DNA from: a virus
Virus record (IMG/VR): IMGVR_UViG_3300047547_000250
Coordinates: 1-55,059 of that record
Length of the DNA stretch: 55,059 bases
Direction: 5' to 3' (one strand)
This document shows, piece after piece, positions 1-55,059 of this stretch. Made by a program: the position numbers and the translations under genes. Numbering within the stretch: the stretch's first letter is position 1; the number at the start of each line of letters is the position of its first letter. Below the pieces are notes generated by a model, which saw only the letters and a program-made list of their open reading frames with translations, made no database searches and was not told the origin of the DNA.

Positions 1-777
1 ACATGGGATTTTTCTGGTCTAACAGTTGTAAATGCCAACGTCACTTTAAGAAACGTCATGACATTTGATCAAATGTCATTCAGTGATTGCATTTCAATTA
101 CTGCAAGTTCATGTACAGTGACTAATAGCAAAATTAGAACAGTATCAACAACCGCAAACTCGTTGGTGCTTAATGTATCATCTAGTATTTCTAATTGTGA
201 CATAAACACAACTAAAATTTCAGCAGGTGTTGCTCTTACTCAAGTGTCAACACCTTCAATTTTCACTAATTCAAATTTTGTTGGTTCTGCATCTACAGGA
301 CATGCAATTGAAATAACAACACCCGGAACATATTCTTTTTCGGGTAACGTATTTTCTGGCTATGGCGCTACAGGCTCTACTAGTGCAGCAATTTATAACA
401 ATTCAGGCGGTGCAGTAACATTGAACATTGCAGGCGGCGGTTCTGTTCCAACGTATCGAAATGGTGCATCTGCTACTACAACAGTCGTTGCTGCTGCAAA
501 CGTTACATTGACTGGGTTGAAATCTGACTCTGAAGTCAGAGCATATCTAGGAACAGACTATGCAACATCAACTGAGTTAGCTGGCACCGAATCTTCTGGT
601 ACAAGTTTCAATTTCTCACAATCTGTTTCAGGACAAAACGGATATATTCAGATATTCCATGTAGATTACCAACCTATTACATTACCAATTACGTATTCAG
701 GTGTAGATCAATCAATTCCAATTCAGCAAACAACTGATAGACAGTACGCACGAGGATCAATCTTTACACCCGGTTAA
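1..777 (+). CDS. Beta-rich tail fibre/spike-like protein, 5' end cut off
   Basis: The reading frame is open from base 1, so the true start lies upstream; the first ATG in the window (58) is probably internal. The visible 259 residues are rich in Ser, Thr, Asn and Val. Short strand-turn repeats of the kind seen in right-handed parallel beta-helices occupy roughly residues 20-140 (for example ISNCDINTTKIS, FTNSNFVG, FSGNVFSG). A beta-sandwich-like tail follows (TSFNFSQSV, GYIQIFHVDY). No catalytic motif was recognised. It is followed by another virion gene after a TAAATA late-promoter-like box. Fibre, spike or capsid-decoration protein are all possible; the structural role is inferred from composition and neighbours. 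Confidence 0.55.
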   Translation, partial: TWDFSGLTVVNANVTLRNVMTFDQMSFSDCISITASSCTVTNSKIRTVSTTANSLVLNVSSSISNCDINTTKISAGVALTQVSTPSIFTNSNFVGSASTGHAIEITTPGTYSFSGNVFSGYGATGSTSAAIYNNSGGAVTLNIAGGGSVPTYRNGASATTTVVAAANVTLTGLKSDSEVRAYLGTDYATSTELAGTESSGTSFNFSQSVSGQNGYIQIFHVDYQPITLPITYSGVDQSIPIQQTTDRQYARGSIFTPG

Positions 778-778
778 T

Positions 779-787
779 CTTAAATAG
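779..787 (+). promoter_or_regulatory. T4-late-like promoter box (TTAAATAG)
   Basis: TAAATA at 781-786 lies 37 bases before the ATG at 824 and matches the core of the T4 late promoter (TATAAATA), which is read by the gp55-type sigma with no -35 element. Similar boxes with similar spacing precede 2669, 16756 and 52619, which supports it as a real signal. Confidence 0.5.
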
Positions 788-823
788 TCATAGAAGTATT
801 TTATAACATAAGGAAAATAATAA

Positions 824-2566
824 ATGGCAGCTTATACAGAACTTCCTATCGTTGATCCCGATGAGCTAGGGTATCACGTTGGTACAGAAGGAACATTTGC
901 AACCACATTCTCTGCATCAACTGAAGAATTGGTTATTAACGTTACTACAAAAACTATAGCGTTGAAAGTAACTGGTAACTTGGATCAAGATGGTGCAACT
1001 GTAAAGGCAGTGTACTCAAAACTAAAAGATGCATGGCGCTCAAATGCAACACTAATTAAGTTCCCATTCCCAATGGGTCCAATTACGGATGAACAGTTTG
1101 AATTGATTAACGGCTGGAACTGGGATAAAACTCAGTCATCAGGTGCAGCAACTCAAACAACTGTTGAATTGCTACGCACTGGTGGTTGGTCTGTAGTGTC
1201 TGGTGGTGTAGACTTAGAGCGTTGGACAAACGTCATTACTCTAGGTTCTCTAGGTTCCACTGACCAAGTTTACTACCAACAAGTTGATGCTGATACAGCA
1301 TCCGTAAACTTCAAGCTGACTGGTAAAGTAAACCAAGCTATCCAAGTTTGGTCTGATCCAAACGGCGACGGTAACGTCGCTGATGGCTACAACCGCACAA
1401 CGTACTTGAAGATATTCGTACGTGAGTGGGAAAAGATTTATGCACAGTCCGAAATATTCGATATTGGTGTGGCAACAATTCTACCACAAGCATATCGTTA
1501 TCCGTTAACAAACTCAGCTGACTTGAAGATTACAGTAACAACTGCTAATATTGGTACTGAGTTGGATACTGGGTATCCTGGCACGCCTGGTCTACCCAAC
1601 GTTGGTGTCTATGCCAACGTTCGCATTGACTACTTGCGTGACACTAACAGCAATTTCTATGTTGTTCGTGGTGACTTTGCATCTGCAACTGCATATGTTA
1701 TTGGCAACGTTGTTAAAGACACAGGTAACAGCAGATGGTACAAGTGTATTCTTGGTTACACCTCAACTGCGACTTTGCCTTCTGCAAACGCAACTAACTG
1801 GGCAGCATACGAAGGTGAGCGTCTAATTGGTAGCAACTATTATCCATTCACGATTATTGTCGATGGTGATACTGGTGTTGCTGCTTCTGGGTCTGGTGCT
1901 GCTAGAACTGGTCAAATTTATACTGCGGTTCAATACCAATTGAAACTTGCAACTGATATTGACGATGCAGTTGGCGCAGTTACTGGTAAGACTGCTTCTT
2001 CGTTGCTAAGATTCGTTGGTGATACGCTAGTTACATCTGCTGGTGTATATGTTGACTCGTTCAATGCACAAGATACTAACAGTATTACATTCACTGATGC
2101 ATTGGGGTCTGCTAGGACTTTCCCATATGTTGCTGCATTGACTGTTAACTTTGGTACCAACTTGCAAGATGACCAATATGCAAAATATTGGGTATTCTTT
2201 ACCAATGATGATGCTGGCTCCAATAGTGGTCGCGATTTCGCTACAACAAACGCTATTATTGTTAAAGATGCTGATGGCATTGATATGACAGGTGATGTAA
2301 ACCCAGCTTGGCCTACTAAGCGTGTATCAGTTTCACACACATACAACTATGATTCAAATGACCAACGTGGCGTGGGTACATACAACTCAGGTGATGGTGT
2401 AGGTGACTCCGCCAAGACCAATGCACCGATTACCGTAGTTGGTATTGGTCTAAGAACGGGTCAGTACGTTATTGCAACAGGTACTATTGAGAAATCAACC
2501 GGTAATTCAGTTACAATCACGTCATCGCTAGAAAGAAACTATAGTCAAGGTACAACGTATCCTTAA
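824..2566 (+). CDS. Virion structural protein (580 aa)
   Basis: A long beta-rich protein with a clear ribosome site (AAGGAAAA) before the ATG. Residues 60-140 (WRSNATLIKFPFPMGPIT, then a GWNW segment and LLRTGGWSV) match a family I recall as common virion proteins in uncultured aquatic phages. DQVYYQQVDAD follows near 150. Around residues 285-335 an insert (VIGNVVKDTG, WYKCILGYTST, NATNWAAYEG) resembles the small aromatic carbohydrate-binding modules often placed on phage surfaces. The gene stands alone between a late-type promoter box and a strong terminator, as expected for a highly expressed structural gene. The exact role (tube, sheath, decoration) cannot be decided from sequence alone. 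Confidence 0.6.
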   Translation: MAAYTELPIVDPDELGYHVGTEGTFATTFSASTEELVINVTTKTIALKVTGNLDQDGATVKAVYSKLKDAWRSNATLIKFPFPMGPITDEQFELINGWNWDKTQSSGAATQTTVELLRTGGWSVVSGGVDLERWTNVITLGSLGSTDQVYYQQVDADTASVNFKLTGKVNQAIQVWSDPNGDGNVADGYNRTTYLKIFVREWEKIYAQSEIFDIGVATILPQAYRYPLTNSADLKITVTTANIGTELDTGYPGTPGLPNVGVYANVRIDYLRDTNSNFYVVRGDFASATAYVIGNVVKDTGNSRWYKCILGYTSTATLPSANATNWAAYEGERLIGSNYYPFTIIVDGDTGVAASGSGAARTGQIYTAVQYQLKLATDIDDAVGAVTGKTASSLLRFVGDTLVTSAGVYVDSFNAQDTNSITFTDALGSARTFPYVAALTVNFGTNLQDDQYAKYWVFFTNDDAGSNSGRDFATTNAIIVKDADGIDMTGDVNPAWPTKRVSVSHTYNYDSNDQRGVGTYNSGDGVGDSAKTNAPITVVGIGLRTGQYVIATGTIEKSTGNSVTITSSLERNYSQGTTYP

Positions 2567-2580
2567 TGTAGATTGATATA

Positions 2581-2623
2581 GGGTGAACGTGTGATATAAT
2601 AACATTCACACGTTCACCCTTTT
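2581..2623 (+). terminator. Intrinsic terminator, 13-bp perfect stem
   Basis: GGGTGAACGTGTG (2581-2593) pairs perfectly with CACACGTTCACCC (2607-2619) across a 13-base loop, followed by TTTT. It lies 15 bases after the stop of the 580-residue structural gene. Confidence 0.85.
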
Positions 2624-2630
2624 CACATAC

Positions 2631-2640
2631 TCTAAATAGT
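2631..2640 (+). promoter_or_regulatory. T4-late-like promoter box (CTAAATAG)
   Basis: TAAATA at 2633-2638 sits directly after the terminator and 30 bases before the ATG at 2669, so it would restart late transcription for the next gene. Confidence 0.5.
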
Positions 2641-2668
2641 TTAACGAAACATACTAGAAAATACATAT

Positions 2669-3247
2669 ATGACTACTAGAAGTGAATATCGCAATGCTTG
2701 TTTTAGAGCCAAGAAAAACGTTCTAGCTGATAAGCAATTACCATTAATTGAAGAAATAAAAGTTCTGATGGAACCGCATCAGCACTGGAGTAATTTTTCA
2801 GTTGAATGGGATATTATGATAAACAAAGATAAACAGCTGTCTATCATTACACCCGAGTCAAATTATGATTATGCACATAATACATTGTTAGAAGCATCGT
2901 TGTTGTTTAGAAAAGATATTCCGTTTGATGACTTCGATGATCGTCAAATGAACATTGTGAACATTATTGATTCACTAATGCTTGATGGTGTAATGACGTG
3001 GGGTAACTACAATAAAGTATGGGGTATAGCACTAGATCCAGTTACTAAGCAATTTAGTACGTTGTTATATAAAGAAACAAAGAATCAGTTAGATGTAACT
3101 GATGAGATGATCAAAGCATCAATGAAAGATGCAGATGGTTCTGCATTTACGTCGCCAAAAACAGAAACTGTTTTAGAAGCAAACCCAATGGATGTTGCAC
3201 AACAAAAAGCATTCGAAGAGTTTTTAGCTAAAAAATATGCCAAGTAA
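2669..3247 (+). CDS. Uncharacterised acidic protein (192 aa)
   Basis: Not recognised. It is a mainly helical, acidic protein: an Arg/Lys-rich first helix (residues 1-25), a central segment with WSNFSVEWDI and FDDFDDRQMN, and a C-terminal helix (VAQQKAFEEFLAKKYAK). It sits between two structural genes behind its own terminator and late-promoter box. A tail-assembly chaperone or scaffold would fit that slot, but no frameshift signal or family motif supports either. The start is the first ATG after the promoter box and lacks a clear Shine-Dalgarno. Confidence 0.55.
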   Translation: MTTRSEYRNACFRAKKNVLADKQLPLIEEIKVLMEPHQHWSNFSVEWDIMINKDKQLSIITPESNYDYAHNTLLEASLLFRKDIPFDDFDDRQMNIVNIIDSLMLDGVMTWGNYNKVWGIALDPVTKQFSTLLYKETKNQLDVTDEMIKASMKDADGSAFTSPKTETVLEANPMDVAQQKAFEEFLAKKYAK

Positions 3248-3257
3248 GGATTAACAG

Positions 3258-4616
3258 ATGGCAACATCATACGTTAGAGTACCACCGGACAGTACCGGCA
3301 AGAAAGTTTTTTCAAAAGAGCACGTAATAGGTGCCGATACTGTTCAAACACAGGTAATTCACGTTGCCGATTCAACTGACCCAACTCAAGCGCTAGCCAT
3401 CAATGCAACTGGTGCAGCTTCTGTAACATTTGCAGAAGGTCAGCCAACAATGTCTGGTTTTGGTTCATTGAAAACAAGTTCTGAAAGAGTTCTTGGCGTA
3501 TACGAAAGTTCACTGGATACATACGAAGCATTATTTTCAACTGTAACTGCTAATGGCGGGGTATCTAACTATACCCCAAGTGAATCAAGTCAAGTGCTAT
3601 TAGTAAACAGCACAAGTGGCAGTCGATCAATGATAATGACCAATCGTTATCATTATTATACACCTGGAACATCAAGTCTGTTTAAGATGACTGTTTCTTG
3701 TGGTGATGCAGGTAAAGTTGGTAATATTCGTCGTTGGGGTGCTTTTGATCAAAACGATGGCATCTTTTTTGAATTATATGAAACTACTGTAAATGTAGTA
3801 ATTCGTTCATCAACATCAGGTTCGGTTGTTGAAAATCGTGTTGCACAATCTGCATGGAATCACGATAAACTGAATGGAACTGGTCTTAGTTCACATACAT
3901 TGAACATCACTGGGATTAATGTATTCTGGATGGACTATCAGTGGCTTGGTGCAGGCAGAGTTCGTTTTGGTATCTACACACCAGATGGTTCTCGTGTTGT
4001 ATGTCATCAATTTGAAAATGCTGGTTTAAATTCTCTACCATACATGCGTACTGGTACGCTACCAGCAGCATTAGAAAACGTTAACACTGCGTCAACGGGT
4101 GCTTCAAGTGAATTACGTTCAGTCTGTATTGGTGTATATACAGAAGGTACATATGAAGATTATGCTTTCTGGAGATTTTCCGACGTTGATAGAAACATTA
4201 CTGGAGTAACAACTAATACCGTTGCATTCAGTATCAGAACATTATCTACATTCAACGGTAAGCATAATCACGTTGTTGTATACCCAGAAACATTGAATGT
4301 TTGGTGTGATCAACCAGTAGCAGTAACTATGTGGCAAGCAACAAGCGTAACTGGTGGAACATGGGATGCATTAGCATCTACATGTGAAGTAAACTATACC
4401 GGAACAGTTGATACAACAGGTTCACAAAAATTTAAAACTTTGTATTTCAATACCGGCGCAGAAGCATTCGATCTTGATAAATTCTTCGAGAAAAATGATG
4501 AAGGTATTCTAACCAGTGCGACTGGTGTCCCAGAAGTTTGGTCATTCTTAGTAACTAAACTTACAGCTGCTTCAACAAATGCATCGTTGAATCTAGGTTA
4601 CAAGGAATTGTGGTAA
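3258..4616 (+). CDS. Virion structural protein (452 aa)
   Basis: Begins 10 bases after the previous stop with a good ribosome site (AAGGA). The sequence has many short strands and aromatic-Gly motifs: NIRRWGAFDQNDGIFFEL near 155-172, then FWMDYQWLGAGRVRFGIY near 222-240, and VFWMDYQ/MRTGTLPA further on. This layout recalls virion proteins of uncultured T4-like and podophage genomes that resemble jelly-roll fibre or decoration proteins. No enzyme motif is visible. The short N-terminal arm (residues 1-60) looks like a virion-docking segment. The structural assignment is inferred from fold-like features and position. Confidence 0.55.
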   Translation: MATSYVRVPPDSTGKKVFSKEHVIGADTVQTQVIHVADSTDPTQALAINATGAASVTFAEGQPTMSGFGSLKTSSERVLGVYESSLDTYEALFSTVTANGGVSNYTPSESSQVLLVNSTSGSRSMIMTNRYHYYTPGTSSLFKMTVSCGDAGKVGNIRRWGAFDQNDGIFFELYETTVNVVIRSSTSGSVVENRVAQSAWNHDKLNGTGLSSHTLNITGINVFWMDYQWLGAGRVRFGIYTPDGSRVVCHQFENAGLNSLPYMRTGTLPAALENVNTASTGASSELRSVCIGVYTEGTYEDYAFWRFSDVDRNITGVTTNTVAFSIRTLSTFNGKHNHVVVYPETLNVWCDQPVAVTMWQATSVTGGTWDALASTCEVNYTGTVDTTGSQKFKTLYFNTGAEAFDLDKFFEKNDEGILTSATGVPEVWSFLVTKLTAASTNASLNLGYKELW

Positions 4617-4619
4617 TAC

Positions 4620-5450
4620 ATGCTTCTGTCTCTATCACCAAACTGGTGGGAAGATTGGGAATTATACCACAAAGTTGTATTTGATGGTATTAATAGACTG
4701 ATCATAATCACTCCAAATGCTAGTAGCATATCAGTTAAAACTGATATCTATTCGGCATGGAAGGAGTGGCTCAGCTTGCGTGACAATGCAAAGTTCCTAC
4801 CAGCAATTAGAACAACAGGTGGTGACCCAACAGGTAATTCTCAATACACTGGTGATGTATACTTCTTGATTAATAATTGGAGAATACTAGTTGATCATAG
4901 TTGTGATGTAGATGGCGTGATCTACTCCGATGACTTTCCAAGTCCATTTATTCAACAAGAAGGTACTCAGATTGTTACAAACAAAGTATCTGCACTTGTT
5001 AATATTGTATCTACATCTGGTACAGTGGGTGGTGATGTACCAACAGCGTCTGAGGTTGCAAATGCAGTATGGACAAATACATCTAGAACTCTAACACAGA
5101 CACCTACATACAATGGACCATCAGTAGTTCAAATTAGACAAGAGTTAGATACAAACAGTTCAAAACTTCAACAGCTAGTAACCAATACACAAAGTATTCC
5201 TTCTGCTAATACAATTGCAGATGCAGTCAGGGTTGAATTGACTCCTGAACTAACAAAGATAATGACTTTGGAAAACAATCCAGGGTTAACAGTTTCTCAA
5301 GCAACAATGCTTGCAGAATTGTATGCAATCATGGGGTTAGATCCAACTAAACCTCTAATTGTCACACAAAATCAGAGAACTGCTGGTGCTGGTATAAACC
5401 AAAACATTACAACATCACAGACTCAAACAACTGTAACTAGAAATGTTTGA
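4620..5450 (+). CDS. Phage structural protein of unknown role (276 aa)
   Basis: Opens with WWEDWELYHKVVFDGINR, then a compact domain to about residue 110 (YSAWKEWLSLRDN, VYFLINNWRI, CDVDGVIYSDDF). A Ser/Thr-rich linker and a helical segment (IRQELDTNSSKLQQLV) lead to a conserved-looking tail, LAELYAIMGLDPTKPLIV (about 235-252). This arrangement is shared, as I recall it, by small virion or neck-region proteins in many uncultured phages. It overlaps the next gene by 8 bases (ATGTTTGA), indicating coupled translation. The precise role is unknown. Confidence 0.5.
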   Translation: MLLSLSPNWWEDWELYHKVVFDGINRLIIITPNASSISVKTDIYSAWKEWLSLRDNAKFLPAIRTTGGDPTGNSQYTGDVYFLINNWRILVDHSCDVDGVIYSDDFPSPFIQQEGTQIVTNKVSALVNIVSTSGTVGGDVPTASEVANAVWTNTSRTLTQTPTYNGPSVVQIRQELDTNSSKLQQLVTNTQSIPSANTIADAVRVELTPELTKIMTLENNPGLTVSQATMLAELYAIMGLDPTKPLIVTQNQRTAGAGINQNITTSQTQTTVTRNV

Positions 5451-5808
5451 TACTCGTAATATGGCAACACTGGGGTTATACCCTGGGTTGACTACTCTAC
5501 GTTCAATTGCCAATATGGGGCATTTTGAAGTAGAAATAATAATTGAACCAGAAGTACCATCGTTTACAGGTGGTGGAGCATCTGGACCGTGGACAGTACC
5601 ACAAACTAAATATCTATTGAAGATCCGTGTCAGTCGAAAAGGCAAGACATGGGAATATAACTCGAAATTAAATCAGTCTACAGCAAAGGTGCTTGCAAAG
5701 TTTCTTGGTAGAGAATTGCCAGTAGTTAATGTAACTGATAGCAGATTAATAAAAACAGAACAACCAAACATTGAGGTAAGCCATGTTAGCACAACTAAAA
5801 TTGGATGA
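5443..5808 (+). CDS. Small hypothetical protein (121 aa)
   Basis: Not recognised. Residues 25-100 look like a small alpha/beta domain (FEVEIIIEPEVPS, KYLLKIRVSRKGKTWEYN, AKVLAKFLGREL). It overlaps the upstream stop by 8 bases and the downstream start by 26, so it belongs to a coupled run of structural genes. Later in-frame ATGs (5461, 5515) are possible starts; the overlap with the upstream stop favours 5443. Confidence 0.5.
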   Translation: MFDTRNMATLGLYPGLTTLRSIANMGHFEVEIIIEPEVPSFTGGGASGPWTVPQTKYLLKIRVSRKGKTWEYNSKLNQSTAKVLAKFLGRELPVVNVTDSRLIKTEQPNIEVSHVSTTKIG

Positions 5809-6184
5809 AGCAGCTAAATTAGAATTTAGCGTTGCGATTTCAGGTACAGCAGAACCACCAGAGTACAGGTTTGTCGTTGAGCTAGACATGTTTTCTTTAA
5901 TGTTGAAATGTCGCCAAGTTGGTGAACAGATTGAAGTATCTATTCCACCATTAAAAAACATTACTGGTGCAGGCGATAAGGATGTTCGTTTAGAAGTTCT
6001 AATAGATGGCAAATTATTTGTGCCTCTAAAAGACGTTATCAATTTTGAACCATGTATTGAGATTGAATCAAAAGCAAAACCAGTTATTAAACCAGAAGAT
6101 ATGGTTAAGATTGGTCCAGTGTCTGTAAAGAAGCAGCCCGTAACTGAAGAAAAAGACGGATACTTAGTAATTAAGAAGGGTTGA
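5783..6184 (+). CDS. Small beta-rich head/prohead-associated protein candidate
   Basis: A 133-residue protein. Residues 10-85 form alternating strands (LEFSVAISGTAEPPEYRFVV, CRQVGEQIEVSIPPL, VRLEVLIDGKLFVPLKDVI), and the tail is charged and flexible (SKAKPVIKPEDMVKIG, VTEEKDGYLVIKKG). A beta domain with a charged tail resembles small proteins near prohead core genes of T4-like marine phages, which I recall only loosely. It overlaps the previous gene by 26 bases and ends two bases before the next start. The head role is inferred. Confidence 0.4.
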   Translation: MLAQLKLDEAAKLEFSVAISGTAEPPEYRFVVELDMFSLMLKCRQVGEQIEVSIPPLKNITGAGDKDVRLEVLIDGKLFVPLKDVINFEPCIEIESKAKPVIKPEDMVKIGPVSVKKQPVTEEKDGYLVIKKG

Positions 6185-6185
6185 T

Positions 6186-8492
6186 ATGGTACAAGATAAT
6201 ACTGTAACAGGTGCTATTACAGAGGAATCAGTAGCATTTTTACTAGAAAATAAACTAGAAATTTTATCTGAGCAACAGTTAGAATTTCTAGTTGAGTCAC
6301 GTATTGACTTTATTAAGACAGCAAATAAAGACAAAATCAATACTGACCATGATCCTGAATCAGCAAAGATGAGTTCAGATGCTATTGTTGATCATATTGC
6401 ATCTAAAATTGACACATCTAAAAACAAAGCAAATACTCAATGGTTGGTTAATAGATACAAAGCAGGTGACTTTAAACTAGGTCATGGCAAAGATATCAAG
6501 AAAACAATGACCTCGTATGAGGCATCTAAAGATTTTCTTGAGAATAAAGATATAGGTTCATATAAATCAATATCACATCTTAAAGATGCATTAGTACCAG
6601 TACAAAGTGAAATCAAGTCCTTCAGTGAACGTAATGCTGAAGCTAAACGTGTAGACATGCCAGTTGTATTTGATGATGGCAGCAATAACATTGGATACAA
6701 AGTACCAAGTAGACAAACGTCCATAAACAACTATGGACCATCCGGCAAACTCGCTCATACAAATTGGTGTACTGCTGCCAATAGCTCAAGCAATATGTTC
6801 AATGGCTACAAAGGTGGTAAGTATACCTTACATCTGAACAATGGTCATATTCTTCAAGCACATTTTCAATCTAATCAACTTAAAGATATTAACAATTCAT
6901 CAATTGACTTGAATAAAGATAGTAGGTTTTCTTCTCATAAAGATACTATCAATGATTTCTTGAGCAAGACACACGAAGCAGAGGGTTCACCGACCACTAC
7001 TATTATCAATAAGCCCTCAATTTCATCAGCAAAATTTGATGAAATGCTACAGTCACATAAATCACTGATGGATTCAGTGAAATTAGACTCTAATGGTCAT
7101 GTGCCATACAATCAAGCACATAGACTACAGGATAGCACACTTAATATCGCAAACAGCATTAAGGATGCTGATATATCAGATCATCAATTCAATGAATTAA
7201 AGAGCTTTCATGGCATACATCGTACATCCAATTATGACTATGTAACTTCTCATTCAACTTTACAACATCATATACTGAATAACAAATTTGCTAACCCAAG
7301 TCATATTCATGAAGTTGCTAAAGACATAAACTTTAATGAGTTAACTTATGATAATAGAGAAGCCTTAGCAAAAATTGCAAAGCATCCTAATACATCAAGT
7401 GAAACCCATCATGCAATGATTGATGCAGCTCTTTCATCACCTAACAGTGATTTTATCAAAGATTATGCATCAAATGTATCACTGTATGGTAGCAATGTAT
7501 TGCCAGAACACTTAGCTAAAATTGATCACTTACACGGTCTAAAACACAATGCAATAATGAATAGTTCAGGTGCAGTTGTACCAGAACAATACTTCCATGA
7601 TTTAAAGGGATCAAGTGATGCACACGTTGCAATTTCATCACATCACAAGATACCTGAGAGTGTAGCAGATCATGTTTTACAAACAACGGATGATAAACAT
7701 ACACTGAACAATTTAGCAGTCAATCATGCTGTACCTGAACATATTGCTGGCTTAGCAATTGAAAAATCCAAATATGTTAACTTAACTGATTACATCAACC
7801 GTCCGACTGTTGATGAGAGAAGCATTTCTTCTGTTGCGTCTAGAGTTATTGATGGCCAAATAACATCGTCGTCAAATACTTGGTTACAGTCAAGGAAACT
7901 ACCTAGGCATATAGTTGAGCACGCTATTAACAGCAACGCAATAAAAAGTACAGTAAGTGAATATGGCAATTCAATTACAAACAACCCAAAAATCAAATCA
8001 GCTGATTTAGAAAAGTTAATAGATAATCCACATTATAATAGCAAAACTGGTGGGCATACAAATGCAGTTTTAAAATCACATGCAATAAATTCAAAAGTTA
8101 TTGATAAGCTATTTGAACATAATCATATCAATAGCGCAGCAACATCAACATTGTTAGATGAAGTTGATCCCACACATATTACACATGACCACATACATAA
8201 GATTCTTGACTCTAATGTAAATCTAAATTTGAAACATAGAATTTTAGTTGATCATTCTAAAGTTCAACTATCACATTTTAACAAAGTAAAGGGTGATAAT
8301 CGTTTCCATGGAGCTATTTCCAACTCTAAAAATGCACCACCTTCCATTTTACATGAATTATCTAGTTCACCGATGGAACACGTTCGTTTGAATGTTGCAA
8401 AGAATCCAAATACAGAAAATCGAACGCTACAAGCACTTAAAACAGATGCTTCACCTGAAGTAAGTCAAGTAGCAATTAAGAAGGCAAAATAA
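6186..8492 (+). CDS. Large internal/head protein candidate with WCTA motif and HEAT/LRV-like repeats (768 aa)
   Basis: Starts two bases after the preceding stop. Residues 1-60 are helical (SVAFLLENKLEILSEQQLEF). A central alpha/beta domain (about 150-250) carries THTN-W194-C195-T196-A197 followed by NMFNGYKGGKYTLHLNNGH, a Trp-Cys-Thr-Ala pattern I associate with uncharacterised phage head-region proteins. From about 380 to the end, short helical repeats rich in His, Asn and Pro recur (IAKHPNTSSETHHAM, LSSSPMEHVRLNVAKNPN, TDASPEVSQVAIKKAK), resembling leucine-rich-repeat-variant units. It overlaps the next gene by one base. It could be an internal virion or ejected protein; no enzymatic role is shown. 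Confidence 0.5.
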   Translation: MVQDNTVTGAITEESVAFLLENKLEILSEQQLEFLVESRIDFIKTANKDKINTDHDPESAKMSSDAIVDHIASKIDTSKNKANTQWLVNRYKAGDFKLGHGKDIKKTMTSYEASKDFLENKDIGSYKSISHLKDALVPVQSEIKSFSERNAEAKRVDMPVVFDDGSNNIGYKVPSRQTSINNYGPSGKLAHTNWCTAANSSSNMFNGYKGGKYTLHLNNGHILQAHFQSNQLKDINNSSIDLNKDSRFSSHKDTINDFLSKTHEAEGSPTTTIINKPSISSAKFDEMLQSHKSLMDSVKLDSNGHVPYNQAHRLQDSTLNIANSIKDADISDHQFNELKSFHGIHRTSNYDYVTSHSTLQHHILNNKFANPSHIHEVAKDINFNELTYDNREALAKIAKHPNTSSETHHAMIDAALSSPNSDFIKDYASNVSLYGSNVLPEHLAKIDHLHGLKHNAIMNSSGAVVPEQYFHDLKGSSDAHVAISSHHKIPESVADHVLQTTDDKHTLNNLAVNHAVPEHIAGLAIEKSKYVNLTDYINRPTVDERSISSVASRVIDGQITSSSNTWLQSRKLPRHIVEHAINSNAIKSTVSEYGNSITNNPKIKSADLEKLIDNPHYNSKTGGHTNAVLKSHAINSKVIDKLFEHNHINSAATSTLLDEVDPTHITHDHIHKILDSNVNLNLKHRILVDHSKVQLSHFNKVKGDNRFHGAISNSKNAPPSILHELSSSPMEHVRLNVAKNPNTENRTLQALKTDASPEVSQVAIKKAK

Positions 8493-9412
8493 TGGACTTT
8501 AAAATTAAAAAAATCGATGATACAACAAGCGTATATCATGATAGTTTAACAAATGATCCAATTGCTGTATGTAAGACCGTAAACAATAAGTACAAATCTG
8601 GTAAAACGTATCATATAGCATGGCATCCTGATGCCAGGAAGCTGTATTCGTTAACAAACGATTTAACACATACAAACTTTAGTACAACTGAGTCATCAGC
8701 AGCAGTTGGTACTCTTATTGAAAGAAAATACCACGAAGTTCAAAATTCTACCACAAAAGATCCTCTACATGCAGTGTTTGCAGGAAAGATTACAAAGCCA
8801 AATCAAACTAAAGACGCATCAGATGATATTGAGTTTCATGAATTTCATTTACACGATGCAGACAACAAGCATGTTGCATCAATGTATGTTAATTCAAAAT
8901 TAGCATCTGACATTGGTGTTAATCCTGAAAGTTTTAATACAAGTTACAACAATGACAAGTATAGATTAGCTCATCTAGTATTCCATGGTGAACAACCAAC
9001 AGCGGAAAAGTTTTCACAGTCAACAAAAAAGCACCCTGGCAATGACCCAATTGCAATGATGCATCAAGTGAGACACTGGTTGGATACAAAGGATAAAGAA
9101 CCTTCGTTTGTTGGTCATTACAAACAAACTGGATTACATGTCTATAAAACTAAACTAACTCCAGAGAATGCAACCATTGCATATGTAAATCATCTTAAAA
9201 GCGACTCTGCATATGATACCCATAAGTTTGAACATGTATCACCTACAGTGACTATAGCAAAGAAAAAATCTTCAAATAGTAGTATGTACTCAACTCATGG
9301 AATGTATGAAATCATTGATTCGTCTACACCCGGACAGTTGCATCACATCAAACATGAAATTCATCCAGTGGATAGCTATAAAACAGAACCATTGAACAAA
9401 ATTATTGAATAA
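8492..9412 (+). CDS. Uncharacterised protein, head-cluster member (306 aa)
   Basis: Not recognised. The start overlaps the previous stop (taATG). The protein is His- and Lys-rich, with two alpha/beta-looking halves: residues 1-75 (KIKKIDDTTSVYHDS, YHIAWHPDARKLYSLT) and 85-180 (HAVFAGKITKP, FHLHDADNKHVASMYVNSK). A C-terminal part, about 200-306, contains VGHYKQTGLHVYKTKLTPEN. The composition matches the 768-residue neighbour, suggesting joint function. A TAAATA box overlaps its stop codon. Confidence 0.45.
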   Translation: MDFKIKKIDDTTSVYHDSLTNDPIAVCKTVNNKYKSGKTYHIAWHPDARKLYSLTNDLTHTNFSTTESSAAVGTLIERKYHEVQNSTTKDPLHAVFAGKITKPNQTKDASDDIEFHEFHLHDADNKHVASMYVNSKLASDIGVNPESFNTSYNNDKYRLAHLVFHGEQPTAEKFSQSTKKHPGNDPIAMMHQVRHWLDTKDKEPSFVGHYKQTGLHVYKTKLTPENATIAYVNHLKSDSAYDTHKFEHVSPTVTIAKKKSSNSSMYSTHGMYEIIDSSTPGQLHHIKHEIHPVDSYKTEPLNKIIE

Positions 9413-9415
9413 ATA
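9410..9415 (+). promoter_or_regulatory. Possible late promoter box overlapping a stop codon
   Basis: TAAATA overlaps the TAA stop at 9410 and lies 18 bases before the ATG at 9434. That is closer than the other boxes but still leaves room for a short leader with AAAGGAT. The sequence could be coincidental. Confidence 0.25.
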
Positions 9416-9433
9416 CTCAAAAGGATACACCAA

Positions 9434-10339
9434 ATGATTAAAGGTAAAAGTTTTCTACAGCGTCTAGATGAATCTACATTTGATGAACAGATTGTAGCTA
9501 TTAGCAACAAAGTAACTACGGATACACATATTGATGATATTCGTGTAGTTGTCGAAGAATTAAAAACTGTTCCAGATTACAAAAAGCAATCTCTTGTTGA
9601 GTATATTGATAAGAATCGAGATAAATTATTGTCTCTTTCTACATATACTGAAGGTGACCCAGTACAAGTATCAGATGACTTTGCACCACATGCAAGCAAG
9701 CATGGTAAAGTGATTTCAAAAGGTGCAGTTGTTGGTTCATACAAAGTTAAATTTGAAGATGGTGAATATGATGTTCCTGAACATCATCTAACACGTAAAG
9801 ATTCAATTGCAACTGAATCACATACCATTGACGCTGCACCTGTTGAAGTTGTAGAACACAAATGCATTGCTGTAACGCATTCAGGCAAGTTTCTAAAAAT
9901 TATCCTTGAATCAATCGACGGTTCAGACGAACTAATTGAAGAACAATTAGGTGAATCTGTATACGTTGTATTTCCAGAATCAATTACTGAATCATTTGTT
10001 AATAATGTGTCTGAATCAATGACAGATGAACAACAAAAGAAACGTGAAGAAATTGTTCTAGCAATGAAGAATAACGAATCCGAGTTAAAGAAGCGTTATG
10101 GTGATAAGTGGGAAAGTGTAATGTATGCAATTGCTACTAAAAAGGCAATGGGTGAATCACTAGAAGAAGCAACTCAGGATGTTATCTTTAAGCACACTAC
10201 ATCAAATGGTACAATCAAAATCGTGAAACGTGGTGAATACTTTGATGTAGAGCAACTAGATAGTCATGGATCCATGGTTGACTCTCATATGTATAGCTCT
10301 GCAAAAGAAGCAGAGGCAGCAGTACAGGATTTGATGTGA
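9434..10339 (+). CDS. Prohead-core-like protein with KOW-like insert (301 aa)
   Basis: A ribosome site (AAAAGGAT) precedes the ATG. Residues 1-60 are helical. Residues 65-115 look like a small beta barrel (GDPVQVSDDFAPHASKHGK, VGSYKVKFEDGEYDVPEHHL), similar to the KOW-type beta motif. A helical segment near 195-240 (KKREEIVLAMKNNESELKKR, then YGDKWESVMYAIATKKAM) matches a C-terminal signature I recall from head or prohead-core proteins of marine T4-like phages. It overlaps the Dps-like gene by four bases (GTGA). A head or scaffold role is likely but inferred. Confidence 0.5.
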   Translation: MIKGKSFLQRLDESTFDEQIVAISNKVTTDTHIDDIRVVVEELKTVPDYKKQSLVEYIDKNRDKLLSLSTYTEGDPVQVSDDFAPHASKHGKVISKGAVVGSYKVKFEDGEYDVPEHHLTRKDSIATESHTIDAAPVEVVEHKCIAVTHSGKFLKIILESIDGSDELIEEQLGESVYVVFPESITESFVNNVSESMTDEQQKKREEIVLAMKNNESELKKRYGDKWESVMYAIATKKAMGESLEEATQDVIFKHTTSNGTIKIVKRGEYFDVEQLDSHGSMVDSHMYSSAKEAEAAVQDLM

Positions 10340-10779
10340 ACAATGCTCTAATTAAAACATTGAACCAAGCTCTAGCAGACTCTTTTGAGTTCTATGCTAG
10401 AGCACATGGTATGCACTGGAACGTTGAAGGAACACTGTTTCCGTTGTACCATAAATTCTTTGGCGATATCTACTTAGAAGTGTATGGTGCTATTGATATT
10501 TTTGCGGAAGAAATTCGTGCAGCAGGTGGGTATGTTGGATATGGCACGGACCACTTCTCTAAATCTAATGTACTACCTGATACCAAACAAATCATGGGGT
10601 CAGATCTCGTTGCAATGTTAAACGAGCTTGACATGAGCAATGAAATTGTTTTAAAATCTCTGAATGCTGCGTTCTCTTTAGCAGAGAAAGATAATGCTCA
10701 AGGTCTAATGGATTTCTTGGCTGCTAGAATTGATGCACATAAAAAACATGCATGGATGATTAAAAGCTGCAATAAATGA
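10336..10779 (+). CDS. Dps/ferritin-like protein
   Basis: A 147-residue four-helix-bundle protein of the Dps family, which binds DNA and oxidises Fe(II) at an inter-subunit site. The signature H27-W-N-V-E-G is followed at the expected spacing by H39, D54 and E58 (AIDIFAEEIR). The position usually held by the third Asp is Gly43, with Asp44 next to it. Length is close to typical Dps (about 150-170), with a short N-terminal tail. The start is GTG inside a GTGA overlap with the upstream prohead-like gene, and no in-frame ATG is available nearby, so translation is probably coupled. It could protect DNA or be packaged in virions; neither is shown. Confidence 0.8.
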   Translation: MNNALIKTLNQALADSFEFYARAHGMHWNVEGTLFPLYHKFFGDIYLEVYGAIDIFAEEIRAAGGYVGYGTDHFSKSNVLPDTKQIMGSDLVAMLNELDMSNEIVLKSLNAAFSLAEKDNAQGLMDFLAARIDAHKKHAWMIKSCNK

Positions 10780-11351
10780 ATTTACTTGAAACAGTTCGTG
10801 AGTTTTTATTTGAGATGCCAGCAATGGCATATGTTTCAAAAAACGACCCATATCTAAGAATGAAAAAGAGTGGTGTGGATGTTAATGCACATTTAGCATC
10901 CACACCAATACATCGAACTGATACAGACACAATAACAAAAGTTGCTTTAGCTGGTAATTCAGATCAGTATGCTAAAATTGATAACAATCGAAACCCAATA
11001 TTCAGACTAGATACAACAAAAACAAGTCTAAGTTCGGTACCGAACAAAGTTGGTTCAAAGGTTGCATCGATGGTTAAGTTTAATACTGAATATCAATATC
11101 CAGATGTAAAGAAAGTATATGATCATCTATTGATCAACAACGACTTCATTAGAACAGATGACATACAATATCCAGGTGGTAAGAATACTTGGTTAAAGTT
11201 AGTACATGATTATGATTCTGAAGGCAAGCATTTATATATCCATGAGAATGATAAGTTAACTAAAGTCTTAGCAAGCCATATTGAAGCAAATCACTCTAAG
11301 ATATGGAACTCCGATAAAACTCATGTAGTAATATCAAATAGCTCTTTATGA
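10776..11351 (+). CDS. Hypothetical protein (191 aa)
   Basis: Not recognised. Starts by ATGA overlap with the Dps-like gene and ends by ATGA overlap with the next. A short helix (LLETVREFLFEM) leads into a polar alpha/beta region with GKNTWLKLVHDYDSEGKHLY near 128-147. Its His/Asn/Lys-rich composition resembles the 306- and 768-residue neighbours, so it may belong to the same internal-protein group. Confidence 0.45.
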   Translation: MNLLETVREFLFEMPAMAYVSKNDPYLRMKKSGVDVNAHLASTPIHRTDTDTITKVALAGNSDQYAKIDNNRNPIFRLDTTKTSLSSVPNKVGSKVASMVKFNTEYQYPDVKKVYDHLLINNDFIRTDDIQYPGGKNTWLKLVHDYDSEGKHLYIHENDKLTKVLASHIEANHSKIWNSDKTHVVISNSSL

Positions 11352-11743
11352 TGGATACTCAATATTTTGCATATACTGCATGTGATGACCTAGAAGACTG
11401 GGTACAAGGCGATATAGATTTCTGGGACGAACCAACTAGATGTAGGTTTCGTAAAAAGTATAATGATGGTGTATTCTTTATAGCATATGATTATGATACA
11501 TCAACGTTACATGAAACCAATAAACTGTGCATGATACCATATATCTTTCACACAGATCACCCAGAAAACATATTAGCTGATTTGGTTTTAACAATCGATT
11601 ACCTAATCAACAAAAAGAATGTATGTGTTACATTCTTTAAAGAAGATCAAGAATCAAATACAAGACTATTGCATGAGCTGCAAGCATTTCTTCCTGATAC
11701 TACAGTGAAACAATTTGATTACTTCACAATTTTAACGAAATGA
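11348..11743 (+). CDS. Hypothetical protein (131 aa)
   Basis: Not recognised. A compact acidic alpha/beta protein (DLEDWVQGDIDFW, GVFFIAYDYD, LADLVLTIDYLINKKNVCVTFF, VKQFDYFTILTK). The strand-helix pattern with a final strand could fit several small folds. It is embedded by four-base overlaps between the preceding hypothetical gene and the PD-(D/E)XK nuclease, so it is co-translated with them. Confidence 0.45.
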   Translation: MMDTQYFAYTACDDLEDWVQGDIDFWDEPTRCRFRKKYNDGVFFIAYDYDTSTLHETNKLCMIPYIFHTDHPENILADLVLTIDYLINKKNVCVTFFKEDQESNTRLLHELQAFLPDTTVKQFDYFTILTK

Positions 11744-12351
11744 TTGAACGAATTGATACACCCTCTGGTAGATTTTACAAAACTCCAGAGGGGTTTTTAT
11801 ATCCATCAGTTACAACTGTTTTATCGTCTATACCTAATCCAGGATTAGATGCTTGGCGCAATGCAGTAGGTGAAGATGAAGCCAATAGGATCTCCAAGAA
11901 AGCAACATCACGTGGTACAAAGCTACATTCATTCTGTGAAGATTACTTGCTTAAAAGAAATCCTAAACTTGATATGTTTGATAAAGAAGCATACAAAGGA
12001 TTAACAAAGCATTTGGATTTAATTGAACCAATTGCTATTGAGGAACAATTATATTCTAATAAACTAAGAGTTGCTGGAACATTAGATTGCTTAGGTAAGT
12101 ATGACAGTGAGTTGTTTGTTATTGATTTCAAGACAACATCTTCACTGAAACATGATGGTGAATTTGATTCATACTGGCTCCAAACTGCTGCATACTCTGT
12201 TATGGTATATGAACGGTTAGGATTAGTGGTACCAAATTTGCTGATTATTATGCAGGACCTAACAGCAGGAGAGTGTAATGTCTACCGACAAAAGAGTAAT
12301 ATATGGGTTCCCAAATTCAAATCGATTAGGGATGCTTACCAAGATAAATGA
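11740..12351 (+). CDS. PD-(D/E)XK nuclease, Cas4/MGME1-like
   Basis: A 203-residue exonuclease-type protein. Motifs in order: YPSVTTVLSSIP (about 22-33), an R-G-T-K-LH helix (about 58-62), GTLDCLGKYD with the first metal-binding Asp (about 108-117), FVIDFKTTSS supplying the D-x-K pair (about 123-132), and YWLQTAAYSVMVYE, the QxxxY helix of RecB-like nucleases (about 141-154). It probably processes DNA ends during replication or recombination. It overlaps the upstream gene by 4 bases and the downstream ClpP-like gene by 74. The family call is strong; the biological substrate is unknown. Confidence 0.8.
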   Translation: MIERIDTPSGRFYKTPEGFLYPSVTTVLSSIPNPGLDAWRNAVGEDEANRISKKATSRGTKLHSFCEDYLLKRNPKLDMFDKEAYKGLTKHLDLIEPIAIEEQLYSNKLRVAGTLDCLGKYDSELFVIDFKTTSSLKHDGEFDSYWLQTAAYSVMVYERLGLVVPNLLIIMQDLTAGECNVYRQKSNIWVPKFKSIRDAYQDK

Positions 12352-12925
12352 TCATTTCTTTCCTGATAGAGAAGATATTGAACAATCATATATCTATCTC
12401 AAAGGTGAAGTTACTGTAGCTTCATGTGCTGATTTAATTGAAAGTATATTGAGTATCAATTACCCAACATATACCGATGATGAAGATGGTAATGAAGTAC
12501 AAGATAAATTTCCAGACGTTATTAATCTATTGATTACATCAACTGGTGGTGATATGACAGCTGCGTTTGCACTGATTAATGTCATGCGTGGTTCTAGGAT
12601 CCCTATTAGAACTATTGTACTAGGTGAAGCATCATCGGCAGCACTATGTATTTTAATGGCTGGTCATCAACGTGTAGCTACACCCTACTCATCCTTAATG
12701 AGCCATCAGTTTATCTCTGGCGTTGAAGGTACCTATGATGACCTAGTAAATGCAACTACTGCGTTCAATGAATACTTTTCTAAGATGTTGAATTTTTATG
12801 TTGAGTGTACTGGGTTAGAAGAAAAGTTCATTAAGAAGAATCTACTGCGTGCATTGGATCATCACTTCCATCCTGAAAAAGCATTAGAGTACAAGATGAT
12901 TGATTTAGTTGAAGATCTACGTTAA
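12278..12925 (+). CDS. ClpP-like serine protease
   Basis: A 215-residue member of the ClpP/crotonase fold. LLITSTGGDMTAAFAL (about 84-99) is the oxyanion-hole region. The nucleophile is Ser120 in GEASSAALCILMAG, His143 lies in LMSHQF, and Asp194 in RALDHHF is a candidate third residue before PEKALEYKMIDLV. The start is set by a strong AGGAG seven bases before the ATG, although this puts 74 bases inside the nuclease frame. In phages such proteins may act as prohead protease or with host Clp ATPases; nearby head-like genes make a maturation role possible but unproven. Confidence 0.8.
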   Translation: MSTDKRVIYGFPNSNRLGMLTKINDHFFPDREDIEQSYIYLKGEVTVASCADLIESILSINYPTYTDDEDGNEVQDKFPDVINLLITSTGGDMTAAFALINVMRGSRIPIRTIVLGEASSAALCILMAGHQRVATPYSSLMSHQFISGVEGTYDDLVNATTAFNEYFSKMLNFYVECTGLEEKFIKKNLLRALDHHFHPEKALEYKMIDLVEDLR

Positions 12926-12933
12926 AACAACGT

Positions 12934-12993
12934 CTAACACGTTTTTAACAGTACCTAGTACCTTGGTACTAATTTATAGTAAAAACGTGTTAG
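12934..12993. repeat. 14-bp inverted repeat with nested hairpin
   Basis: CTAACACGTTTTTA (12934-12947) pairs perfectly with TAAAAACGTGTTAG (12980-12993). Inside lies a second palindrome, TAGTACC-TT-GGTACTA (12956-12971). The nesting is unlikely by chance and lies just after the ClpP-like stop; no T-run follows. Confidence 0.7.
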
Positions 12994-13021
12994 AAAGCGA
13001 TCTCGTAAGTTCTAGAGTACA

Positions 13022-13054
13022 AAGAGGGCGCAAGCCCTCTTGTCACGAAGTGAC
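13022..13054. repeat. Two abutting hairpins, the first with a GNRA-type loop
   Basis: AAGAGGGC-GCAA-GCCCTCTT (13022-13041) is an 8-bp stem capped by GCAA. It is followed immediately by GTCAC-GAA-GTGAC (13042-13054). The GNRA-type loop suggests an RNA-level structure. Confidence 0.6.
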
Positions 13055-13121
13055 TCAGGAAACACACTAAAAATTACCTACAAATTTTTTTGGTCCCAAG
13101 AAATTTCAGTATACAATCATA

Positions 13122-13140
13122 AGTATTATTAGAGTATCAA
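13122..13140 (+). repeat. 19-base direct repeat, copy 1
   Basis: AGTATTATTAGAGTATCAA, repeated exactly at 13200-13218 with a 78-base period. Both copies lie upstream of the promoter at 13360 and could be operator sites. Confidence 0.7.
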
Positions 13141-13199
13141 TAAGTACCTTTTAGTGCCTTCGGCACACTCGTTTCACTCGTAGAACTCTGAGTACAGAT

Positions 13200-13218
13200 A
13201 GTATTATTAGAGTATCAA
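13200..13218 (+). repeat. 19-base direct repeat, copy 2
   Basis: Exact copy of the 13122-13140 element, about 140 bases before the extended -10 promoter of the next operon. Confidence 0.7.
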
Positions 13219-13249
13219 ATATAACCATATAGAATATTATATTAATACT

Positions 13250-13271
13250 AGATAAGGGTGTTGTCTTATCT
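13250..13271. repeat. Inverted repeat AGATAAG/CTTATCT
   Basis: AGATAAG (13250-13256) and CTTATCT (13265-13271) flank an 8-base GT-rich spacer. The size suits a dimeric-regulator site or a small hairpin. Confidence 0.45.
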
Positions 13272-13359
13272 TAACTTTAGTGTAGCATATTTTTCGTGAT
13301 CTGTCAACCCTTTTTTAAAAATATTTTTAAAATATTTTTGGTACAGATCTAGATTTTTG

Positions 13360-13368
13360 TGTTACAAT
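13360..13368 (+). promoter_or_regulatory. Extended -10 promoter (TGTTACAAT)
   Basis: TG-N-TACAAT lies about 25 bases before the ATG at 13393, downstream of A/T tracts that could act as an UP element. No good -35 is seen, as expected for an extended -10 host-sigma promoter. The hldE operon has the closely related TGTTATAAT. Confidence 0.45.
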
Positions 13369-13392
13369 CCATAATCATCACAGACTATTGCT

Positions 13393-13785
13393 ATGCACAC
13401 AAAAATTGCACTTGTTATATCAGACAAATACCCACAAGTTACACAGGGTAGGTTGTATTCCGTGCAGTCCATGAACGATACATTCGTTAAGATGGTCGGT
13501 ATCAACCACCCAATACCATTGAGTGCAGTATCCATAGTCGATGGTGTTGAACTAGACTCCATTGGAGCAAACAAGTTTTGCTATAAACGTTATACGCTTG
13601 TCGAGGAAACTGTCTTTGCAGAGAATATTGTTGGTTCAGATGAACTTTATGAACTGGCAGTCATTGACAGAACCAAAATTGAGTCGTATACTAAAGGCGG
13701 CGTCCAAGTTAAAAACTTTCGTGAAGCTCTTCTTCTTGATGACTGTAAAGAAGAAGTTATTAACCCCCAGTCAAAGGAAATTTAA
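13393..13785 (+). CDS. Small hypothetical protein (130 aa)
   Basis: Not recognised. The first 60 residues look like a small beta-barrel (TKIALVISDKYPQVTQGRLY, TFVKMVGINHPIPLSAVSIV), suggesting a KOW/SH3-like nucleic-acid or protein-binding domain; the rest is acidic and helical (SDELYELAVIDRTK, NFREALLLDDCKEEV). It is first in an operon with the winged-helix-like gene and lies 25 bases after the extended -10 box, with no evident Shine-Dalgarno. Coming first after a long regulatory stretch suggests a regulatory or early gene. Confidence 0.5.
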   Translation: MHTKIALVISDKYPQVTQGRLYSVQSMNDTFVKMVGINHPIPLSAVSIVDGVELDSIGANKFCYKRYTLVEETVFAENIVGSDELYELAVIDRTKIESYTKGGVQVKNFREALLLDDCKEEVINPQSKEI

Positions 13786-13788
13786 ATT

Positions 13789-14019
13789 ATGGCAAAGAAA
13801 ACTGTTGGTAAAGAAGCTCGTTTCCTAAATGCACTGCTTACTGGTAAAACCATTTCCCGTAAGCAAGCTAAAACTCAGTACAAACTAGGTAACCCTAGTG
13901 CAACTGTGCTGCGTATTCAGGAATCTGGTTATCAACTCCAACGACATTATGCAGTTAGCAAGTCTCGTGTTCCTGGTACAAAGATTAAAATTCGTACTGT
14001 GAAATACAGCATTGCGTGA
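13789..14019 (+). CDS. Winged helix-turn-helix-like small basic protein (76 aa)
   Basis: Ribosome site AAAGGAAA precedes the ATG. Residues 8-50 fit a helix-turn-helix: a first helix (EARFLNALLTGK), a turn (TISR), a recognition-type helix pair (KQAKTQYKLGNPSATVLRIQ) and a wing-like SGYQLQRHYAV. The basic tail ends in KIKIRTVKYSIA. Small proteins of this form are common in phages and probably bind DNA as regulators. Followed by two tandem hairpins that may end the transcript. The target is unknown; the direct repeats upstream are candidates. Confidence 0.6.
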   Translation: MAKKTVGKEARFLNALLTGKTISRKQAKTQYKLGNPSATVLRIQESGYQLQRHYAVSKSRVPGTKIKIRTVKYSIA

Positions 14020-14040
14020 TCGAGTAGTTAAACTCAAAAG

Positions 14041-14086
14041 TAAGCCAGAGACATCAAAACTCTCTGGCTTAACTACATTTGTAGTT
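14041..14086 (+). terminator. Tandem hairpins after the small HTH gene
   Basis: TAAGCCAGAGA (14041-14051) pairs with TCTCTGGCTTA (14061-14071), an 11-bp stem. It is followed by AACTACA-TT-TGTAGTT (14071-14086). T-richness downstream is modest (ATTGTTTTG), so this may be a partial terminator or RNA-processing element rather than a strong stop. Confidence 0.5.
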
Positions 14087-14106
14087 ATTGTTTTGAAAGG
14101 AAAGTA

Positions 14107-15699
14107 ATGCACTGTTTAAATTGTGATTCATCTGATGTGACAAAGCATGGAACTCGTACATCCGGTTCTGGAGTAACGAAACAGCGGTATAAGTGTAAAG
14201 ACTGTGGGTATTCGTTCTCGGTGTCTATCAACGATGATACCACAGGTGACTTGTTTGTTGTTGATGAGATTGAAGCCCCGACATTCATTGATTTTAAGTA
14301 TGAGCGGTCAGAGGATTGGCTAAAAACCAATGTCCATTCAAAGCAACGTCTAGTGATTACATCTGCTCAAAACAATACACCTGTATCCCAAAATTTCCTT
14401 GCAGCAATCCAAACATACATTAAGCACAATGATGCAGGGTTGATAGTAATTCCTATAAAGTACAAAACTATAAACAGTGAAGATGATGATTTGGCATCTG
14501 TTTATGATGAGTCTATTGAGAGTTATTTGTGTGAAAACACGATTGAGTTTCCAAAGTACAATCTAAAAGTATATGCTGGATTGCGTATCCAAGCAACTGC
14601 TGAGAATCCATTGTCTGGGTTGGACCCATTGTCCAAGGGGCATTCTATCATTGTTGGGCATGCACAGGCACAGTTAAAGACGCTACCCAATATTGATAAG
14701 CGCATCAGTGATATCATTACAACAACGGGTGCAATTACAGAGAAGAACTATAGCAAGACCAAGTTAGGTGAGAAGGCACGGTTCAATCACTCTATCTCTG
14801 CTTTAGTTATTGAGTTTGATGAAACAACATATCATCTACGACATCTTAATTTTGATGATAGAACAGGTTCTTTCTGGGATATTGACACTCAGTATTGTGC
14901 AAATGATGTTATGTTCCAGGGTAATGTAGAAGCTATTGTGACTGGTGATGAACATGTCATTTTTAGAGATGAAGTTGTTGAGAAATGGACATACAAAGAT
15001 GACAAGTCCATGATCAATGTATTGCAACCAAAGTACATTGTACGTCATGATAGTCTCGATGCATACTCTATCAGTCATCACCACAAGAAAAGCGTATTCA
15101 CTCAATATGCTAAATGGGTGTCTGGCATTAATAGCATTGAAGATGAATTGCGAAAAACAGTTGATTATATCAATGAAACAACTCCAACAAATACAGTAAG
15201 TTTGATTGTCCAGTCCAATCACAATGAACATTTGTTGAAGTGGCTCAATGAAGTTGATATTTCAACTGAGCCATGGAACGCAAAGTTGTATCACTATTTG
15301 ATGTATCAGATGTTGAGTAATACAACGATGTCTACAAGTGGTGCATCATATCCAGACCCATTTGCACTGATTGCATCACCTTGGTTGAATACCAATGTTG
15401 AATTTGTATCACGTGAGGGTAAGAAGATAATGGGGATTGAAGTTGGTGCTCATGGTGATGTTGGTGTCAATGGTGCACGAGGCTCAGCTAAGAGTTTTGC
15501 ACGTATACCAGATAAGATGATTGTTGGACACTCACACAGCCCAAGTATTGAAAAGGGTTGTTATACTGTAGGAACTAGCTCTAAACTTGCGCTTGAATAT
15601 AATCGCGGTGCTAGCACATGGCATCATGCACATGTTATCATTCATCCCAATGGAAAACGACAAATGATTTTCATTACACCTGATGGGTGGAGACTATAA
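14107..15699 (+). CDS. Zinc-ribbon plus metallophosphoesterase-like protein, T5 A1-like layout
   Basis: A 530-residue protein with a strong ribosome site (AAAGGAAAG). An N-terminal zinc ribbon has C3-x2-C6 and C30-x2-C33, with KCKDCGYSFSVS typical of transposase-type ribbons. A middle region carries LVITSAQNNTPVSQNFLAAI and AGLIVIPIKYKT. The C-terminal half has calcineurin-like phosphoesterase marks: N371-H372-N-E-H, H449-G-D, and G474-H475-S-H477. This layout recalls the T5 A1 DNA-transfer protein family, a metal-dependent DNase. It probably acts on DNA or RNA early in infection. A bidirectional terminator follows. The family call is moderately sure; the function is inferred. Confidence 0.65.
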   Translation: MHCLNCDSSDVTKHGTRTSGSGVTKQRYKCKDCGYSFSVSINDDTTGDLFVVDEIEAPTFIDFKYERSEDWLKTNVHSKQRLVITSAQNNTPVSQNFLAAIQTYIKHNDAGLIVIPIKYKTINSEDDDLASVYDESIESYLCENTIEFPKYNLKVYAGLRIQATAENPLSGLDPLSKGHSIIVGHAQAQLKTLPNIDKRISDIITTTGAITEKNYSKTKLGEKARFNHSISALVIEFDETTYHLRHLNFDDRTGSFWDIDTQYCANDVMFQGNVEAIVTGDEHVIFRDEVVEKWTYKDDKSMINVLQPKYIVRHDSLDAYSISHHHKKSVFTQYAKWVSGINSIEDELRKTVDYINETTPTNTVSLIVQSNHNEHLLKWLNEVDISTEPWNAKLYHYLMYQMLSNTTMSTSGASYPDPFALIASPWLNTNVEFVSREGKKIMGIEVGAHGDVGVNGARGSAKSFARIPDKMIVGHSHSPSIEKGCYTVGTSSKLALEYNRGASTWHHAHVIIHPNGKRQMIFITPDGWRL

Positions 15700-15700
15700 G

Positions 15701-15725
15701 AAAAAGGACCCATTGGGTCCTTTTT
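15701..15725. terminator. Bidirectional intrinsic terminator
   Basis: AAAAAGGACCC (15701-15711) and GGGTCCTTTTT (15715-15725) form an 11-bp stem with a 3-base loop, A-rich on one side and T-rich on the other. It separates the convergent metallophosphoesterase-like and phoH genes. Confidence 0.9.
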
Positions 15726-15735
15726 GTTTATGTTA

Positions 15736-16596
15736 TTAAATCTTTAACCTTTCACATGTAGTAATCCATGATTTTACAAAACCACTGCGAACAATATCCT
15801 CTGGTCTAAATCTAAAACTACGGAATTCTGGCATTTGTGAACTGACAGCTAGAAACGTTTTAAACCCAGAAACGTCATTTTTCTTAAAATGTAAATCATC
15901 TTGGGAACCATCACCACAGAAGATTATTTTTGAATTCTTTCCAAGACGTGTAGCAACTGTGGAGATTTCCTCCCAAGAAGAATTTTGAAACTCGTCAAAG
16001 ATTATAATGGCATTATCAAACGTATCACCTCGCAAGAATGACGTTGAATGGAATTCAAGTTTACCCATATCAACTAATTTTTCATATGCATCTTTTTTGC
16101 CTGTTAGTGTAGAGAAAATGCTATGATATGGTGCCTGGAATGCTTCCATTTTTTCATTTATATCACCGGGTAAATGGCCTTGCTCTCTGGATTGAACACT
16201 TGATCTAATAATGATCAGTTTATTGATGTTTGTTACTTCATGATCCAGTACATCCAAAATTGCATGGTAGATTGCAATCATTGTCTTGCCTGTACCAGCT
16301 GATCCAAATAACACATACCCATCTGCTGCATTATCGGCCCAGCTCTCAAAGAAATCGTACTGTGTATCAGTCAGAGGTTTGATTTCTTTAATGTCCTGTA
16401 ATTTAACAACTCTCTGTCGAGTGTTACCAGTAGTTATATCAACTACATTCAATCCAGTTTCCTTTTCTAGACGTTTCTGTTGACGTCCAATTCGTTTTGC
16501 TTGTCTCTGTGTTTCTACATCTAGAAAATCTTGCTGCTTTTGAGTAGCTCTGCGTGAGTAGAATTTCGTTGTAGAAAACTGTGCAAGTTTTGCCAT
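15736..16596 (-). CDS. phoH: PhoH-like P-loop ATPase
   Basis: A 286-residue PhoH-family ATPase. Walker A is GSAGTGKT at residues 98-105 and Walker B IIIFDE at 197-202. LTDTQYDFFESW (about 75-86) is the Q-motif-like segment before the ATP site, and IIIRSSVQSREQGHLPGD the family's conserved post-Walker region. The N-terminal 60 residues are basic and coiled. The start at 16596 is chosen over 16632 because the 12 extra residues would lie in a hairpin-bearing leader and AGGG sits well spaced before 16596. PhoH is widespread in phages; its role (RNA or phosphate stress) is unsettled. It is the only minus-strand gene in the first 49 kb. Confidence 0.9.
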   Translation of the reverse strand: MAKLAQFSTTKFYSRRATQKQQDFLDVETQRQAKRIGRQQKRLEKETGLNVVDITTGNTRQRVVKLQDIKEIKPLTDTQYDFFESWADNAADGYVLFGSAGTGKTMIAIYHAILDVLDHEVTNINKLIIIRSSVQSREQGHLPGDINEKMEAFQAPYHSIFSTLTGKKDAYEKLVDMGKLEFHSTSFLRGDTFDNAIIIFDEFQNSSWEEISTVATRLGKNSKIIFCGDGSQDDLHFKKNDVSGFKTFLAVSSQMPEFRSFRFRPEDIVRSGFVKSWITTCERLKI

Positions 16597-16613
16597 TGTT
16601 GATACCCTAAAAT

Positions 16614-16652
16614 AGAAAAAGAAAAGGCGCACTAAGGTTTGACCCGTGCGCC
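16614..16652 (-). terminator. Terminator-like hairpin in the phoH leader
   Basis: Read on the minus strand, GGCGCAC (16652-16646) pairs with GTGCGCC (16632-16626), followed by TTTTCTTTTTCT down to 16614. It stands 17 bases upstream of the phoH start, so it may attenuate phoH or block readthrough into it. Confidence 0.55.
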
Positions 16653-16694
16653 CGCTATTGACAAGATTGATGTGGTTGTTTAATCATGTAAACC

Positions 16695-16700
16695 TATTTA
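16695..16700 (-). promoter_or_regulatory. Late-type promoter box for phoH (TTAAATAG, minus strand)
   Basis: TAAATA on the minus strand, about 98 bases before the phoH ATG and back-to-back with a plus-strand box 14 bases away. The terminator-like hairpin would lie in the resulting leader. Confidence 0.35.
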
Positions 16701-16712
16701 ATAAAAAGTTAA

Positions 16713-16720
16713 CTAAATAG
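16713..16720 (+). promoter_or_regulatory. T4-late-like promoter box (CTAAATAG)
   Basis: TAAATA at 16714-16719 lies 36 bases before the ATG at 16756, the same spacing as at 781. It would drive the fibre-to-baseplate block. Confidence 0.5.
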
Positions 16721-16755
16721 ATGATACGTAGACATTTAACCTACAAAGAGATCTT

Positions 16756-19700
16756 ATGGCACTTGATACTAACATTGCACCCTACTTTAATGATTTTGAT
16801 GAATTCAAAAATTTCCATCAAATTCTGTTTAGACCCAGTTTTTCTGTACAAGCACGAGAATTAACTCAGCTACAGAGTATCCTTCGCGATCAAATTGCGA
16901 AGTTTGGTGGTCACATATTCAAACATGGATCGGTTGTAATCCCTGGTAACACTCTATCAGATCTACAAACACAATATATCAAATTAGAGGATACATTTGC
17001 TAGCGTAGCAATAGATGTATCAACATTTGATGGATTGACTGTTATTGGTGAAACAACTGGCGTCAAGGCAGTTGTTCGTGCAGTTGTAGCTAAAGACAGT
17101 ACAGATCCTAATACTTTGTATCTATCTTATATTTCAGGTGGTGGTGCAAATGGAGAATACTCAACGTTTGCAGCTGGTGAAGAACTGTATGTAGAAACTA
17201 GTCCAACAACTCGTGCTCAAGTTGTTGCAACTACACCATCAGGCATGGGGTCTCTTGCATTTGTAAAAGCAGGTACATATTTCATCAATGGTAACTTTGT
17301 AAATGTCGATGATCAAAAAGTAATAATCTCAAAATACACATCTACACCATCATGTCGTGTACTGTTGAAGATTAGTGAGAGTATTGTTACTAGTAACACT
17401 GATTCAACACTTCTAGATCCTGCTTCTGGGTCATATAATTTCTCTGCTCCTGGCGCAGACCGTCTAAAGATAAGTTTAACGTTAACAACATTACCACTTG
17501 TTGATGATGTAACTGATGACTATATCGAGCTTATGCGATATAACGCAGGTGTACTGGAGATGCACTCTAGATACCCAAAGTATTCAGAGTTAGAAAAGAG
17601 TATTGCTCGTAGAACATATGACGAATCTGGCGACTATTTGGTCAATGGATTTGAAACACGTATTCGTGAACACAAAAAAACACTGTACAACAATGGATTT
17701 GATGAAGCTGGTGATGCTGGAAAATATGTAATTGAGACATTACCAGGTAAGGGATATATTAATGGCATTGAAGTAGAGTCTATCTATGAACAACGACTTG
17801 AAGTTGATAAGGCTAGGACGAGTGCACATGTAAAACAAAACACGTTCTCTATCAATGCATTTTATGGTAGGTACATCTATGTCAGTGGGTTGATATCCCA
17901 ACCCAACTATAAACAACGTACAAAGGTTGACCTATACAATATCAGTGCATCTACGGGTGGTACCAAGATTGGTACACTTCGAGCTGTTGCTATTGATTAT
18001 GTTGCGGGTGATCCTGGGACAACTAATGCAGTGTATAAGTTGTACATTGATGAGCTGTCGCTTAATGTTGGGTACAAGATTGAAAACGTTGGTGGATTTA
18101 GGTTCACTGGTTCTTCAACTGGTTATGGTAAAGTTGTTCATAAACTAAGCATCCCTAGTGCTACTTTAGATTTCACAATTGGTGAAATTTTATCAAGTCC
18201 AACTGCAACTCGAGTTGCAACTGTTGCATACTACAATCGTTCACAGGGTATTGTATTTGCATATAAGCACGATGCTACTAAACAGATTCCGATCAAAGGA
18301 GACACAGTTACAGGTAGTAGTGGTAGTACACCTACAGGCAGCGTTACATCTGTTGAGAGCGTTGTTTCTCGTAACGCTCCAGCGGTATTTCCTCTACCTA
18401 AGTCATACGTTAAATCTATCGCTAACGTAACAACGTATGATATCACATATACTGTATGGAAAACATTGGTTCTAACAACCGATGCTTCTGGTAATGCTCT
18501 TCAAACCATAACTGATGGTGTGTTTACCACGCCTGAAGTCGGTACAACTGTTGCAATAGGACCAAGTGGCGTTGTAACAAACGATAAGTTATCAATTCAA
18601 ACAGAAACAACTTTTAGAATTACTGGTGGTCCATTGAGTAGCACAGTTATTGTATTAACTCAAGTTACTAAAGATGCATCAACTAATCCAGCTACACAGC
18701 CTAAGATTAAAACATTAACAACTGTAACGTTGAATAACGTTGTCCCAGCTAAGACTATTTCATTAGGAAAAGCAGATATCTTTAAGATTGTATCTATTCA
18801 TTCCAATGGAGTTGAAGTAACAGACAGTTATAGTTTGGATAATGGTCAGACAGATTTCTATTATGGTATTGGAAAAATAAAACTTACTAGAACTCTACCA
18901 ACAAGCAACTTAACTATTGTATTTGAATACTTTGAACACAGTGGTTCTGGTGATTTCTTCAGCGTAGATTCTTATAAGACTTTAGGGATTGAGGATGACT
19001 TATATGTAAGTCGCGTTCCAACATATGTATCTAGCTCATCATCTAGTGAGTTTTATCTTGCAAATTGTTTGGACTTTAGACCAACAATTGGTACTACTGG
19101 TGAATTTACTTCTGGTGGTGCATCATTAATAGATACTCTTGTTGTCGATGAAATTGTTGACACAACTGTAAAATACTATGTTCCTCGAATTGATGCAACG
19201 TACCTAGACCAAGATGGTAGTATTAAGATTGCAATTGGTATCCCCGATGAAGTCCCACAACTTCCTAAACTACCATCGAATGTAGCTCCTATTGCAAGAT
19301 TCTTTGTTAATGCATATACTGTTAACATTGATGATATTATGATGCGTGCTATTGGTACATTTAGATACCGCATGCAAGATATTAAGAAACTAGAAGGTCG
19401 CGTAAAAAACCTAGAGTTTGTTACGCAGCTAAACAGTCTCGAGACATCTGTTGTTTCATACAATGTAATTGATGCAGAGACAGGAATTGATAGATTCAAG
19501 AGTGGGTATCTCGTAGATAATTTTCAACAATATGATTCTGTATGTAACTATTACCTAAATGAAAATAGGTGTACATTCTTTGATCACAAGTTAAGTGCTC
19601 CAGTTGAAGATTTCCAAGGAAATATTACATTAATGAGTAGCTCTTCAAATTACTTGAATGTCTACAATTACTTGATGTTACCATACACTGAGTCTAAATT

Positions 19701-20364
19701 TATATCTCAAAATAAGTCTTCACGTGTAACAAACTTGAACCCATACATGGTGTTTTCATGGGAGGGATCCATGACAATTTCTCCAGCATCTGACACATGG
19801 ATTGAAACTCAAGAACTACCAACGATATTCAATACGTCTACAGTTAGTGCACCAACAGAGACACGAGTTGTTAGAGTTAGACGGAGAGTTAGGCCAACAC
19901 CGGTTCGAAATACATCGAATCCACCAACACCTCCAGCACCTTCTACTCCACCTAGAGTCACACCGGCACCAACACCAACAATTATTGTGGTTACGCCTAG
20001 GAATATTCCAATACCAATTCCGTTACCTGTACCAATTCCATTGATTGCAACAATTAGAGTACAGGCATGGGCAAGAGACCTTGGGTTAGTCAACCTTAAT
20101 AACCCATCTGATCCTAATTGGAATACTCGTGTATTTGTTACTGTACCAGCTAACATTGGTTCTCAAGTTAATAGAGTGATTGCGGACTGGATGGCTGAAG
20201 CAGCAACAGGTGTTCCATTTAATACTTCCCAGAAATGGGCATCAACGATTACGGCTTTGGGTACTGCATTATCCAATGCAACTTCTGTTAGAACAGCAAG
20301 TGGTCAGGCGTTTACAACGACTAGAGTTGCAACACCTGCACAGATTATTAATTTCTGGCAGTAA
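16756..20364 (+). CDS. DUF4815 virion protein, tail/fibre-associated (1202 aa)
   Basis: The N-terminus (PYFNDFDEFKNFHQILFRPS, then VQARELTQLQSILRDQI) is the hallmark of DUF4815 structural proteins of T4-like cyanophages and relatives. Residues 1-900 are mostly beta-rich repeated domains with Thr/Val/Gly strands. A coiled segment near 875-895 (RYRMQDIKKLEGRVKNLEFV) is a likely trimerisation element. A Pro-rich linker follows at about 1045-1100 (PPTPPAPSTPP, IPIPIPLPVPIPL). The last 100 residues form a small helical cap (VNRVIADWMAEAATG). The ATG has a modest ribosome site (AAAGAG). It probably anchors fibres to the baseplate; this is inferred from family placement. Confidence 0.75.
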   Translation: MALDTNIAPYFNDFDEFKNFHQILFRPSFSVQARELTQLQSILRDQIAKFGGHIFKHGSVVIPGNTLSDLQTQYIKLEDTFASVAIDVSTFDGLTVIGETTGVKAVVRAVVAKDSTDPNTLYLSYISGGGANGEYSTFAAGEELYVETSPTTRAQVVATTPSGMGSLAFVKAGTYFINGNFVNVDDQKVIISKYTSTPSCRVLLKISESIVTSNTDSTLLDPASGSYNFSAPGADRLKISLTLTTLPLVDDVTDDYIELMRYNAGVLEMHSRYPKYSELEKSIARRTYDESGDYLVNGFETRIREHKKTLYNNGFDEAGDAGKYVIETLPGKGYINGIEVESIYEQRLEVDKARTSAHVKQNTFSINAFYGRYIYVSGLISQPNYKQRTKVDLYNISASTGGTKIGTLRAVAIDYVAGDPGTTNAVYKLYIDELSLNVGYKIENVGGFRFTGSSTGYGKVVHKLSIPSATLDFTIGEILSSPTATRVATVAYYNRSQGIVFAYKHDATKQIPIKGDTVTGSSGSTPTGSVTSVESVVSRNAPAVFPLPKSYVKSIANVTTYDITYTVWKTLVLTTDASGNALQTITDGVFTTPEVGTTVAIGPSGVVTNDKLSIQTETTFRITGGPLSSTVIVLTQVTKDASTNPATQPKIKTLTTVTLNNVVPAKTISLGKADIFKIVSIHSNGVEVTDSYSLDNGQTDFYYGIGKIKLTRTLPTSNLTIVFEYFEHSGSGDFFSVDSYKTLGIEDDLYVSRVPTYVSSSSSSEFYLANCLDFRPTIGTTGEFTSGGASLIDTLVVDEIVDTTVKYYVPRIDATYLDQDGSIKIAIGIPDEVPQLPKLPSNVAPIARFFVNAYTVNIDDIMMRAIGTFRYRMQDIKKLEGRVKNLEFVTQLNSLETSVVSYNVIDAETGIDRFKSGYLVDNFQQYDSVCNYYLNENRCTFFDHKLSAPVEDFQGNITLMSSSSNYLNVYNYLMLPYTESKFISQNKSSRVTNLNPYMVFSWEGSMTISPASDTWIETQELPTIFNTSTVSAPTETRVVRVRRRVRPTPVRNTSNPPTPPAPSTPPRVTPAPTPTIIVVTPRNIPIPIPLPVPIPLIATIRVQAWARDLGLVNLNNPSDPNWNTRVFVTVPANIGSQVNRVIADWMAEAATGVPFNTSQKWASTITALGTALSNATSVRTASGQAFTTTRVATPAQIINFWQ

Positions 20365-20421
20365 ATTGCTGCTATTAAGTAATCAATAAACACCTATTTT
20401 ACCTACTGGACATAATGTCAT

Positions 20422-22854
20422 ATGGCAACACAACGAATTGATACAAATAGGCAGTTGGTATCCTCAACTGCAATTGCATATATTAGACCGATAACGATTA
20501 CTATTGCAGCATCAAATCTTAAACCGAATACTCAAATGTATGCGTTTTTTGATTCAAATGACGTAAATCGGTATATGACGCAGGCTGGTAAGGCAAAGGG
20601 TGAGCAGCTTGTTACTGATGCAAATGGTTCAATAAGTGCAACGTTTGATATTCCTGGTATGATGTTTGCAACAGGGCCCCGAGAACTGTTGTTGATGGAT
20701 TCTCCATCATATAGTAGTCTAAGTATTGTTGGTTCTGCTATCGTTAAAGCATCCGCAACGTTTAATGCTCGTGGAACACTTGAAACATTCCAGACAACGC
20801 AAACAACAACTATTATTAACCAAGTAGCACCTCCACCAAGACGACGCGAAAACAGGGATCCGCTTGCACAATCCTTTTTTACATATGGTGTAAGTGGAGG
20901 ATGTTTTATTACTGGTATTGGGTTGTATTTTAATACCAAAGATGCGGCGTTACCTGTAATAGTTGAAATTCGTAAGATGGTTAATGGATATCCTGCGCCT
21001 GAATTAGTATCTCTGGATGCATATACATCTCTTATACCAAGTCAAATAACAACATCTTCAAACGCAAGTGCTGAAACACGATTTGATTTCTTGCGCCCGA
21101 TTTACCTAGAACAAGACTCAGAGTATTGTTTTGTTGTTCGTACTACATCCAGTAAGTATAACATTTTCACGGCTCGTTTAGGTGAAAAGTCTCTTGAGAC
21201 AAATACAACTATTTTTGAACAACCTTACATGGGGTCTATGTTCAAATCAGAGAACAATGTTACATGGACTGCTGAGCAGACTGAAGACATTAAGTTCAAT
21301 ATGTACAAAGCAGAATTTAATACAACAACTCCTGCTACATTAGAATTTTATGTTCATCCCAACAATGTATCACTTGAACCACAAGCATTTCAGACAATTG
21401 CTGGTTTACCTAGAGTCTTTATTACGTTCCCATTTAAGCATGGTCTAGATATTAATTCCAAACTTGGAGTTTCTGGTGATAGTTCAAGTAACTACAACGG
21501 TATTACTGGTGCAAACTTTACTGGTGATTTTACTGTAATTGATGTTGTTGATGAATTCACTGTTAGCTTTAATGCACTTGGTAATGCAACAAAATCAGGA
21601 AGCATAGAATCGACTGGTCGTGTGTATGACATAATTGTTAATGAAGGTGGTACTGGATATTCAAGCACTGTTCCTCCAGCTGTTGTTATTACTGGTACTG
21701 GTACAGGTGCTGTTGCAACTGCGGTTGTTAAAGACGGTAAAGTTGTTGATGTCAATATTACAAATATGGGTACTGGCTATGATGAGACAACAACTATAAC
21801 GTTCAACTCATCTGGTACAACTGGTTCGGGTGCAGCTGCAATTGCTATTACAACACAACAAATAACTATATCAACTAATCGTCCATTCCAATCTGTTAAA
21901 CCTGATATTTCAGTTGAAGTTCCACAAGGTACAAACGTTTCTAGTACATTGTCAACTATTCAAGCATCATATGACGATGGAAATGCTGCAAACTACTCTA
22001 ATGGTAAGACATATGATTTAGCTATTGGTGAGTTCAATGAATTGGACATTAATGCATTATCATCCAATAGAGTAAATGAAGTTCAATTATTAGGCGGTGT
22101 TGCATCAACAAAATATACAGTTACATTAAGTTCAGATAACCATAATGTATCACCCATTATTGATTTAAAAGAATCTGGTATTGTTCTACGAAACAATAGC
22201 ATTAACAACCAAAAAGCTGAAAACATTCTATCTACAAATTCTTCCGGTAGTGTTGTTTCAATTGACCTAATTCAAGGTGGAGCAGGGTATACATCTGTTC
22301 CAGATGTTGTTATAACAGGAACAGGTGAAGGCGCAACAGCAACAGCAACTGTCTCTGGTGGTGTTGTTACTGGTATAACTGTTACAGATCCTGGTACAGG
22401 GTACTATGGTAATGCATATGCTGTTTTAACTGGTGGAGGTTACACTACTAGAGCAACTGTAACTGTAACAATAACTGATTACAACTCAGAATTATCTGCA
22501 TCACTTGGTAGATCACAAGGTAGATACATCACAAAGACTCAAATTGTAGAACAAATCTCTACATCTATTCGTTGTTATGTGAGTGCATTCTCAAATGCAT
22601 ATTCTAGCTTCGAAGTATATGCTAGAACTGCTATGTCATCATCAAGCGAGTTTATTGATGAAAAAGAATGGAAGTTGTTAAATTGCAACATAGATAGAAA
22701 CAGATCACAGAAGAAGAATGAGTTCCTTGAATATGAATTCAATTTAGATGGTCTAAGTGAATTTGATTCATACCAACTCAAATTTGTTCTAAGAACAAAG
22801 ACTCCTTGGGAACCCCCAATTATTCGTAACTACAGAGCAATTATTTTAGCATGA
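20422..22854 (+). CDS. Tail fibre/baseplate-associated structural protein with GTGY repeats (810 aa)
   Basis: Residues 1-140 form an N-terminal beta domain ([20 protein letters not shown]). Then comes [19 protein letters not shown] with [10 protein letters not shown] and [14 protein letters not shown] (about 145-195), a signature I recall from tail proteins of marine T4-like phages. Two groups of Gly-rich beta repeats ([19 protein letters not shown] near 405-450 and [19 protein letters not shown] near 615-660) match those in the gp8-like protein. The C-terminal domain ([35 protein letters not shown]) looks like a capping sandwich. It overlaps the next start by four bases. Confidence 0.65.
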
Positions 22855-23063
22855 CTGTTGTTGATTCAAATGGTAAGGTAATAGAAGGTATTATGCGAAC
22901 TGCAAATAGCGGTTTAGTTGTTACTGATACTATTGCATACAAAAAGTATCTCGCTGAAAAGCAAAAGAATGATAGACTTTCGTCTGTTGAAGCTGACATT
23001 CAAGAATTAAAAACTTCTATGTTGGAAATATTAAAAATTTTGAAAGCAGATAAAGACACATAA
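22851..23063 (+). CDS. Small coiled-coil protein (70 aa)
   Basis: Starts by ATGA overlap with the fibre gene. A short strand-like N-terminus ([18 protein letters not shown]) precedes a predicted helix with heptad-like spacing ([20 protein letters not shown], then [16 protein letters not shown]). It may bridge or trimerise with neighbouring baseplate proteins. Family not recognised. Confidence 0.5.
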
Positions 23064-23064
23064 T

Positions 23065-23421
23065 ATGATCAAGACTGATCACGAATACTTAGATGTTGCA
23101 ATGAAGAATTATGATAACCCTTCATGTATAACGTTACAGGAGTTCAATAAAGACCTCAACCAATACGTTCATATCAAGAAGGGTGTTCGTCGGTATCTTG
23201 TTGATAACTCAACTCTTAGGAAGTTAGTTAACCAAGTGGTTATCTATTATAACTGCTTTGGTAGAGCAGGAACAGACTTACTGATATACAAAACGCATGA
23301 AGCAGATGTACTATCAGTATTAATTCCTATTATTTTATATCTTGGTAGATCTACTGACGCAATGGAAACATTAAACGTAACAGTAAATATAGATACAATA
23401 AAACAGTTATCAGAGTTATAA
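23065..23421 (+). CDS. Small helical baseplate-region protein (118 aa)
   Basis: Begins one base after the previous stop. A mostly helical protein: DHEYLDVAMKNYDNPSCITL, EEFNKDLNQ-like helix, IKKGVRRYL, then LVNQVVIYYNCFGRAGTDLL and VLSVLIPIILYLGRST. Proteins with a YDNP motif, a short Arg/Lys helix and VILYNVFG-like helix occur near baseplate genes of T4-like marine phages, as I recall. Its exact role is unknown; it may be a baseplate or tail-completion factor. Confidence 0.5.
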   Translation: MIKTDHEYLDVAMKNYDNPSCITLQEFNKDLNQYVHIKKGVRRYLVDNSTLRKLVNQVVIYYNCFGRAGTDLLIYKTHEADVLSVLIPIILYLGRSTDAMETLNVTVNIDTIKQLSEL

Positions 23422-23423
23422 CG

Positions 23424-23786
23424 ATGCAATCAGCCAAACAATTTATTAGTCATGTTCTATGTTCGAATTTAAAAACACTCTTAACTGAGGATTATCCTCT
23501 TTCAACACAGTTAAGCGTGATGTTAATGATTCACAAAAACATGGCATATGTTGTTGAGGACACTGAAAAAGAAATATCTAAGACGTTTTCAAAGATTCTA
23601 TCTATTGTTGTTGAAAACAACATGATGCTTCCAGAGGAATTCTTTGAAGTCGAGGCCGCTGTCAAACAGATAACAGAAGAAGGTGAAAGTGCTGCACCAA
23701 CCAATGTTGTTGCTGGTATTGAACCAACTGTTCCTCGCATAAAAAGGAAACCTACAAATGATCCCATTGTCACCGACAGCAATTAA
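23424..23786 (+). CDS. Hypothetical helical protein (120 aa)
   Basis: Not recognised. N-terminal helices (SAKQFISHVLCSNLKTLLTE, LSVMLMIHKNMAYVVED) are followed by an acidic helix (EEFFEVEAAVKQITEEGE) and a basic tail (RIKRKPTNDP). The last 29 bases overlap the start of the i-spanin gene, whose ribosome site (AAAGGAAA) lies inside this frame. Confidence 0.45.
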   Translation: MQSAKQFISHVLCSNLKTLLTEDYPLSTQLSVMLMIHKNMAYVVEDTEKEISKTFSKILSIVVENNMMLPEEFFEVEAAVKQITEEGESAAPTNVVAGIEPTVPRIKRKPTNDPIVTDSN

Positions 23787-24147
23787 ATTTTTCATTGCAT
23801 CGGCTGTAACTGTTATCTTACTTGGTGGTGTTTATTACCTAGGGTATACACATGCAGAAGATAAATACACCTTGATTCTCAATGAGCAAAAGAGCAAGAT
23901 TGAGATACTAGAAGCAAGAGAAGAAAAAATCAATACTGTAATTGTAACAGAGTATAAAGATAAAATTGTGTATGTTACAAAGGTTGAAGAAAAGATTAAA
24001 GAGGTAACTCGAGATGTACTTGGTCCAGAAGTTAATCGTTGTGATATTGGCCCTGGGTTTATTAGCTTGCACAACGCCGCAGCCAACAATAAAGCCATAT
24101 CCACAAGCACCAGCTCCATTGATGACAGCTCCGGCTCCATTAAGTGA
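23758..24147 (+). CDS. i-spanin (Rz-like inner-membrane subunit)
   Basis: A 129-residue protein with one N-terminal membrane helix (about residues 9-28, IKFFIASAVTVILLGGVYYL) and a periplasmic charged coiled coil (about 33-90, LILNEQKSKIEILEAREEKI). This is the classic Rz layout. The ribosome site AAAGGAAA is eight bases upstream, inside the preceding gene. The o-spanin starts in another frame within this gene. Together they fuse inner and outer membranes in the last step of lysis. The assignment rests on architecture and on the nested lipoprotein gene. Confidence 0.8.
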   Translation: MIPLSPTAIKFFIASAVTVILLGGVYYLGYTHAEDKYTLILNEQKSKIEILEAREEKINTVIVTEYKDKIVYVTKVEEKIKEVTRDVLGPEVNRCDIGPGFISLHNAAANNKAISTSTSSIDDSSGSIK

Positions 24148-24304
24148 ATTGCCACCAAATCCTAATTTAGTTGATGTGTCAACTACTATAACTGGAAATT
24201 ATTCTCTTTATCATAAAGTCGCTGCACAATTAGTATCATTGCAGCAATGGGTCATTATGGTTAGAGAGGAGTCATTGAATGTCAATGGTAGAAATAAAGA
24301 TTGA
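24014..24304 (+). CDS. o-spanin (Rz1-like outer-membrane lipoprotein)
   Basis: A 96-residue protein starting inside the i-spanin gene in a different frame, with an excellent ribosome site (AGAGG). Residues 1-18 are a lipoprotein signal ending in the lipobox L16-L-A-C19. The mature part begins Pro-rich (TTPQPTIKPYPQAPAPL), as usual in Rz1. It runs 157 bases past the i-spanin stop and overlaps the gp25-like start by 26. Cys19 would be lipidated and carried to the outer membrane, giving strong evidence for a Gram-negative host. Confidence 0.85.
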   Translation: MYLVQKLIVVILALGLLACTTPQPTIKPYPQAPAPLMTAPAPLSELPPNPNLVDVSTTITGNYSLYHKVAAQLVSLQQWVIMVREESLNVNGRNKD

Positions 24305-24686
24305 GCGAAAGCGATTTGTTGACGTTGATTTTTCATTTAAAAAACATCCATCAACCAATGATGTTGTTAAGAAAACAAATGAATTAGCAATCATTGCAGC
24401 AATTAAGAATCTTGTCCTTACTAAGCTCTATGGTAGACCATTTCATCCAGAGTTGTCATCGCAAGTTCATGACTTACTATTTGAGCCGCTAACTGCTGTA
24501 ACTGCATCTACTCTAAAACGGTCCATTAAGTATGTTATAGACAACTTTGAGCCGCGTGTTGAACTTTTGTTAGTCAACGTCAAGGACTCAGCTGACTTAA
24601 ATGCAATTGATGTAACAATTGTATTCAACATCATTGGGTTTTCTGAAACAGTTACAACACAATTCTTCCTACAACGGATGCTATAA
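24279..24686 (+). CDS. gp25-like baseplate wedge protein
   Basis: 135 residues, matching the 132 of T4 gp25. Family marks are VDVDFSFKKHPSTNDVVK, an early helix (ELAIIAAIKNLVLT), RPFHPELSSQVHDLLFEP near 50-67, and a middle helix leading to NFEPRVELLLVNV. The gp25/W-like family anchors the tail sheath to the baseplate wedge. The start has a strong GAGGAG ribosome site located in the o-spanin end. It is followed by gp6 with a one-base overlap, the gene order of T4-like marine phages. Confidence 0.9.
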   Translation: MSMVEIKIERKRFVDVDFSFKKHPSTNDVVKKTNELAIIAAIKNLVLTKLYGRPFHPELSSQVHDLLFEPLTAVTASTLKRSIKYVIDNFEPRVELLLVNVKDSADLNAIDVTIVFNIIGFSETVTTQFFLQRML

Positions 24687-26449
24687 TGACCGGCCAACTA
24701 AGAGTAACAGAGTTAGACTTTGATCAGATAAAAGTCAACTTAAAAGAATTTTTAAGAACAAAGAGTGAGTTCACGGACTATGACTTTGATGGTTCTGCAT
24801 TGTCTGTCATTATTGATCTTTTAGCATACAATACGCACTACAACGCCGTTATTGCTAATATGCTTATTCAAGAACTTTTCTTGGATACAGCAGTCAAGCG
24901 TCAATCTATTTCTTTGATTGCAAAACGCATGGGGTATATGCCTCGTAGCTACAGAGCACCTAAAGCAGTTGTTGATCTCGAAGTGTTTCCAGTTGGGAAT
25001 CCGTCTTCGTTGACGCTTGGTAAAAACGCAAAGTTTACGGCACAGCTAGAAAACTTTGAAAATGCTAACTTCATTACTCGTGATGCAATTACAATTGTCC
25101 CTAATGGATTAGGTAGATACATATTTGAGGATGTTCCTGTATATGAAGGTGACAACAATGTGTTTAGGTATGTTGTAACTAATCCAGTTGTCCAACAATT
25201 TGAAATACCTTCTATATTTGTTGATACAACTTTGGTTAGAGTGTATGTCCAAGAATCAATTGGATCAACTAATGTTGTTGAGTGGTCAAATGCTAATAGT
25301 TTAGTTGATATCAATTCAACGTCCAAAGTGTATTTCATTAAACTAAATGAAAATCTAAAATATGAAGTGTATTTTGGTGATGATTCATTTGGTAAATCCG
25401 TAATCCCTGGAAATGTTATTGTTATTGATTATGTTGCAACCAATGGTCCAGTTGCAAACAATGTATCAAAAATAACTTTTTCCGGATCAGTAAACGGTAA
25501 TAACAATACGCAAACAACGGTTGTAACGCCATCGTTTGGTGGTTCACTACCAGAAACAAACGATCAGATTCGCACAAATGCTCAGCGAAATGTAATGGTT
25601 CAAAATAGAGCAGTAACAGAATCCGATTACATATCCATTATCAACCAGATCATTCCAGTTGACTCTGTCGCTGTCTATGGTGGTGAGACGATTACCCCAC
25701 CACAGTATGGTAAGGTATTTGTATCTGTTAAACAGACTGGTACAACAAACCCACTAACTACATCACAGAAAACATCGCTCATCAGTGAACTCAAAAAACG
25801 TGCAGTAATGTCATTGGTGCATGAATTCATTGATCCAACATATGTCTACATTGGTATATCTGCTAGTGTTAGTTATAATGCCACTAAGACAACATTAAAT
25901 GTTGCATCATTTAATACCGTTATCACTAACAAGATCAAAGACTTTGCTACAGCAAATCTAAACGGTTTCAATAGCAATTTTGAATACTCTAAATTAGTAA
26001 CTGCAATTGATGCAGCGGATGCAGCTGTTGTATCTAATGATACTGCAATTACAATGCGTAAAGAGATTGATCTACTACATGGTATCAATCAAAAATATGT
26101 ATTTGATTTCAATACATCAATAAAACAGAGTAACTCCAAAGAAGATAACATTGTTTCATCACCAATTATTTTAAGTAGCGACACAGATAAGGTTGCTTAC
26201 ATTGATGATGTTGATGGTATTATGCGTGTTTTCTATAAGTTAAATAATCAGAAGGTTACTTTAATTGAGAATATAGGTACTGTTGACTATACAAAGGGAT
26301 TGATTACAATAAACGTCAATACCACTGTAGGGGAATCTAGTCACTTAAAATTCACCGTTGTTCCATCAAATAGAAACTTTATTCCTGGAAGAAATAACAT
26401 TCTAACAGTTCTAGACGCAGACATAAAAACTAAAATACAAGCAGTCTAA
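24686..26449 (+). CDS. gp6-like baseplate wedge protein
   Basis: 587 residues (T4 gp6 is 660). The N-terminus, VTELDFDQIKVNLKEFLRTK and DYDFDGSALSVIIDLLAYNT, then LIAKRMGYMPRSYRAPKA, is the classic gp6/J-like core. A central domain (EVYFGDDSFGKSVIPGNVIVI) and LPETNDQIRTNAQRNVMVQN near 290-310 with VTESDYISII follow. It forms the intermediate ring joining wedges in the baseplate. One-base overlaps with gp25 upstream and the gp7-position gene downstream indicate a single operon. Confidence 0.9.
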   Translation: MTGQLRVTELDFDQIKVNLKEFLRTKSEFTDYDFDGSALSVIIDLLAYNTHYNAVIANMLIQELFLDTAVKRQSISLIAKRMGYMPRSYRAPKAVVDLEVFPVGNPSSLTLGKNAKFTAQLENFENANFITRDAITIVPNGLGRYIFEDVPVYEGDNNVFRYVVTNPVVQQFEIPSIFVDTTLVRVYVQESIGSTNVVEWSNANSLVDINSTSKVYFIKLNENLKYEVYFGDDSFGKSVIPGNVIVIDYVATNGPVANNVSKITFSGSVNGNNNTQTTVVTPSFGGSLPETNDQIRTNAQRNVMVQNRAVTESDYISIINQIIPVDSVAVYGGETITPPQYGKVFVSVKQTGTTNPLTTSQKTSLISELKKRAVMSLVHEFIDPTYVYIGISASVSYNATKTTLNVASFNTVITNKIKDFATANLNGFNSNFEYSKLVTAIDAADAAVVSNDTAITMRKEIDLLHGINQKYVFDFNTSIKQSNSKEDNIVSSPIILSSDTDKVAYIDDVDGIMRVFYKLNNQKVTLIENIGTVDYTKGLITINVNTTVGESSHLKFTVVPSNRNFIPGRNNILTVLDADIKTKIQAV

Positions 26450-28695
26450 TGGGGGCAACTAGCAAACATCTAATAGAGCAACAGATTCCGTATCATATAC
26501 GTGAGTCGAGTCCTCTGTTCACTAAATTTTTACAGTATTATTATGAGTTCATTGAACAATCAGAAATCAATGAATTCATTCAAGATATACGTAGCATAAA
26601 TGATATTGATGAAGTAGATGTTGTTTTCATAAAACAATTTTATGAGGAATTCAAAAGGTTACCTCGTAATATTGCAACAAATGAACGTTTTGTTGCAAAG
26701 CACATATACGATCTCTATAAAACAAAAGGTAGCGAACGCTCAATTAAACTTTTGTTTAAAATTGTGTATGGTGATGATATCAATATCAGATATCCTAGTG
26801 AGTCAATTTTACGAGCATCCGATGGACGCTGGGTTCAAAGTAAGTTTGTAACGATCCAATTTGATGCTACTATACCATCTCAACTCGTTGTCCCAACTGG
26901 TGCAAGATTACTTTTCAATAACTCATTTGGGTCATATGAGATAGATGTCACTGCTGTTGAATTTATCACGACATCTAAGCTACGTGTATATTTCAAAAGC
27001 ACATCATCAGTAAACGTTGTAGCAGATCAAGAGATAACGCTCATTGATGCAAACGATCTTAGTTTAGTTGGTATTGTTACAACTGAATTCAGTAAACTTT
27101 CTATTATTGATGGTGGTTCTGGATGGAAACGTGGTCAGACAATTGTTGTTCCTGGTACATTCAAAGATACAATTGCTAGAGTTTCGCTTGTTGGTGCAGC
27201 TGGTAGCATTGTTGAACTAGATGTTATTGAATATGGTTGGACACACAACACCAATCAAACACTGATTATTACGGGTGCATACTCTGCTACGCTAGGGTTT
27301 GTAACATCACGACTTACAACAACTCGTGGGTATTATGAGAGTGATGCAGGGCAGATATCAAACTCAGAAGTTAAGTTACAGGACAATGAATTCTACCAAC
27401 AATATTCGTATGTAATTGATACCAACGTTGGTATTGAAACATTCAAAGATATTATTGGAATTGTACACCCAGCGGGTACACGGTATTTTTCTCAGCTTAT
27501 CAAGACAGCTAATATTGATGTCAGTTCATATATCACTGGCCAATATGCGCAAAGTGCTGGTACAATGTATCTACAAGATGTTGCAGATACAGATGACTCA
27601 AATATCAAATTCATTACTGGTAATTTGGCTGATACACCTGTAATTGTAGAAACAATAACGAATAAGACACTATCAACGTCTAGGTCCGATACTGCTACAA
27701 TCAGTGACGCACCTGCTAAGAGCTTCATTACTAGCAGATCTGAGATTCTATCTACACCTACGGATTCATCTACCTTGGCTTATACCAAGGTTGAAACAGA
27801 GACTATTGTTACATCTGAGGATATTACAGGCGTTTCAATTGCATCCAATTTAGTTGATACAGTTGCAGCACCAGTCGATCTAATCTCTAACAATCTAACT
27901 CGTGGTGCGTCTGATTCACAAGCAGTCGCTGACTCAACACCATCTAAGACAATTGTATCTACAGTTAACGAAACCGTTACAGTATCTGATACTCGCACTC
28001 TAAGTGCAACAGCGGTTACAGCTGATTCAGTAACTGTAACTGATCAGAATACTGTTACAGCAACTCTTGGATTGAGTGACACTGCTACTATAACTGAAGA
28101 TGCAACTGAGGCATTTGTTGTATCGTTGGTTGATTCACCAGCAATTACTGACTCAATAACTTCTAAAGTAATGTCATCTGACATCTATGACATTGCTACA
28201 CTTGGTGATACCCGTACTCTGAGCGCAACTGCTGTTGCATCTGATTCAGTAACTGTAACTGATCAGAATAGCAATGGACCTAGCATTACATTGAGTGATA
28301 ACAATGTTACATCAACTGATGTCATAACAAACATAGGACCAAGCCGTGACCTATCAGATAGTCAAGCAGTTGCTGATGGCATAACCAGTAAAACTTCATC
28401 TGTTGTATTGAATGACACCGCAGTAACTGGTGAGTCCATATCAGTTGCTGGAAATATTATAATTACATTGGATGATGCACCAAGTATTGTAGATGCACCT
28501 GCTAACACATATGTACTGAATCTATCCGATAGTACACCTGTTACCGACGCCTTGAGTATATCTCAGACTAAATACAATACAGATACAGTGACTCCAACTG
28601 ATGGAACTCCTGTTACCACGTTCGTTGTATATCAATCAGAGGATTATTTCTCTGAAGTATACGTAGCCTCAGAAACCATTATTAACATAACATAA
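26449..28695 (+). CDS. gp7-position baseplate wedge protein with DS/TD repeat tail (748 aa)
   Basis: The N-terminal 140 residues (PLFTKFLQYYYEFIEQSE, HIYDLYKTKGSERSIKLLFK, PSESILRASDGRW) belong to a wide family of phage baseplate proteins that sits between gp6 and gp8. Residues 140-400 are beta-rich. From about 400 the sequence turns to short Ser/Asp/Thr repeats of the form LSDTATITEDA, SDSVTVTDQN, LSATAVTADS, which two stretches share almost word for word. The end, SEDYFSEVYVAS, matches the start of the mosaic-repeat gene at 53239. The repeats may form a flexible spacer. The baseplate role is well supported by order; a strict gp7 homologue claim is less certain. Confidence 0.65.
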   Translation: MGATSKHLIEQQIPYHIRESSPLFTKFLQYYYEFIEQSEINEFIQDIRSINDIDEVDVVFIKQFYEEFKRLPRNIATNERFVAKHIYDLYKTKGSERSIKLLFKIVYGDDINIRYPSESILRASDGRWVQSKFVTIQFDATIPSQLVVPTGARLLFNNSFGSYEIDVTAVEFITTSKLRVYFKSTSSVNVVADQEITLIDANDLSLVGIVTTEFSKLSIIDGGSGWKRGQTIVVPGTFKDTIARVSLVGAAGSIVELDVIEYGWTHNTNQTLIITGAYSATLGFVTSRLTTTRGYYESDAGQISNSEVKLQDNEFYQQYSYVIDTNVGIETFKDIIGIVHPAGTRYFSQLIKTANIDVSSYITGQYAQSAGTMYLQDVADTDDSNIKFITGNLADTPVIVETITNKTLSTSRSDTATISDAPAKSFITSRSEILSTPTDSSTLAYTKVETETIVTSEDITGVSIASNLVDTVAAPVDLISNNLTRGASDSQAVADSTPSKTIVSTVNETVTVSDTRTLSATAVTADSVTVTDQNTVTATLGLSDTATITEDATEAFVVSLVDSPAITDSITSKVMSSDIYDIATLGDTRTLSATAVASDSVTVTDQNSNGPSITLSDNNVTSTDVITNIGPSRDLSDSQAVADGITSKTSSVVLNDTAVTGESISVAGNIIITLDDAPSIVDAPANTYVLNLSDSTPVTDALSISQTKYNTDTVTPTDGTPVTTFVVYQSEDYFSEVYVASETIINIT

Positions 28696-28697
28696 CT

Positions 28698-29132
28698 ATG
28701 AACGATCAAATCAAAGCTATTGGTGCATTGGATATTGTCTTAACTGACATTTATGGCAATGTAAAAGAACAAATCCATGTTCCTAACTTAGTTGTAACTG
28801 TGGGTAAAAACCACATTGCAGCGCGTCTAGGGAGCTCTGCAACTGCAATGTCACACATGGCCATTGGTTCAGGTGCTGTTGCTGCTGCTGCTTCCGACTC
28901 AGCACTTGGTACCGAACTAGGACGTGTTGCATTGACTTCTACAACCGTTAACACAAACGTGGTTACCTATGTAGCTACATTTGGTGCTGGTGTAGGTACT
29001 GGTGCAGTAACTGAAGCTGGTCTATTCAATGCCGCTTCTGCAGGCACATTGCTATGTCGCACTCTGTTCTCTGTTATTAACAAGTCAGCATCTGACACTC
29101 TTACAATTAACTGGAACGTAACGATTTCCTAA
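28698..29132 (+). CDS. Small tail fibre-like protein (144 aa)
   Basis: The segment HMAIGSGAVAAAASDSALGT followed by ELGRVALTST matches a short domain often found at the tip or base of tail fibres in aquatic phages. NAITWNVTI-like strands close the fold (LTINWNVTIS). It lies two bases after the gp7-position stop and 38 before the gp8-like gene. It is similar in type and size to the protein encoded at 52619, which may be a partner or distant paralogue. Confidence 0.55.
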   Translation: MNDQIKAIGALDIVLTDIYGNVKEQIHVPNLVVTVGKNHIAARLGSSATAMSHMAIGSGAVAAAASDSALGTELGRVALTSTTVNTNVVTYVATFGAGVGTGAVTEAGLFNAASAGTLLCRTLFSVINKSASDTLTINWNVTIS

Positions 29133-29170
29133 AATCATTTTTGATTTATTGTAAGTAACTAAGGGCACAG

Positions 29171-31213
29171 ATGTCTATTAGGCCAGATTTTCATACAGAA
29201 CTAGCACAACTATTCCTAGACGATTTATCTTATCAACGAGCAAACTATTATTACTTTGTTGGTAAGATAGATCCATGGGGTAGTGAAGACATTGCTACAT
29301 CAACATCACCAACCTTTGCGTTTAGTGAGGATTTAGCATTGCGCGGAAACATGATGTTCGCAAAGAAAATCGGGGCATCTGATGTCTCCTTGGTATGTAA
29401 ATCCAATGAATGGCGCGCAAACATTGTATACGACATGTGGGATCACACTGTCGATATGTCAAGCAAAACATTTTATGTATTAACTGATGACTTCAGAGTT
29501 TATAAGTGTTTAGATAATGGAAATGGACTTGTTTCTACTATAAAACCAACTGGTACATCTGTTTATCCATTGCGTACTTCGGATGGGTATCTATGGAAGT
29601 ACATGTATACAATTCCTGTATTCAAAAGAAGCAGGTTCGTTAGTAGCACAGGTATTCCAGTACAAAGAGCTCTTACGGATTCGTTTTACAACAACGGTTC
29701 CATTGAGATTGTATCTGTAACAAATGGTGGGTCTGGATACAATGATATCCAGCTTACAAATATTTTCGTAACTGGTTCAACATCAGGTAGTGGTGCAACT
29801 GCAACTGTATCAGCTGTCAACGGTTTGGGTGCTATTACAGCAGTAACTGTTAATAATGGCGGCACAGGATATCTATATGGAGCTAGGTTAGTGGTTACAT
29901 CCACTGGTGGTTCTGGTGCAAAATTAACATTGACTGCTAACGGTTCCGGTGTCATTACTGCAATAACTCCAACAATTGGTGGTACTGGATACCAAGTTGG
30001 TGATGTAGTTGTTATTAGTGTTGGTGGTGCTGTGCTATATCCTGTTGTGTCCAGAGTTACTGGCTCCATAACAGATGTGATTATCAAAGATCCTGGTTAT
30101 GGATACTCATCTACTATTACACTGAACGTACAGGGCTCTGCACAGGACCCTGGTACAGGACTGTATCCTGGAAATTCGACAGCAATTTTAAAAGCAATCA
30201 AATCAGCTGGTTCAATTGCTCGAGTTACTATTGAAGATCCAGGACAAGATTATCCAGCTGATACAGCAACAACTATTACTGTCCAAGGTGATGGAACAGG
30301 TGCAGCATTTAGTCCAGTTGTTGTTGATGGTGTCGTTGTTGGTGTGATCATTGAATCAAAAGGATCTGGGTATACAACAATTGGATTGCAAATTGTAGGT
30401 GAAGGCACGGGTGCAGTTGCAACTGCATATGTTGGTGAATCAGACTTCATCTCTGACCAATCTGTTGTGGAACAAGCTGCTGTTGCTGGTGCAATACATG
30501 CAATAAAGATTACTGCTGGTGGAACTGGATATTCAGCATCACCTGTTGTTACAATTGCAGGGGATGGTACTGGAGCAACTGCAACTGCAACTGTTGTTGG
30601 TGGTGTAATTACTAGAATTGATGTTGATGCACCCGGTGAAGATTATACATATGCAACTGTCACTATTACAGATTCTACTGGTATCAGTGCTGCTGCATAT
30701 GCAATTATGCCGCCTGTTGGTGGCCATGGCAAAGATGCAGTAGACGAACTCTTTGCAAATGCAATTGTATTGAATACTTCACTTAAAGAATCGTTACAAG
30801 ACCAGAATATATCACAATTCTTTAGACAATTTGGTATTATCAGAAACCCATTAATTAATAATTCAACTAATTTTTACCTTCAACAAAGTGAAGTTCTATT
30901 GTATGCAGTTGTGTTTAACAACATAACCGGGCTCCAATTGAATGAAGTATTAAGTAAAAACAATTACAAGTTTAGGGTTGCGGATATTGATGGTACAACG
31001 GTATATCTACAAAACTTGTCACGTGGTACACCTGTAATGACTGGTACATTTACAGCGGATGTAGATCAATTGAGATCTTATACGTCGACATCAATTGTTT
31101 CTACTCCTACAATGAATAAATACAGTGGTAGCATTTTGTATGCAAACAACGTCAACCCATTTACGTTCAATGAAAACCAGGGCATTATTCTAAGAACATT
31201 TATTACATTCTAA
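29171..31213 (+). CDS. gp8-like baseplate wedge protein with GTGY repeat insert (680 aa)
   Basis: The first 165 residues match gp8 of marine T4-like phages: YYYFVGKIDPWG, FRVYKCLDNGNG, TIKPTGTS and SDGYLWKYMYTIP. From about 175 to 510 come about eight Gly-rich beta repeats ([25 protein letters not shown]). The gp8 fold then seems to resume with PPVGGHGKDAVDELFANAIV. The protein is about twice the 334 residues of T4 gp8, the excess being the repeats. A ribosome site (AAGGG) precedes the ATG. It forms part of the wedge; the repeats probably project outward. Confidence 0.8.
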   Translation: MSIRPDFHTELAQLFLDDLSYQRANYYYFVGKIDPWGSEDIATSTSPTFAFSEDLALRGNMMFAKKIGASDVSLVCKSNEWRANIVYDMWDHTVDMSSKTFYVLTDDFRVYKCLDNGNGLVSTIKPTGTSVYPLRTSDGYLWKYMYTIPVFKRSRFVSSTGIPVQRALTDSFYNNGSIEIVSVTNGGSGYNDIQLTNIFVTGSTSGSGATATVSAVNGLGAITAVTVNNGGTGYLYGARLVVTSTGGSGAKLTLTANGSGVITAITPTIGGTGYQVGDVVVISVGGAVLYPVVSRVTGSITDVIIKDPGYGYSSTITLNVQGSAQDPGTGLYPGNSTAILKAIKSAGSIARVTIEDPGQDYPADTATTITVQGDGTGAAFSPVVVDGVVVGVIIESKGSGYTTIGLQIVGEGTGAVATAYVGESDFISDQSVVEQAAVAGAIHAIKITAGGTGYSASPVVTIAGDGTGATATATVVGGVITRIDVDAPGEDYTYATVTITDSTGISAAAYAIMPPVGGHGKDAVDELFANAIVLNTSLKESLQDQNISQFFRQFGIIRNPLINNSTNFYLQQSEVLLYAVVFNNITGLQLNEVLSKNNYKFRVADIDGTTVYLQNLSRGTPVMTGTFTADVDQLRSYTSTSIVSTPTMNKYSGSILYANNVNPFTFNENQGIILRTFITF

Positions 31214-31225
31214 TAGGAACAGAAC

Positions 31226-31522
31226 ATGACGGTTACATTGCGCGTACTTACAAACACAGGTGACACCACAAAAGGAGCACCGCTTTCAAACGCTGAGATT
31301 GATCAAAACTTTATTTCACTTGGTACCAATCCTAAATTCAATGGAAATGAAGGATTGAAGTTGCCAGCTGGTACAACATCTCAACGTGCATCTACACCAC
31401 AAACAGGTGAATTACGTTTTAATACGGAGTTAGGGACTTCAGAAATATACAATGGTGCTGAGTGGACTTCTGTTGGTGGGTCTGATGTGTTTGCAAAAAC
31501 CGTTGCATTGATTGGTCTATAA
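31226..31522 (+). CDS. Short fibre-base protein (98 aa)
   Basis: Contains PLSNAEIDQNFISLG (about 24-38), the frequent phage-fibre start motif, and LKLPAGTTSQRASTPQTGEL with FNTELGTSEIYNGAEWTSVG, the usual fibre beta module. It is too short to be a full fibre. Its last base overlaps the first RCC1 gene start (taATG), so it is probably the adaptor or first subunit of the RCC1 fibre set. Confidence 0.6.
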   Translation: MTVTLRVLTNTGDTTKGAPLSNAEIDQNFISLGTNPKFNGNEGLKLPAGTTSQRASTPQTGELRFNTELGTSEIYNGAEWTSVGGSDVFAKTVALIGL

Positions 31523-32868
31523 TGACAGTAAGCAACAAGGTTCTCGTTGATAAAATATCAAATGGTATTGCTGCAGGTCCATCAGCAGAGGATCTTGCTA
31601 CCTTGTTGACTGCGAGAAAAGAGTTGCAATCAATGTTTTTTTCGGTTGCAACAGAAGCAGAGTTGCCTATTGCTAGTGAAAATAAAGGTCGCATGATTTG
31701 GGTCGATTCACTGAAAGGCTATAGATTCAGTGATGGGATTGATTGGGTTAAAAAGTTTCCAACACCAATTAGGTATGAAAATGTTATATGGACTTGGGGT
31801 GGGGGTGCTAATGGCAGACTTGGCGACAATACTACAATAAACAAATCCTCACCCGTATCAGTTGTAGGTGGGTTTACAGACTGGTGTAAAGTAAGCGCTG
31901 GGTGTTTTCACTCAGCTGCTGTTCGTACCAATGGTACCATCTGGACATGGGGTGATAGTTCTGTTGGTCAACTTGGAAACAACACAATTATAGGCAAATC
32001 CTCACCAGTCTCTATAGTAGGTGGGTTTACAGACTGGTGTCAAGTAAGCGCTGGTAACAAACATACAGCTGCTGTACGTACTAATGGTACTATATGGACG
32101 TGGGGTTATGGATTTTTAGGTATACTTGGTGATAACACTATCGCAAATAAATCCTCCCCAGTCTCTGTTTTAGGTGGATTTACGGATTGGTGCCAAGTAA
32201 GCGCAGGTAGTTATCACACAGCTGCTGTGCGTACCAATAGTACCATCTGGACATGGGGTGATAGTTCTGTTGGTCAACTCGGGGATAATACAATTGTATC
32301 AAAATCATCACCAGTCTCAGTAGTCGGTGGATTCACTGACTGGTGTCAAGTGAGCGCTGGTAATCAACACACAGCTGCTGTGCGTACCAATGGTACATTG
32401 TGGGCTTGGGGGTGTGCTGGTACTGGTAGACTTGGTAATAACGATGCTACAGTTAATATATCTTCACCAGTATCTGTAGTCGGTGGATTCACCGACTGGT
32501 GCCAAGTAAGCGCTAGAGGATGTAATACCGCGGCTGTACGCACCAACGGTACATTGTGGTCATGGGGGTGTGGTACTAATGGTCAACTTGGTGATAACAC
32601 TATTGTAAACAAATCATCACCTGTATCAGTTGTTGGTGGATTCACTGACTGGTGTCAAGTTGATGTTGGTAGTAATCACTCAGCGGCTGTTCGTACTAAT
32701 GGTACATTGTGGACTTGGGGTGGTGGTACATATGGTAGACTAGGCGATAACACTATTGTATACAAACCCTCTCCAGTCTCAGTAGCAGGTGGATTTACCG
32801 ACTGGTGTCAAGTGAGTACCATGTTACAAAACACCGTAGCAATTAGAAAAAGACAGATTGGATTCTAA
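31522..32868 (+). CDS. RCC1 propeller tail-tip protein A1 (448 aa)
   Basis: A-class adaptor (residues 1-88): TVSNKVLVDKISNG, then FSVATEAELPIASENKGR and MIWVDSLKGYRFSDG, a short fibre-type domain ending at the first WTWG. Seven RCC1 blades follow; variable loops read GGANG, DSSVG, FLG, DSSVG, AGTG, GTNG, GTYG. The last strand (NTVAIRKRQIGF) would close blade seven with the first strand (VIWTWG), a velcro closure. Start overlaps the fibre-base stop by one base; the stop abuts B1. The propeller probably binds a receptor or glycan; this role is inferred. Confidence 0.85.
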   Translation: MTVSNKVLVDKISNGIAAGPSAEDLATLLTARKELQSMFFSVATEAELPIASENKGRMIWVDSLKGYRFSDGIDWVKKFPTPIRYENVIWTWGGGANGRLGDNTTINKSSPVSVVGGFTDWCKVSAGCFHSAAVRTNGTIWTWGDSSVGQLGNNTIIGKSSPVSIVGGFTDWCQVSAGNKHTAAVRTNGTIWTWGYGFLGILGDNTIANKSSPVSVLGGFTDWCQVSAGSYHTAAVRTNSTIWTWGDSSVGQLGDNTIVSKSSPVSVVGGFTDWCQVSAGNQHTAAVRTNGTLWAWGCAGTGRLGNNDATVNISSPVSVVGGFTDWCQVSARGCNTAAVRTNGTLWSWGCGTNGQLGDNTIVNKSSPVSVVGGFTDWCQVDVGSNHSAAVRTNGTLWTWGGGTYGRLGDNTIVYKPSPVSVAGGFTDWCQVSTMLQNTVAIRKRQIGF

Positions 32869-34206
32869 ATGGCTCTAAATTTTGGAAAACTTGAGCTAGA
32901 CCTAGCTGCTGTATCAAAAAATCTTACAAAGGCATCTGATAAATTATTGTTCAGTAAGATACTATCGAAGTTGCAAAACGGCTCAGTAACTGTTGTTGGT
33001 TCATTTTCTTTATTGCCTGTACTATCATCTGTGGCTGATGGGTCTTTATATTTTACTGAGAGTGATGGTGCTTTATATGTTGCTGATAGTAGCATATCCA
33101 ATTGGAGATTGTTGAGTAAAACGTATTATGGTGCTATTTGGGGATGGGGCGGAAATGCACGTGGACAACTAGGTGACAACACTATTTTATCAAGATCATC
33201 ACCAATATTAGCAGCTGTCGGATTTACTGATTGGTGTCAAGTAAGTGCTGGTAGCTCTCACACAGCCGCTGTACGCACCAATGGTACATTGTGGGCTTGG
33301 GGGTGTGCTGGTACTGGCAGACTCGGTGATAATACCGCTACAGACAAATCCTCCCCAGTATCAGTCGTAGGTGGATTCACCGACTGGTGTCAAGTAAGTG
33401 GTGGAACAAGCCATACAGCTGCTGTTCGTACTAATGGTACATTGTGGGCTTGGGGTAATAATCTTAGTGGTAGACTTGGTGACAATACTATTACATCTAA
33501 ATCATCTCCAGTCTCAGTTGTAGGTGGATTTACAGATTGGTGCCAAGTAAGCGTTAGTGTTACTCATGCTATATCCGTTAGAACGAATTGTACTATATGG
33601 GCTTGGGGGGATAATACAGCTGGAATTCTTGGTGACAATACCATTGTATCTAAATCCTCACCAGTCTCCGTAGTCGGTGGATTTACAGACTGGTGCCAAG
33701 TTAGTGCTGGTAATGTACACACAGCGGCTGTTCGTACTAATGGTACTATTTGGGGTTGGGGCTGCAATACTAGTGGTAGAATTGGTGACAATACTACAGT
33801 AAACAAATCCTCACCAGTCTCAGTTGTAGGTGGATTCACTGACTGGTGCCAAGTGAGTGCTGGTTATAACACTGCTGCTATTCGTACCAACGGTACTATT
33901 TGGGCTTGGGGTCCTGGTATATGTGGTATGCTTGGTGACAATACTACAGTAAACAAATCCTCCCCGGTATCAGTAGTCGGTGGATTTACAGACTGGTGCC
34001 AGGTAAGCGTTGGATGTTCACACACATCTGCTGTGCGTACCAATGGTACTATTTGGAGTTGGGGGTGCAACAGTTATGGTGCTCTTGGCAATAATGATAT
34101 TGTATCAAGGTCCTCACCAGTCTCAGTCGTAGGTGGATTTACTAATTGGAAACAAGTAAGCGCATCAAACAACACAACTTTAGCACTTCAAGTAAAATCA
34201 GTATAA
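32869..34206 (+). CDS. RCC1 propeller tail-tip protein B1 (445 aa)
   Basis: B-class adaptor (1-90): ALNFGKLELDLAAVSKN, KLLFSKILSKLQNG, then LPVLSSVADGSLYFTESDGA and LYVADSSISNWR. Seven blades, the first starting IWGWGGNARG and the last ending NNTTLALQVKSV. The last blade departs from the scaffold (FTNWKQVSAS). B1 starts directly after the A1 stop with no Shine-Dalgarno, so it probably relies on coupling. The 18 bases CAGATTGGATTCTAAATG at the A1/B1 junction recur exactly at A3/B3. Confidence 0.85.
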   Translation: MALNFGKLELDLAAVSKNLTKASDKLLFSKILSKLQNGSVTVVGSFSLLPVLSSVADGSLYFTESDGALYVADSSISNWRLLSKTYYGAIWGWGGNARGQLGDNTILSRSSPILAAVGFTDWCQVSAGSSHTAAVRTNGTLWAWGCAGTGRLGDNTATDKSSPVSVVGGFTDWCQVSGGTSHTAAVRTNGTLWAWGNNLSGRLGDNTITSKSSPVSVVGGFTDWCQVSVSVTHAISVRTNCTIWAWGDNTAGILGDNTIVSKSSPVSVVGGFTDWCQVSAGNVHTAAVRTNGTIWGWGCNTSGRIGDNTTVNKSSPVSVVGGFTDWCQVSAGYNTAAIRTNGTIWAWGPGICGMLGDNTTVNKSSPVSVVGGFTDWCQVSVGCSHTSAVRTNGTIWSWGCNSYGALGNNDIVSRSSPVSVVGGFTNWKQVSASNNTTLALQVKSV

Positions 34207-34209
34207 ATA
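34202..34209 (+). promoter_or_regulatory. Exact T4 late promoter match TATAAATA
   Basis: TATAAATA overlaps the B1 stop codon and lies 18 bases before the ATG at 34228, with TAAGGAG between. It is the only perfect match to the T4 late consensus noticed here and falls exactly where the non-RCC1 gene interrupts the array. Confidence 0.45.
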
Positions 34210-34227
34210 TAAGATTAAGGAGTTCAT

Positions 34228-34851
34228 ATGTTCGTTTTAGTACACAACGGTAGAGTTTTAGTTGGTCCAATGGGTTGGAACCGTGCCATGTTTGATGGTA
34301 ATCTTGAGAAATTGAAAATTCAATTTACGTTACCACGTGCAGAGCCAGATGTTTTACCATTAGTAATCAATGAAAACACTGTAATCAAACGAGTAGATTT
34401 TGATTATCCAGTATACAATCCAAAGATTCAATATCTAGAAGGTCCATATTGGGATCATACGCAAACTAATTCTAGAGCGTTTTACGAAGTAAAACCACAA
34501 CCTATTGAGTCAGTCAAGGCAAATTTGAAACAAATTGTTGCTGAGAATCGTTGGAAAAAAGAAGTTGCTGGTACAAAAACAACTATACAAGGAGTTGAAG
34601 TAACTGTTGATACTGCTCGTGGTTCACGTGACATATTTGTTCAAAAGTATCTACTGTTGCCTGAAAATGGAACTGTTGGCTGGAAATTTCCTGAGTGTTG
34701 GATGACTCTAACTAAAGCTGAGTTAGGTGCAGCAGTATCAGCTGGTGCATCGCATGTTGAAAATGCATTCATTTGGGAAGCAACTAAAGCTAATTTGATT
34801 GATTTTAGTGATACACTAGAGCAACTGAACGTTATCAATCTTGAAGAGTAA
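34228..34851 (+). CDS. DUF4376-like protein inside the RCC1 array (207 aa)
   Basis: Strong ribosome site (TAAGGAG). The first 90 residues are a beta-rich domain (MFVLVHNGRVLVGPMGWN). The C-terminal 110 residues fit DUF4376: ENRWKKEVAGTKTTIQGVEV, VDTARGSRDIFVQKYLL, VGWKFPECWMTLTKAELGAA and HVENAFIWEATKANLID. Such proteins are encoded beside tail fibres and may act as fibre-assembly chaperones or structural parts; that is known by association only. It separates B1 from C1 and is the only unrelated gene in the array. Confidence 0.65.
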   Translation: MFVLVHNGRVLVGPMGWNRAMFDGNLEKLKIQFTLPRAEPDVLPLVINENTVIKRVDFDYPVYNPKIQYLEGPYWDHTQTNSRAFYEVKPQPIESVKANLKQIVAENRWKKEVAGTKTTIQGVEVTVDTARGSRDIFVQKYLLLPENGTVGWKFPECWMTLTKAELGAAVSAGASHVENAFIWEATKANLIDFSDTLEQLNVINLEE

Positions 34852-34859
34852 ATATCAGT

Positions 34860-36230
34860 ATGGCTGATATTAATCAAGAAGTTCTACGTCGAATGGTGTC
34901 CACTAAGTTGGGCACTGTTTCAGTGTCTTCTGATTCGTCTGACTTTTTAATAACTCAGGCTGCAAATATTTTAGAACCAACGAACAGAGAATTTTTTGTT
35001 GCAACTGCTAATGATCTACCCGATCTATATTTGAAAAAAATACCCAATGGTACCATTGTATATGTTGACTCACTTGGAACTCAATTAGTTTCAAACAATG
35101 AAAAATGGTATGGTTTAGATGGTAGGTTGTTTAGAGATGATGCTCCTAGTAGAACGATTTGGGCTTGGGGGTGCAATGCTTCTGGTCAACTTAGTGACAA
35201 TACTATTGTAGCAAAATCATCTCCAGTCTCAGTAGTCGGTGGATTCACTGACTGGTGTCAGGTAAGCGCTGGATTGAACTGGTCAGCTGCTGTACGTAGC
35301 AATGGTACTATTTGGAGTTGGGGGTGTAACACATATGGTAGACTTGGTGACAATACTATTGTAGACAAATCCTCACCAGTCTCAGTAGTCGGTGGATTTA
35401 CAGATTGGTGTCAGGTTGATTCTGGACGATACCATTCAATTGCAATACGTACCAGTGGTACATTATGGGCATGGGGACGAGGTAGTGTTGGTAGACTAGG
35501 TGATAATTCAACTACAAGCAAATCCTCACCAGTATCAGTAGTCGGTGGATTCACTGACTGGTGTCAGGTAAGCGCTGGCAATCAACACACAGCTGCTGTA
35601 CGTAGCAATGGTACTATTTGGAGTTGGGGATATGGGTGTAATGGTAGACTTGGAGACAATACTATTGTAGACAAATCCTCACCAGTATCAGTAGTCGGTG
35701 GATTTACAGACTGGTGTCAAGTAAGCGCTGGGTGCGTGCACTCAGCTGCTGTGCGTACCAATGGTACTGTTTGGGCTTGGGGTATCGGTGTAGATGGTAG
35801 ACTTGGAGACAATACTATTGTAGCAAAATCATCTCCAGTCTCAGTCGTAGGTGGATTTACAGATTGGTGCCAAGTAAGCGCTGGTGATGCACACACAGCT
35901 GCTGTTCGTATCAATGGTACTATTTGGAGTTGGGGTAGTAATATATGCAGCAGACTTGGTGATAATACTATTGTAGACAAATCCTCCCCAGTATCTGTAG
36001 TCGGTGGATTTACAGATTGGTGTCAAGTGAGTGTTGGTAATGCACACTCAACCGCTGTACGTACCAATGGTACTATATGGTCTTGGGGTAGTGGTAGTAG
36101 TGGTAAACTAGGTGATAATACTATTGTAGACAAATCCTCACCAATCTCAGTAGTCGGTGGATTTACAGACTGGTGCCAAGTGGGTGCTGGTGTATATCAC
36201 ACCGCTGCATTAAGAATAACAAATATATGA
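34860..36230 (+). CDS. RCC1 propeller tail-tip protein C1 (456 aa)
   Basis: C-class adaptor (1-100): ADINQEVLRRMVSTKLG, FVATANDLPDLYLKKIPNGT, IVYVDSLGTQLVSNNEKW and GLDGRLFRDDAPSRTIWAWG. Seven blades follow, loops such as CNASG, CNTYG, RGSVG, YGCNG, IGVDG, SNICS, SGSSG. The third blade has a divergent CQVDSGRYHSIAIRTSG. It ends HTAALRITNI, close to the C3 end (HSVALRVTDI). Its stop overlaps the A2 start by ATGA. Confidence 0.85.
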   Translation: MADINQEVLRRMVSTKLGTVSVSSDSSDFLITQAANILEPTNREFFVATANDLPDLYLKKIPNGTIVYVDSLGTQLVSNNEKWYGLDGRLFRDDAPSRTIWAWGCNASGQLSDNTIVAKSSPVSVVGGFTDWCQVSAGLNWSAAVRSNGTIWSWGCNTYGRLGDNTIVDKSSPVSVVGGFTDWCQVDSGRYHSIAIRTSGTLWAWGRGSVGRLGDNSTTSKSSPVSVVGGFTDWCQVSAGNQHTAAVRSNGTIWSWGYGCNGRLGDNTIVDKSSPVSVVGGFTDWCQVSAGCVHSAAVRTNGTVWAWGIGVDGRLGDNTIVAKSSPVSVVGGFTDWCQVSAGDAHTAAVRINGTIWSWGSNICSRLGDNTIVDKSSPVSVVGGFTDWCQVSVGNAHSTAVRTNGTIWSWGSGSSGKLGDNTIVDKSSPISVVGGFTDWCQVGAGVYHTAALRITNI

Positions 36231-37576
36231 CAGTAAGTATTCAACCACTATACGACATAATCAACAATAAAGTAGCATTACCTGCTACTAAACCTGTTGA
36301 ATTAATGCAACTGTCTGAAGCAGCAAAGATGCTTGATAGTATTGTGTATCGTGTTGCTAACTTAGCAGCACTTCCACCGGCGGCTGAAAACAAAGGTAGA
36401 TTGATTTGGGTTGATGATATCCAGAACTATCGATACAGCAATGGTACAACTTGGAGTATTGAATACAATAGTACACAAGTTATTAATAATGATATATGGA
36501 CTTGGGGTAATAATACCTCTGGTAGACTTGGTGACAATACCATTGCAGACAAATCCTCCCCAGTATCAGTCGTAGGTGGATTCACTGATTGGTCCCAAGT
36601 GAGCGCTGGTTGTCAACACACAGCTGCTGTACGTACTAACGGTACTATTTGGACTTGGGGTAACAATGCTTCTGGTAGACTTGGTGATAACACTATTGCA
36701 GACAAATCATCCCCAGTCTCAGTTGTGGGTGGGTTTACAGACTGGTGCCAAGTGGGTGCTGGATGCGCACACACAGCTGCTGTTCGTACCAATGGTACTA
36801 TTTGGAGCTGGGGCATTAATACCAGTGGTAGACTTGGTAACAATGCTATTGTAACTAGATCATCCCCAGTCTCAGTTGTCGGTGGATTCACTGACTGGTG
36901 CCAGGTAAGCGCTGGTGATTATCACACTGCTGCTGTACGTACCAATGGTACTATTTGGACTTGGGGGTATAATAACTCTGGTAGACTTGGTGATAACACT
37001 ATTGCAGACAAATCATCCCCGGTCTCTGTAGTTGGTGGATTCACTGATTGGTGCCAAGTGAGTGCTGGATATTCACACACAGCTGCTGTACGTACCAATG
37101 GTACTATTTGGAGTTGGGGTGTTAATGCTGCAGGTAAACTTGGTGATGGTACAGTTGCAGCAAGCTCATCCCCAGTCTCAGTTGTGGGTGGATTCACTGA
37201 CTGGTGCCAAGTAAGCGCTAGCAGTGGTCATACAGTTGCTGTTCGTACCAATGGTACTATTTGGAGTTGGGGGTTCAATGGTTCTGGTAGACTAGGGAAC
37301 AACGCAGTTGCAGCAAGCTCATCCCCAGTCTCAGTTGTGGGTGGATTCACTGACTGGTGCCAAGTAAGCGCTAGCAGTGGTCATACAGTTGCTGTTCGTA
37401 CCAATGGTACTATTTGGAGTTGGGGGTGTGGTAGTTCAGGTCAACTTGGTGACAATACCATTGCAGACAAATCCTCCCCAGTATCAGTCGTAGGTGGATT
37501 CACTGATTGGTCCCAAGTGAGCGCTAGTGGTCTGATTGCGATCGCAATCAGAACATATTCAGCTAAAGGTTTCTAA
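36227..37576 (+). CDS. RCC1 propeller tail-tip protein A2 (449 aa)
   Basis: The start at 36227 is chosen over 36173 because it gives an ATGA overlap with C1 and a normal A-class N-terminus (TVSIQPLYDIINNKVALP, YRVANLAALPPAAENKGRLI, WVDDIQNYRYSNG). Seven blades; those near 37152 and 37305 carry a 122-base exact duplication. Loop types NNTSG, NNASG, INTSG, YNNSG, VNAAG, FNGSG and CGSSG. It ends IAIAIRTYSAKGF. The +1 upstream extension is out-of-frame C1 sequence and not expected to be translated. Confidence 0.85.
   Translation: MTVSIQPLYDIINNKVALPATKPVELMQLSEAAKMLDSIVYRVANLAALPPAAENKGRLIWVDDIQNYRYSNGTTWSIEYNSTQVINNDIWTWGNNTSGRLGDNTIADKSSPVSVVGGFTDWSQVSAGCQHTAAVRTNGTIWTWGNNASGRLGDNTIADKSSPVSVVGGFTDWCQVGAGCAHTAAVRTNGTIWSWGINTSGRLGNNAIVTRSSPVSVVGGFTDWCQVSAGDYHTAAVRTNGTIWTWGYNNSGRLGDNTIADKSSPVSVVGGFTDWCQVSAGYSHTAAVRTNGTIWSWGVNAAGKLGDGTVAASSSPVSVVGGFTDWCQVSASSGHTVAVRTNGTIWSWGFNGSGRLGNNAVAASSSPVSVVGGFTDWCQVSASSGHTVAVRTNGTIWSWGCGSSGQLGDNTIADKSSPVSVVGGFTDWSQVSASGLIAIAIRTYSAKGF
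37152..37426 (+). repeat. 122-base exact blade duplication within A2
   Basis: Bases 37152-37273 recur exactly at 37305-37426, a 153-base offset equal to one 51-residue blade. The repeat carries the rare AASSSPVS loop and SASSGHTVAV segment in both copies, marking a recent tandem blade duplication or conversion. Confidence 0.9.
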
Positions 37577-38919
37577 TGTCATTCAATTTTACTAATTTAG
37601 AAATGGCATTATCTGAGAAGATGTCTTCAGGTACGTCATATGATCTTTTGTTGTATACAAAAGCATTGAAATTTTTGTCTCAAAATCTTGTATCTACTGT
37701 AAGACAATTTTCAGATCTACCAACATTAAGTTCAGTCACTGAAGGTAGTTTGTATTTGGTTGAAACTGAGAACGTAGTGTACGTTGCAGATAAAACAACG
37801 TATGGTGGATTCTGGAAGCCAATTAAAACTGACTACAGTAGCAAGGTTTGGACATGGGGTAGTAATGCATGTGGTCAACTCGGTAATAATACTGTTGTAG
37901 CACTATCATCCCCTGTATCAGTTGTAGGTTCTTTTACTGACTGGTGTCAAGTAAGTGCCGGTTGTCGTATGACTGTTGCTGTACGTTCTAATGGTACTAT
38001 TTGGACTTGGGGTTGTAACAATGGTGGTGAGCTCGGTGATAACACCATTGTATCTAAGTCATCACCAGTCTCAGTCGTAGGTGGATTTACAGATTGGTGT
38101 CAAGTAAGTGCTAGTGAACATACAACTGCTGGTGTACGTAGTAATAGTACATTATGGACTTGGGGCACCAATGCTGCTGGTAAACTCGGTGATAATACTA
38201 CATTAAACAAATCCTCACCAATCTCCGTAGTAGGTGGATTTACTGACTGGTGTCAAGTAAGCGCTGGAATTATACATACAATGGCAGTAAGATCCAATGG
38301 TACTATTTGGAGTTGGGGGTGCGGTGCATGTGGATTGTTAGGTAACAATTCTACTGTTAATAGATCATCTCCAGTCTCAGTAGTCGGTGGATTCACTGAC
38401 TGGTGCCAAGTAAGTGCTGGTACTGGACATACAGTCGCTGTGCGTACAAATGGTACTATTTGGAGTTGGGGTTGTGCAACTAACGGTAGACTTGGTGACA
38501 ATACTACAGCGTGTAAATCTTCTCCAGTCTCAGTAGTCGGTGGATTCACTGACTGGTGCCAAGTAAGCGCCGGTGATATACATTCCGCTGCTGTACGCAC
38601 TAATGGTACTGTGTGGACTTGGGGTCAAAATCCAGCTGGTCAACTTGGTGACAATACTATTGCTAACAAATCCTCTCCAGTCTCAGTAGTTGGTGGATTT
38701 ACAGACTGGTGTCAAGTAAGTGCAATTTACAGACACACAGCGGCTGTGCGTACCAATGGTACTATTTGGACTTGGGGAAGTAGTACGGCCGGTCAACTTG
38801 GCGACAATACTACAATAAACAAATCCTCTCCAGTCTCTGTCGTAGGTGGATTTACTGACTGGTGTCAAGTAAGCACTGGTAGCTTACATACAGTCGCAAT
38901 TCAAAAGAAAGTACATTAA
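37576..38919 (+). CDS. RCC1 propeller tail-tip protein B2 (447 aa)
   Basis: B-class adaptor (1-90): SFNFTNLEMALSEKMSSG, LLYTKALKFLSQNLVS, then FSDLPTLSSVTEGSLYLVE and VVYVADKTTYGGFW. It starts by a one-base overlap with A2 (taATG). Seven blades; blade 4 (CGACGLLGNNSTVNRSSP) is nearly the same as blade 6 of B3, including 40 identical bases. The end is HTVAIQKKVH. No ribosome site of its own is visible. Confidence 0.85.
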   Translation: MSFNFTNLEMALSEKMSSGTSYDLLLYTKALKFLSQNLVSTVRQFSDLPTLSSVTEGSLYLVETENVVYVADKTTYGGFWKPIKTDYSSKVWTWGSNACGQLGNNTVVALSSPVSVVGSFTDWCQVSAGCRMTVAVRSNGTIWTWGCNNGGELGDNTIVSKSSPVSVVGGFTDWCQVSASEHTTAGVRSNSTLWTWGTNAAGKLGDNTTLNKSSPISVVGGFTDWCQVSAGIIHTMAVRSNGTIWSWGCGACGLLGNNSTVNRSSPVSVVGGFTDWCQVSAGTGHTVAVRTNGTIWSWGCATNGRLGDNTTACKSSPVSVVGGFTDWCQVSAGDIHSAAVRTNGTVWTWGQNPAGQLGDNTIANKSSPVSVVGGFTDWCQVSAIYRHTAAVRTNGTIWTWGSSTAGQLGDNTTINKSSPVSVVGGFTDWCQVSTGSLHTVAIQKKVH

Positions 38920-40280
38920 TGTCATTAATAAACGCTACTTCACTTGAAGCTACTTTAGCATCTGCGATTGCAACTGTTAATGCATCTTCACTTGAAAATG
39001 TATATTCATTAATTGATGCTAATAATGTAATTAATGTTGATGCAATGTTTTATGTACAGACAGCAAATGATCTACCAGATCTTGCTACTGTACCAATTCC
39101 TAATGGTCAAATCGTATATGTAAACTCTATATCACTACATGTCATATCATGGAATTATAAGTGGATTTCATTTGATGGTAGAGTGTATAGAGATGATTCA
39201 AATGTTAATACTATTTGGAGTTGGGGCTGTGCAGGTAACGGTAGACTTGGTGACGATACTAGTTTAGACAAATCCTCTCCGGTATCAGTTGTAGGTGGAT
39301 TTACTGATTGGTGTCAAGTAAGTGTTGGTGGTAGCCATACATCTGCTGTGCGTACCAATGGTACTATCTGGGCTTGGGGACAAGGTAGTGCTGGTAAACT
39401 CGGTGATAATTCAACTACAAGCAAATCCTCACCAGTCTCTGTAGTCGGTGGATTTACTGATTGGTGTCAAGTAAGTGTTGGTGGTAGCCATACATCTGCT
39501 GTGCGTACCAATGGTACTATCTGGGCTTGGGGTAGCAATGCTGATGGTAAACTTGGTGATAACACTGCTACGTCTAAATCCTCACCAGTCTCTGTAGTCG
39601 GTGGATTTACTGATTGGTGTCAAGTAAGTGCTGGTGGTAGCCATACATCTGCTGTGCGTACCAATGGTACTATTTGGGCTTGGGGTAGCAATGAATTTGG
39701 TAAACTCGGTGATAATTCAACTACAAGCAAATCCTCACCAGTCTCTGTAGTCGGTGGATTTACTGATTGGTGTCAAGTGAGTGCTGGATGTGCACACTCA
39801 CTTGCTGTGCGTACCAATGGTACTATTTGGGCTTGGGGTAGTAATGGTGCAGGTAGACTTGGAGACAATACTACTGTATCAACCTCTTCACCAGTCTCTG
39901 TAGTCGGTGGGTTCACTGATTGGTGTCAAGTAAGCGCTGGCATTCAACACACAGCTGCTGTTCGCACTAATGGTACTATATGGACTTGGGGTAGTAATGG
40001 TGCAGGTATACTAGGTGACAATACTATTGCTAACAAATCCTCCCCAGTCTCAGTTGTCGGTGGATTCACTGACTGGTGCCAGGTAAGCGCTGGTGATTAT
40101 CACACTGCTGCTGTACGTACCAATGGTACTATTTGGACTTGGGGTAGTGGTGGTAGTGGTAGACTTGGTAGTGACACTATTACGACTAAATCATCTCCAG
40201 TCTCAGTAGTCGGTGGATTCACTGACTGGTGCCAAGTAAGCGCTGGTGTTTATCACACCGCTGCAATCCGTACCACATAA
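38919..40280 (+). CDS. RCC1 propeller tail-tip protein C2 (453 aa)
   Basis: C-class adaptor (1-100): SLINATSLEATLASAIAT, YVQTANDLPDLATVPIPNGQ, IVYVNSISLHVISW and FDGRVYRDDSNVNTIWSWG. Starts by one-base overlap with B2. Blades 2-4 share near-identical GGSHTSAVRTNGTIWAWG segments, and one blade (40041-40144) is identical over 104 bases to a blade of A2. It ends HTAAIRTT, then an 8-base gap to A3. Confidence 0.85.
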   Translation: MSLINATSLEATLASAIATVNASSLENVYSLIDANNVINVDAMFYVQTANDLPDLATVPIPNGQIVYVNSISLHVISWNYKWISFDGRVYRDDSNVNTIWSWGCAGNGRLGDDTSLDKSSPVSVVGGFTDWCQVSVGGSHTSAVRTNGTIWAWGQGSAGKLGDNSTTSKSSPVSVVGGFTDWCQVSVGGSHTSAVRTNGTIWAWGSNADGKLGDNTATSKSSPVSVVGGFTDWCQVSAGGSHTSAVRTNGTIWAWGSNEFGKLGDNSTTSKSSPVSVVGGFTDWCQVSAGCAHSLAVRTNGTIWAWGSNGAGRLGDNTTVSTSSPVSVVGGFTDWCQVSAGIQHTAAVRTNGTIWTWGSNGAGILGDNTIANKSSPVSVVGGFTDWCQVSAGDYHTAAVRTNGTIWTWGSGGSGRLGSDTITTKSSPVSVVGGFTDWCQVSAGVYHTAAIRTT

Positions 40281-40288
40281 ATAAGTGT

Positions 40289-41632
40289 ATGACAATTAGT
40301 AACAAACACTTAATCGACAAAATCAACATAGAAATGGTTGGATCACCAACTGACATTTCTGATGTAACTGCTCTAACTAAAGCATCAATTGATGTTAGAC
40401 AAGTATTTTCTGTTGCTGACTTACAATCTTTACCAGCTGCGTTACTTAATACTGGTAGATTGGTATGGGTTCAATCTATTAAAGATTACAGATACAGTAA
40501 TGGTGTTGACTGGGTAAGAGATTTTAACAGCACAGTACATTATGAGAATACAGTTTGGGCTTGGGGGTTCGCTGCATGTGGTGCATTAGGTGATAACAGT
40601 GTTACAAACAAATCCTCCCCTGTCTCTGTAGTCGGTGGATTTACAGACTGGTGTCAAGTAAGTAGTGGATGTGCTAGCTCAGCTGCTGTACGTACCAATG
40701 GTACTATTTGGAGTTGGGGATGTGCAGGTAGTAGTCAACTTGGTGATAATACTGTAGTTAGTAGATCCTCCCCTGTCTCAGTTGTAGGTGGATTCACTGA
40801 CTGGTGCCAGGTTAATGTTGGTTTGTGTCATACAGTTGCTTTACGTACTAATGGTTCTATATGGACATGGGGTTGCAATTTAAATGGTCAACTTGGTGAC
40901 AACACTACTATAGCTAAATCCTCACCAATCTCAGTTGTTGGTGGATTCACTGATTGGTGTCAAGTAAGCGCTGGTGGTAGCCATACATCTGCTGTACGTA
41001 CCAATGGTACTATTTGGGCTTGGGGTAGCAATGCTGATGGTAGACTTGGTGACAACACTACTATAGGTAAATCCTCACCAGTCTCTGTTGTAGGTGGATT
41101 CACTGATTGGTGCCAAGTGAGTGCTGGTAGTTTACATACTGTTGCAATCCGTACCAATGGTACTATTTGGAGTTGGGGGAGTAATATCTCTGGTAGACTT
41201 GGTGACAATACTATTGTAGACAAATCATCACCAGTCTCCGTAGTCGGTGGATTCACTGACTGGTGTCAAGTGAGTACAGGTGGTTCCCACACAGCAGCAG
41301 TGAGAACTAATGGTACTATTTGGACTTGGGGATACAATGCTTGTGGTAGGCTTGGTGATAATACTGTAGTTAGTAGACCCTCTCCAGTATCTGTAGTCGG
41401 TGGATTCACTGATTGGTGTCAAGTGAGTGCTAGTAATGGTCACACCTCAGCTATTCGTACCAATGGTACTATTTGGAGTTGGGGTTGCAATGCGTCTGGT
41501 CAACTTGGAGACAATACTATTGTAGCAAAATCCTCCCCAGTCTCTGTTGCTAGTGGGTTCAGTGATTGGTGTCAGGTAAGCGCTGGTAGCAATGCTACAT
41601 TCGCAATCAAAAAGCGTCAGATTGGATTCTAA
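40289..41632 (+). CDS. RCC1 propeller tail-tip protein A3 (447 aa)
   Basis: The start at 40289 restores the A-class N-terminus (TISNKHLIDKINIEMVG, then FSVADLQSLPAALLNTGRL and VWVQSIKDYRYSNG); the upstream in-frame ATG at 40229 lies inside C2 coding sequence. Seven blades; the last has variant scaffold (VASGFSDWCQV). The C-terminus ATFAIKKRQIGF shares the RQIGF ending of A1. The stop abuts B3 with the same junction bases as A1/B1. Confidence 0.85.
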   Translation: MTISNKHLIDKINIEMVGSPTDISDVTALTKASIDVRQVFSVADLQSLPAALLNTGRLVWVQSIKDYRYSNGVDWVRDFNSTVHYENTVWAWGFAACGALGDNSVTNKSSPVSVVGGFTDWCQVSSGCASSAAVRTNGTIWSWGCAGSSQLGDNTVVSRSSPVSVVGGFTDWCQVNVGLCHTVALRTNGSIWTWGCNLNGQLGDNTTIAKSSPISVVGGFTDWCQVSAGGSHTSAVRTNGTIWAWGSNADGRLGDNTTIGKSSPVSVVGGFTDWCQVSAGSLHTVAIRTNGTIWSWGSNISGRLGDNTIVDKSSPVSVVGGFTDWCQVSTGGSHTAAVRTNGTIWTWGYNACGRLGDNTVVSRPSPVSVVGGFTDWCQVSASNGHTSAIRTNGTIWSWGCNASGQLGDNTIVAKSSPVSVASGFSDWCQVSAGSNATFAIKKRQIGF

Positions 41633-42991
41633 ATGACACTGAATATACAACAAATAGAAAAAACAATCTCTGATGCTATTGAAAAAACTTTAAATGCAAA
41701 CGATGTATTGTTATTGAGTAAATCAATTTCATTGTTGAAAACTGGTGGTGTTATTGTTGTACCATCATTTTCTAATCTACCACTAATTGATACTGTTGAA
41801 TCTGGTACATTAGCATATGTAAAGACTGACAACTTATTGTATGTAGCAGATAAGAAAGATCTGTATGCTGACTTACATATTTGGAGATCGATTCAGAAAG
41901 ATTACATTTCAACTGTTTGGGGTTGGGGTGCTAATGGTTCTGGTAGACTTGGAGACAATACTACTGTATCCAAATCCTCTCCAGTCTCAGTTGTGGGTGG
42001 GTTTACAGATTGGTGTCAAGTAAGTGCTGGTGGCAATCATTCAGCGGCTGTTCGCACCAATGGTACTATTTGGGCTTGGGGGTGTGGTAGTTCAGGTCAA
42101 CTTGGTAGTGACACTATTACGACTAAATCATCACCAGTCTCAGTAGTTGGTGGATTCACCGACTGGTGTCAAGTGAGTGGTGGATTGTTTCACACAGCTG
42201 CTGTACGTAGCAATGGTACTATTTGGAGTTGGGGTAGTGGTAGTAGTGGTCAACTTGGAGACAATACGCTTGTAACTAGATCCTCCCCAGTATCAGTTGT
42301 AGGTGGATTCACAGACTGGTGTCAAGTAAGCGCTGGTGATGCACACACAGCTGCTGTACGTAGCAATGGTACTATTTGGAGTTGGGGAATTGGTTCTTGT
42401 GGTAGGCTTGGTGACAATACTATTGTAACTAAATCATCACCTGTCTCAGTTGTTGGTGGATTCACTGATTGGTGTCAAGTAAGCGCTGGTGGTAGCCATA
42501 CATCTGCTGTTCGTACCAACGGTACTATTTGGGCATGGGGTAATAATGGGTTTGGTCAGCTTGGCAACAATGATTTTATATCCAAATCCTCCCCAGTCTC
42601 TGTAGTCGGTGGATTCACTGATTGGTGTCAAGTAAGCGCTGGTGTGTACCATACATCTGCTGTACGTACCAATGGTACTATTTGGACTTGGGGGTGTGGT
42701 ACATGTGGATTGTTAGGTAACAATTCTACTGTTAATAGATCCTCACCAGTATCAGTTGTAGGTGGATTCACTGATTGGTGTCAAGTGAGTGCTGGTAGAT
42801 GTCACACCGCTGCTGTGCGTACTAATGGTACTGTGTGGAGCTGGGGTTCTAATGAGTTTGGTAGACTAGGTGACAATACTATTGTAGACAAATCCTCCCC
42901 AGTATCAGTCGTAGGTGGATTCACTGATTGGTCCCAAGTGGGTGCTGGTGGATGTCACGCTACTGCTATTAGAAAAAGATTAATGCTATGA
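41633..42991 (+). CDS. RCC1 propeller tail-tip protein B3 (452 aa)
   Basis: B-class adaptor (1-98): TLNIQQIEKTISDAIEKT, LLLSKSISLLKTGGV, FSNLPLIDTVESGTLAYVK and LLYVADKKDLYADLHIW. It is a few residues longer than B1 and B2. Seven blades; blade 6 is shared with B2. Blade 7 reads FTDWSQVGAGGCH, and the end is ATAIRKRLML. It overlaps C3 by ATGA. Confidence 0.85.
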   Translation: MTLNIQQIEKTISDAIEKTLNANDVLLLSKSISLLKTGGVIVVPSFSNLPLIDTVESGTLAYVKTDNLLYVADKKDLYADLHIWRSIQKDYISTVWGWGANGSGRLGDNTTVSKSSPVSVVGGFTDWCQVSAGGNHSAAVRTNGTIWAWGCGSSGQLGSDTITTKSSPVSVVGGFTDWCQVSGGLFHTAAVRSNGTIWSWGSGSSGQLGDNTLVTRSSPVSVVGGFTDWCQVSAGDAHTAAVRSNGTIWSWGIGSCGRLGDNTIVTKSSPVSVVGGFTDWCQVSAGGSHTSAVRTNGTIWAWGNNGFGQLGNNDFISKSSPVSVVGGFTDWCQVSAGVYHTSAVRTNGTIWTWGCGTCGLLGNNSTVNRSSPVSVVGGFTDWCQVSAGRCHTAAVRTNGTVWSWGSNEFGRLGDNTIVDKSSPVSVVGGFTDWSQVGAGGCHATAIRKRLML

Positions 42992-44355
42992 ATACATTAG
43001 ATACTCAATACAACGAGTCAAGAACTCAAGAATTAATCAATACACTAACCACTTCCACTAAGGAAGGGATGTTGCTTGCTGCAATATCAACAAATGCAGT
43101 ATCAGATAATCGCCAAGTATCAGTTGCAACAGCAAATGACTTACCAGATCTGTTTCTTACAAGAATACCAGATGGTACTATTGTGTTTGTTGAAGCAATC
43201 AATATGCATGTTATTGCAAACACAGAGCGATGGATGAGCTTAGATGGTCGAGTCTACCGCAATGATGCACCTAGTAGAACGGTTTGGAGTTGGGGGTGTG
43301 CTGGTAGTGGTCAGCTTGGCGATGACACTATCGTTGATAAATCCTCACCAGTATCGGTAGTCGGTGGATTCACTGATTGGTGCCAAGTAAGCGCTGGGTG
43401 TAATCATTCAGCTGCTGTGCGCATGAATGGTACTCTGTGGGGTTGGGGTAGCGATATTAACGGTAAACTTGGTGATAATAATTCAGTATCAACATCATCC
43501 CCGGTCTCTGTAGTCGGTGGATTTACTGATTGGTGTCAAGTAAGTGCTGGAATGCCCCACTCAGCTGCTGTGCGCACCAATGGTACTATTTGGAGTTGGG
43601 GTAGCGGTGCAGATGGTAGACTTGGTGATAATACGCTTGTAACTAGATCCTCACCAGTATCAGTTGTAGGTGGATTTACTGACTGGTGTCAAGTGAGTGC
43701 TGGTGGATTTCATACTGCAGCTGTGCGTACCAATGGTACTGTGTGGAGTTGGGGTAATAATACCTCTGGTAGACTTGGTGATAATACCGCTACAGACAAA
43801 TCCTCTCCAGTCTCTGTAGTCGGTGGATTCACTGACTGGTGTCAAGTGAGTGTTGGGTATGAACATTCAACTGCTATCCGTACCAATGGTACTATATGGA
43901 GTTGGGGTCTTGGTAGTTCAGGTAGACTTGGTGACAATACTAATGTAACTAGATCCTCACCAGTATCAGTTGTAGGTGGATTCACTGACTGGTGTCAAGT
44001 TAGTGTTGGTGTTTGTCACACTGCTGCTGTGCGTACCAATGGTACTATTTGGAGTTGGGGAAATGGATGTTTTGGTATACTTGGTGACAATACTATTACA
44101 ACTAGATCCTCCCCAGTCTCAGTTGTAGGTGGATTTACTGACTGGTGCCAAGTAAGCGCTGGTAGGTGTCACACCGCTGCTGTGCGTACTAATGGTACTA
44201 TTTGGACTTGGGGTAATAATAGTAGCGGTAGACTTGGTAATGGTACAGTTACGACAAGTTCATCGCCAGTCTCTACCGTTAGCGGGTTCACTGACTGGTG
44301 CCAAGTGGGTGCTGGTGGCTTTCACTCAGTCGCATTAAGAGTAACAGACATATAA
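42988..44355 (+). CDS. RCC1 propeller tail-tip protein C3 (455 aa)
   Basis: C-class adaptor (1-100): NTLDTQYNESRTQELINT, SVATANDLPDLFLTRIPDGT, IVFVEAINMHVIANTERW and LDGRVYRNDAPSRTVWSWG. Seven blades with loops CAGSG, SDINGK, SGADG, NNTSG, LGSSG, NGCFG, NNSSG; the last blade has a variant PVSTVSGFTDWCQVGAG. It ends HSVALRVTDI. It closes the array; a hairpin-forming gap then leads into the glycan genes. Confidence 0.85.
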   Translation: MNTLDTQYNESRTQELINTLTTSTKEGMLLAAISTNAVSDNRQVSVATANDLPDLFLTRIPDGTIVFVEAINMHVIANTERWMSLDGRVYRNDAPSRTVWSWGCAGSGQLGDDTIVDKSSPVSVVGGFTDWCQVSAGCNHSAAVRMNGTLWGWGSDINGKLGDNNSVSTSSPVSVVGGFTDWCQVSAGMPHSAAVRTNGTIWSWGSGADGRLGDNTLVTRSSPVSVVGGFTDWCQVSAGGFHTAAVRTNGTVWSWGNNTSGRLGDNTATDKSSPVSVVGGFTDWCQVSVGYEHSTAIRTNGTIWSWGLGSSGRLGDNTNVTRSSPVSVVGGFTDWCQVSVGVCHTAAVRTNGTIWSWGNGCFGILGDNTITTRSSPVSVVGGFTDWCQVSAGRCHTAAVRTNGTIWTWGNNSSGRLGNGTVTTSSSPVSTVSGFTDWCQVGAGGFHSVALRVTDI

Positions 44356-44365
44356 AATGTTGATT

Positions 44366-44403
44366 ATATAGTTACAAGGTTGTAAAATACTATGTAACTA
44401 TAT
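44366..44403. repeat. 11-bp inverted repeat between the RCC1 array and glycan genes
   Basis: ATATAGTTACA (44366-44376) pairs with TGTAACTATAT (44393-44403) over a 16-base loop. It lies in the 61-base gap before the GT25 gene. No T-run follows, so an operator or RNA stem seems likelier than a terminator. Confidence 0.55.
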
Positions 44404-44416
44404 CCAATATTTCATT

Positions 44417-45100
44417 ATGACATCTTTGAATCTAACGCCATGTAATAACATGGCAGTTGAAAACGCATACATTATCACAATAAAAAACAATGAAACATCC
44501 GAGTTTCTTTCAGCTCGATGTCAACAATCCTGCATTGAAACAAATATGCCATACAGTATATGGCAAGCATTCGATGGTACAGGCAGTGATATTAAAATCC
44601 CAGACAATCTAAAAGATGCATCTTGGTTAAAATGGTTCAAGTTGTATGAAACATTTCTTTCACCAACAGAAGTATCGTGTTACCTATCCCATCTCTCATT
44701 GTGGGTACACTGTATGGAAATTGACCAACCCATTGTGATTCTAGAACACGATGCTGTCATGGTTGCACCCTATAGAAACCATTTTGGATTCAACCAAATT
44801 GTATACCTAGGATGTTCCGAACAAGCAAAGGGATGGAATGTAACACCTATACCACCCATGGGACAAAGAAATCCAAACTACAAATTCATGCTGAGAGCAC
44901 ATGCATATGCAGTGGACCCACATTCAGCAAAAAATCTTGTTGCACACACTCTAAAATATGGTATAAATGAATCATTAGATGTTACAATGAGGGCTGACAT
45001 TTTTGGTATCATTCAAGGTGGATTATTTGCATTTGATATACCCTACCATGAATCTACCATAAACAGCAGAAAAAAACATCCAGATGGAACAGAAAGGTAA
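44417..45100 (+). CDS. GT25-family LPS-type glycosyltransferase
   Basis: 227 residues. The N-terminal strand AYIITIKNNETSEFLSARC (about 18-35) is typical of family 25 transferases of LPS biosynthesis. LSPTEVSCYLSHLSLW (81-96) is the conserved S-x-x-E-x-x-C-x-x-SH block. LEHDAVM (109-115) holds the acidic metal/sugar site. A later LRAHAYAVDPHSAKNL fits the acceptor side. It probably adds a sugar (often galactose) to a lipooligosaccharide or protein glycan. No clear ribosome site; ATG 44450 is an alternative start. Confidence 0.8.
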   Translation: MTSLNLTPCNNMAVENAYIITIKNNETSEFLSARCQQSCIETNMPYSIWQAFDGTGSDIKIPDNLKDASWLKWFKLYETFLSPTEVSCYLSHLSLWVHCMEIDQPIVILEHDAVMVAPYRNHFGFNQIVYLGCSEQAKGWNVTPIPPMGQRNPNYKFMLRAHAYAVDPHSAKNLVAHTLKYGINESLDVTMRADIFGIIQGGLFAFDIPYHESTINSRKKHPDGTER

Positions 45101-45103
45101 ACA

Positions 45104-45649
45104 ATGAAACTTAATATTGGCTCAGGTGGTACGCAATACGAAGGTTATAAAACATGTGATTATGATCCTTTAGCAGAACCAGATTTTTTGTTCAACTTAG
45201 AAACAGATCGTTTTCCCTTTGAAGATAGTACAGTCGAATCTGTTATTGCACATCATGTTTTTGAACATCTCGGTGAAGGATACTTCAATTGTTTAAAAGA
45301 GCTGTACCGAGTATGTAAACACGGTGCAATCATCGATGTTCGAGTACCACATCACCGACATGATTATTTCTTCGATGATCCTACACATCGTCGACCCATT
45401 ACTGTTGGTGGAATGCTCTTGTTCAGTAAAAAGCATAACAAGCTATGCAAAGAACAAGGTGCTGCATCATCTAGACTGGGTGACTATTTTGATGTTGACT
45501 TTGAAATTGTTCAACATGAAATTGTCCCCTCTGGTAAGTACCGTGAACAGTTTGTTGGTATGGACCGAGAAACTGTTGAATCATATCTACGTGAACACAG
45601 CAATATCATTGAAGAAGTATGGATGCAACTAGTAGTCGTCAAAGAATGA
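45104..45649 (+). CDS. SAM-dependent methyltransferase, glycan-locus type
   Basis: 181 residues, class I Rossmann methyltransferase. Motif I is LNIGSGG (3-9), the acidic ribose binder lies at about D19-D21 (TCDYDP), and HHVFEHLGEG (50-59) with ELYRVCKHGAIIDVRVPH follow. The later HDYFFDDPTHRRP segment is characteristic of methyltransferases in surface-polysaccharide loci. It starts three bases after GT25 and its end overlaps the next gene by ATGA. Substrate unknown; sugar O-methylation is plausible. Confidence 0.8.
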   Translation: MKLNIGSGGTQYEGYKTCDYDPLAEPDFLFNLETDRFPFEDSTVESVIAHHVFEHLGEGYFNCLKELYRVCKHGAIIDVRVPHHRHDYFFDDPTHRRPITVGGMLLFSKKHNKLCKEQGAASSRLGDYFDVDFEIVQHEIVPSGKYREQFVGMDRETVESYLREHSNIIEEVWMQLVVVKE

Positions 45650-47001
45650 GAAAGTTTGATGCAAACCACGCAAGTGGTATTGTAATGGACTTACTGACCA
45701 GTGAAAAACGCAAAATTGCGTTTGAAATACTGGATATGTACTATATGCACGCTGAAACACTTTCGGACTTTGACATACTAGGTGGTCTTGCTCTAAAAGC
45801 AGAACATCGTCAGTTGTATCTAAAGTGTGCAGAAGCAGCGTATACCAAAGCAGAGACATCTGAACAGTTGTATATTGCTAGATCCAATCTCTATAAAGCA
45901 TACAATGCATTGAACTATCCAGAAAAGGCATTGTTCTACATTGGTCTAAATCTCAAAGTAACACCAGATGATTTTGAGACACAGACACAACGAGCATTCA
46001 ACCTAGCATTGCAAGGAAATCGTCGAGAGTCAGAGGATATTCTGTCTGGACTTGCAGTCAAGTTTCCTGATAGAGCAAAAGATCTTAAAAGTGCATTCTC
46101 TGGTAAAATGTTACGCAATGGCAATACAGCAGAAGGCATTTTATCATTCATTGAAACATTTAAACCCAAGAATGTACTGTTTGATGATGTCTTAAAAATG
46201 AAACGTTGGGATGGTATTCCTCGTCCAGGAAAAACAATCTATGTCGATGGTGAAGGTGGCATTGGTGATGAAATCATTAACATCCGTTTCTTTAAGCATC
46301 TTGAAGATCTAGGAATGAAACCAATTCTATATTCTGCTTGGTCTGAATATAGAAAAGATACTATTGAGTTTTTCAAACGAAATGGATTTGAGGTTACTAC
46401 CGATAAAATTACAGTTGATAGAACACAGCTATGGGTACCAATGATGTCCTTACCAGGATATCTTAACCTAACTGAAAATCAACTATGGTATGGTCCATAT
46501 CTAACACCACAACGAAAGAATCAATTAAAATTTCCAAATGTGAAATTAAAAATTGGTATCAAATGCTCAGGTAATCCATATTTCAGCCAAGACGAATATC
46601 GAAAAATCGATATTGATAAAATGTTGGAGTATCTACCCATTGATAACAACCAAGTATGTGTCTATTACATTGACAAACAACCATTAAGTGATTTAAAGTT
46701 TCCAGTAGTTGACTTATCTCCAAATATAAAATCATGGGAAGATACATTAGACATCATTGACCAAATGGATGTTATTGTGAGCTCATGTACGAGCTTGGTG
46801 CATGCAGCAGGTGCAATGGGTAAAGAAACTCATGTGATTGTTCCAATCGCTGAATACTATATATGGTCAACTACAAGCAAAACAACTCGTAGTCCTTGGT
46901 ATGGTGAAAACTTTCATGTACATAAGCAAACAAAGGTTAGAAGTTGGGATGAGCCACTTCAAGAAGTGTCTATAGTATTAAACAAATTGATTGAGAAATA
47001 A
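45646..47001 (+). CDS. TPR-glycosyltransferase fusion, GT9/GT41-like
   Basis: 451 residues from the ATGA-overlap start (45646); 45619 is an alternative giving 460. The first 150 residues are helical repeats of TPR type (RSNLYKAYNALNYPEKALFY, NLALQGNRRESEDILSGLAV). The rest is a GT-B fold: YVDGEGGIGDEIINIRFF near 200-217 begins the nucleotide domain, and IVSSCTSLVHAAGAMGKETH near 378-397 is the donor-binding motif typical of GT9-like enzymes fused to TPRs. It probably glycosylates protein or LPS. One-base overlap with the sulfotransferase. Confidence 0.75.
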   Translation: MRKFDANHASGIVMDLLTSEKRKIAFEILDMYYMHAETLSDFDILGGLALKAEHRQLYLKCAEAAYTKAETSEQLYIARSNLYKAYNALNYPEKALFYIGLNLKVTPDDFETQTQRAFNLALQGNRRESEDILSGLAVKFPDRAKDLKSAFSGKMLRNGNTAEGILSFIETFKPKNVLFDDVLKMKRWDGIPRPGKTIYVDGEGGIGDEIINIRFFKHLEDLGMKPILYSAWSEYRKDTIEFFKRNGFEVTTDKITVDRTQLWVPMMSLPGYLNLTENQLWYGPYLTPQRKNQLKFPNVKLKIGIKCSGNPYFSQDEYRKIDIDKMLEYLPIDNNQVCVYYIDKQPLSDLKFPVVDLSPNIKSWEDTLDIIDQMDVIVSSCTSLVHAAGAMGKETHVIVPIAEYYIWSTTSKTTRSPWYGENFHVHKQTKVRSWDEPLQEVSIVLNKLIEK

Positions 47002-47774
47002 TGAACAAACAATATCATTTTATCACGGGGTTGCCACGGTCTGGTTCAACTCTATTAAGTTCTATTCTGCGACAAAACCCTAGATTTCATGCATCTATTA
47101 CTGACCCATTGGCCAGCTTAGTGCGTGGTGTTACAGATGAATGTCAGAATGGACCTGGAATGAAGAGTGAGGTTCCAATACAACGTCGACGCAACCTTAT
47201 AACCGGTCTTGTCAACGGTTTCTATCAAGATGTAGACAGTCCTGTTATTTTCAATACAAACCGTGCGTGGACGCTTCTCGCAGGTCTGACAGCGGATGTC
47301 TTTCCACAGTCAAAACTGATTGTATGTGTTCGTGATATCAAATGGGTACTTGATAGTTTTGAAGTTGCACATCGACGCAACCCATTGTCTAAAAATACAG
47401 TAACTGGTGGCAATGAAGGTACAGTTTACTCTCGAGTAGAAAATCTAATGACAGAACAAGGTGTTGTTGGATTCCCATACGTTGGCATTAAACAAGCTAT
47501 TACTGGACCTGAGAAGAAAAACCTAATTCTGATTGAATACGATGAGTTGTGTAAGAACCCCAAGCAAACACTCAAAGCAATCTATTCATTCATCGGTGAA
47601 GAATACTTTGAGCATGACTTTGATTCAGTAGAAGCATCGTGGGATGAGTACGATTCTGAAATCGGTATCAAGCTGCACGATGTTAGAAAAAAGGTAGAGT
47701 ATAAACCTCGAAACTTCATACTTCCACCTGACATATTAAGTAAGTACAACAACATGGAAGTTTGGAGATATTAA
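47001..47774 (+). CDS. PAPS-dependent sulfotransferase
   Basis: 257 residues. The 5'-phosphosulfate loop GLPRSGSTLL is at 10-19 and the 3'-phosphate-binding helix at CVRDIKWVLDSF (109-120, with R111 and S119). The later IEYDELCKNPKQTLKAIYSF segment is the usual family C-terminus. It transfers sulfate from PAPS to a hydroxyl, most often on sugars. APS kinase, which makes PAPS, is encoded 1.7 kb away on the other strand. Start overlaps the glycosyltransferase stop by one base. Confidence 0.85.
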   Translation: MNKQYHFITGLPRSGSTLLSSILRQNPRFHASITDPLASLVRGVTDECQNGPGMKSEVPIQRRRNLITGLVNGFYQDVDSPVIFNTNRAWTLLAGLTADVFPQSKLIVCVRDIKWVLDSFEVAHRRNPLSKNTVTGGNEGTVYSRVENLMTEQGVVGFPYVGIKQAITGPEKKNLILIEYDELCKNPKQTLKAIYSFIGEEYFEHDFDSVEASWDEYDSEIGIKLHDVRKKVEYKPRNFILPPDILSKYNNMEVWRY

Positions 47775-47776
47775 AC

Positions 47777-48709
47777 GTGAATACAACATTTGTTATCAAC
47801 GGCGGTGCCGGTCGAGTTCTAACAGCTATTCCAGCACTAGAAAAATTTGCAAGATTGAATCCCGATAACGACTTCAAAGTCCTTGTCTATGGATGGGAAA
47901 ATTTGTACTGGAACCATCCAGTTCTACAGAAGCGGACGTTTGGTGCAGTTGGAAAAGGTACATTCGATTTGTTCATCAAAAACAATGAACTGATTGTTCC
48001 AGAGCCCTATCTACAACATGCATACTATAATCAACACCTATCGCTTGCAGAAGCATTTGATGTAGATATTAATAAGACAAATGACCACACAGATATCAAT
48101 AAACCAAACTTATACATCAGCACATACGAACAGATTAATATCAGACGTATTATTGCTGAGCTGAAGGAACAGCATAAAAAGAATAAGTTGGTTATTGTCC
48201 AGCCCTATGGTTCCACAATGACAATGAACAATGGTAGGCCATTTGATACAAGCCATCGAAGTATTGACGTTGATGACTACATTCGATTGATTTCCAAGAT
48301 TGATAAGAATGCATTGGTTGTGTATTTTGGTAATCCAGAATTTAGACATCCAGCAGATGATATTACACCTAACTTAAATCACTTCAACCCAGATTTGCGC
48401 ATGTTTATGTCGTTTATCTCTGAATGCGATTACTTTGTTGGTTGTGATAGTGTTGGACAGCACATGGCTAGAGCTTTCAATAAACCAGGTTCAATTATCA
48501 TGGGTTCTACATTTGAAAAAAATGTATCTTATCCTGATCACTTTAGAATTCTACGAAAGAAAGGCTTTGCACCAACATACAGCCCATTGAGGCTACCAGG
48601 TGTTGATGGAGATTTCGCTGATCGTTCGAACGATGGTATCATGTCCTTCAGCGAAACTGAAATCAATGAATTTGCAAACATCATTAATTTAGATCTAAAT
48701 GAGTGCTGA
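47777..48709 (+). CDS. GT9-like glycosyltransferase, heptosyltransferase type
   Basis: 310 residues from a GTG start at 47777, chosen because GGAG lies nine bases upstream; an upstream TTG (47762) would put that site inside the gene. NTTFVINGGAGRVLTAIPAL opens a GT-B fold like that of the ADP-heptose:LPS heptosyltransferases (GxGD-type loop variant). KLVIVQPYGSTM begins the second domain and FISECDYFVGCDSVGQHMAR (near 222-241) is the donor site typical of GT9. With HldE and HldD encoded nearby, an ADP-heptose donor is likely, though not proven. Confidence 0.75.
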   Translation: MNTTFVINGGAGRVLTAIPALEKFARLNPDNDFKVLVYGWENLYWNHPVLQKRTFGAVGKGTFDLFIKNNELIVPEPYLQHAYYNQHLSLAEAFDVDINKTNDHTDINKPNLYISTYEQINIRRIIAELKEQHKKNKLVIVQPYGSTMTMNNGRPFDTSHRSIDVDDYIRLISKIDKNALVVYFGNPEFRHPADDITPNLNHFNPDLRMFMSFISECDYFVGCDSVGQHMARAFNKPGSIIMGSTFEKNVSYPDHFRILRKKGFAPTYSPLRLPGVDGDFADRSNDGIMSFSETEINEFANIINLDLNEC

Positions 48710-49253
48710 TACTACCGATATTCCAGTAAACAAAGCTGCTATTAAACTCATTCACGCAGATGGCTTTTTCAAGGCAGGTGAATGTGAAGCAATGGCTAAC
48801 ACTGTTCGTACACTTCGTTTTGTTGACAAACCATATGGTAAGGAGATGGAACGTTTTTCAATTGTTCTACCTGGCATTGCACCCATATTTTCAAAAATGC
48901 TGGGTGAGGAAGTTGAAGTTGTTGAAGAATGTTCAGGTGTATTTCGTCGACCACTTGATACAGTAATTCACTTTGAGCATTTTGACACACTAGATGAATG
49001 GTGCTTTGTAGTTGCATTGGAACACAATACCCTGAACTTTTTCCATCATCTCAAAAAGGGTGGCACATATGGTGAAATTGATGCTAAGACTGTTTTAGAT
49101 GGTCATGAGTTCAACTACAGGAACATGTTTGAATGGCATATGCACTCCAATGTTCTTCTTGAACCCAATCAAGGTGTATTTTTTAGACCATGGTTGTTCC
49201 ATTCACTTCAAGATGGGTTAGTACAATACTATAGATTGAAGCGAAAGAAATAA
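48699..49253 (+). CDS. Putative 2OG-Fe(II) oxygenase-like protein (184 aa)
   Basis: The start overlaps the GT9 gene by 11 bases. The protein has a beta-rich core with a possible iron triad: HFD in VIHFEHFDTLDEWCF, a distal His in FFRPWLFHSLQDGL, and a basic residue after it (VQYYRLKRKK) where 2-oxoglutarate oxygenases bind the cosubstrate. The call rests on this spacing and may be wrong; a cupin-type hydroxylase is the alternative. It ends the plus-strand glycan operon at a shared terminator. Confidence 0.4.
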   Translation: MSADTTDIPVNKAAIKLIHADGFFKAGECEAMANTVRTLRFVDKPYGKEMERFSIVLPGIAPIFSKMLGEEVEVVEECSGVFRRPLDTVIHFEHFDTLDEWCFVVALEHNTLNFFHHLKKGGTYGEIDAKTVLDGHEFNYRNMFEWHMHSNVLLEPNQGVFFRPWLFHSLQDGLVQYYRLKRKK

Positions 49254-49255
49254 GA

Positions 49256-49277
49256 AAAAGGACCATTTGGTCCTTTT
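49256..49277. terminator. Bidirectional intrinsic terminator
   Basis: AAAAGGACC (49256-49264) pairs with GGTCCTTTT (49269-49277) over ATTT, followed on the plus strand by ATTTTTT. It separates the convergent glycan operons and is nearly the same sequence as the terminator at 15701. Confidence 0.85.
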
Positions 49278-49476
49278 ATTTTTTGCCCCATTCAATATTG
49301 TTCCATATTCGCTCATGTACATAAAAGAAACAAGTATTGAGAACTATTTGAGTGATTGCAATGGTACTAGATATCTGAATGTTACCTGTTGAAATCCATG
49401 CAACGGAGAATGTAGATACGCTTCCAATAAACCGCCATGTTATTGTTTTTAGTATAGAGCGTTTTGCCGAGTCCAT
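49276..49476 (-). CDS. DUF2061 small membrane protein
   Basis: 66 residues. KRSILKTITWRFIGSVSTFS with SVAWISTGNIQISSTIAI and CFFYVHERIWNNIEWG follow the DUF2061 pattern (R-S-x-x-K-x-x-x-W-R, then Y-x-HERIW-x-x-I-x-WG) with two short membrane segments. In bacteria such proteins often neighbour sulfate-assimilation genes. Here it overlaps the APS kinase by 28 bases at the end of the heptose/sulfate operon. Function unknown; a link to sulfate handling is inferred. Confidence 0.75.
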   Translation of the reverse strand: MDSAKRSILKTITWRFIGSVSTFSVAWISTGNIQISSTIAITQIVLNTCFFYVHERIWNNIEWGKK

Positions 49477-49895
49477 AAGTTCTTGATATCTCGCATAATA
49501 CAGTTTACACTTTCATTCAGTGCATAGTTCTTGATTCGTAAATCAACACTAACTGGTGGTTCAAATATTGCATTGGTATCTGGAAATCGACCTTCATCAA
49601 TTGTATCGACCCATACAGTATAGTCCGCTGCAAAAATATTGCGGATTTCATTTGTTGGTGCAACAAAATCTGCAATAACAATATCAGCTGTGGATGTACT
49701 AGCCAAAGAATTCATTCGCGTAGCTTGTCTAATACGACCAATTGCACTGAAATCCCAATCGTTATATGCTTCGCGGATTGCATCAGCATTCAACCAATCT
49801 ACTGTCATGTCATGATCAATTAATGCGTCATGTAATGCGCTTGCAAGAGTTGTCTTACCGGCTCCTGGTAATCCCATAATCAAAATTTTAAGCAT
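49449..49895 (-). CDS. cysC: APS kinase-like protein
   Basis: 148 residues, shorter than typical CysC (about 200). The P-loop GLPGAGKT is at 8-15, WLNADAIREAYNDWDFS (about 34-50) is the APS-binding/regulatory segment and ATRMNSLASTSTADIVIADF (about 58-77) the conserved core helix-strand. WVDTIDEGRFPDTNAIFEPP near 96-115 is the family's substrate loop. It phosphorylates APS to PAPS, the donor for sulfotransferases such as the one at 47001. Starts by 8-base overlap with hldD. A truncated lid region makes activity uncertain. Confidence 0.8.
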   Translation of the reverse strand: MLKILIMGLPGAGKTTLASALHDALIDHDMTVDWLNADAIREAYNDWDFSAIGRIRQATRMNSLASTSTADIVIADFVAPTNEIRNIFAADYTVWVDTIDEGRFPDTNAIFEPPVSVDLRIKNYALNESVNCIMRDIKNLWTRQNALY

Positions 49896-50697
49896 AGTAT
49901 GTCATATCTGCTAGTGTATTGTATTGGTAACATCCTTTAAGATGTTCTGGAAACGCAATGGTATGTACTTTTGCATCATATGCAATTGCAACTTCGTCAG
50001 CAACTGATTGGAACGAGCGTGTAGTACCAGTGCCAAGATCAAAAATCCCATAGATGTCTCGATTGCTCATATTCCATTGTACTTCACATACGCGATCAAC
50101 ATGTACAAAATCTCGGAATATTGATTCGGATCCTTCAAATACTTTAATCACCCCATTGTTTAATGCTTGTTGCTTGAACTGATAGAATGGCGAGGCTTGT
50201 TTGTCTTTATGCCACTCAGAATCATTGGTTGCATATACATTGAAATACCTAAATCCTTGAACTGGGTAGTTATTATCCATAACAGCTTTGTCTACCAAGT
50301 ATTTGCTGTATGCATATAGGTTCAGCGGACCATCGTTGTTTCCATAAACACTCGCAGAGGATGAGTATGAAACAAATACATTGTTCATTATGCACGCATT
50401 CAATAAGTTGAGTGTATATGTAACATTTCGTGTCATAACTAAATTTCCATCCCAGCATGTTGTGTCACTCACTGCACCAAAATGGAATACTTTTTCAATA
50501 GTACCCGACTGTATTAAATTAACAACAAAATCTGGATGTACATAGTTTACAAACTTTGCACCTAATAGATTCTTGTATTGTCTACCATTGTCTAGATAAT
50601 CGGAAACAAGTATATTTTCTATACCAAGGTTGTTCAAATATTTTACAAAGTTAGAGCCAATGAAACCATAGGCACCTGTCACAAGAATAAATTTCAT
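49888..50697 (-). CDS. hldD: ADP-L-glycero-D-manno-heptose 6-epimerase-like protein
   Basis: 269 residues, a short-chain epimerase. The NAD(P) loop is G8-AY-G11-FI-G14 and the catalytic Y128-AYS-K132. HFGAVSDTTCWDGN (about 72-84) matches the HldD block with TT after an S/D. QGFRYFNVYATNDSEWHKDK and SPFYQFKQQALNNG, then FEGSESIFRDFVHVDRVCEV, are family-specific. It converts ADP-D,D-heptose to ADP-L,D-heptose. It overlaps HAD and APS kinase genes by a few bases. The C-terminus is somewhat shorter than E. coli HldD (310). Confidence 0.85.
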   Translation of the reverse strand: MKFILVTGAYGFIGSNFVKYLNNLGIENILVSDYLDNGRQYKNLLGAKFVNYVHPDFVVNLIQSGTIEKVFHFGAVSDTTCWDGNLVMTRNVTYTLNLLNACIMNNVFVSYSSSASVYGNNDGPLNLYAYSKYLVDKAVMDNNYPVQGFRYFNVYATNDSEWHKDKQASPFYQFKQQALNNGVIKVFEGSESIFRDFVHVDRVCEVQWNMSNRDIYGIFDLGTGTTRSFQSVADEVAIAYDAKVHTIAFPEHLKGCYQYNTLADMTYYA

Positions 50698-50993
50698 TCA
50701 TTAAACCAATCATCTGCGTTGAACGCTTTATCATCTATCCAGATATCGTAGCTGGGTTTATGCATTTTCAATTCATCAAACTTGGCACCCCATTCCGCTA
50801 ACTGTTTATGTGTTAACTCTGTGTAGTCAACTCCAGAATCCATCCCACGTGCAGTCCAATACACAATATAGTTACCAGCATCATATAGCTCGTTTATTCG
50901 AGCAATACGACTTTTAAATGGAATGGATTCTGCATATCCACCAATACCTTTAGGTGAACATATTGTCCCATCAATATCAATTACATACTTCAC
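50694..50993 (-). CDS. HAD-family phosphatase, sugar-phosphate type
   Basis: 99 residues. Catalytic DIDGT at 6-10, motif II WTARG near 46-50 and motif IV IDDKAFN near 86-92. The short cap-less form (YAESIPFKSRIARINELYDA) is typical of HAD enzymes in capsule and LPS loci. Within this operon it could dephosphorylate heptose-1,7-bisphosphate (the GmhB step) between the two HldE reactions, but that specificity is inferred. Overlaps hldD by 4 bases and the cupin by 17. Confidence 0.75.
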   Translation of the reverse strand: MKYVIDIDGTICSPKGIGGYAESIPFKSRIARINELYDAGNYIVYWTARGMDSGVDYTELTHKQLAEWGAKFDELKMHKPSYDIWIDDKAFNADDWFNE

Positions 50994-51345
50994 GTTGACT
51001 GTCTCCTGGCATTACTCGGTAGTTATCTTCAACTGAATCCGGTGTAGATACCTCAATGATATTACCTGCTTTGATACAAATCAACCTATGTGGCATCAAT
51101 GGTAAGTTTCTCCATGTATCGCCAATGTCTAGCTGTTGGGAATGTATAGATGCATCTTCAGTATCTATGTATTCAACAATAAATTTACCTGACAAAACAT
51201 ACCATGTCTCATCTTTCTGTGCATGGAAGTGCATTGAGAATTTTGCACCCTCATTAAAATGCATAAGTTTTCCACAATATTTGTCATTTGTTGCCCAAAT
51301 ATTCTCAAACCCCCAACCCTTTTCAACTAGTCCTGTCAGTTGCAT
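50977..51345 (-). CDS. Cupin, sugar-phosphate isomerase/epimerase-like
   Basis: 122 residues from the ATG at 51345, chosen over the long upstream extension because AAAGGATT lies just before it. EKGWGFENIWATNDKYCGKL, then FSMHFHAQKDETWYVLSGKF with H-x-H and E, and MPHRLICIKAGNIIEVSTPD supplying the last His, form the metal site of a mannose-6-phosphate-isomerase-type cupin. The DNYRVMPGDSQRE end fits. It may rearrange a sugar nucleotide or sugar phosphate in the same pathway. Overlaps the hldE end by 23 bases. Confidence 0.7.
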   Translation of the reverse strand: MQLTGLVEKGWGFENIWATNDKYCGKLMHFNEGAKFSMHFHAQKDETWYVLSGKFIVEYIDTEDASIHSQQLDIGDTWRNLPLMPHRLICIKAGNIIEVSTPDSVEDNYRVMPGDSQREVCN

Positions 51346-52522
51346 TTTGAATCCTTTCAATGATAGCCGATGATGAATATGTACCCAGTGTTGGAACCAG
51401 TACAACTTTAGCAAGTTCACTACCAACAACATTTTTGTCTTTGTAGTCCTCACCTTTGACAATGATATCAGGTTTAATTCGTTTGATTACTTCGATAGGA
51501 GTATCTTCTGAAAAAATATGAAATTCATCTATTAGGTTCAATGCAGACAACATTGAAATGCGATCTTTCAAAATATTAATAGGTCGCATAGGTCCTTTGA
51601 GACGTGTAATAGATGCATCATCGTTGATACCAACAATCAGTTTATTGCCCATATGTTTGGCTTCACGCAATAGTTTAATGTGCCCAGGATGTAATACATC
51701 AAAACACCCATTGGTGAATACCACGACTTCTTTATGAATACCAATATCTGCTGGTGTTATTACATATGTACCATGGTGTTTAACTGCAACACCGGATGCT
51801 TTATTTGCTAACCTAACTGCATCAACAAACTCCATACCTTTATGTACACCATACGCAAGAACTGCTGTGAATGTATCACCTGCGCCGGTAACATCGGATA
51901 CTTCTACTGCTTCTGATGGAATGTGAACAAACCCAATACTAGGTGCAAACACAGCAACACCATCACTACCCATAGTAACAACCAAATAATCTGTATGCAA
52001 ACGTTTATATGCTTGCTCCATTTGTTGTTTAATGTTTTTAAGTGTTACTGTAGTTCCAACAAATGATTCAAACTCTTTTAGATTGGGTTTGATACAGTAA
52101 GCATAGCTATACACATCAAGTGATCGTTTTGGATCTACAATAATTTTTGTTGTAGTATGTACCAATGTAAATGGATATTTGAATTCATTGAATGCACCTT
52201 TGTTGTAGTCACTGAAGACAACAACTGATGCATTGTTTTTCTCGTGTTTCCATTGAATATCTTTTGGTGTTACATCAATGCGAGTAATATAATGACCATC
52301 TGCATATACTCGTTTTTTCACTGGGTATTCATTTGCAGTTGTGCAAAGGCTGACGTCTGACGTCAGCGATTGAATATTTTTAAAAACGTTGTTGGCACCA
52401 CCACATTTAAATTCACTGGATTGGAAGTCAACAACTGGTACCGGTGCTTCAGGGCTCAATCTCGTTGATGTTCCATAAATGTATTCATCTATGATGATAT
52501 CGCCATACACTGCAATGCTCAT
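51323..52522 (-). CDS. hldE: Bifunctional heptose kinase/adenylyltransferase (HldE)
   Basis: 399 residues (E. coli HldE is 477). The N-terminal ribokinase-type domain has GGANNV at 41-46 and DVTGAGDTF at 210-218. The C-terminal nucleotidyltransferase has FTNGCFDVLHPGHIKLL with HPGH at 278-281 and the later KGEDYKDKNVVGSE. It would phosphorylate heptose-7-phosphate at C1 and add AMP to the heptose-1-phosphate. The start at 52522 is chosen over 52558; AAAGG precedes it. It is the first gene of the minus-strand operon and has an extended -10 promoter. The kinase part lacks some surface segments of the bacterial enzyme. Confidence 0.9.
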   Translation of the reverse strand: MSIAVYGDIIIDEYIYGTSTRLSPEAPVPVVDFQSSEFKCGGANNVFKNIQSLTSDVSLCTTANEYPVKKRVYADGHYITRIDVTPKDIQWKHEKNNASVVVFSDYNKGAFNEFKYPFTLVHTTTKIIVDPKRSLDVYSYAYCIKPNLKEFESFVGTTVTLKNIKQQMEQAYKRLHTDYLVVTMGSDGVAVFAPSIGFVHIPSEAVEVSDVTGAGDTFTAVLAYGVHKGMEFVDAVRLANKASGVAVKHHGTYVITPADIGIHKEVVVFTNGCFDVLHPGHIKLLREAKHMGNKLIVGINDDASITRLKGPMRPINILKDRISMLSALNLIDEFHIFSEDTPIEVIKRIKPDIIVKGEDYKDKNVVGSELAKVVLVPTLGTYSSSAIIERIQNATDRTS

Positions 52523-52546
52523 AAAAACCTTTACTAAATATATGAT

Positions 52547-52555
52547 ATTATAACA
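52547..52555 (-). promoter_or_regulatory. Extended -10 promoter for hldE operon (TGTTATAAT)
   Basis: On the minus strand TG-T-TATAAT ends 25 bases before the hldE ATG. A TTGCAT 20 bases upstream is too far for a good -35, so it reads as an extended -10 host-sigma promoter, suggesting early expression. Confidence 0.5.
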
Positions 52556-52583
52556 CATTCTGTATCGTCACTATGCAAATGTG

Positions 52584-52592
52584 ACTAAATAC
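52584..52592 (+). promoter_or_regulatory. T4-late-like promoter box (ACTAAATA)
   Basis: TAAATA at 52586-52591 lies 27 bases before the ATG at 52619, with AAAAGGAAA between. A second ACTAAATA (52533-52540) is further away. Confidence 0.45.
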
Positions 52593-52618
52593 TTAGAATA
52601 ACCTAAAAGGAAACTAAA

Positions 52619-53050
52619 ATGGCAGGCAAAGGCGATACTTTTGAAAACGATCTATTGAAGTTGATCTTCAATGCAACAGCAATTGCAAACATTGCAGACA
52701 ATGCTGCAACATCCCCACTAACCAGCTTGTATGTATCTCTACATACCGCAGATCCTGGCGAAGCTGGTAACCAAACTACTTCTGAAGCAACATACACTGG
52801 TTATGCTCGTGTTGCAGTTGCTCGAACATCTGGTGGATGGACTGTAACAACCAACACTGCTGTACCCGTTGCTGCAATTACGTTTGGTGCATGTACTGCT
52901 GGTTCTAGCACCATTACACACTTTGCTATTGGTACTGCTGTATCTGGTACTGGTAAAGTTCTATATGCTGGTGCAGTATCCCCATCCATTACTGTAACAA
53001 ACGGTATTACTCCTCAGTTAACTACCAGCACTACTATCACTGAAGACTAA
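52619..53050 (+). CDS. Small virion/tail fibre-like protein (143 aa)
   Basis: A ribosome site (AAAAGGAAA) precedes the ATG. NDLLKLIFNATAIANIADNA, then LYVSLHTADPGEAGNQTTSE and YTGYARVAVARTSGGW, form a compact beta domain known from many phages and usually labelled a tail fibre protein. STITHFAIGTAVSGTGKVLY follows and the end is Thr-rich. A late-promoter box lies upstream. Its stop overlaps the small ORF after it. It may be the base of the repeat fibre at 53239. Confidence 0.65.
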   Translation: MAGKGDTFENDLLKLIFNATAIANIADNAATSPLTSLYVSLHTADPGEAGNQTTSEATYTGYARVAVARTSGGWTVTTNTAVPVAAITFGACTAGSSTITHFAIGTAVSGTGKVLYAGAVSPSITVTNGITPQLTTSTTITED

Positions 53051-53160
53051 TGATAGTATCAACTACTGGTAGAGCTTACGCAGTCAAAAAACGAACTAGG
53101 TTTCAGCGGTTTAAACTGAAATTGAAACAAGCCCTTGACTGCTTGATTTTCTGGAAGTAA
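53050..53160 (+). CDS. Possible 36-residue basic peptide
   Basis: ATG overlaps the upstream TAA (taATG), the same junction form used elsewhere in the window. The translation is strongly basic with a hydrophobic end (AYAVKKRTRFQRFKLKLKQA, LDCLIFWK), an amphipathic-looking helix. Its stop codon is part of the following terminator stem, leaving no spare bases. No distinct ribosome site; it would depend on coupled translation. It could also be a chance ORF. Confidence 0.4.
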   Translation: MIVSTTGRAYAVKKRTRFQRFKLKLKQALDCLIFWK

Positions 53161-53182
53161 GGGGCACTGGCCCCTTATTTTT
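53158..53182 (+). terminator. Intrinsic terminator
   Basis: TAAGGGGC (53158-53165) pairs with GCCCCTTA (53170-53177) over ACTG, followed by TTTTT. It closes the small virion gene and the 36-residue ORF. Confidence 0.85.
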
Positions 53183-53238
53183 ATACACACTATCTGAAAT
53201 CATTGTTCACTAAAACATAAAAACTAAAAATTTGGACT

Positions 53239-55059
53239 ATGATTACACATAGCTATTCTCTTGAAGATTACTTTTCCGAGATATACGGAGAAGCAATAGT
53301 TGCCGAGAATGGCTCATCTGCCGCTAGTTCATCTGCAACGTCTACCATAACTGGACTTATTTCCAGTACAGGTACAAGTTCTAGCGCTGCTACATCAACT
53401 GGCGTACTTCGTGGAACATCAAATCAAGCGGGTACATCAACAGCTACATCAACAGCTGCAGCTGGTATAACTGGATATTGGCCAACGACTGGTACATCTA
53501 CTAATAATGCCAACGTTATTGCAACTGGTATTACCATTGCTTCCGGTCAGTTCACTGGTACAACACCTGCTACATCCACTGCAACGTCAGTAATATCAGC
53601 TACTGGTAGATTCGCTGGTACATCAGATTCTACATCAACTGCTACTGCAACGCTAGCTGGTACTGATAGAGCTGATGGTACTGTTAGCGCAGTTGCTACT
53701 GCAACGTCAGTAATATCAGCTTCTGGTAATTTAGTTGGTACATCAGCTTCTACATCAACTGCTACTGCTACCCTAGCTGGTACTGATAGAGCTGCTGGTA
53801 CTGTTAGTGCAGTTGCTACAGCAACATCTACAGTTATAGCAACTGGTAGATTCGCTGGTACTTCAACTGCAACTTCAACATCAGTTGCTGGTATAACTGG
53901 GTACTGGCCAACAACTGGGTCTGTAACTAGTACATCATCTGCAACATCAACACAAACTGCAACTGGTACATCTGTTGGTACATCTGTTGGTACTGCAACT
54001 GCTACTGCAACGCTAGCTGGTACTGATAGAGCTGATGGTACTGTTAGCGCAGTTGCTAGTGCTGCTGCGACGCAGACTGCAACTGGTAGATTTGCAGGAA
54101 CGTCTACTAATAATGCTAACGTTATTGCAACTGGTGTCGCTATTGCATCAGGTCAGTTTACAGGATCATCAACAGCCGCTGCAACATCTACATCTACAGT
54201 TACAGCAACTGGTAGATTCGCTGGTACTTCAACTGCAACTTCAACTACAGCTGCTGGTATAACTGGGTATTGGCCAACAACTGGTACATCAGCTTCTACA
54301 TCAACTGCGGCTGCTACCCTAGAAGGTACTGATAGAGCCGCTGGTACTGTTAGTGCAGTTGCTACTGCAACCTCAACACAAACTGCAACTGGTAGATTTG
54401 CAGGAACGTCTACTAATAATGCTAACGTTATTGCAACTGGTGTCGCTATTGCATCAGGTCAGTTTACTGGTACAGCACCTGCTACATCCACTGCAACATC
54501 AACACAAATTGCAACTGGTAGATTTGCTGGTACTTCAACTGCAACATCAACATCAGTTGCTGGTATAACTGGGTACTGGCCAACGACTGGTACAGTGTCT
54601 AGCGCTGCAACTGCAACTGCTGGAATAATTGGTGTTATTGCATCTACAGGAAGCGTTACTGCTACAGCTTCAATATCTGGGACTTTCAGAGCTACATCAA
54701 ATCAAGTCGGTACATCAAATTCAGTTGCAACTGCTACTGCAACACTAGCTGGTACTGATAGAGCTGATGGTACTGTTAGTGCAGTTGCTACTGCTGCTGC
54801 AACACAAACCGCGACTGGTAATATAGTTGGTTCATCTACTAACACATCCACTGCGACTGCTACCCTAGAAGGTACTGATAGAGCTGCTGGTACTGTTAGT
54901 GCAGTTGCTACAGCAACATCTATTGCAACCAGCTACATTCCAACAACTGGTACATCTACTAATAATGCTAACGTTATTGCAACTGGCATTACTATTGCTT
55001 CCGGTCAGTTCACTGGAGCATCCTCAGGGTCAGCTACTGCAACATCGACACAAACTGCA
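53239..55059 (+). CDS. Mosaic-repeat Thr/Ala/Ser/Gly-rich fibre-like protein, 3' end cut off
   Basis: The frame is open from 53239 to the window edge (607 residues). A short N-terminus (ITHSYSLEDYFSEIYGEAIV) resembles the C-terminal SEDYFSEVYVAS of the gp7-position protein. The rest is assembled from about five recurring modules of roughly 20 residues: ATATLAGTDRADGTVSAVAT, TQTATGRFAGTST, TNNANVIATG with IASGQFTGT, AGITGYWPTTGT, and ATSVISATG types. Each module has a G-T step, suggesting a regular beta spiral. It is probably a long fibre or adhesin. No clear ribosome site; the ATG follows a terminator by 57 bases. Confidence 0.65.
   Translation, partial: MITHSYSLEDYFSEIYGEAIVAENGSSAASSSATSTITGLISSTGTSSSAATSTGVLRGTSNQAGTSTATSTAAAGITGYWPTTGTSTNNANVIATGITIASGQFTGTTPATSTATSVISATGRFAGTSDSTSTATATLAGTDRADGTVSAVATATSVISASGNLVGTSASTSTATATLAGTDRAAGTVSAVATATSTVIATGRFAGTSTATSTSVAGITGYWPTTGSVTSTSSATSTQTATGTSVGTSVGTATATATLAGTDRADGTVSAVASAAATQTATGRFAGTSTNNANVIATGVAIASGQFTGSSTAAATSTSTVTATGRFAGTSTATSTTAAGITGYWPTTGTSASTSTAAATLEGTDRAAGTVSAVATATSTQTATGRFAGTSTNNANVIATGVAIASGQFTGTAPATSTATSTQIATGRFAGTSTATSTSVAGITGYWPTTGTVSSAATATAGIIGVIASTGSVTATASISGTFRATSNQVGTSNSVATATATLAGTDRADGTVSAVATAAATQTATGNIVGSSTNTSTATATLEGTDRAAGTVSAVATATSIATSYIPTTGTSTNNANVIATGITIASGQFTGASSGSATATSTQTA
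53461..55059 (+). repeat. 60-base modular repeat array in the 53239 gene
   Basis: Modules of about 20 codons recur in shuffled order; for example the TLAGTDRADG/AAG type starts near 53641, 53761, 54001, 54310, 54730 and 54850, and the GITGYWPTTG type near 53464, 53890, 54256 and 54559. Runs with exact 60-base periodicity (53581-53880) give way to insertions of one or two codons, as expected from unequal recombination. Confidence 0.8.

What the first reader, a model, noticed from the sequence alone, without database searches (positions are those of the whole stretch)
31522..44355. Nine RCC1-propeller genes arranged as three iterations of an A-B-C triplet
Seen: the nine proteins share a propeller, but their 90-100-residue N-terminal adaptors fall into three classes that recur in strict order (A1 B1 C1, A2 B2 C2, A3 B3 C3). 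Class marks: A has ENKGR/NTGR then W-V and YR(F/Y)S(D/N)G; B has LP.L(S/D)(S/T)V..G(S/T)L then (V/L)LYVAD or LYVAD; C has TANDLPDL then IP(N/D)G. C-termini also follow class (A ends GF; C1 and C3 end LR(I/V)T(N/D)I). Inference: the unit of evolution was a three-gene cassette, and A, B and C may form a heteromeric fibre tip with three alternative sets. I know of no described phage system with this organisation.
Basis: partly seen in the sequence, partly recalled or inferred. Interest (0 to 1): 0.92.

Follow-up and report, generated by a model that had tools for sequence, protein, structure and literature searches.

The report
Three-part phage grips, shared propeller blades
A tailed phage carries nine propeller-shaped attachment proteins built on three kinds of base that come in equal numbers in nearly all complete relatives, while the propellers themselves trade pieces freely between the three kinds; this points to a three-part gripping tip whose binding face is constantly reshuffled.

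Summary
Nine genes each carry a 90-100 residue adaptor and exactly seven RCC1 blades. The adaptors form three classes in the order ABC ABC ABC; one DUF4376 tail-fibre gene interrupts the first triplet. Across 47 adaptors from related viral contigs the classes separate with the fewest possible changes. Propellers carry no class signal and group by genome.

The order is not universal. Relatives show AB[c]C, AB[c]CABC, ABB[c]CAC and AABB[c]CC. Class number stays balanced in every complete cluster but one: 1:1:1, 2:2:2, 3:3:3. The exception is L033, which has A alone. Two contigs with unrelated adaptors also have three propeller genes, X Y [c] Z.

Near-identical sister phages differ by short tracts in blades, several with in-genome donors in genes of another class. 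Hypervariable residues lie on one propeller face, equivalent to the UVR8 dimer interface, opposite the adaptor.

Best reading: a three-component receptor-binding tip, probably an A:B:C heterotrimer, whose fixed adaptors set assembly while a shared blade pool varies the binding face. The heteromer is inferred, not shown. RCC1 arrays are known in jumbo coliphages, but 121Q has the opposite design (one leader, divergent propellers). I rate this a new variant of a known kind.

The parts
31226..31522 (+). 98-aa upstream gene; ends FAKTVALIGL; counterpart directly before gene A in L018, L033 and L005
   Evidence: role inferred
31522..32868 (+). A1: class A adaptor (1-89) + 7 RCC1 blades, ends KRQIGF
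   Evidence: AF2 model pLDDT 92
32869..34206 (+). B1: class B adaptor + 7 blades
34228..34851 (+). DUF4376 / tail-fibre family protein (phrog_10508), chaperone-like by position; between last B of the first block and first C in the relatives
   Evidence: chaperone role inferred
34860..36230 (+). C1: class C adaptor + 7 blades, ends LRITNI
36227..37576 (+). A2: class A adaptor + 7 blades; start overlaps the stop of C1 by 4 bases
37576..38919 (+). B2: class B adaptor + 7 blades
38919..40280 (+). C2: class C adaptor + 7 blades, ends IRTT
40289..41632 (+). A3: class A adaptor + 7 blades, ends KRQIGF
41633..42991 (+). B3: class B adaptor + 7 blades
42988..44355 (+). C3: class C adaptor + 7 blades, ends LRVTDI; overlaps B3 by 4 bases
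36863..36966 (+). 104-bp tract in A2 identical to 40041-40144 in C2 (cross-class sharing of blade sequence)
40041..40144 (+). partner tract in C2

Best explanation
These are receptor-binding tip proteins of a T4-like contractile-tailed phage, made as a three-component unit A:B:C. Each adaptor (a helical hairpin plus a small beta part resembling trimerising knobs) sets which subunit it is and how it assembles, most likely as a heterotrimer with one A, one B and one C. The DUF4376 protein probably helps assembly. The propeller's invariant face sits on the adaptor side; its other face, with hypervariable residues, points outward and binds the host surface. Adaptors are kept apart and in balance, while blades recombine within and between classes, so the phage varies its binding face from a pool of 63 blades without disturbing assembly. 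This phage carries three such sets. Shown: anatomy, classes, balanced counts, cross-class blade sharing, one-face variability. Inferred: heterotrimer, virion location, receptor binding, chaperone role.
For: Adaptor classes separate minimally on a tree and propellers do not. Whole-record adaptor counts are 3, 6 or 9 in every cluster that is not cut, bar L033, with equal classes despite different orders. L027 and L031 have three propeller genes with another adaptor family, X Y [c] Z, orthologous by position. Blade pairs share long identical codon runs far beyond permutation (4 pairs of 25 or more codons vs 0), and a 104-bp tract joins A2 and C2. Sister phages of L010 differ by tracts with in-genome donors: 80 bp shared by C2 and B2, 41 bp by A2 and B1, 43 bp by A1 and B2. 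Variable positions 5, 7, 8, 18, 39, 40 fall in the two loops of one face by DSSP of a pLDDT-92 model; the termini emerge at the other face. They match UVR8 dimer-interface residues (PMC8748919). The adaptor model's first seven PDB matches are collagen XV/XVIII trimerisation domains, with phage Mtd and hyaluronidase fibres lower down, all weak. Baseplate wedge families lie just upstream. Precedent: three consecutive virophage tail proteins form a 1:1:1 heterotrimer (PMC12724248).
Against: L033 keeps A alone, with neither B, C nor the DUF4376 gene. L009/L025, L029 and L037 clusters are cut at contig ends. The trimer resemblance is not significant in any single test (best Foldseek E 0.49). Equal numbers could partly be inheritance of a duplicated cassette, with few independent events. 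Some variant tracts have no donor in the sequences held, and tract direction is not known. No virion proteomics exists for this phage.
Confidence: 0.5

Rival explanations
1. A, B and C are three separate homotrimeric fibre tips, each class docking on its own socket of the baseplate or fibre; multiple copies per class are alternative tips for that socket.
For: The three adaptor classes are diverged (12-23% identity) and class-specific; trimerising knobs of phage fibres are usually homotrimeric (general knowledge). L033 persists with A alone.
Against: Does not by itself explain equal class numbers in clusters of different order, nor three propeller genes with other adaptors in L027/L031.
Confidence: 0.3
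2. A, B and C stack head to tail in one linear appendage (whisker-like) rather than forming a trimer.
For: RCC1 genes occur in arrays in Rak2-like phages, some of which are described with whiskers (PMC5259590, PMC7247149); some relatives carry 14- to 39-blade chains.
Against: CBB, a whiskered phage, lacks the RCC1 gene GAP_001 (PMC5259590); no stacking domain seen; the adaptor resembles trimer knobs.
Confidence: 0.08
3. Equal class numbers are only the trace of tandem cassette duplication without functional coupling.
For: ABC ABC (L082) and ABC ABC ABC (window) look like tandem copies; within each class the window copies group together.
Against: Rearranged ABB[c]CAC and AABB[c]CC clusters keep 2:2:2.
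Confidence: 0.25
4. The proteins act on DNA or regulation, as the database name 'regulator of chromosome condensation' says.
For: PHROG category and names; suggestion for phAPEC6 (PMC7247149).
Against: Position just after baseplate wedge genes and beside a tail-fibre family gene; hypervariable outer face; GAP_001 is a virion structural protein (PMC5259590).
Confidence: 0.03

Closest known systems
RCC1-like gene arrays of Rak2-like jumbo coliphages (121Q 234-248, phAPEC6, GAP32 Gp1)
   Same: Tandem array of RCC1-like genes in a tailed phage; GAP_001 found in the virion by mass spectrometry (PMC5259590; PMC7247149).
   Different: In 121Q nearly all share one leader (MLPF.RM.KYGN.AP, also on a non-RCC1 protein) and propellers are mostly 16-24% identical: one anchor, many heads. 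Here there are three anchors and near-uniform propellers (67-76%).
DSLV2 virophage tripartite tail (PMC12724248)
   Same: Three consecutive tail genes whose products form a 1:1:1 heterotrimeric receptor-binding fibre, the tripartite arrangement kept in relatives.
   Different: gp37-tip-like fibres, no propeller, no multiple sets; a virophage, not a phage.
UVR8 / RCC1 seven-bladed propellers
   Same: Same blade family (E 4e-53); the variable phage positions equal UVR8 interface residues (PMC8748919).
   Different: Eukaryotic signalling proteins without phage adaptor; blades far less uniform.
Staphylococcus phage phi11 receptor-binding protein
   Same: A phage receptor-binding protein with a beta-propeller (search hit PMC4901313; detail from general knowledge).
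   Different: Different propeller type, homotrimer, single gene (general knowledge).
Freshwater cyanophage S-SRM01 and marine virus AG-345-E08 RCC1 genes
   Same: Several RCC1 genes in the fibre region; S-SRM01 has a related DUF4376-like gene between two of them.
   Different: No A/B/C adaptor in the whole records.

Membership tests
RCC1-repeat seven-bladed propeller proteins | Seven RCC1 repeats over family cut-off | tested here: met
   PF00415 E 1e-55 to 1e-59, 7 stretches each on three proteins; 7 blades in all nine; closed propeller predicted at pLDDT 92
Phage receptor-binding tip proteins | Encoded in the baseplate/tail-fibre module beside a fibre-assembly gene | tested here: met
   Upstream baseplate wedge phrogs (219, 17744, 438) and adjacent tail-fibre family phrog_10508/DUF4376
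Phage receptor-binding tip proteins | Present on the virion and binds a host receptor | not testable with these tools
   Needs proteomics and adsorption assays
Heterotrimeric fibre (DSLV2 type) | Three related genes kept together and in equal number | tested here: met
   1:1:1, 2:2:2, 3:3:3 in clusters not cut by contig ends; exception L033. Genes are not always consecutive in ABC order
Heterotrimeric fibre (DSLV2 type) | 1:1:1 complex | not testable with these tools
   No multimer prediction available
Trimerising knob (collagen XV/XVIII, Mtd N-terminal) | Significant fold or sequence match | tested here: inconclusive
   Foldseek E 0.49 at best, Z 3.7; Pfam Collagen_trimer E 0.078, Mtd_N E 0.019
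Rak2-type RCC1 array | One shared N-terminal leader on diverse propellers | tested here: not met
   Three adaptor classes and uniform propellers against 121Q
Diversity-generating retroelement target | Reverse transcriptase near the variable genes | tested here: inconclusive
   No RVT_1 in the 55-kb record, which is probably a fragment; variation includes third codon positions, unlike adenine-directed mutagenesis

The most novel reading that the evidence does not exclude
A phage receptor-binding machine with a division of labour: three fixed adaptor classes build an obligate A:B:C heterotrimer, while one shared intragenomic pool of blades is moved between the three classes by gene conversion, changing the binding face much as antigenic-variation systems do, without a reverse transcriptase. 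This phage displays three such sets.
Probability: 0.35. Interest if true: 0.9.

Novelty: new variant of a known kind. Interest (0 to 1): 0.7.

Why it matters
If right, it is a phage adhesin that separates assembly from recognition: adaptors fix who assembles with whom, and blades recombine freely to vary what is bound. It would be a retroelement-free way to diversify host range, seen at population scale among near-identical viral contigs. It also bears on why phages carry proteins named 'regulator of chromosome condensation': here they look like surface-binding propellers. The A:B:C claim can be tested directly by co-expression.

Tried and rejected
Searching viral contigs with class A or class C adaptors of the window alone found nothing; whole-protein alignments did. 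The DUF4376 alignment was too diverse to search with. A diversity-generating retroelement was considered and set aside: no reverse transcriptase in the record, and third codon positions vary too. The idea that all three classes show the same ((1,3),2) history, proving two whole-cassette duplications, did not survive: AU tests reject no alternative and the class C tree alone differs. Profile searches of adaptors against PDB sequences gave nothing significant. Bacterial and archaeal genomes gave no relative. PADLOC gave nothing on two of the proteins. Two accessions (NC_025447, MK817115) are not held.

Full report
What is there. The window is a 55,059-base viral record, probably a fragment. Upstream genes match baseplate wedge families (phrog_219, 17744, 438). 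Then come a 98-aa gene (31226-31522) and nine RCC1 genes at 31522-44355. Each has an adaptor of 89-100 residues and exactly seven blades. Neighbouring genes in the array overlap by 1-4 bases or abut or nearly abut, apart from the DUF4376 gene 34228-34851 between B1 and C1, which suggests coupled translation.

Adaptor classes. Within a class the window's adaptors are 35-43% identical, between classes 14-23%. Profile comparison shows that the three classes still share an ancestor (A-B 99%, B-C 97%, A-C 95% probability). I collected 47 adaptors from the window and related contigs. On the tree, A, B and C separate with 2 changes, the least possible, against 22.3 for shuffled labels. I assigned the labels from motifs, so the tree is not blind. 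With eight more adaptors from L082 and L037 the total remains 2, with B lying between A and C.

Propellers. The same proteins' propellers carry no class signal: 23 changes against 22.2 shuffled. They carry a strong genome signal: 16 against 33.3. Mean propeller identity is 0.65-0.66 within a genome and 0.60 between genomes, whatever the class. Adaptor and propeller have thus evolved separately.

Order and number. Complete clusters (c = DUF4376 gene) are: L018 and L021 AB[c]C; L082 AB[c]CABC; L004, L005, L006 and L010 ABB[c]CAC; the window AB[c]CABCABC. L009 and L025 are the two ends of one 202-kb contig and read AABB[c]CC if the ends meet in the B gene, which is likely but not proven. L029 (AB[c]C) and L037 (AB) are cut by contig ends. 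Searching whole records with an adaptor profile gave 3, 6 or 9 adaptors except L033 (1) and L037 (2), and none in S-SRM01, BUCT-ZZ01, AG-345-E08 or eight other RCC1-bearing contigs. L033 has A alone with six blades, intact flanks, and no B, C or DUF4376 gene; recombination between blades could have deleted the rest (inference). L027 and L031 have a different adaptor family but again three RCC1 genes with [c] between the second and third, orthologous by position: X-X 52%, Y-Y 50%, Z-Z 58%, against 19-43% otherwise.

Cassette history. In the joint trees, sets 1 and 3 pair in all three classes, and the C-terminal tails of A1/A3 and C1/C3 agree. But AU tests reject no alternative and the class C tree alone does not repeat it. 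Duplication as a unit is therefore plausible, not shown.

Blade recombination. Between window blades, runs of identical codons far exceed a column-permutation control: 9 pairs with 15 or more codons against 0.5, and 4 with 25 or more against 0. One 104-bp identical tract joins A2 and C2, in the same blade phase. Contigs of the L010 group are about 99% identical in these genes. They differ mainly by clustered multi-base replacements in blades, several at the variable codons. In L017, a 54-bp stretch of B2 that differs from L010 is part of an 80-bp exact match to C2. In L011, a tract in B1 matches A2 over 41 bp, and one in B2 matches A1 over 43 bp. The 80-bp match is the longest repeat in the L017 cluster, and only 11-14% of cluster bases lie in any paralogous match of 40 bp or more. 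Three tested versions have no donor in the sequences held. Gene conversion between classes is the simplest reading; direction is not established.

Binding face. Amino-acid entropy peaks at blade positions 40, 39, 5, 7, 8 and 18 (3.72, 3.43, 3.29, 3.03, 3.02 and 2.49 bits), while most of positions 20-36 is nearly invariant though synonymous sites vary. In the predicted structure of A1 (pLDDT 92) positions 5-18 form the loop from strand 1 to 2 and 38-40 the turn from strand 3 to 4; both are on one face. The invariant loops 25-31 and 47-49 are on the other face, where both termini and so the adaptor emerge. I derived this from strand order, not from coordinates. By alignment positions 5, 7, 18, 39 and 40 are UVR8 W94, D96, D107, W233/W285/W337 and R234/R286/R338, the dimer-interface and salt-bridge residues named in PMC8748919.

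Adaptor fold. Helix 6-17, helix 22-38, then a small beta part. The best PDB matches are collagen XV/XVIII trimerisation domains, with phage Mtd and hyaluronidase fibres lower in the list; none is significant. Weak sequence matches point to the same families (Mtd_N E 0.019, Collagen_trimer E 0.078). One viral model matched at E 5.8e-5, an uncharacterised phage protein.

Mechanism. Most likely A, B and C are the three subunits of one receptor-binding tip, a heterotrimer if the knob resemblance is right, with blades recombining across subunits. The main rivals are three class-specific homotrimers, and equal numbers as a mere trace of duplication.

Novelty. Arrays of RCC1-like genes are known in Rak2-like phages (PMC5259590, PMC7247149), and a three-gene heterotrimeric tail is known in a virophage (PMC12724248). 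In 121Q the pattern is reversed: one shared leader and diverged propellers. I found no description of balanced adaptor classes with cross-class blade exchange in nine literature searches; the library lacks most subscription papers.

Noticed in passing
L009 4295-8161 and 11313-13802: A 1288-aa protein with about 20 RCC1 blades, and a class A adaptor followed by 14 blades (double propeller).
   Followed up: partly
L090 2956-9381, L091, L102; L087 6323-11725: Giant RCC1 chains of 39 and 37 blades (2141 and 1800 aa) in viral contigs.
   Followed up: no
L033 4368-5537: Class A gene alone with six blades; B, DUF4376 gene and C absent, flanking genes intact.
   Followed up: partly
L017 14698-15928: A2 gene broken by a frameshift after blade 5 in an otherwise near-identical sister of L010.
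   Followed up: no
window 44417-47001: Downstream GT25-like glycosyltransferase, methyltransferase and a further gene; methyltransferase homologues follow the cluster directly in most relatives, including L031-type contigs.
   Followed up: partly
window 31226-31522: Small gene with a conserved end (FA[KR]T[VI]A.[LI]GL) just before gene A in several relatives; its G.L.FN....E.YNG..W motif recalls the X/Y/Z adaptors.
   Followed up: partly
window 32852-32868 and 41616-41632: The end of A1 and A3 (RQIGF) is nearly identical DNA, AGATTGGATTCTAA, directly before the ATG of B; it may double as a translation signal.
   Followed up: no
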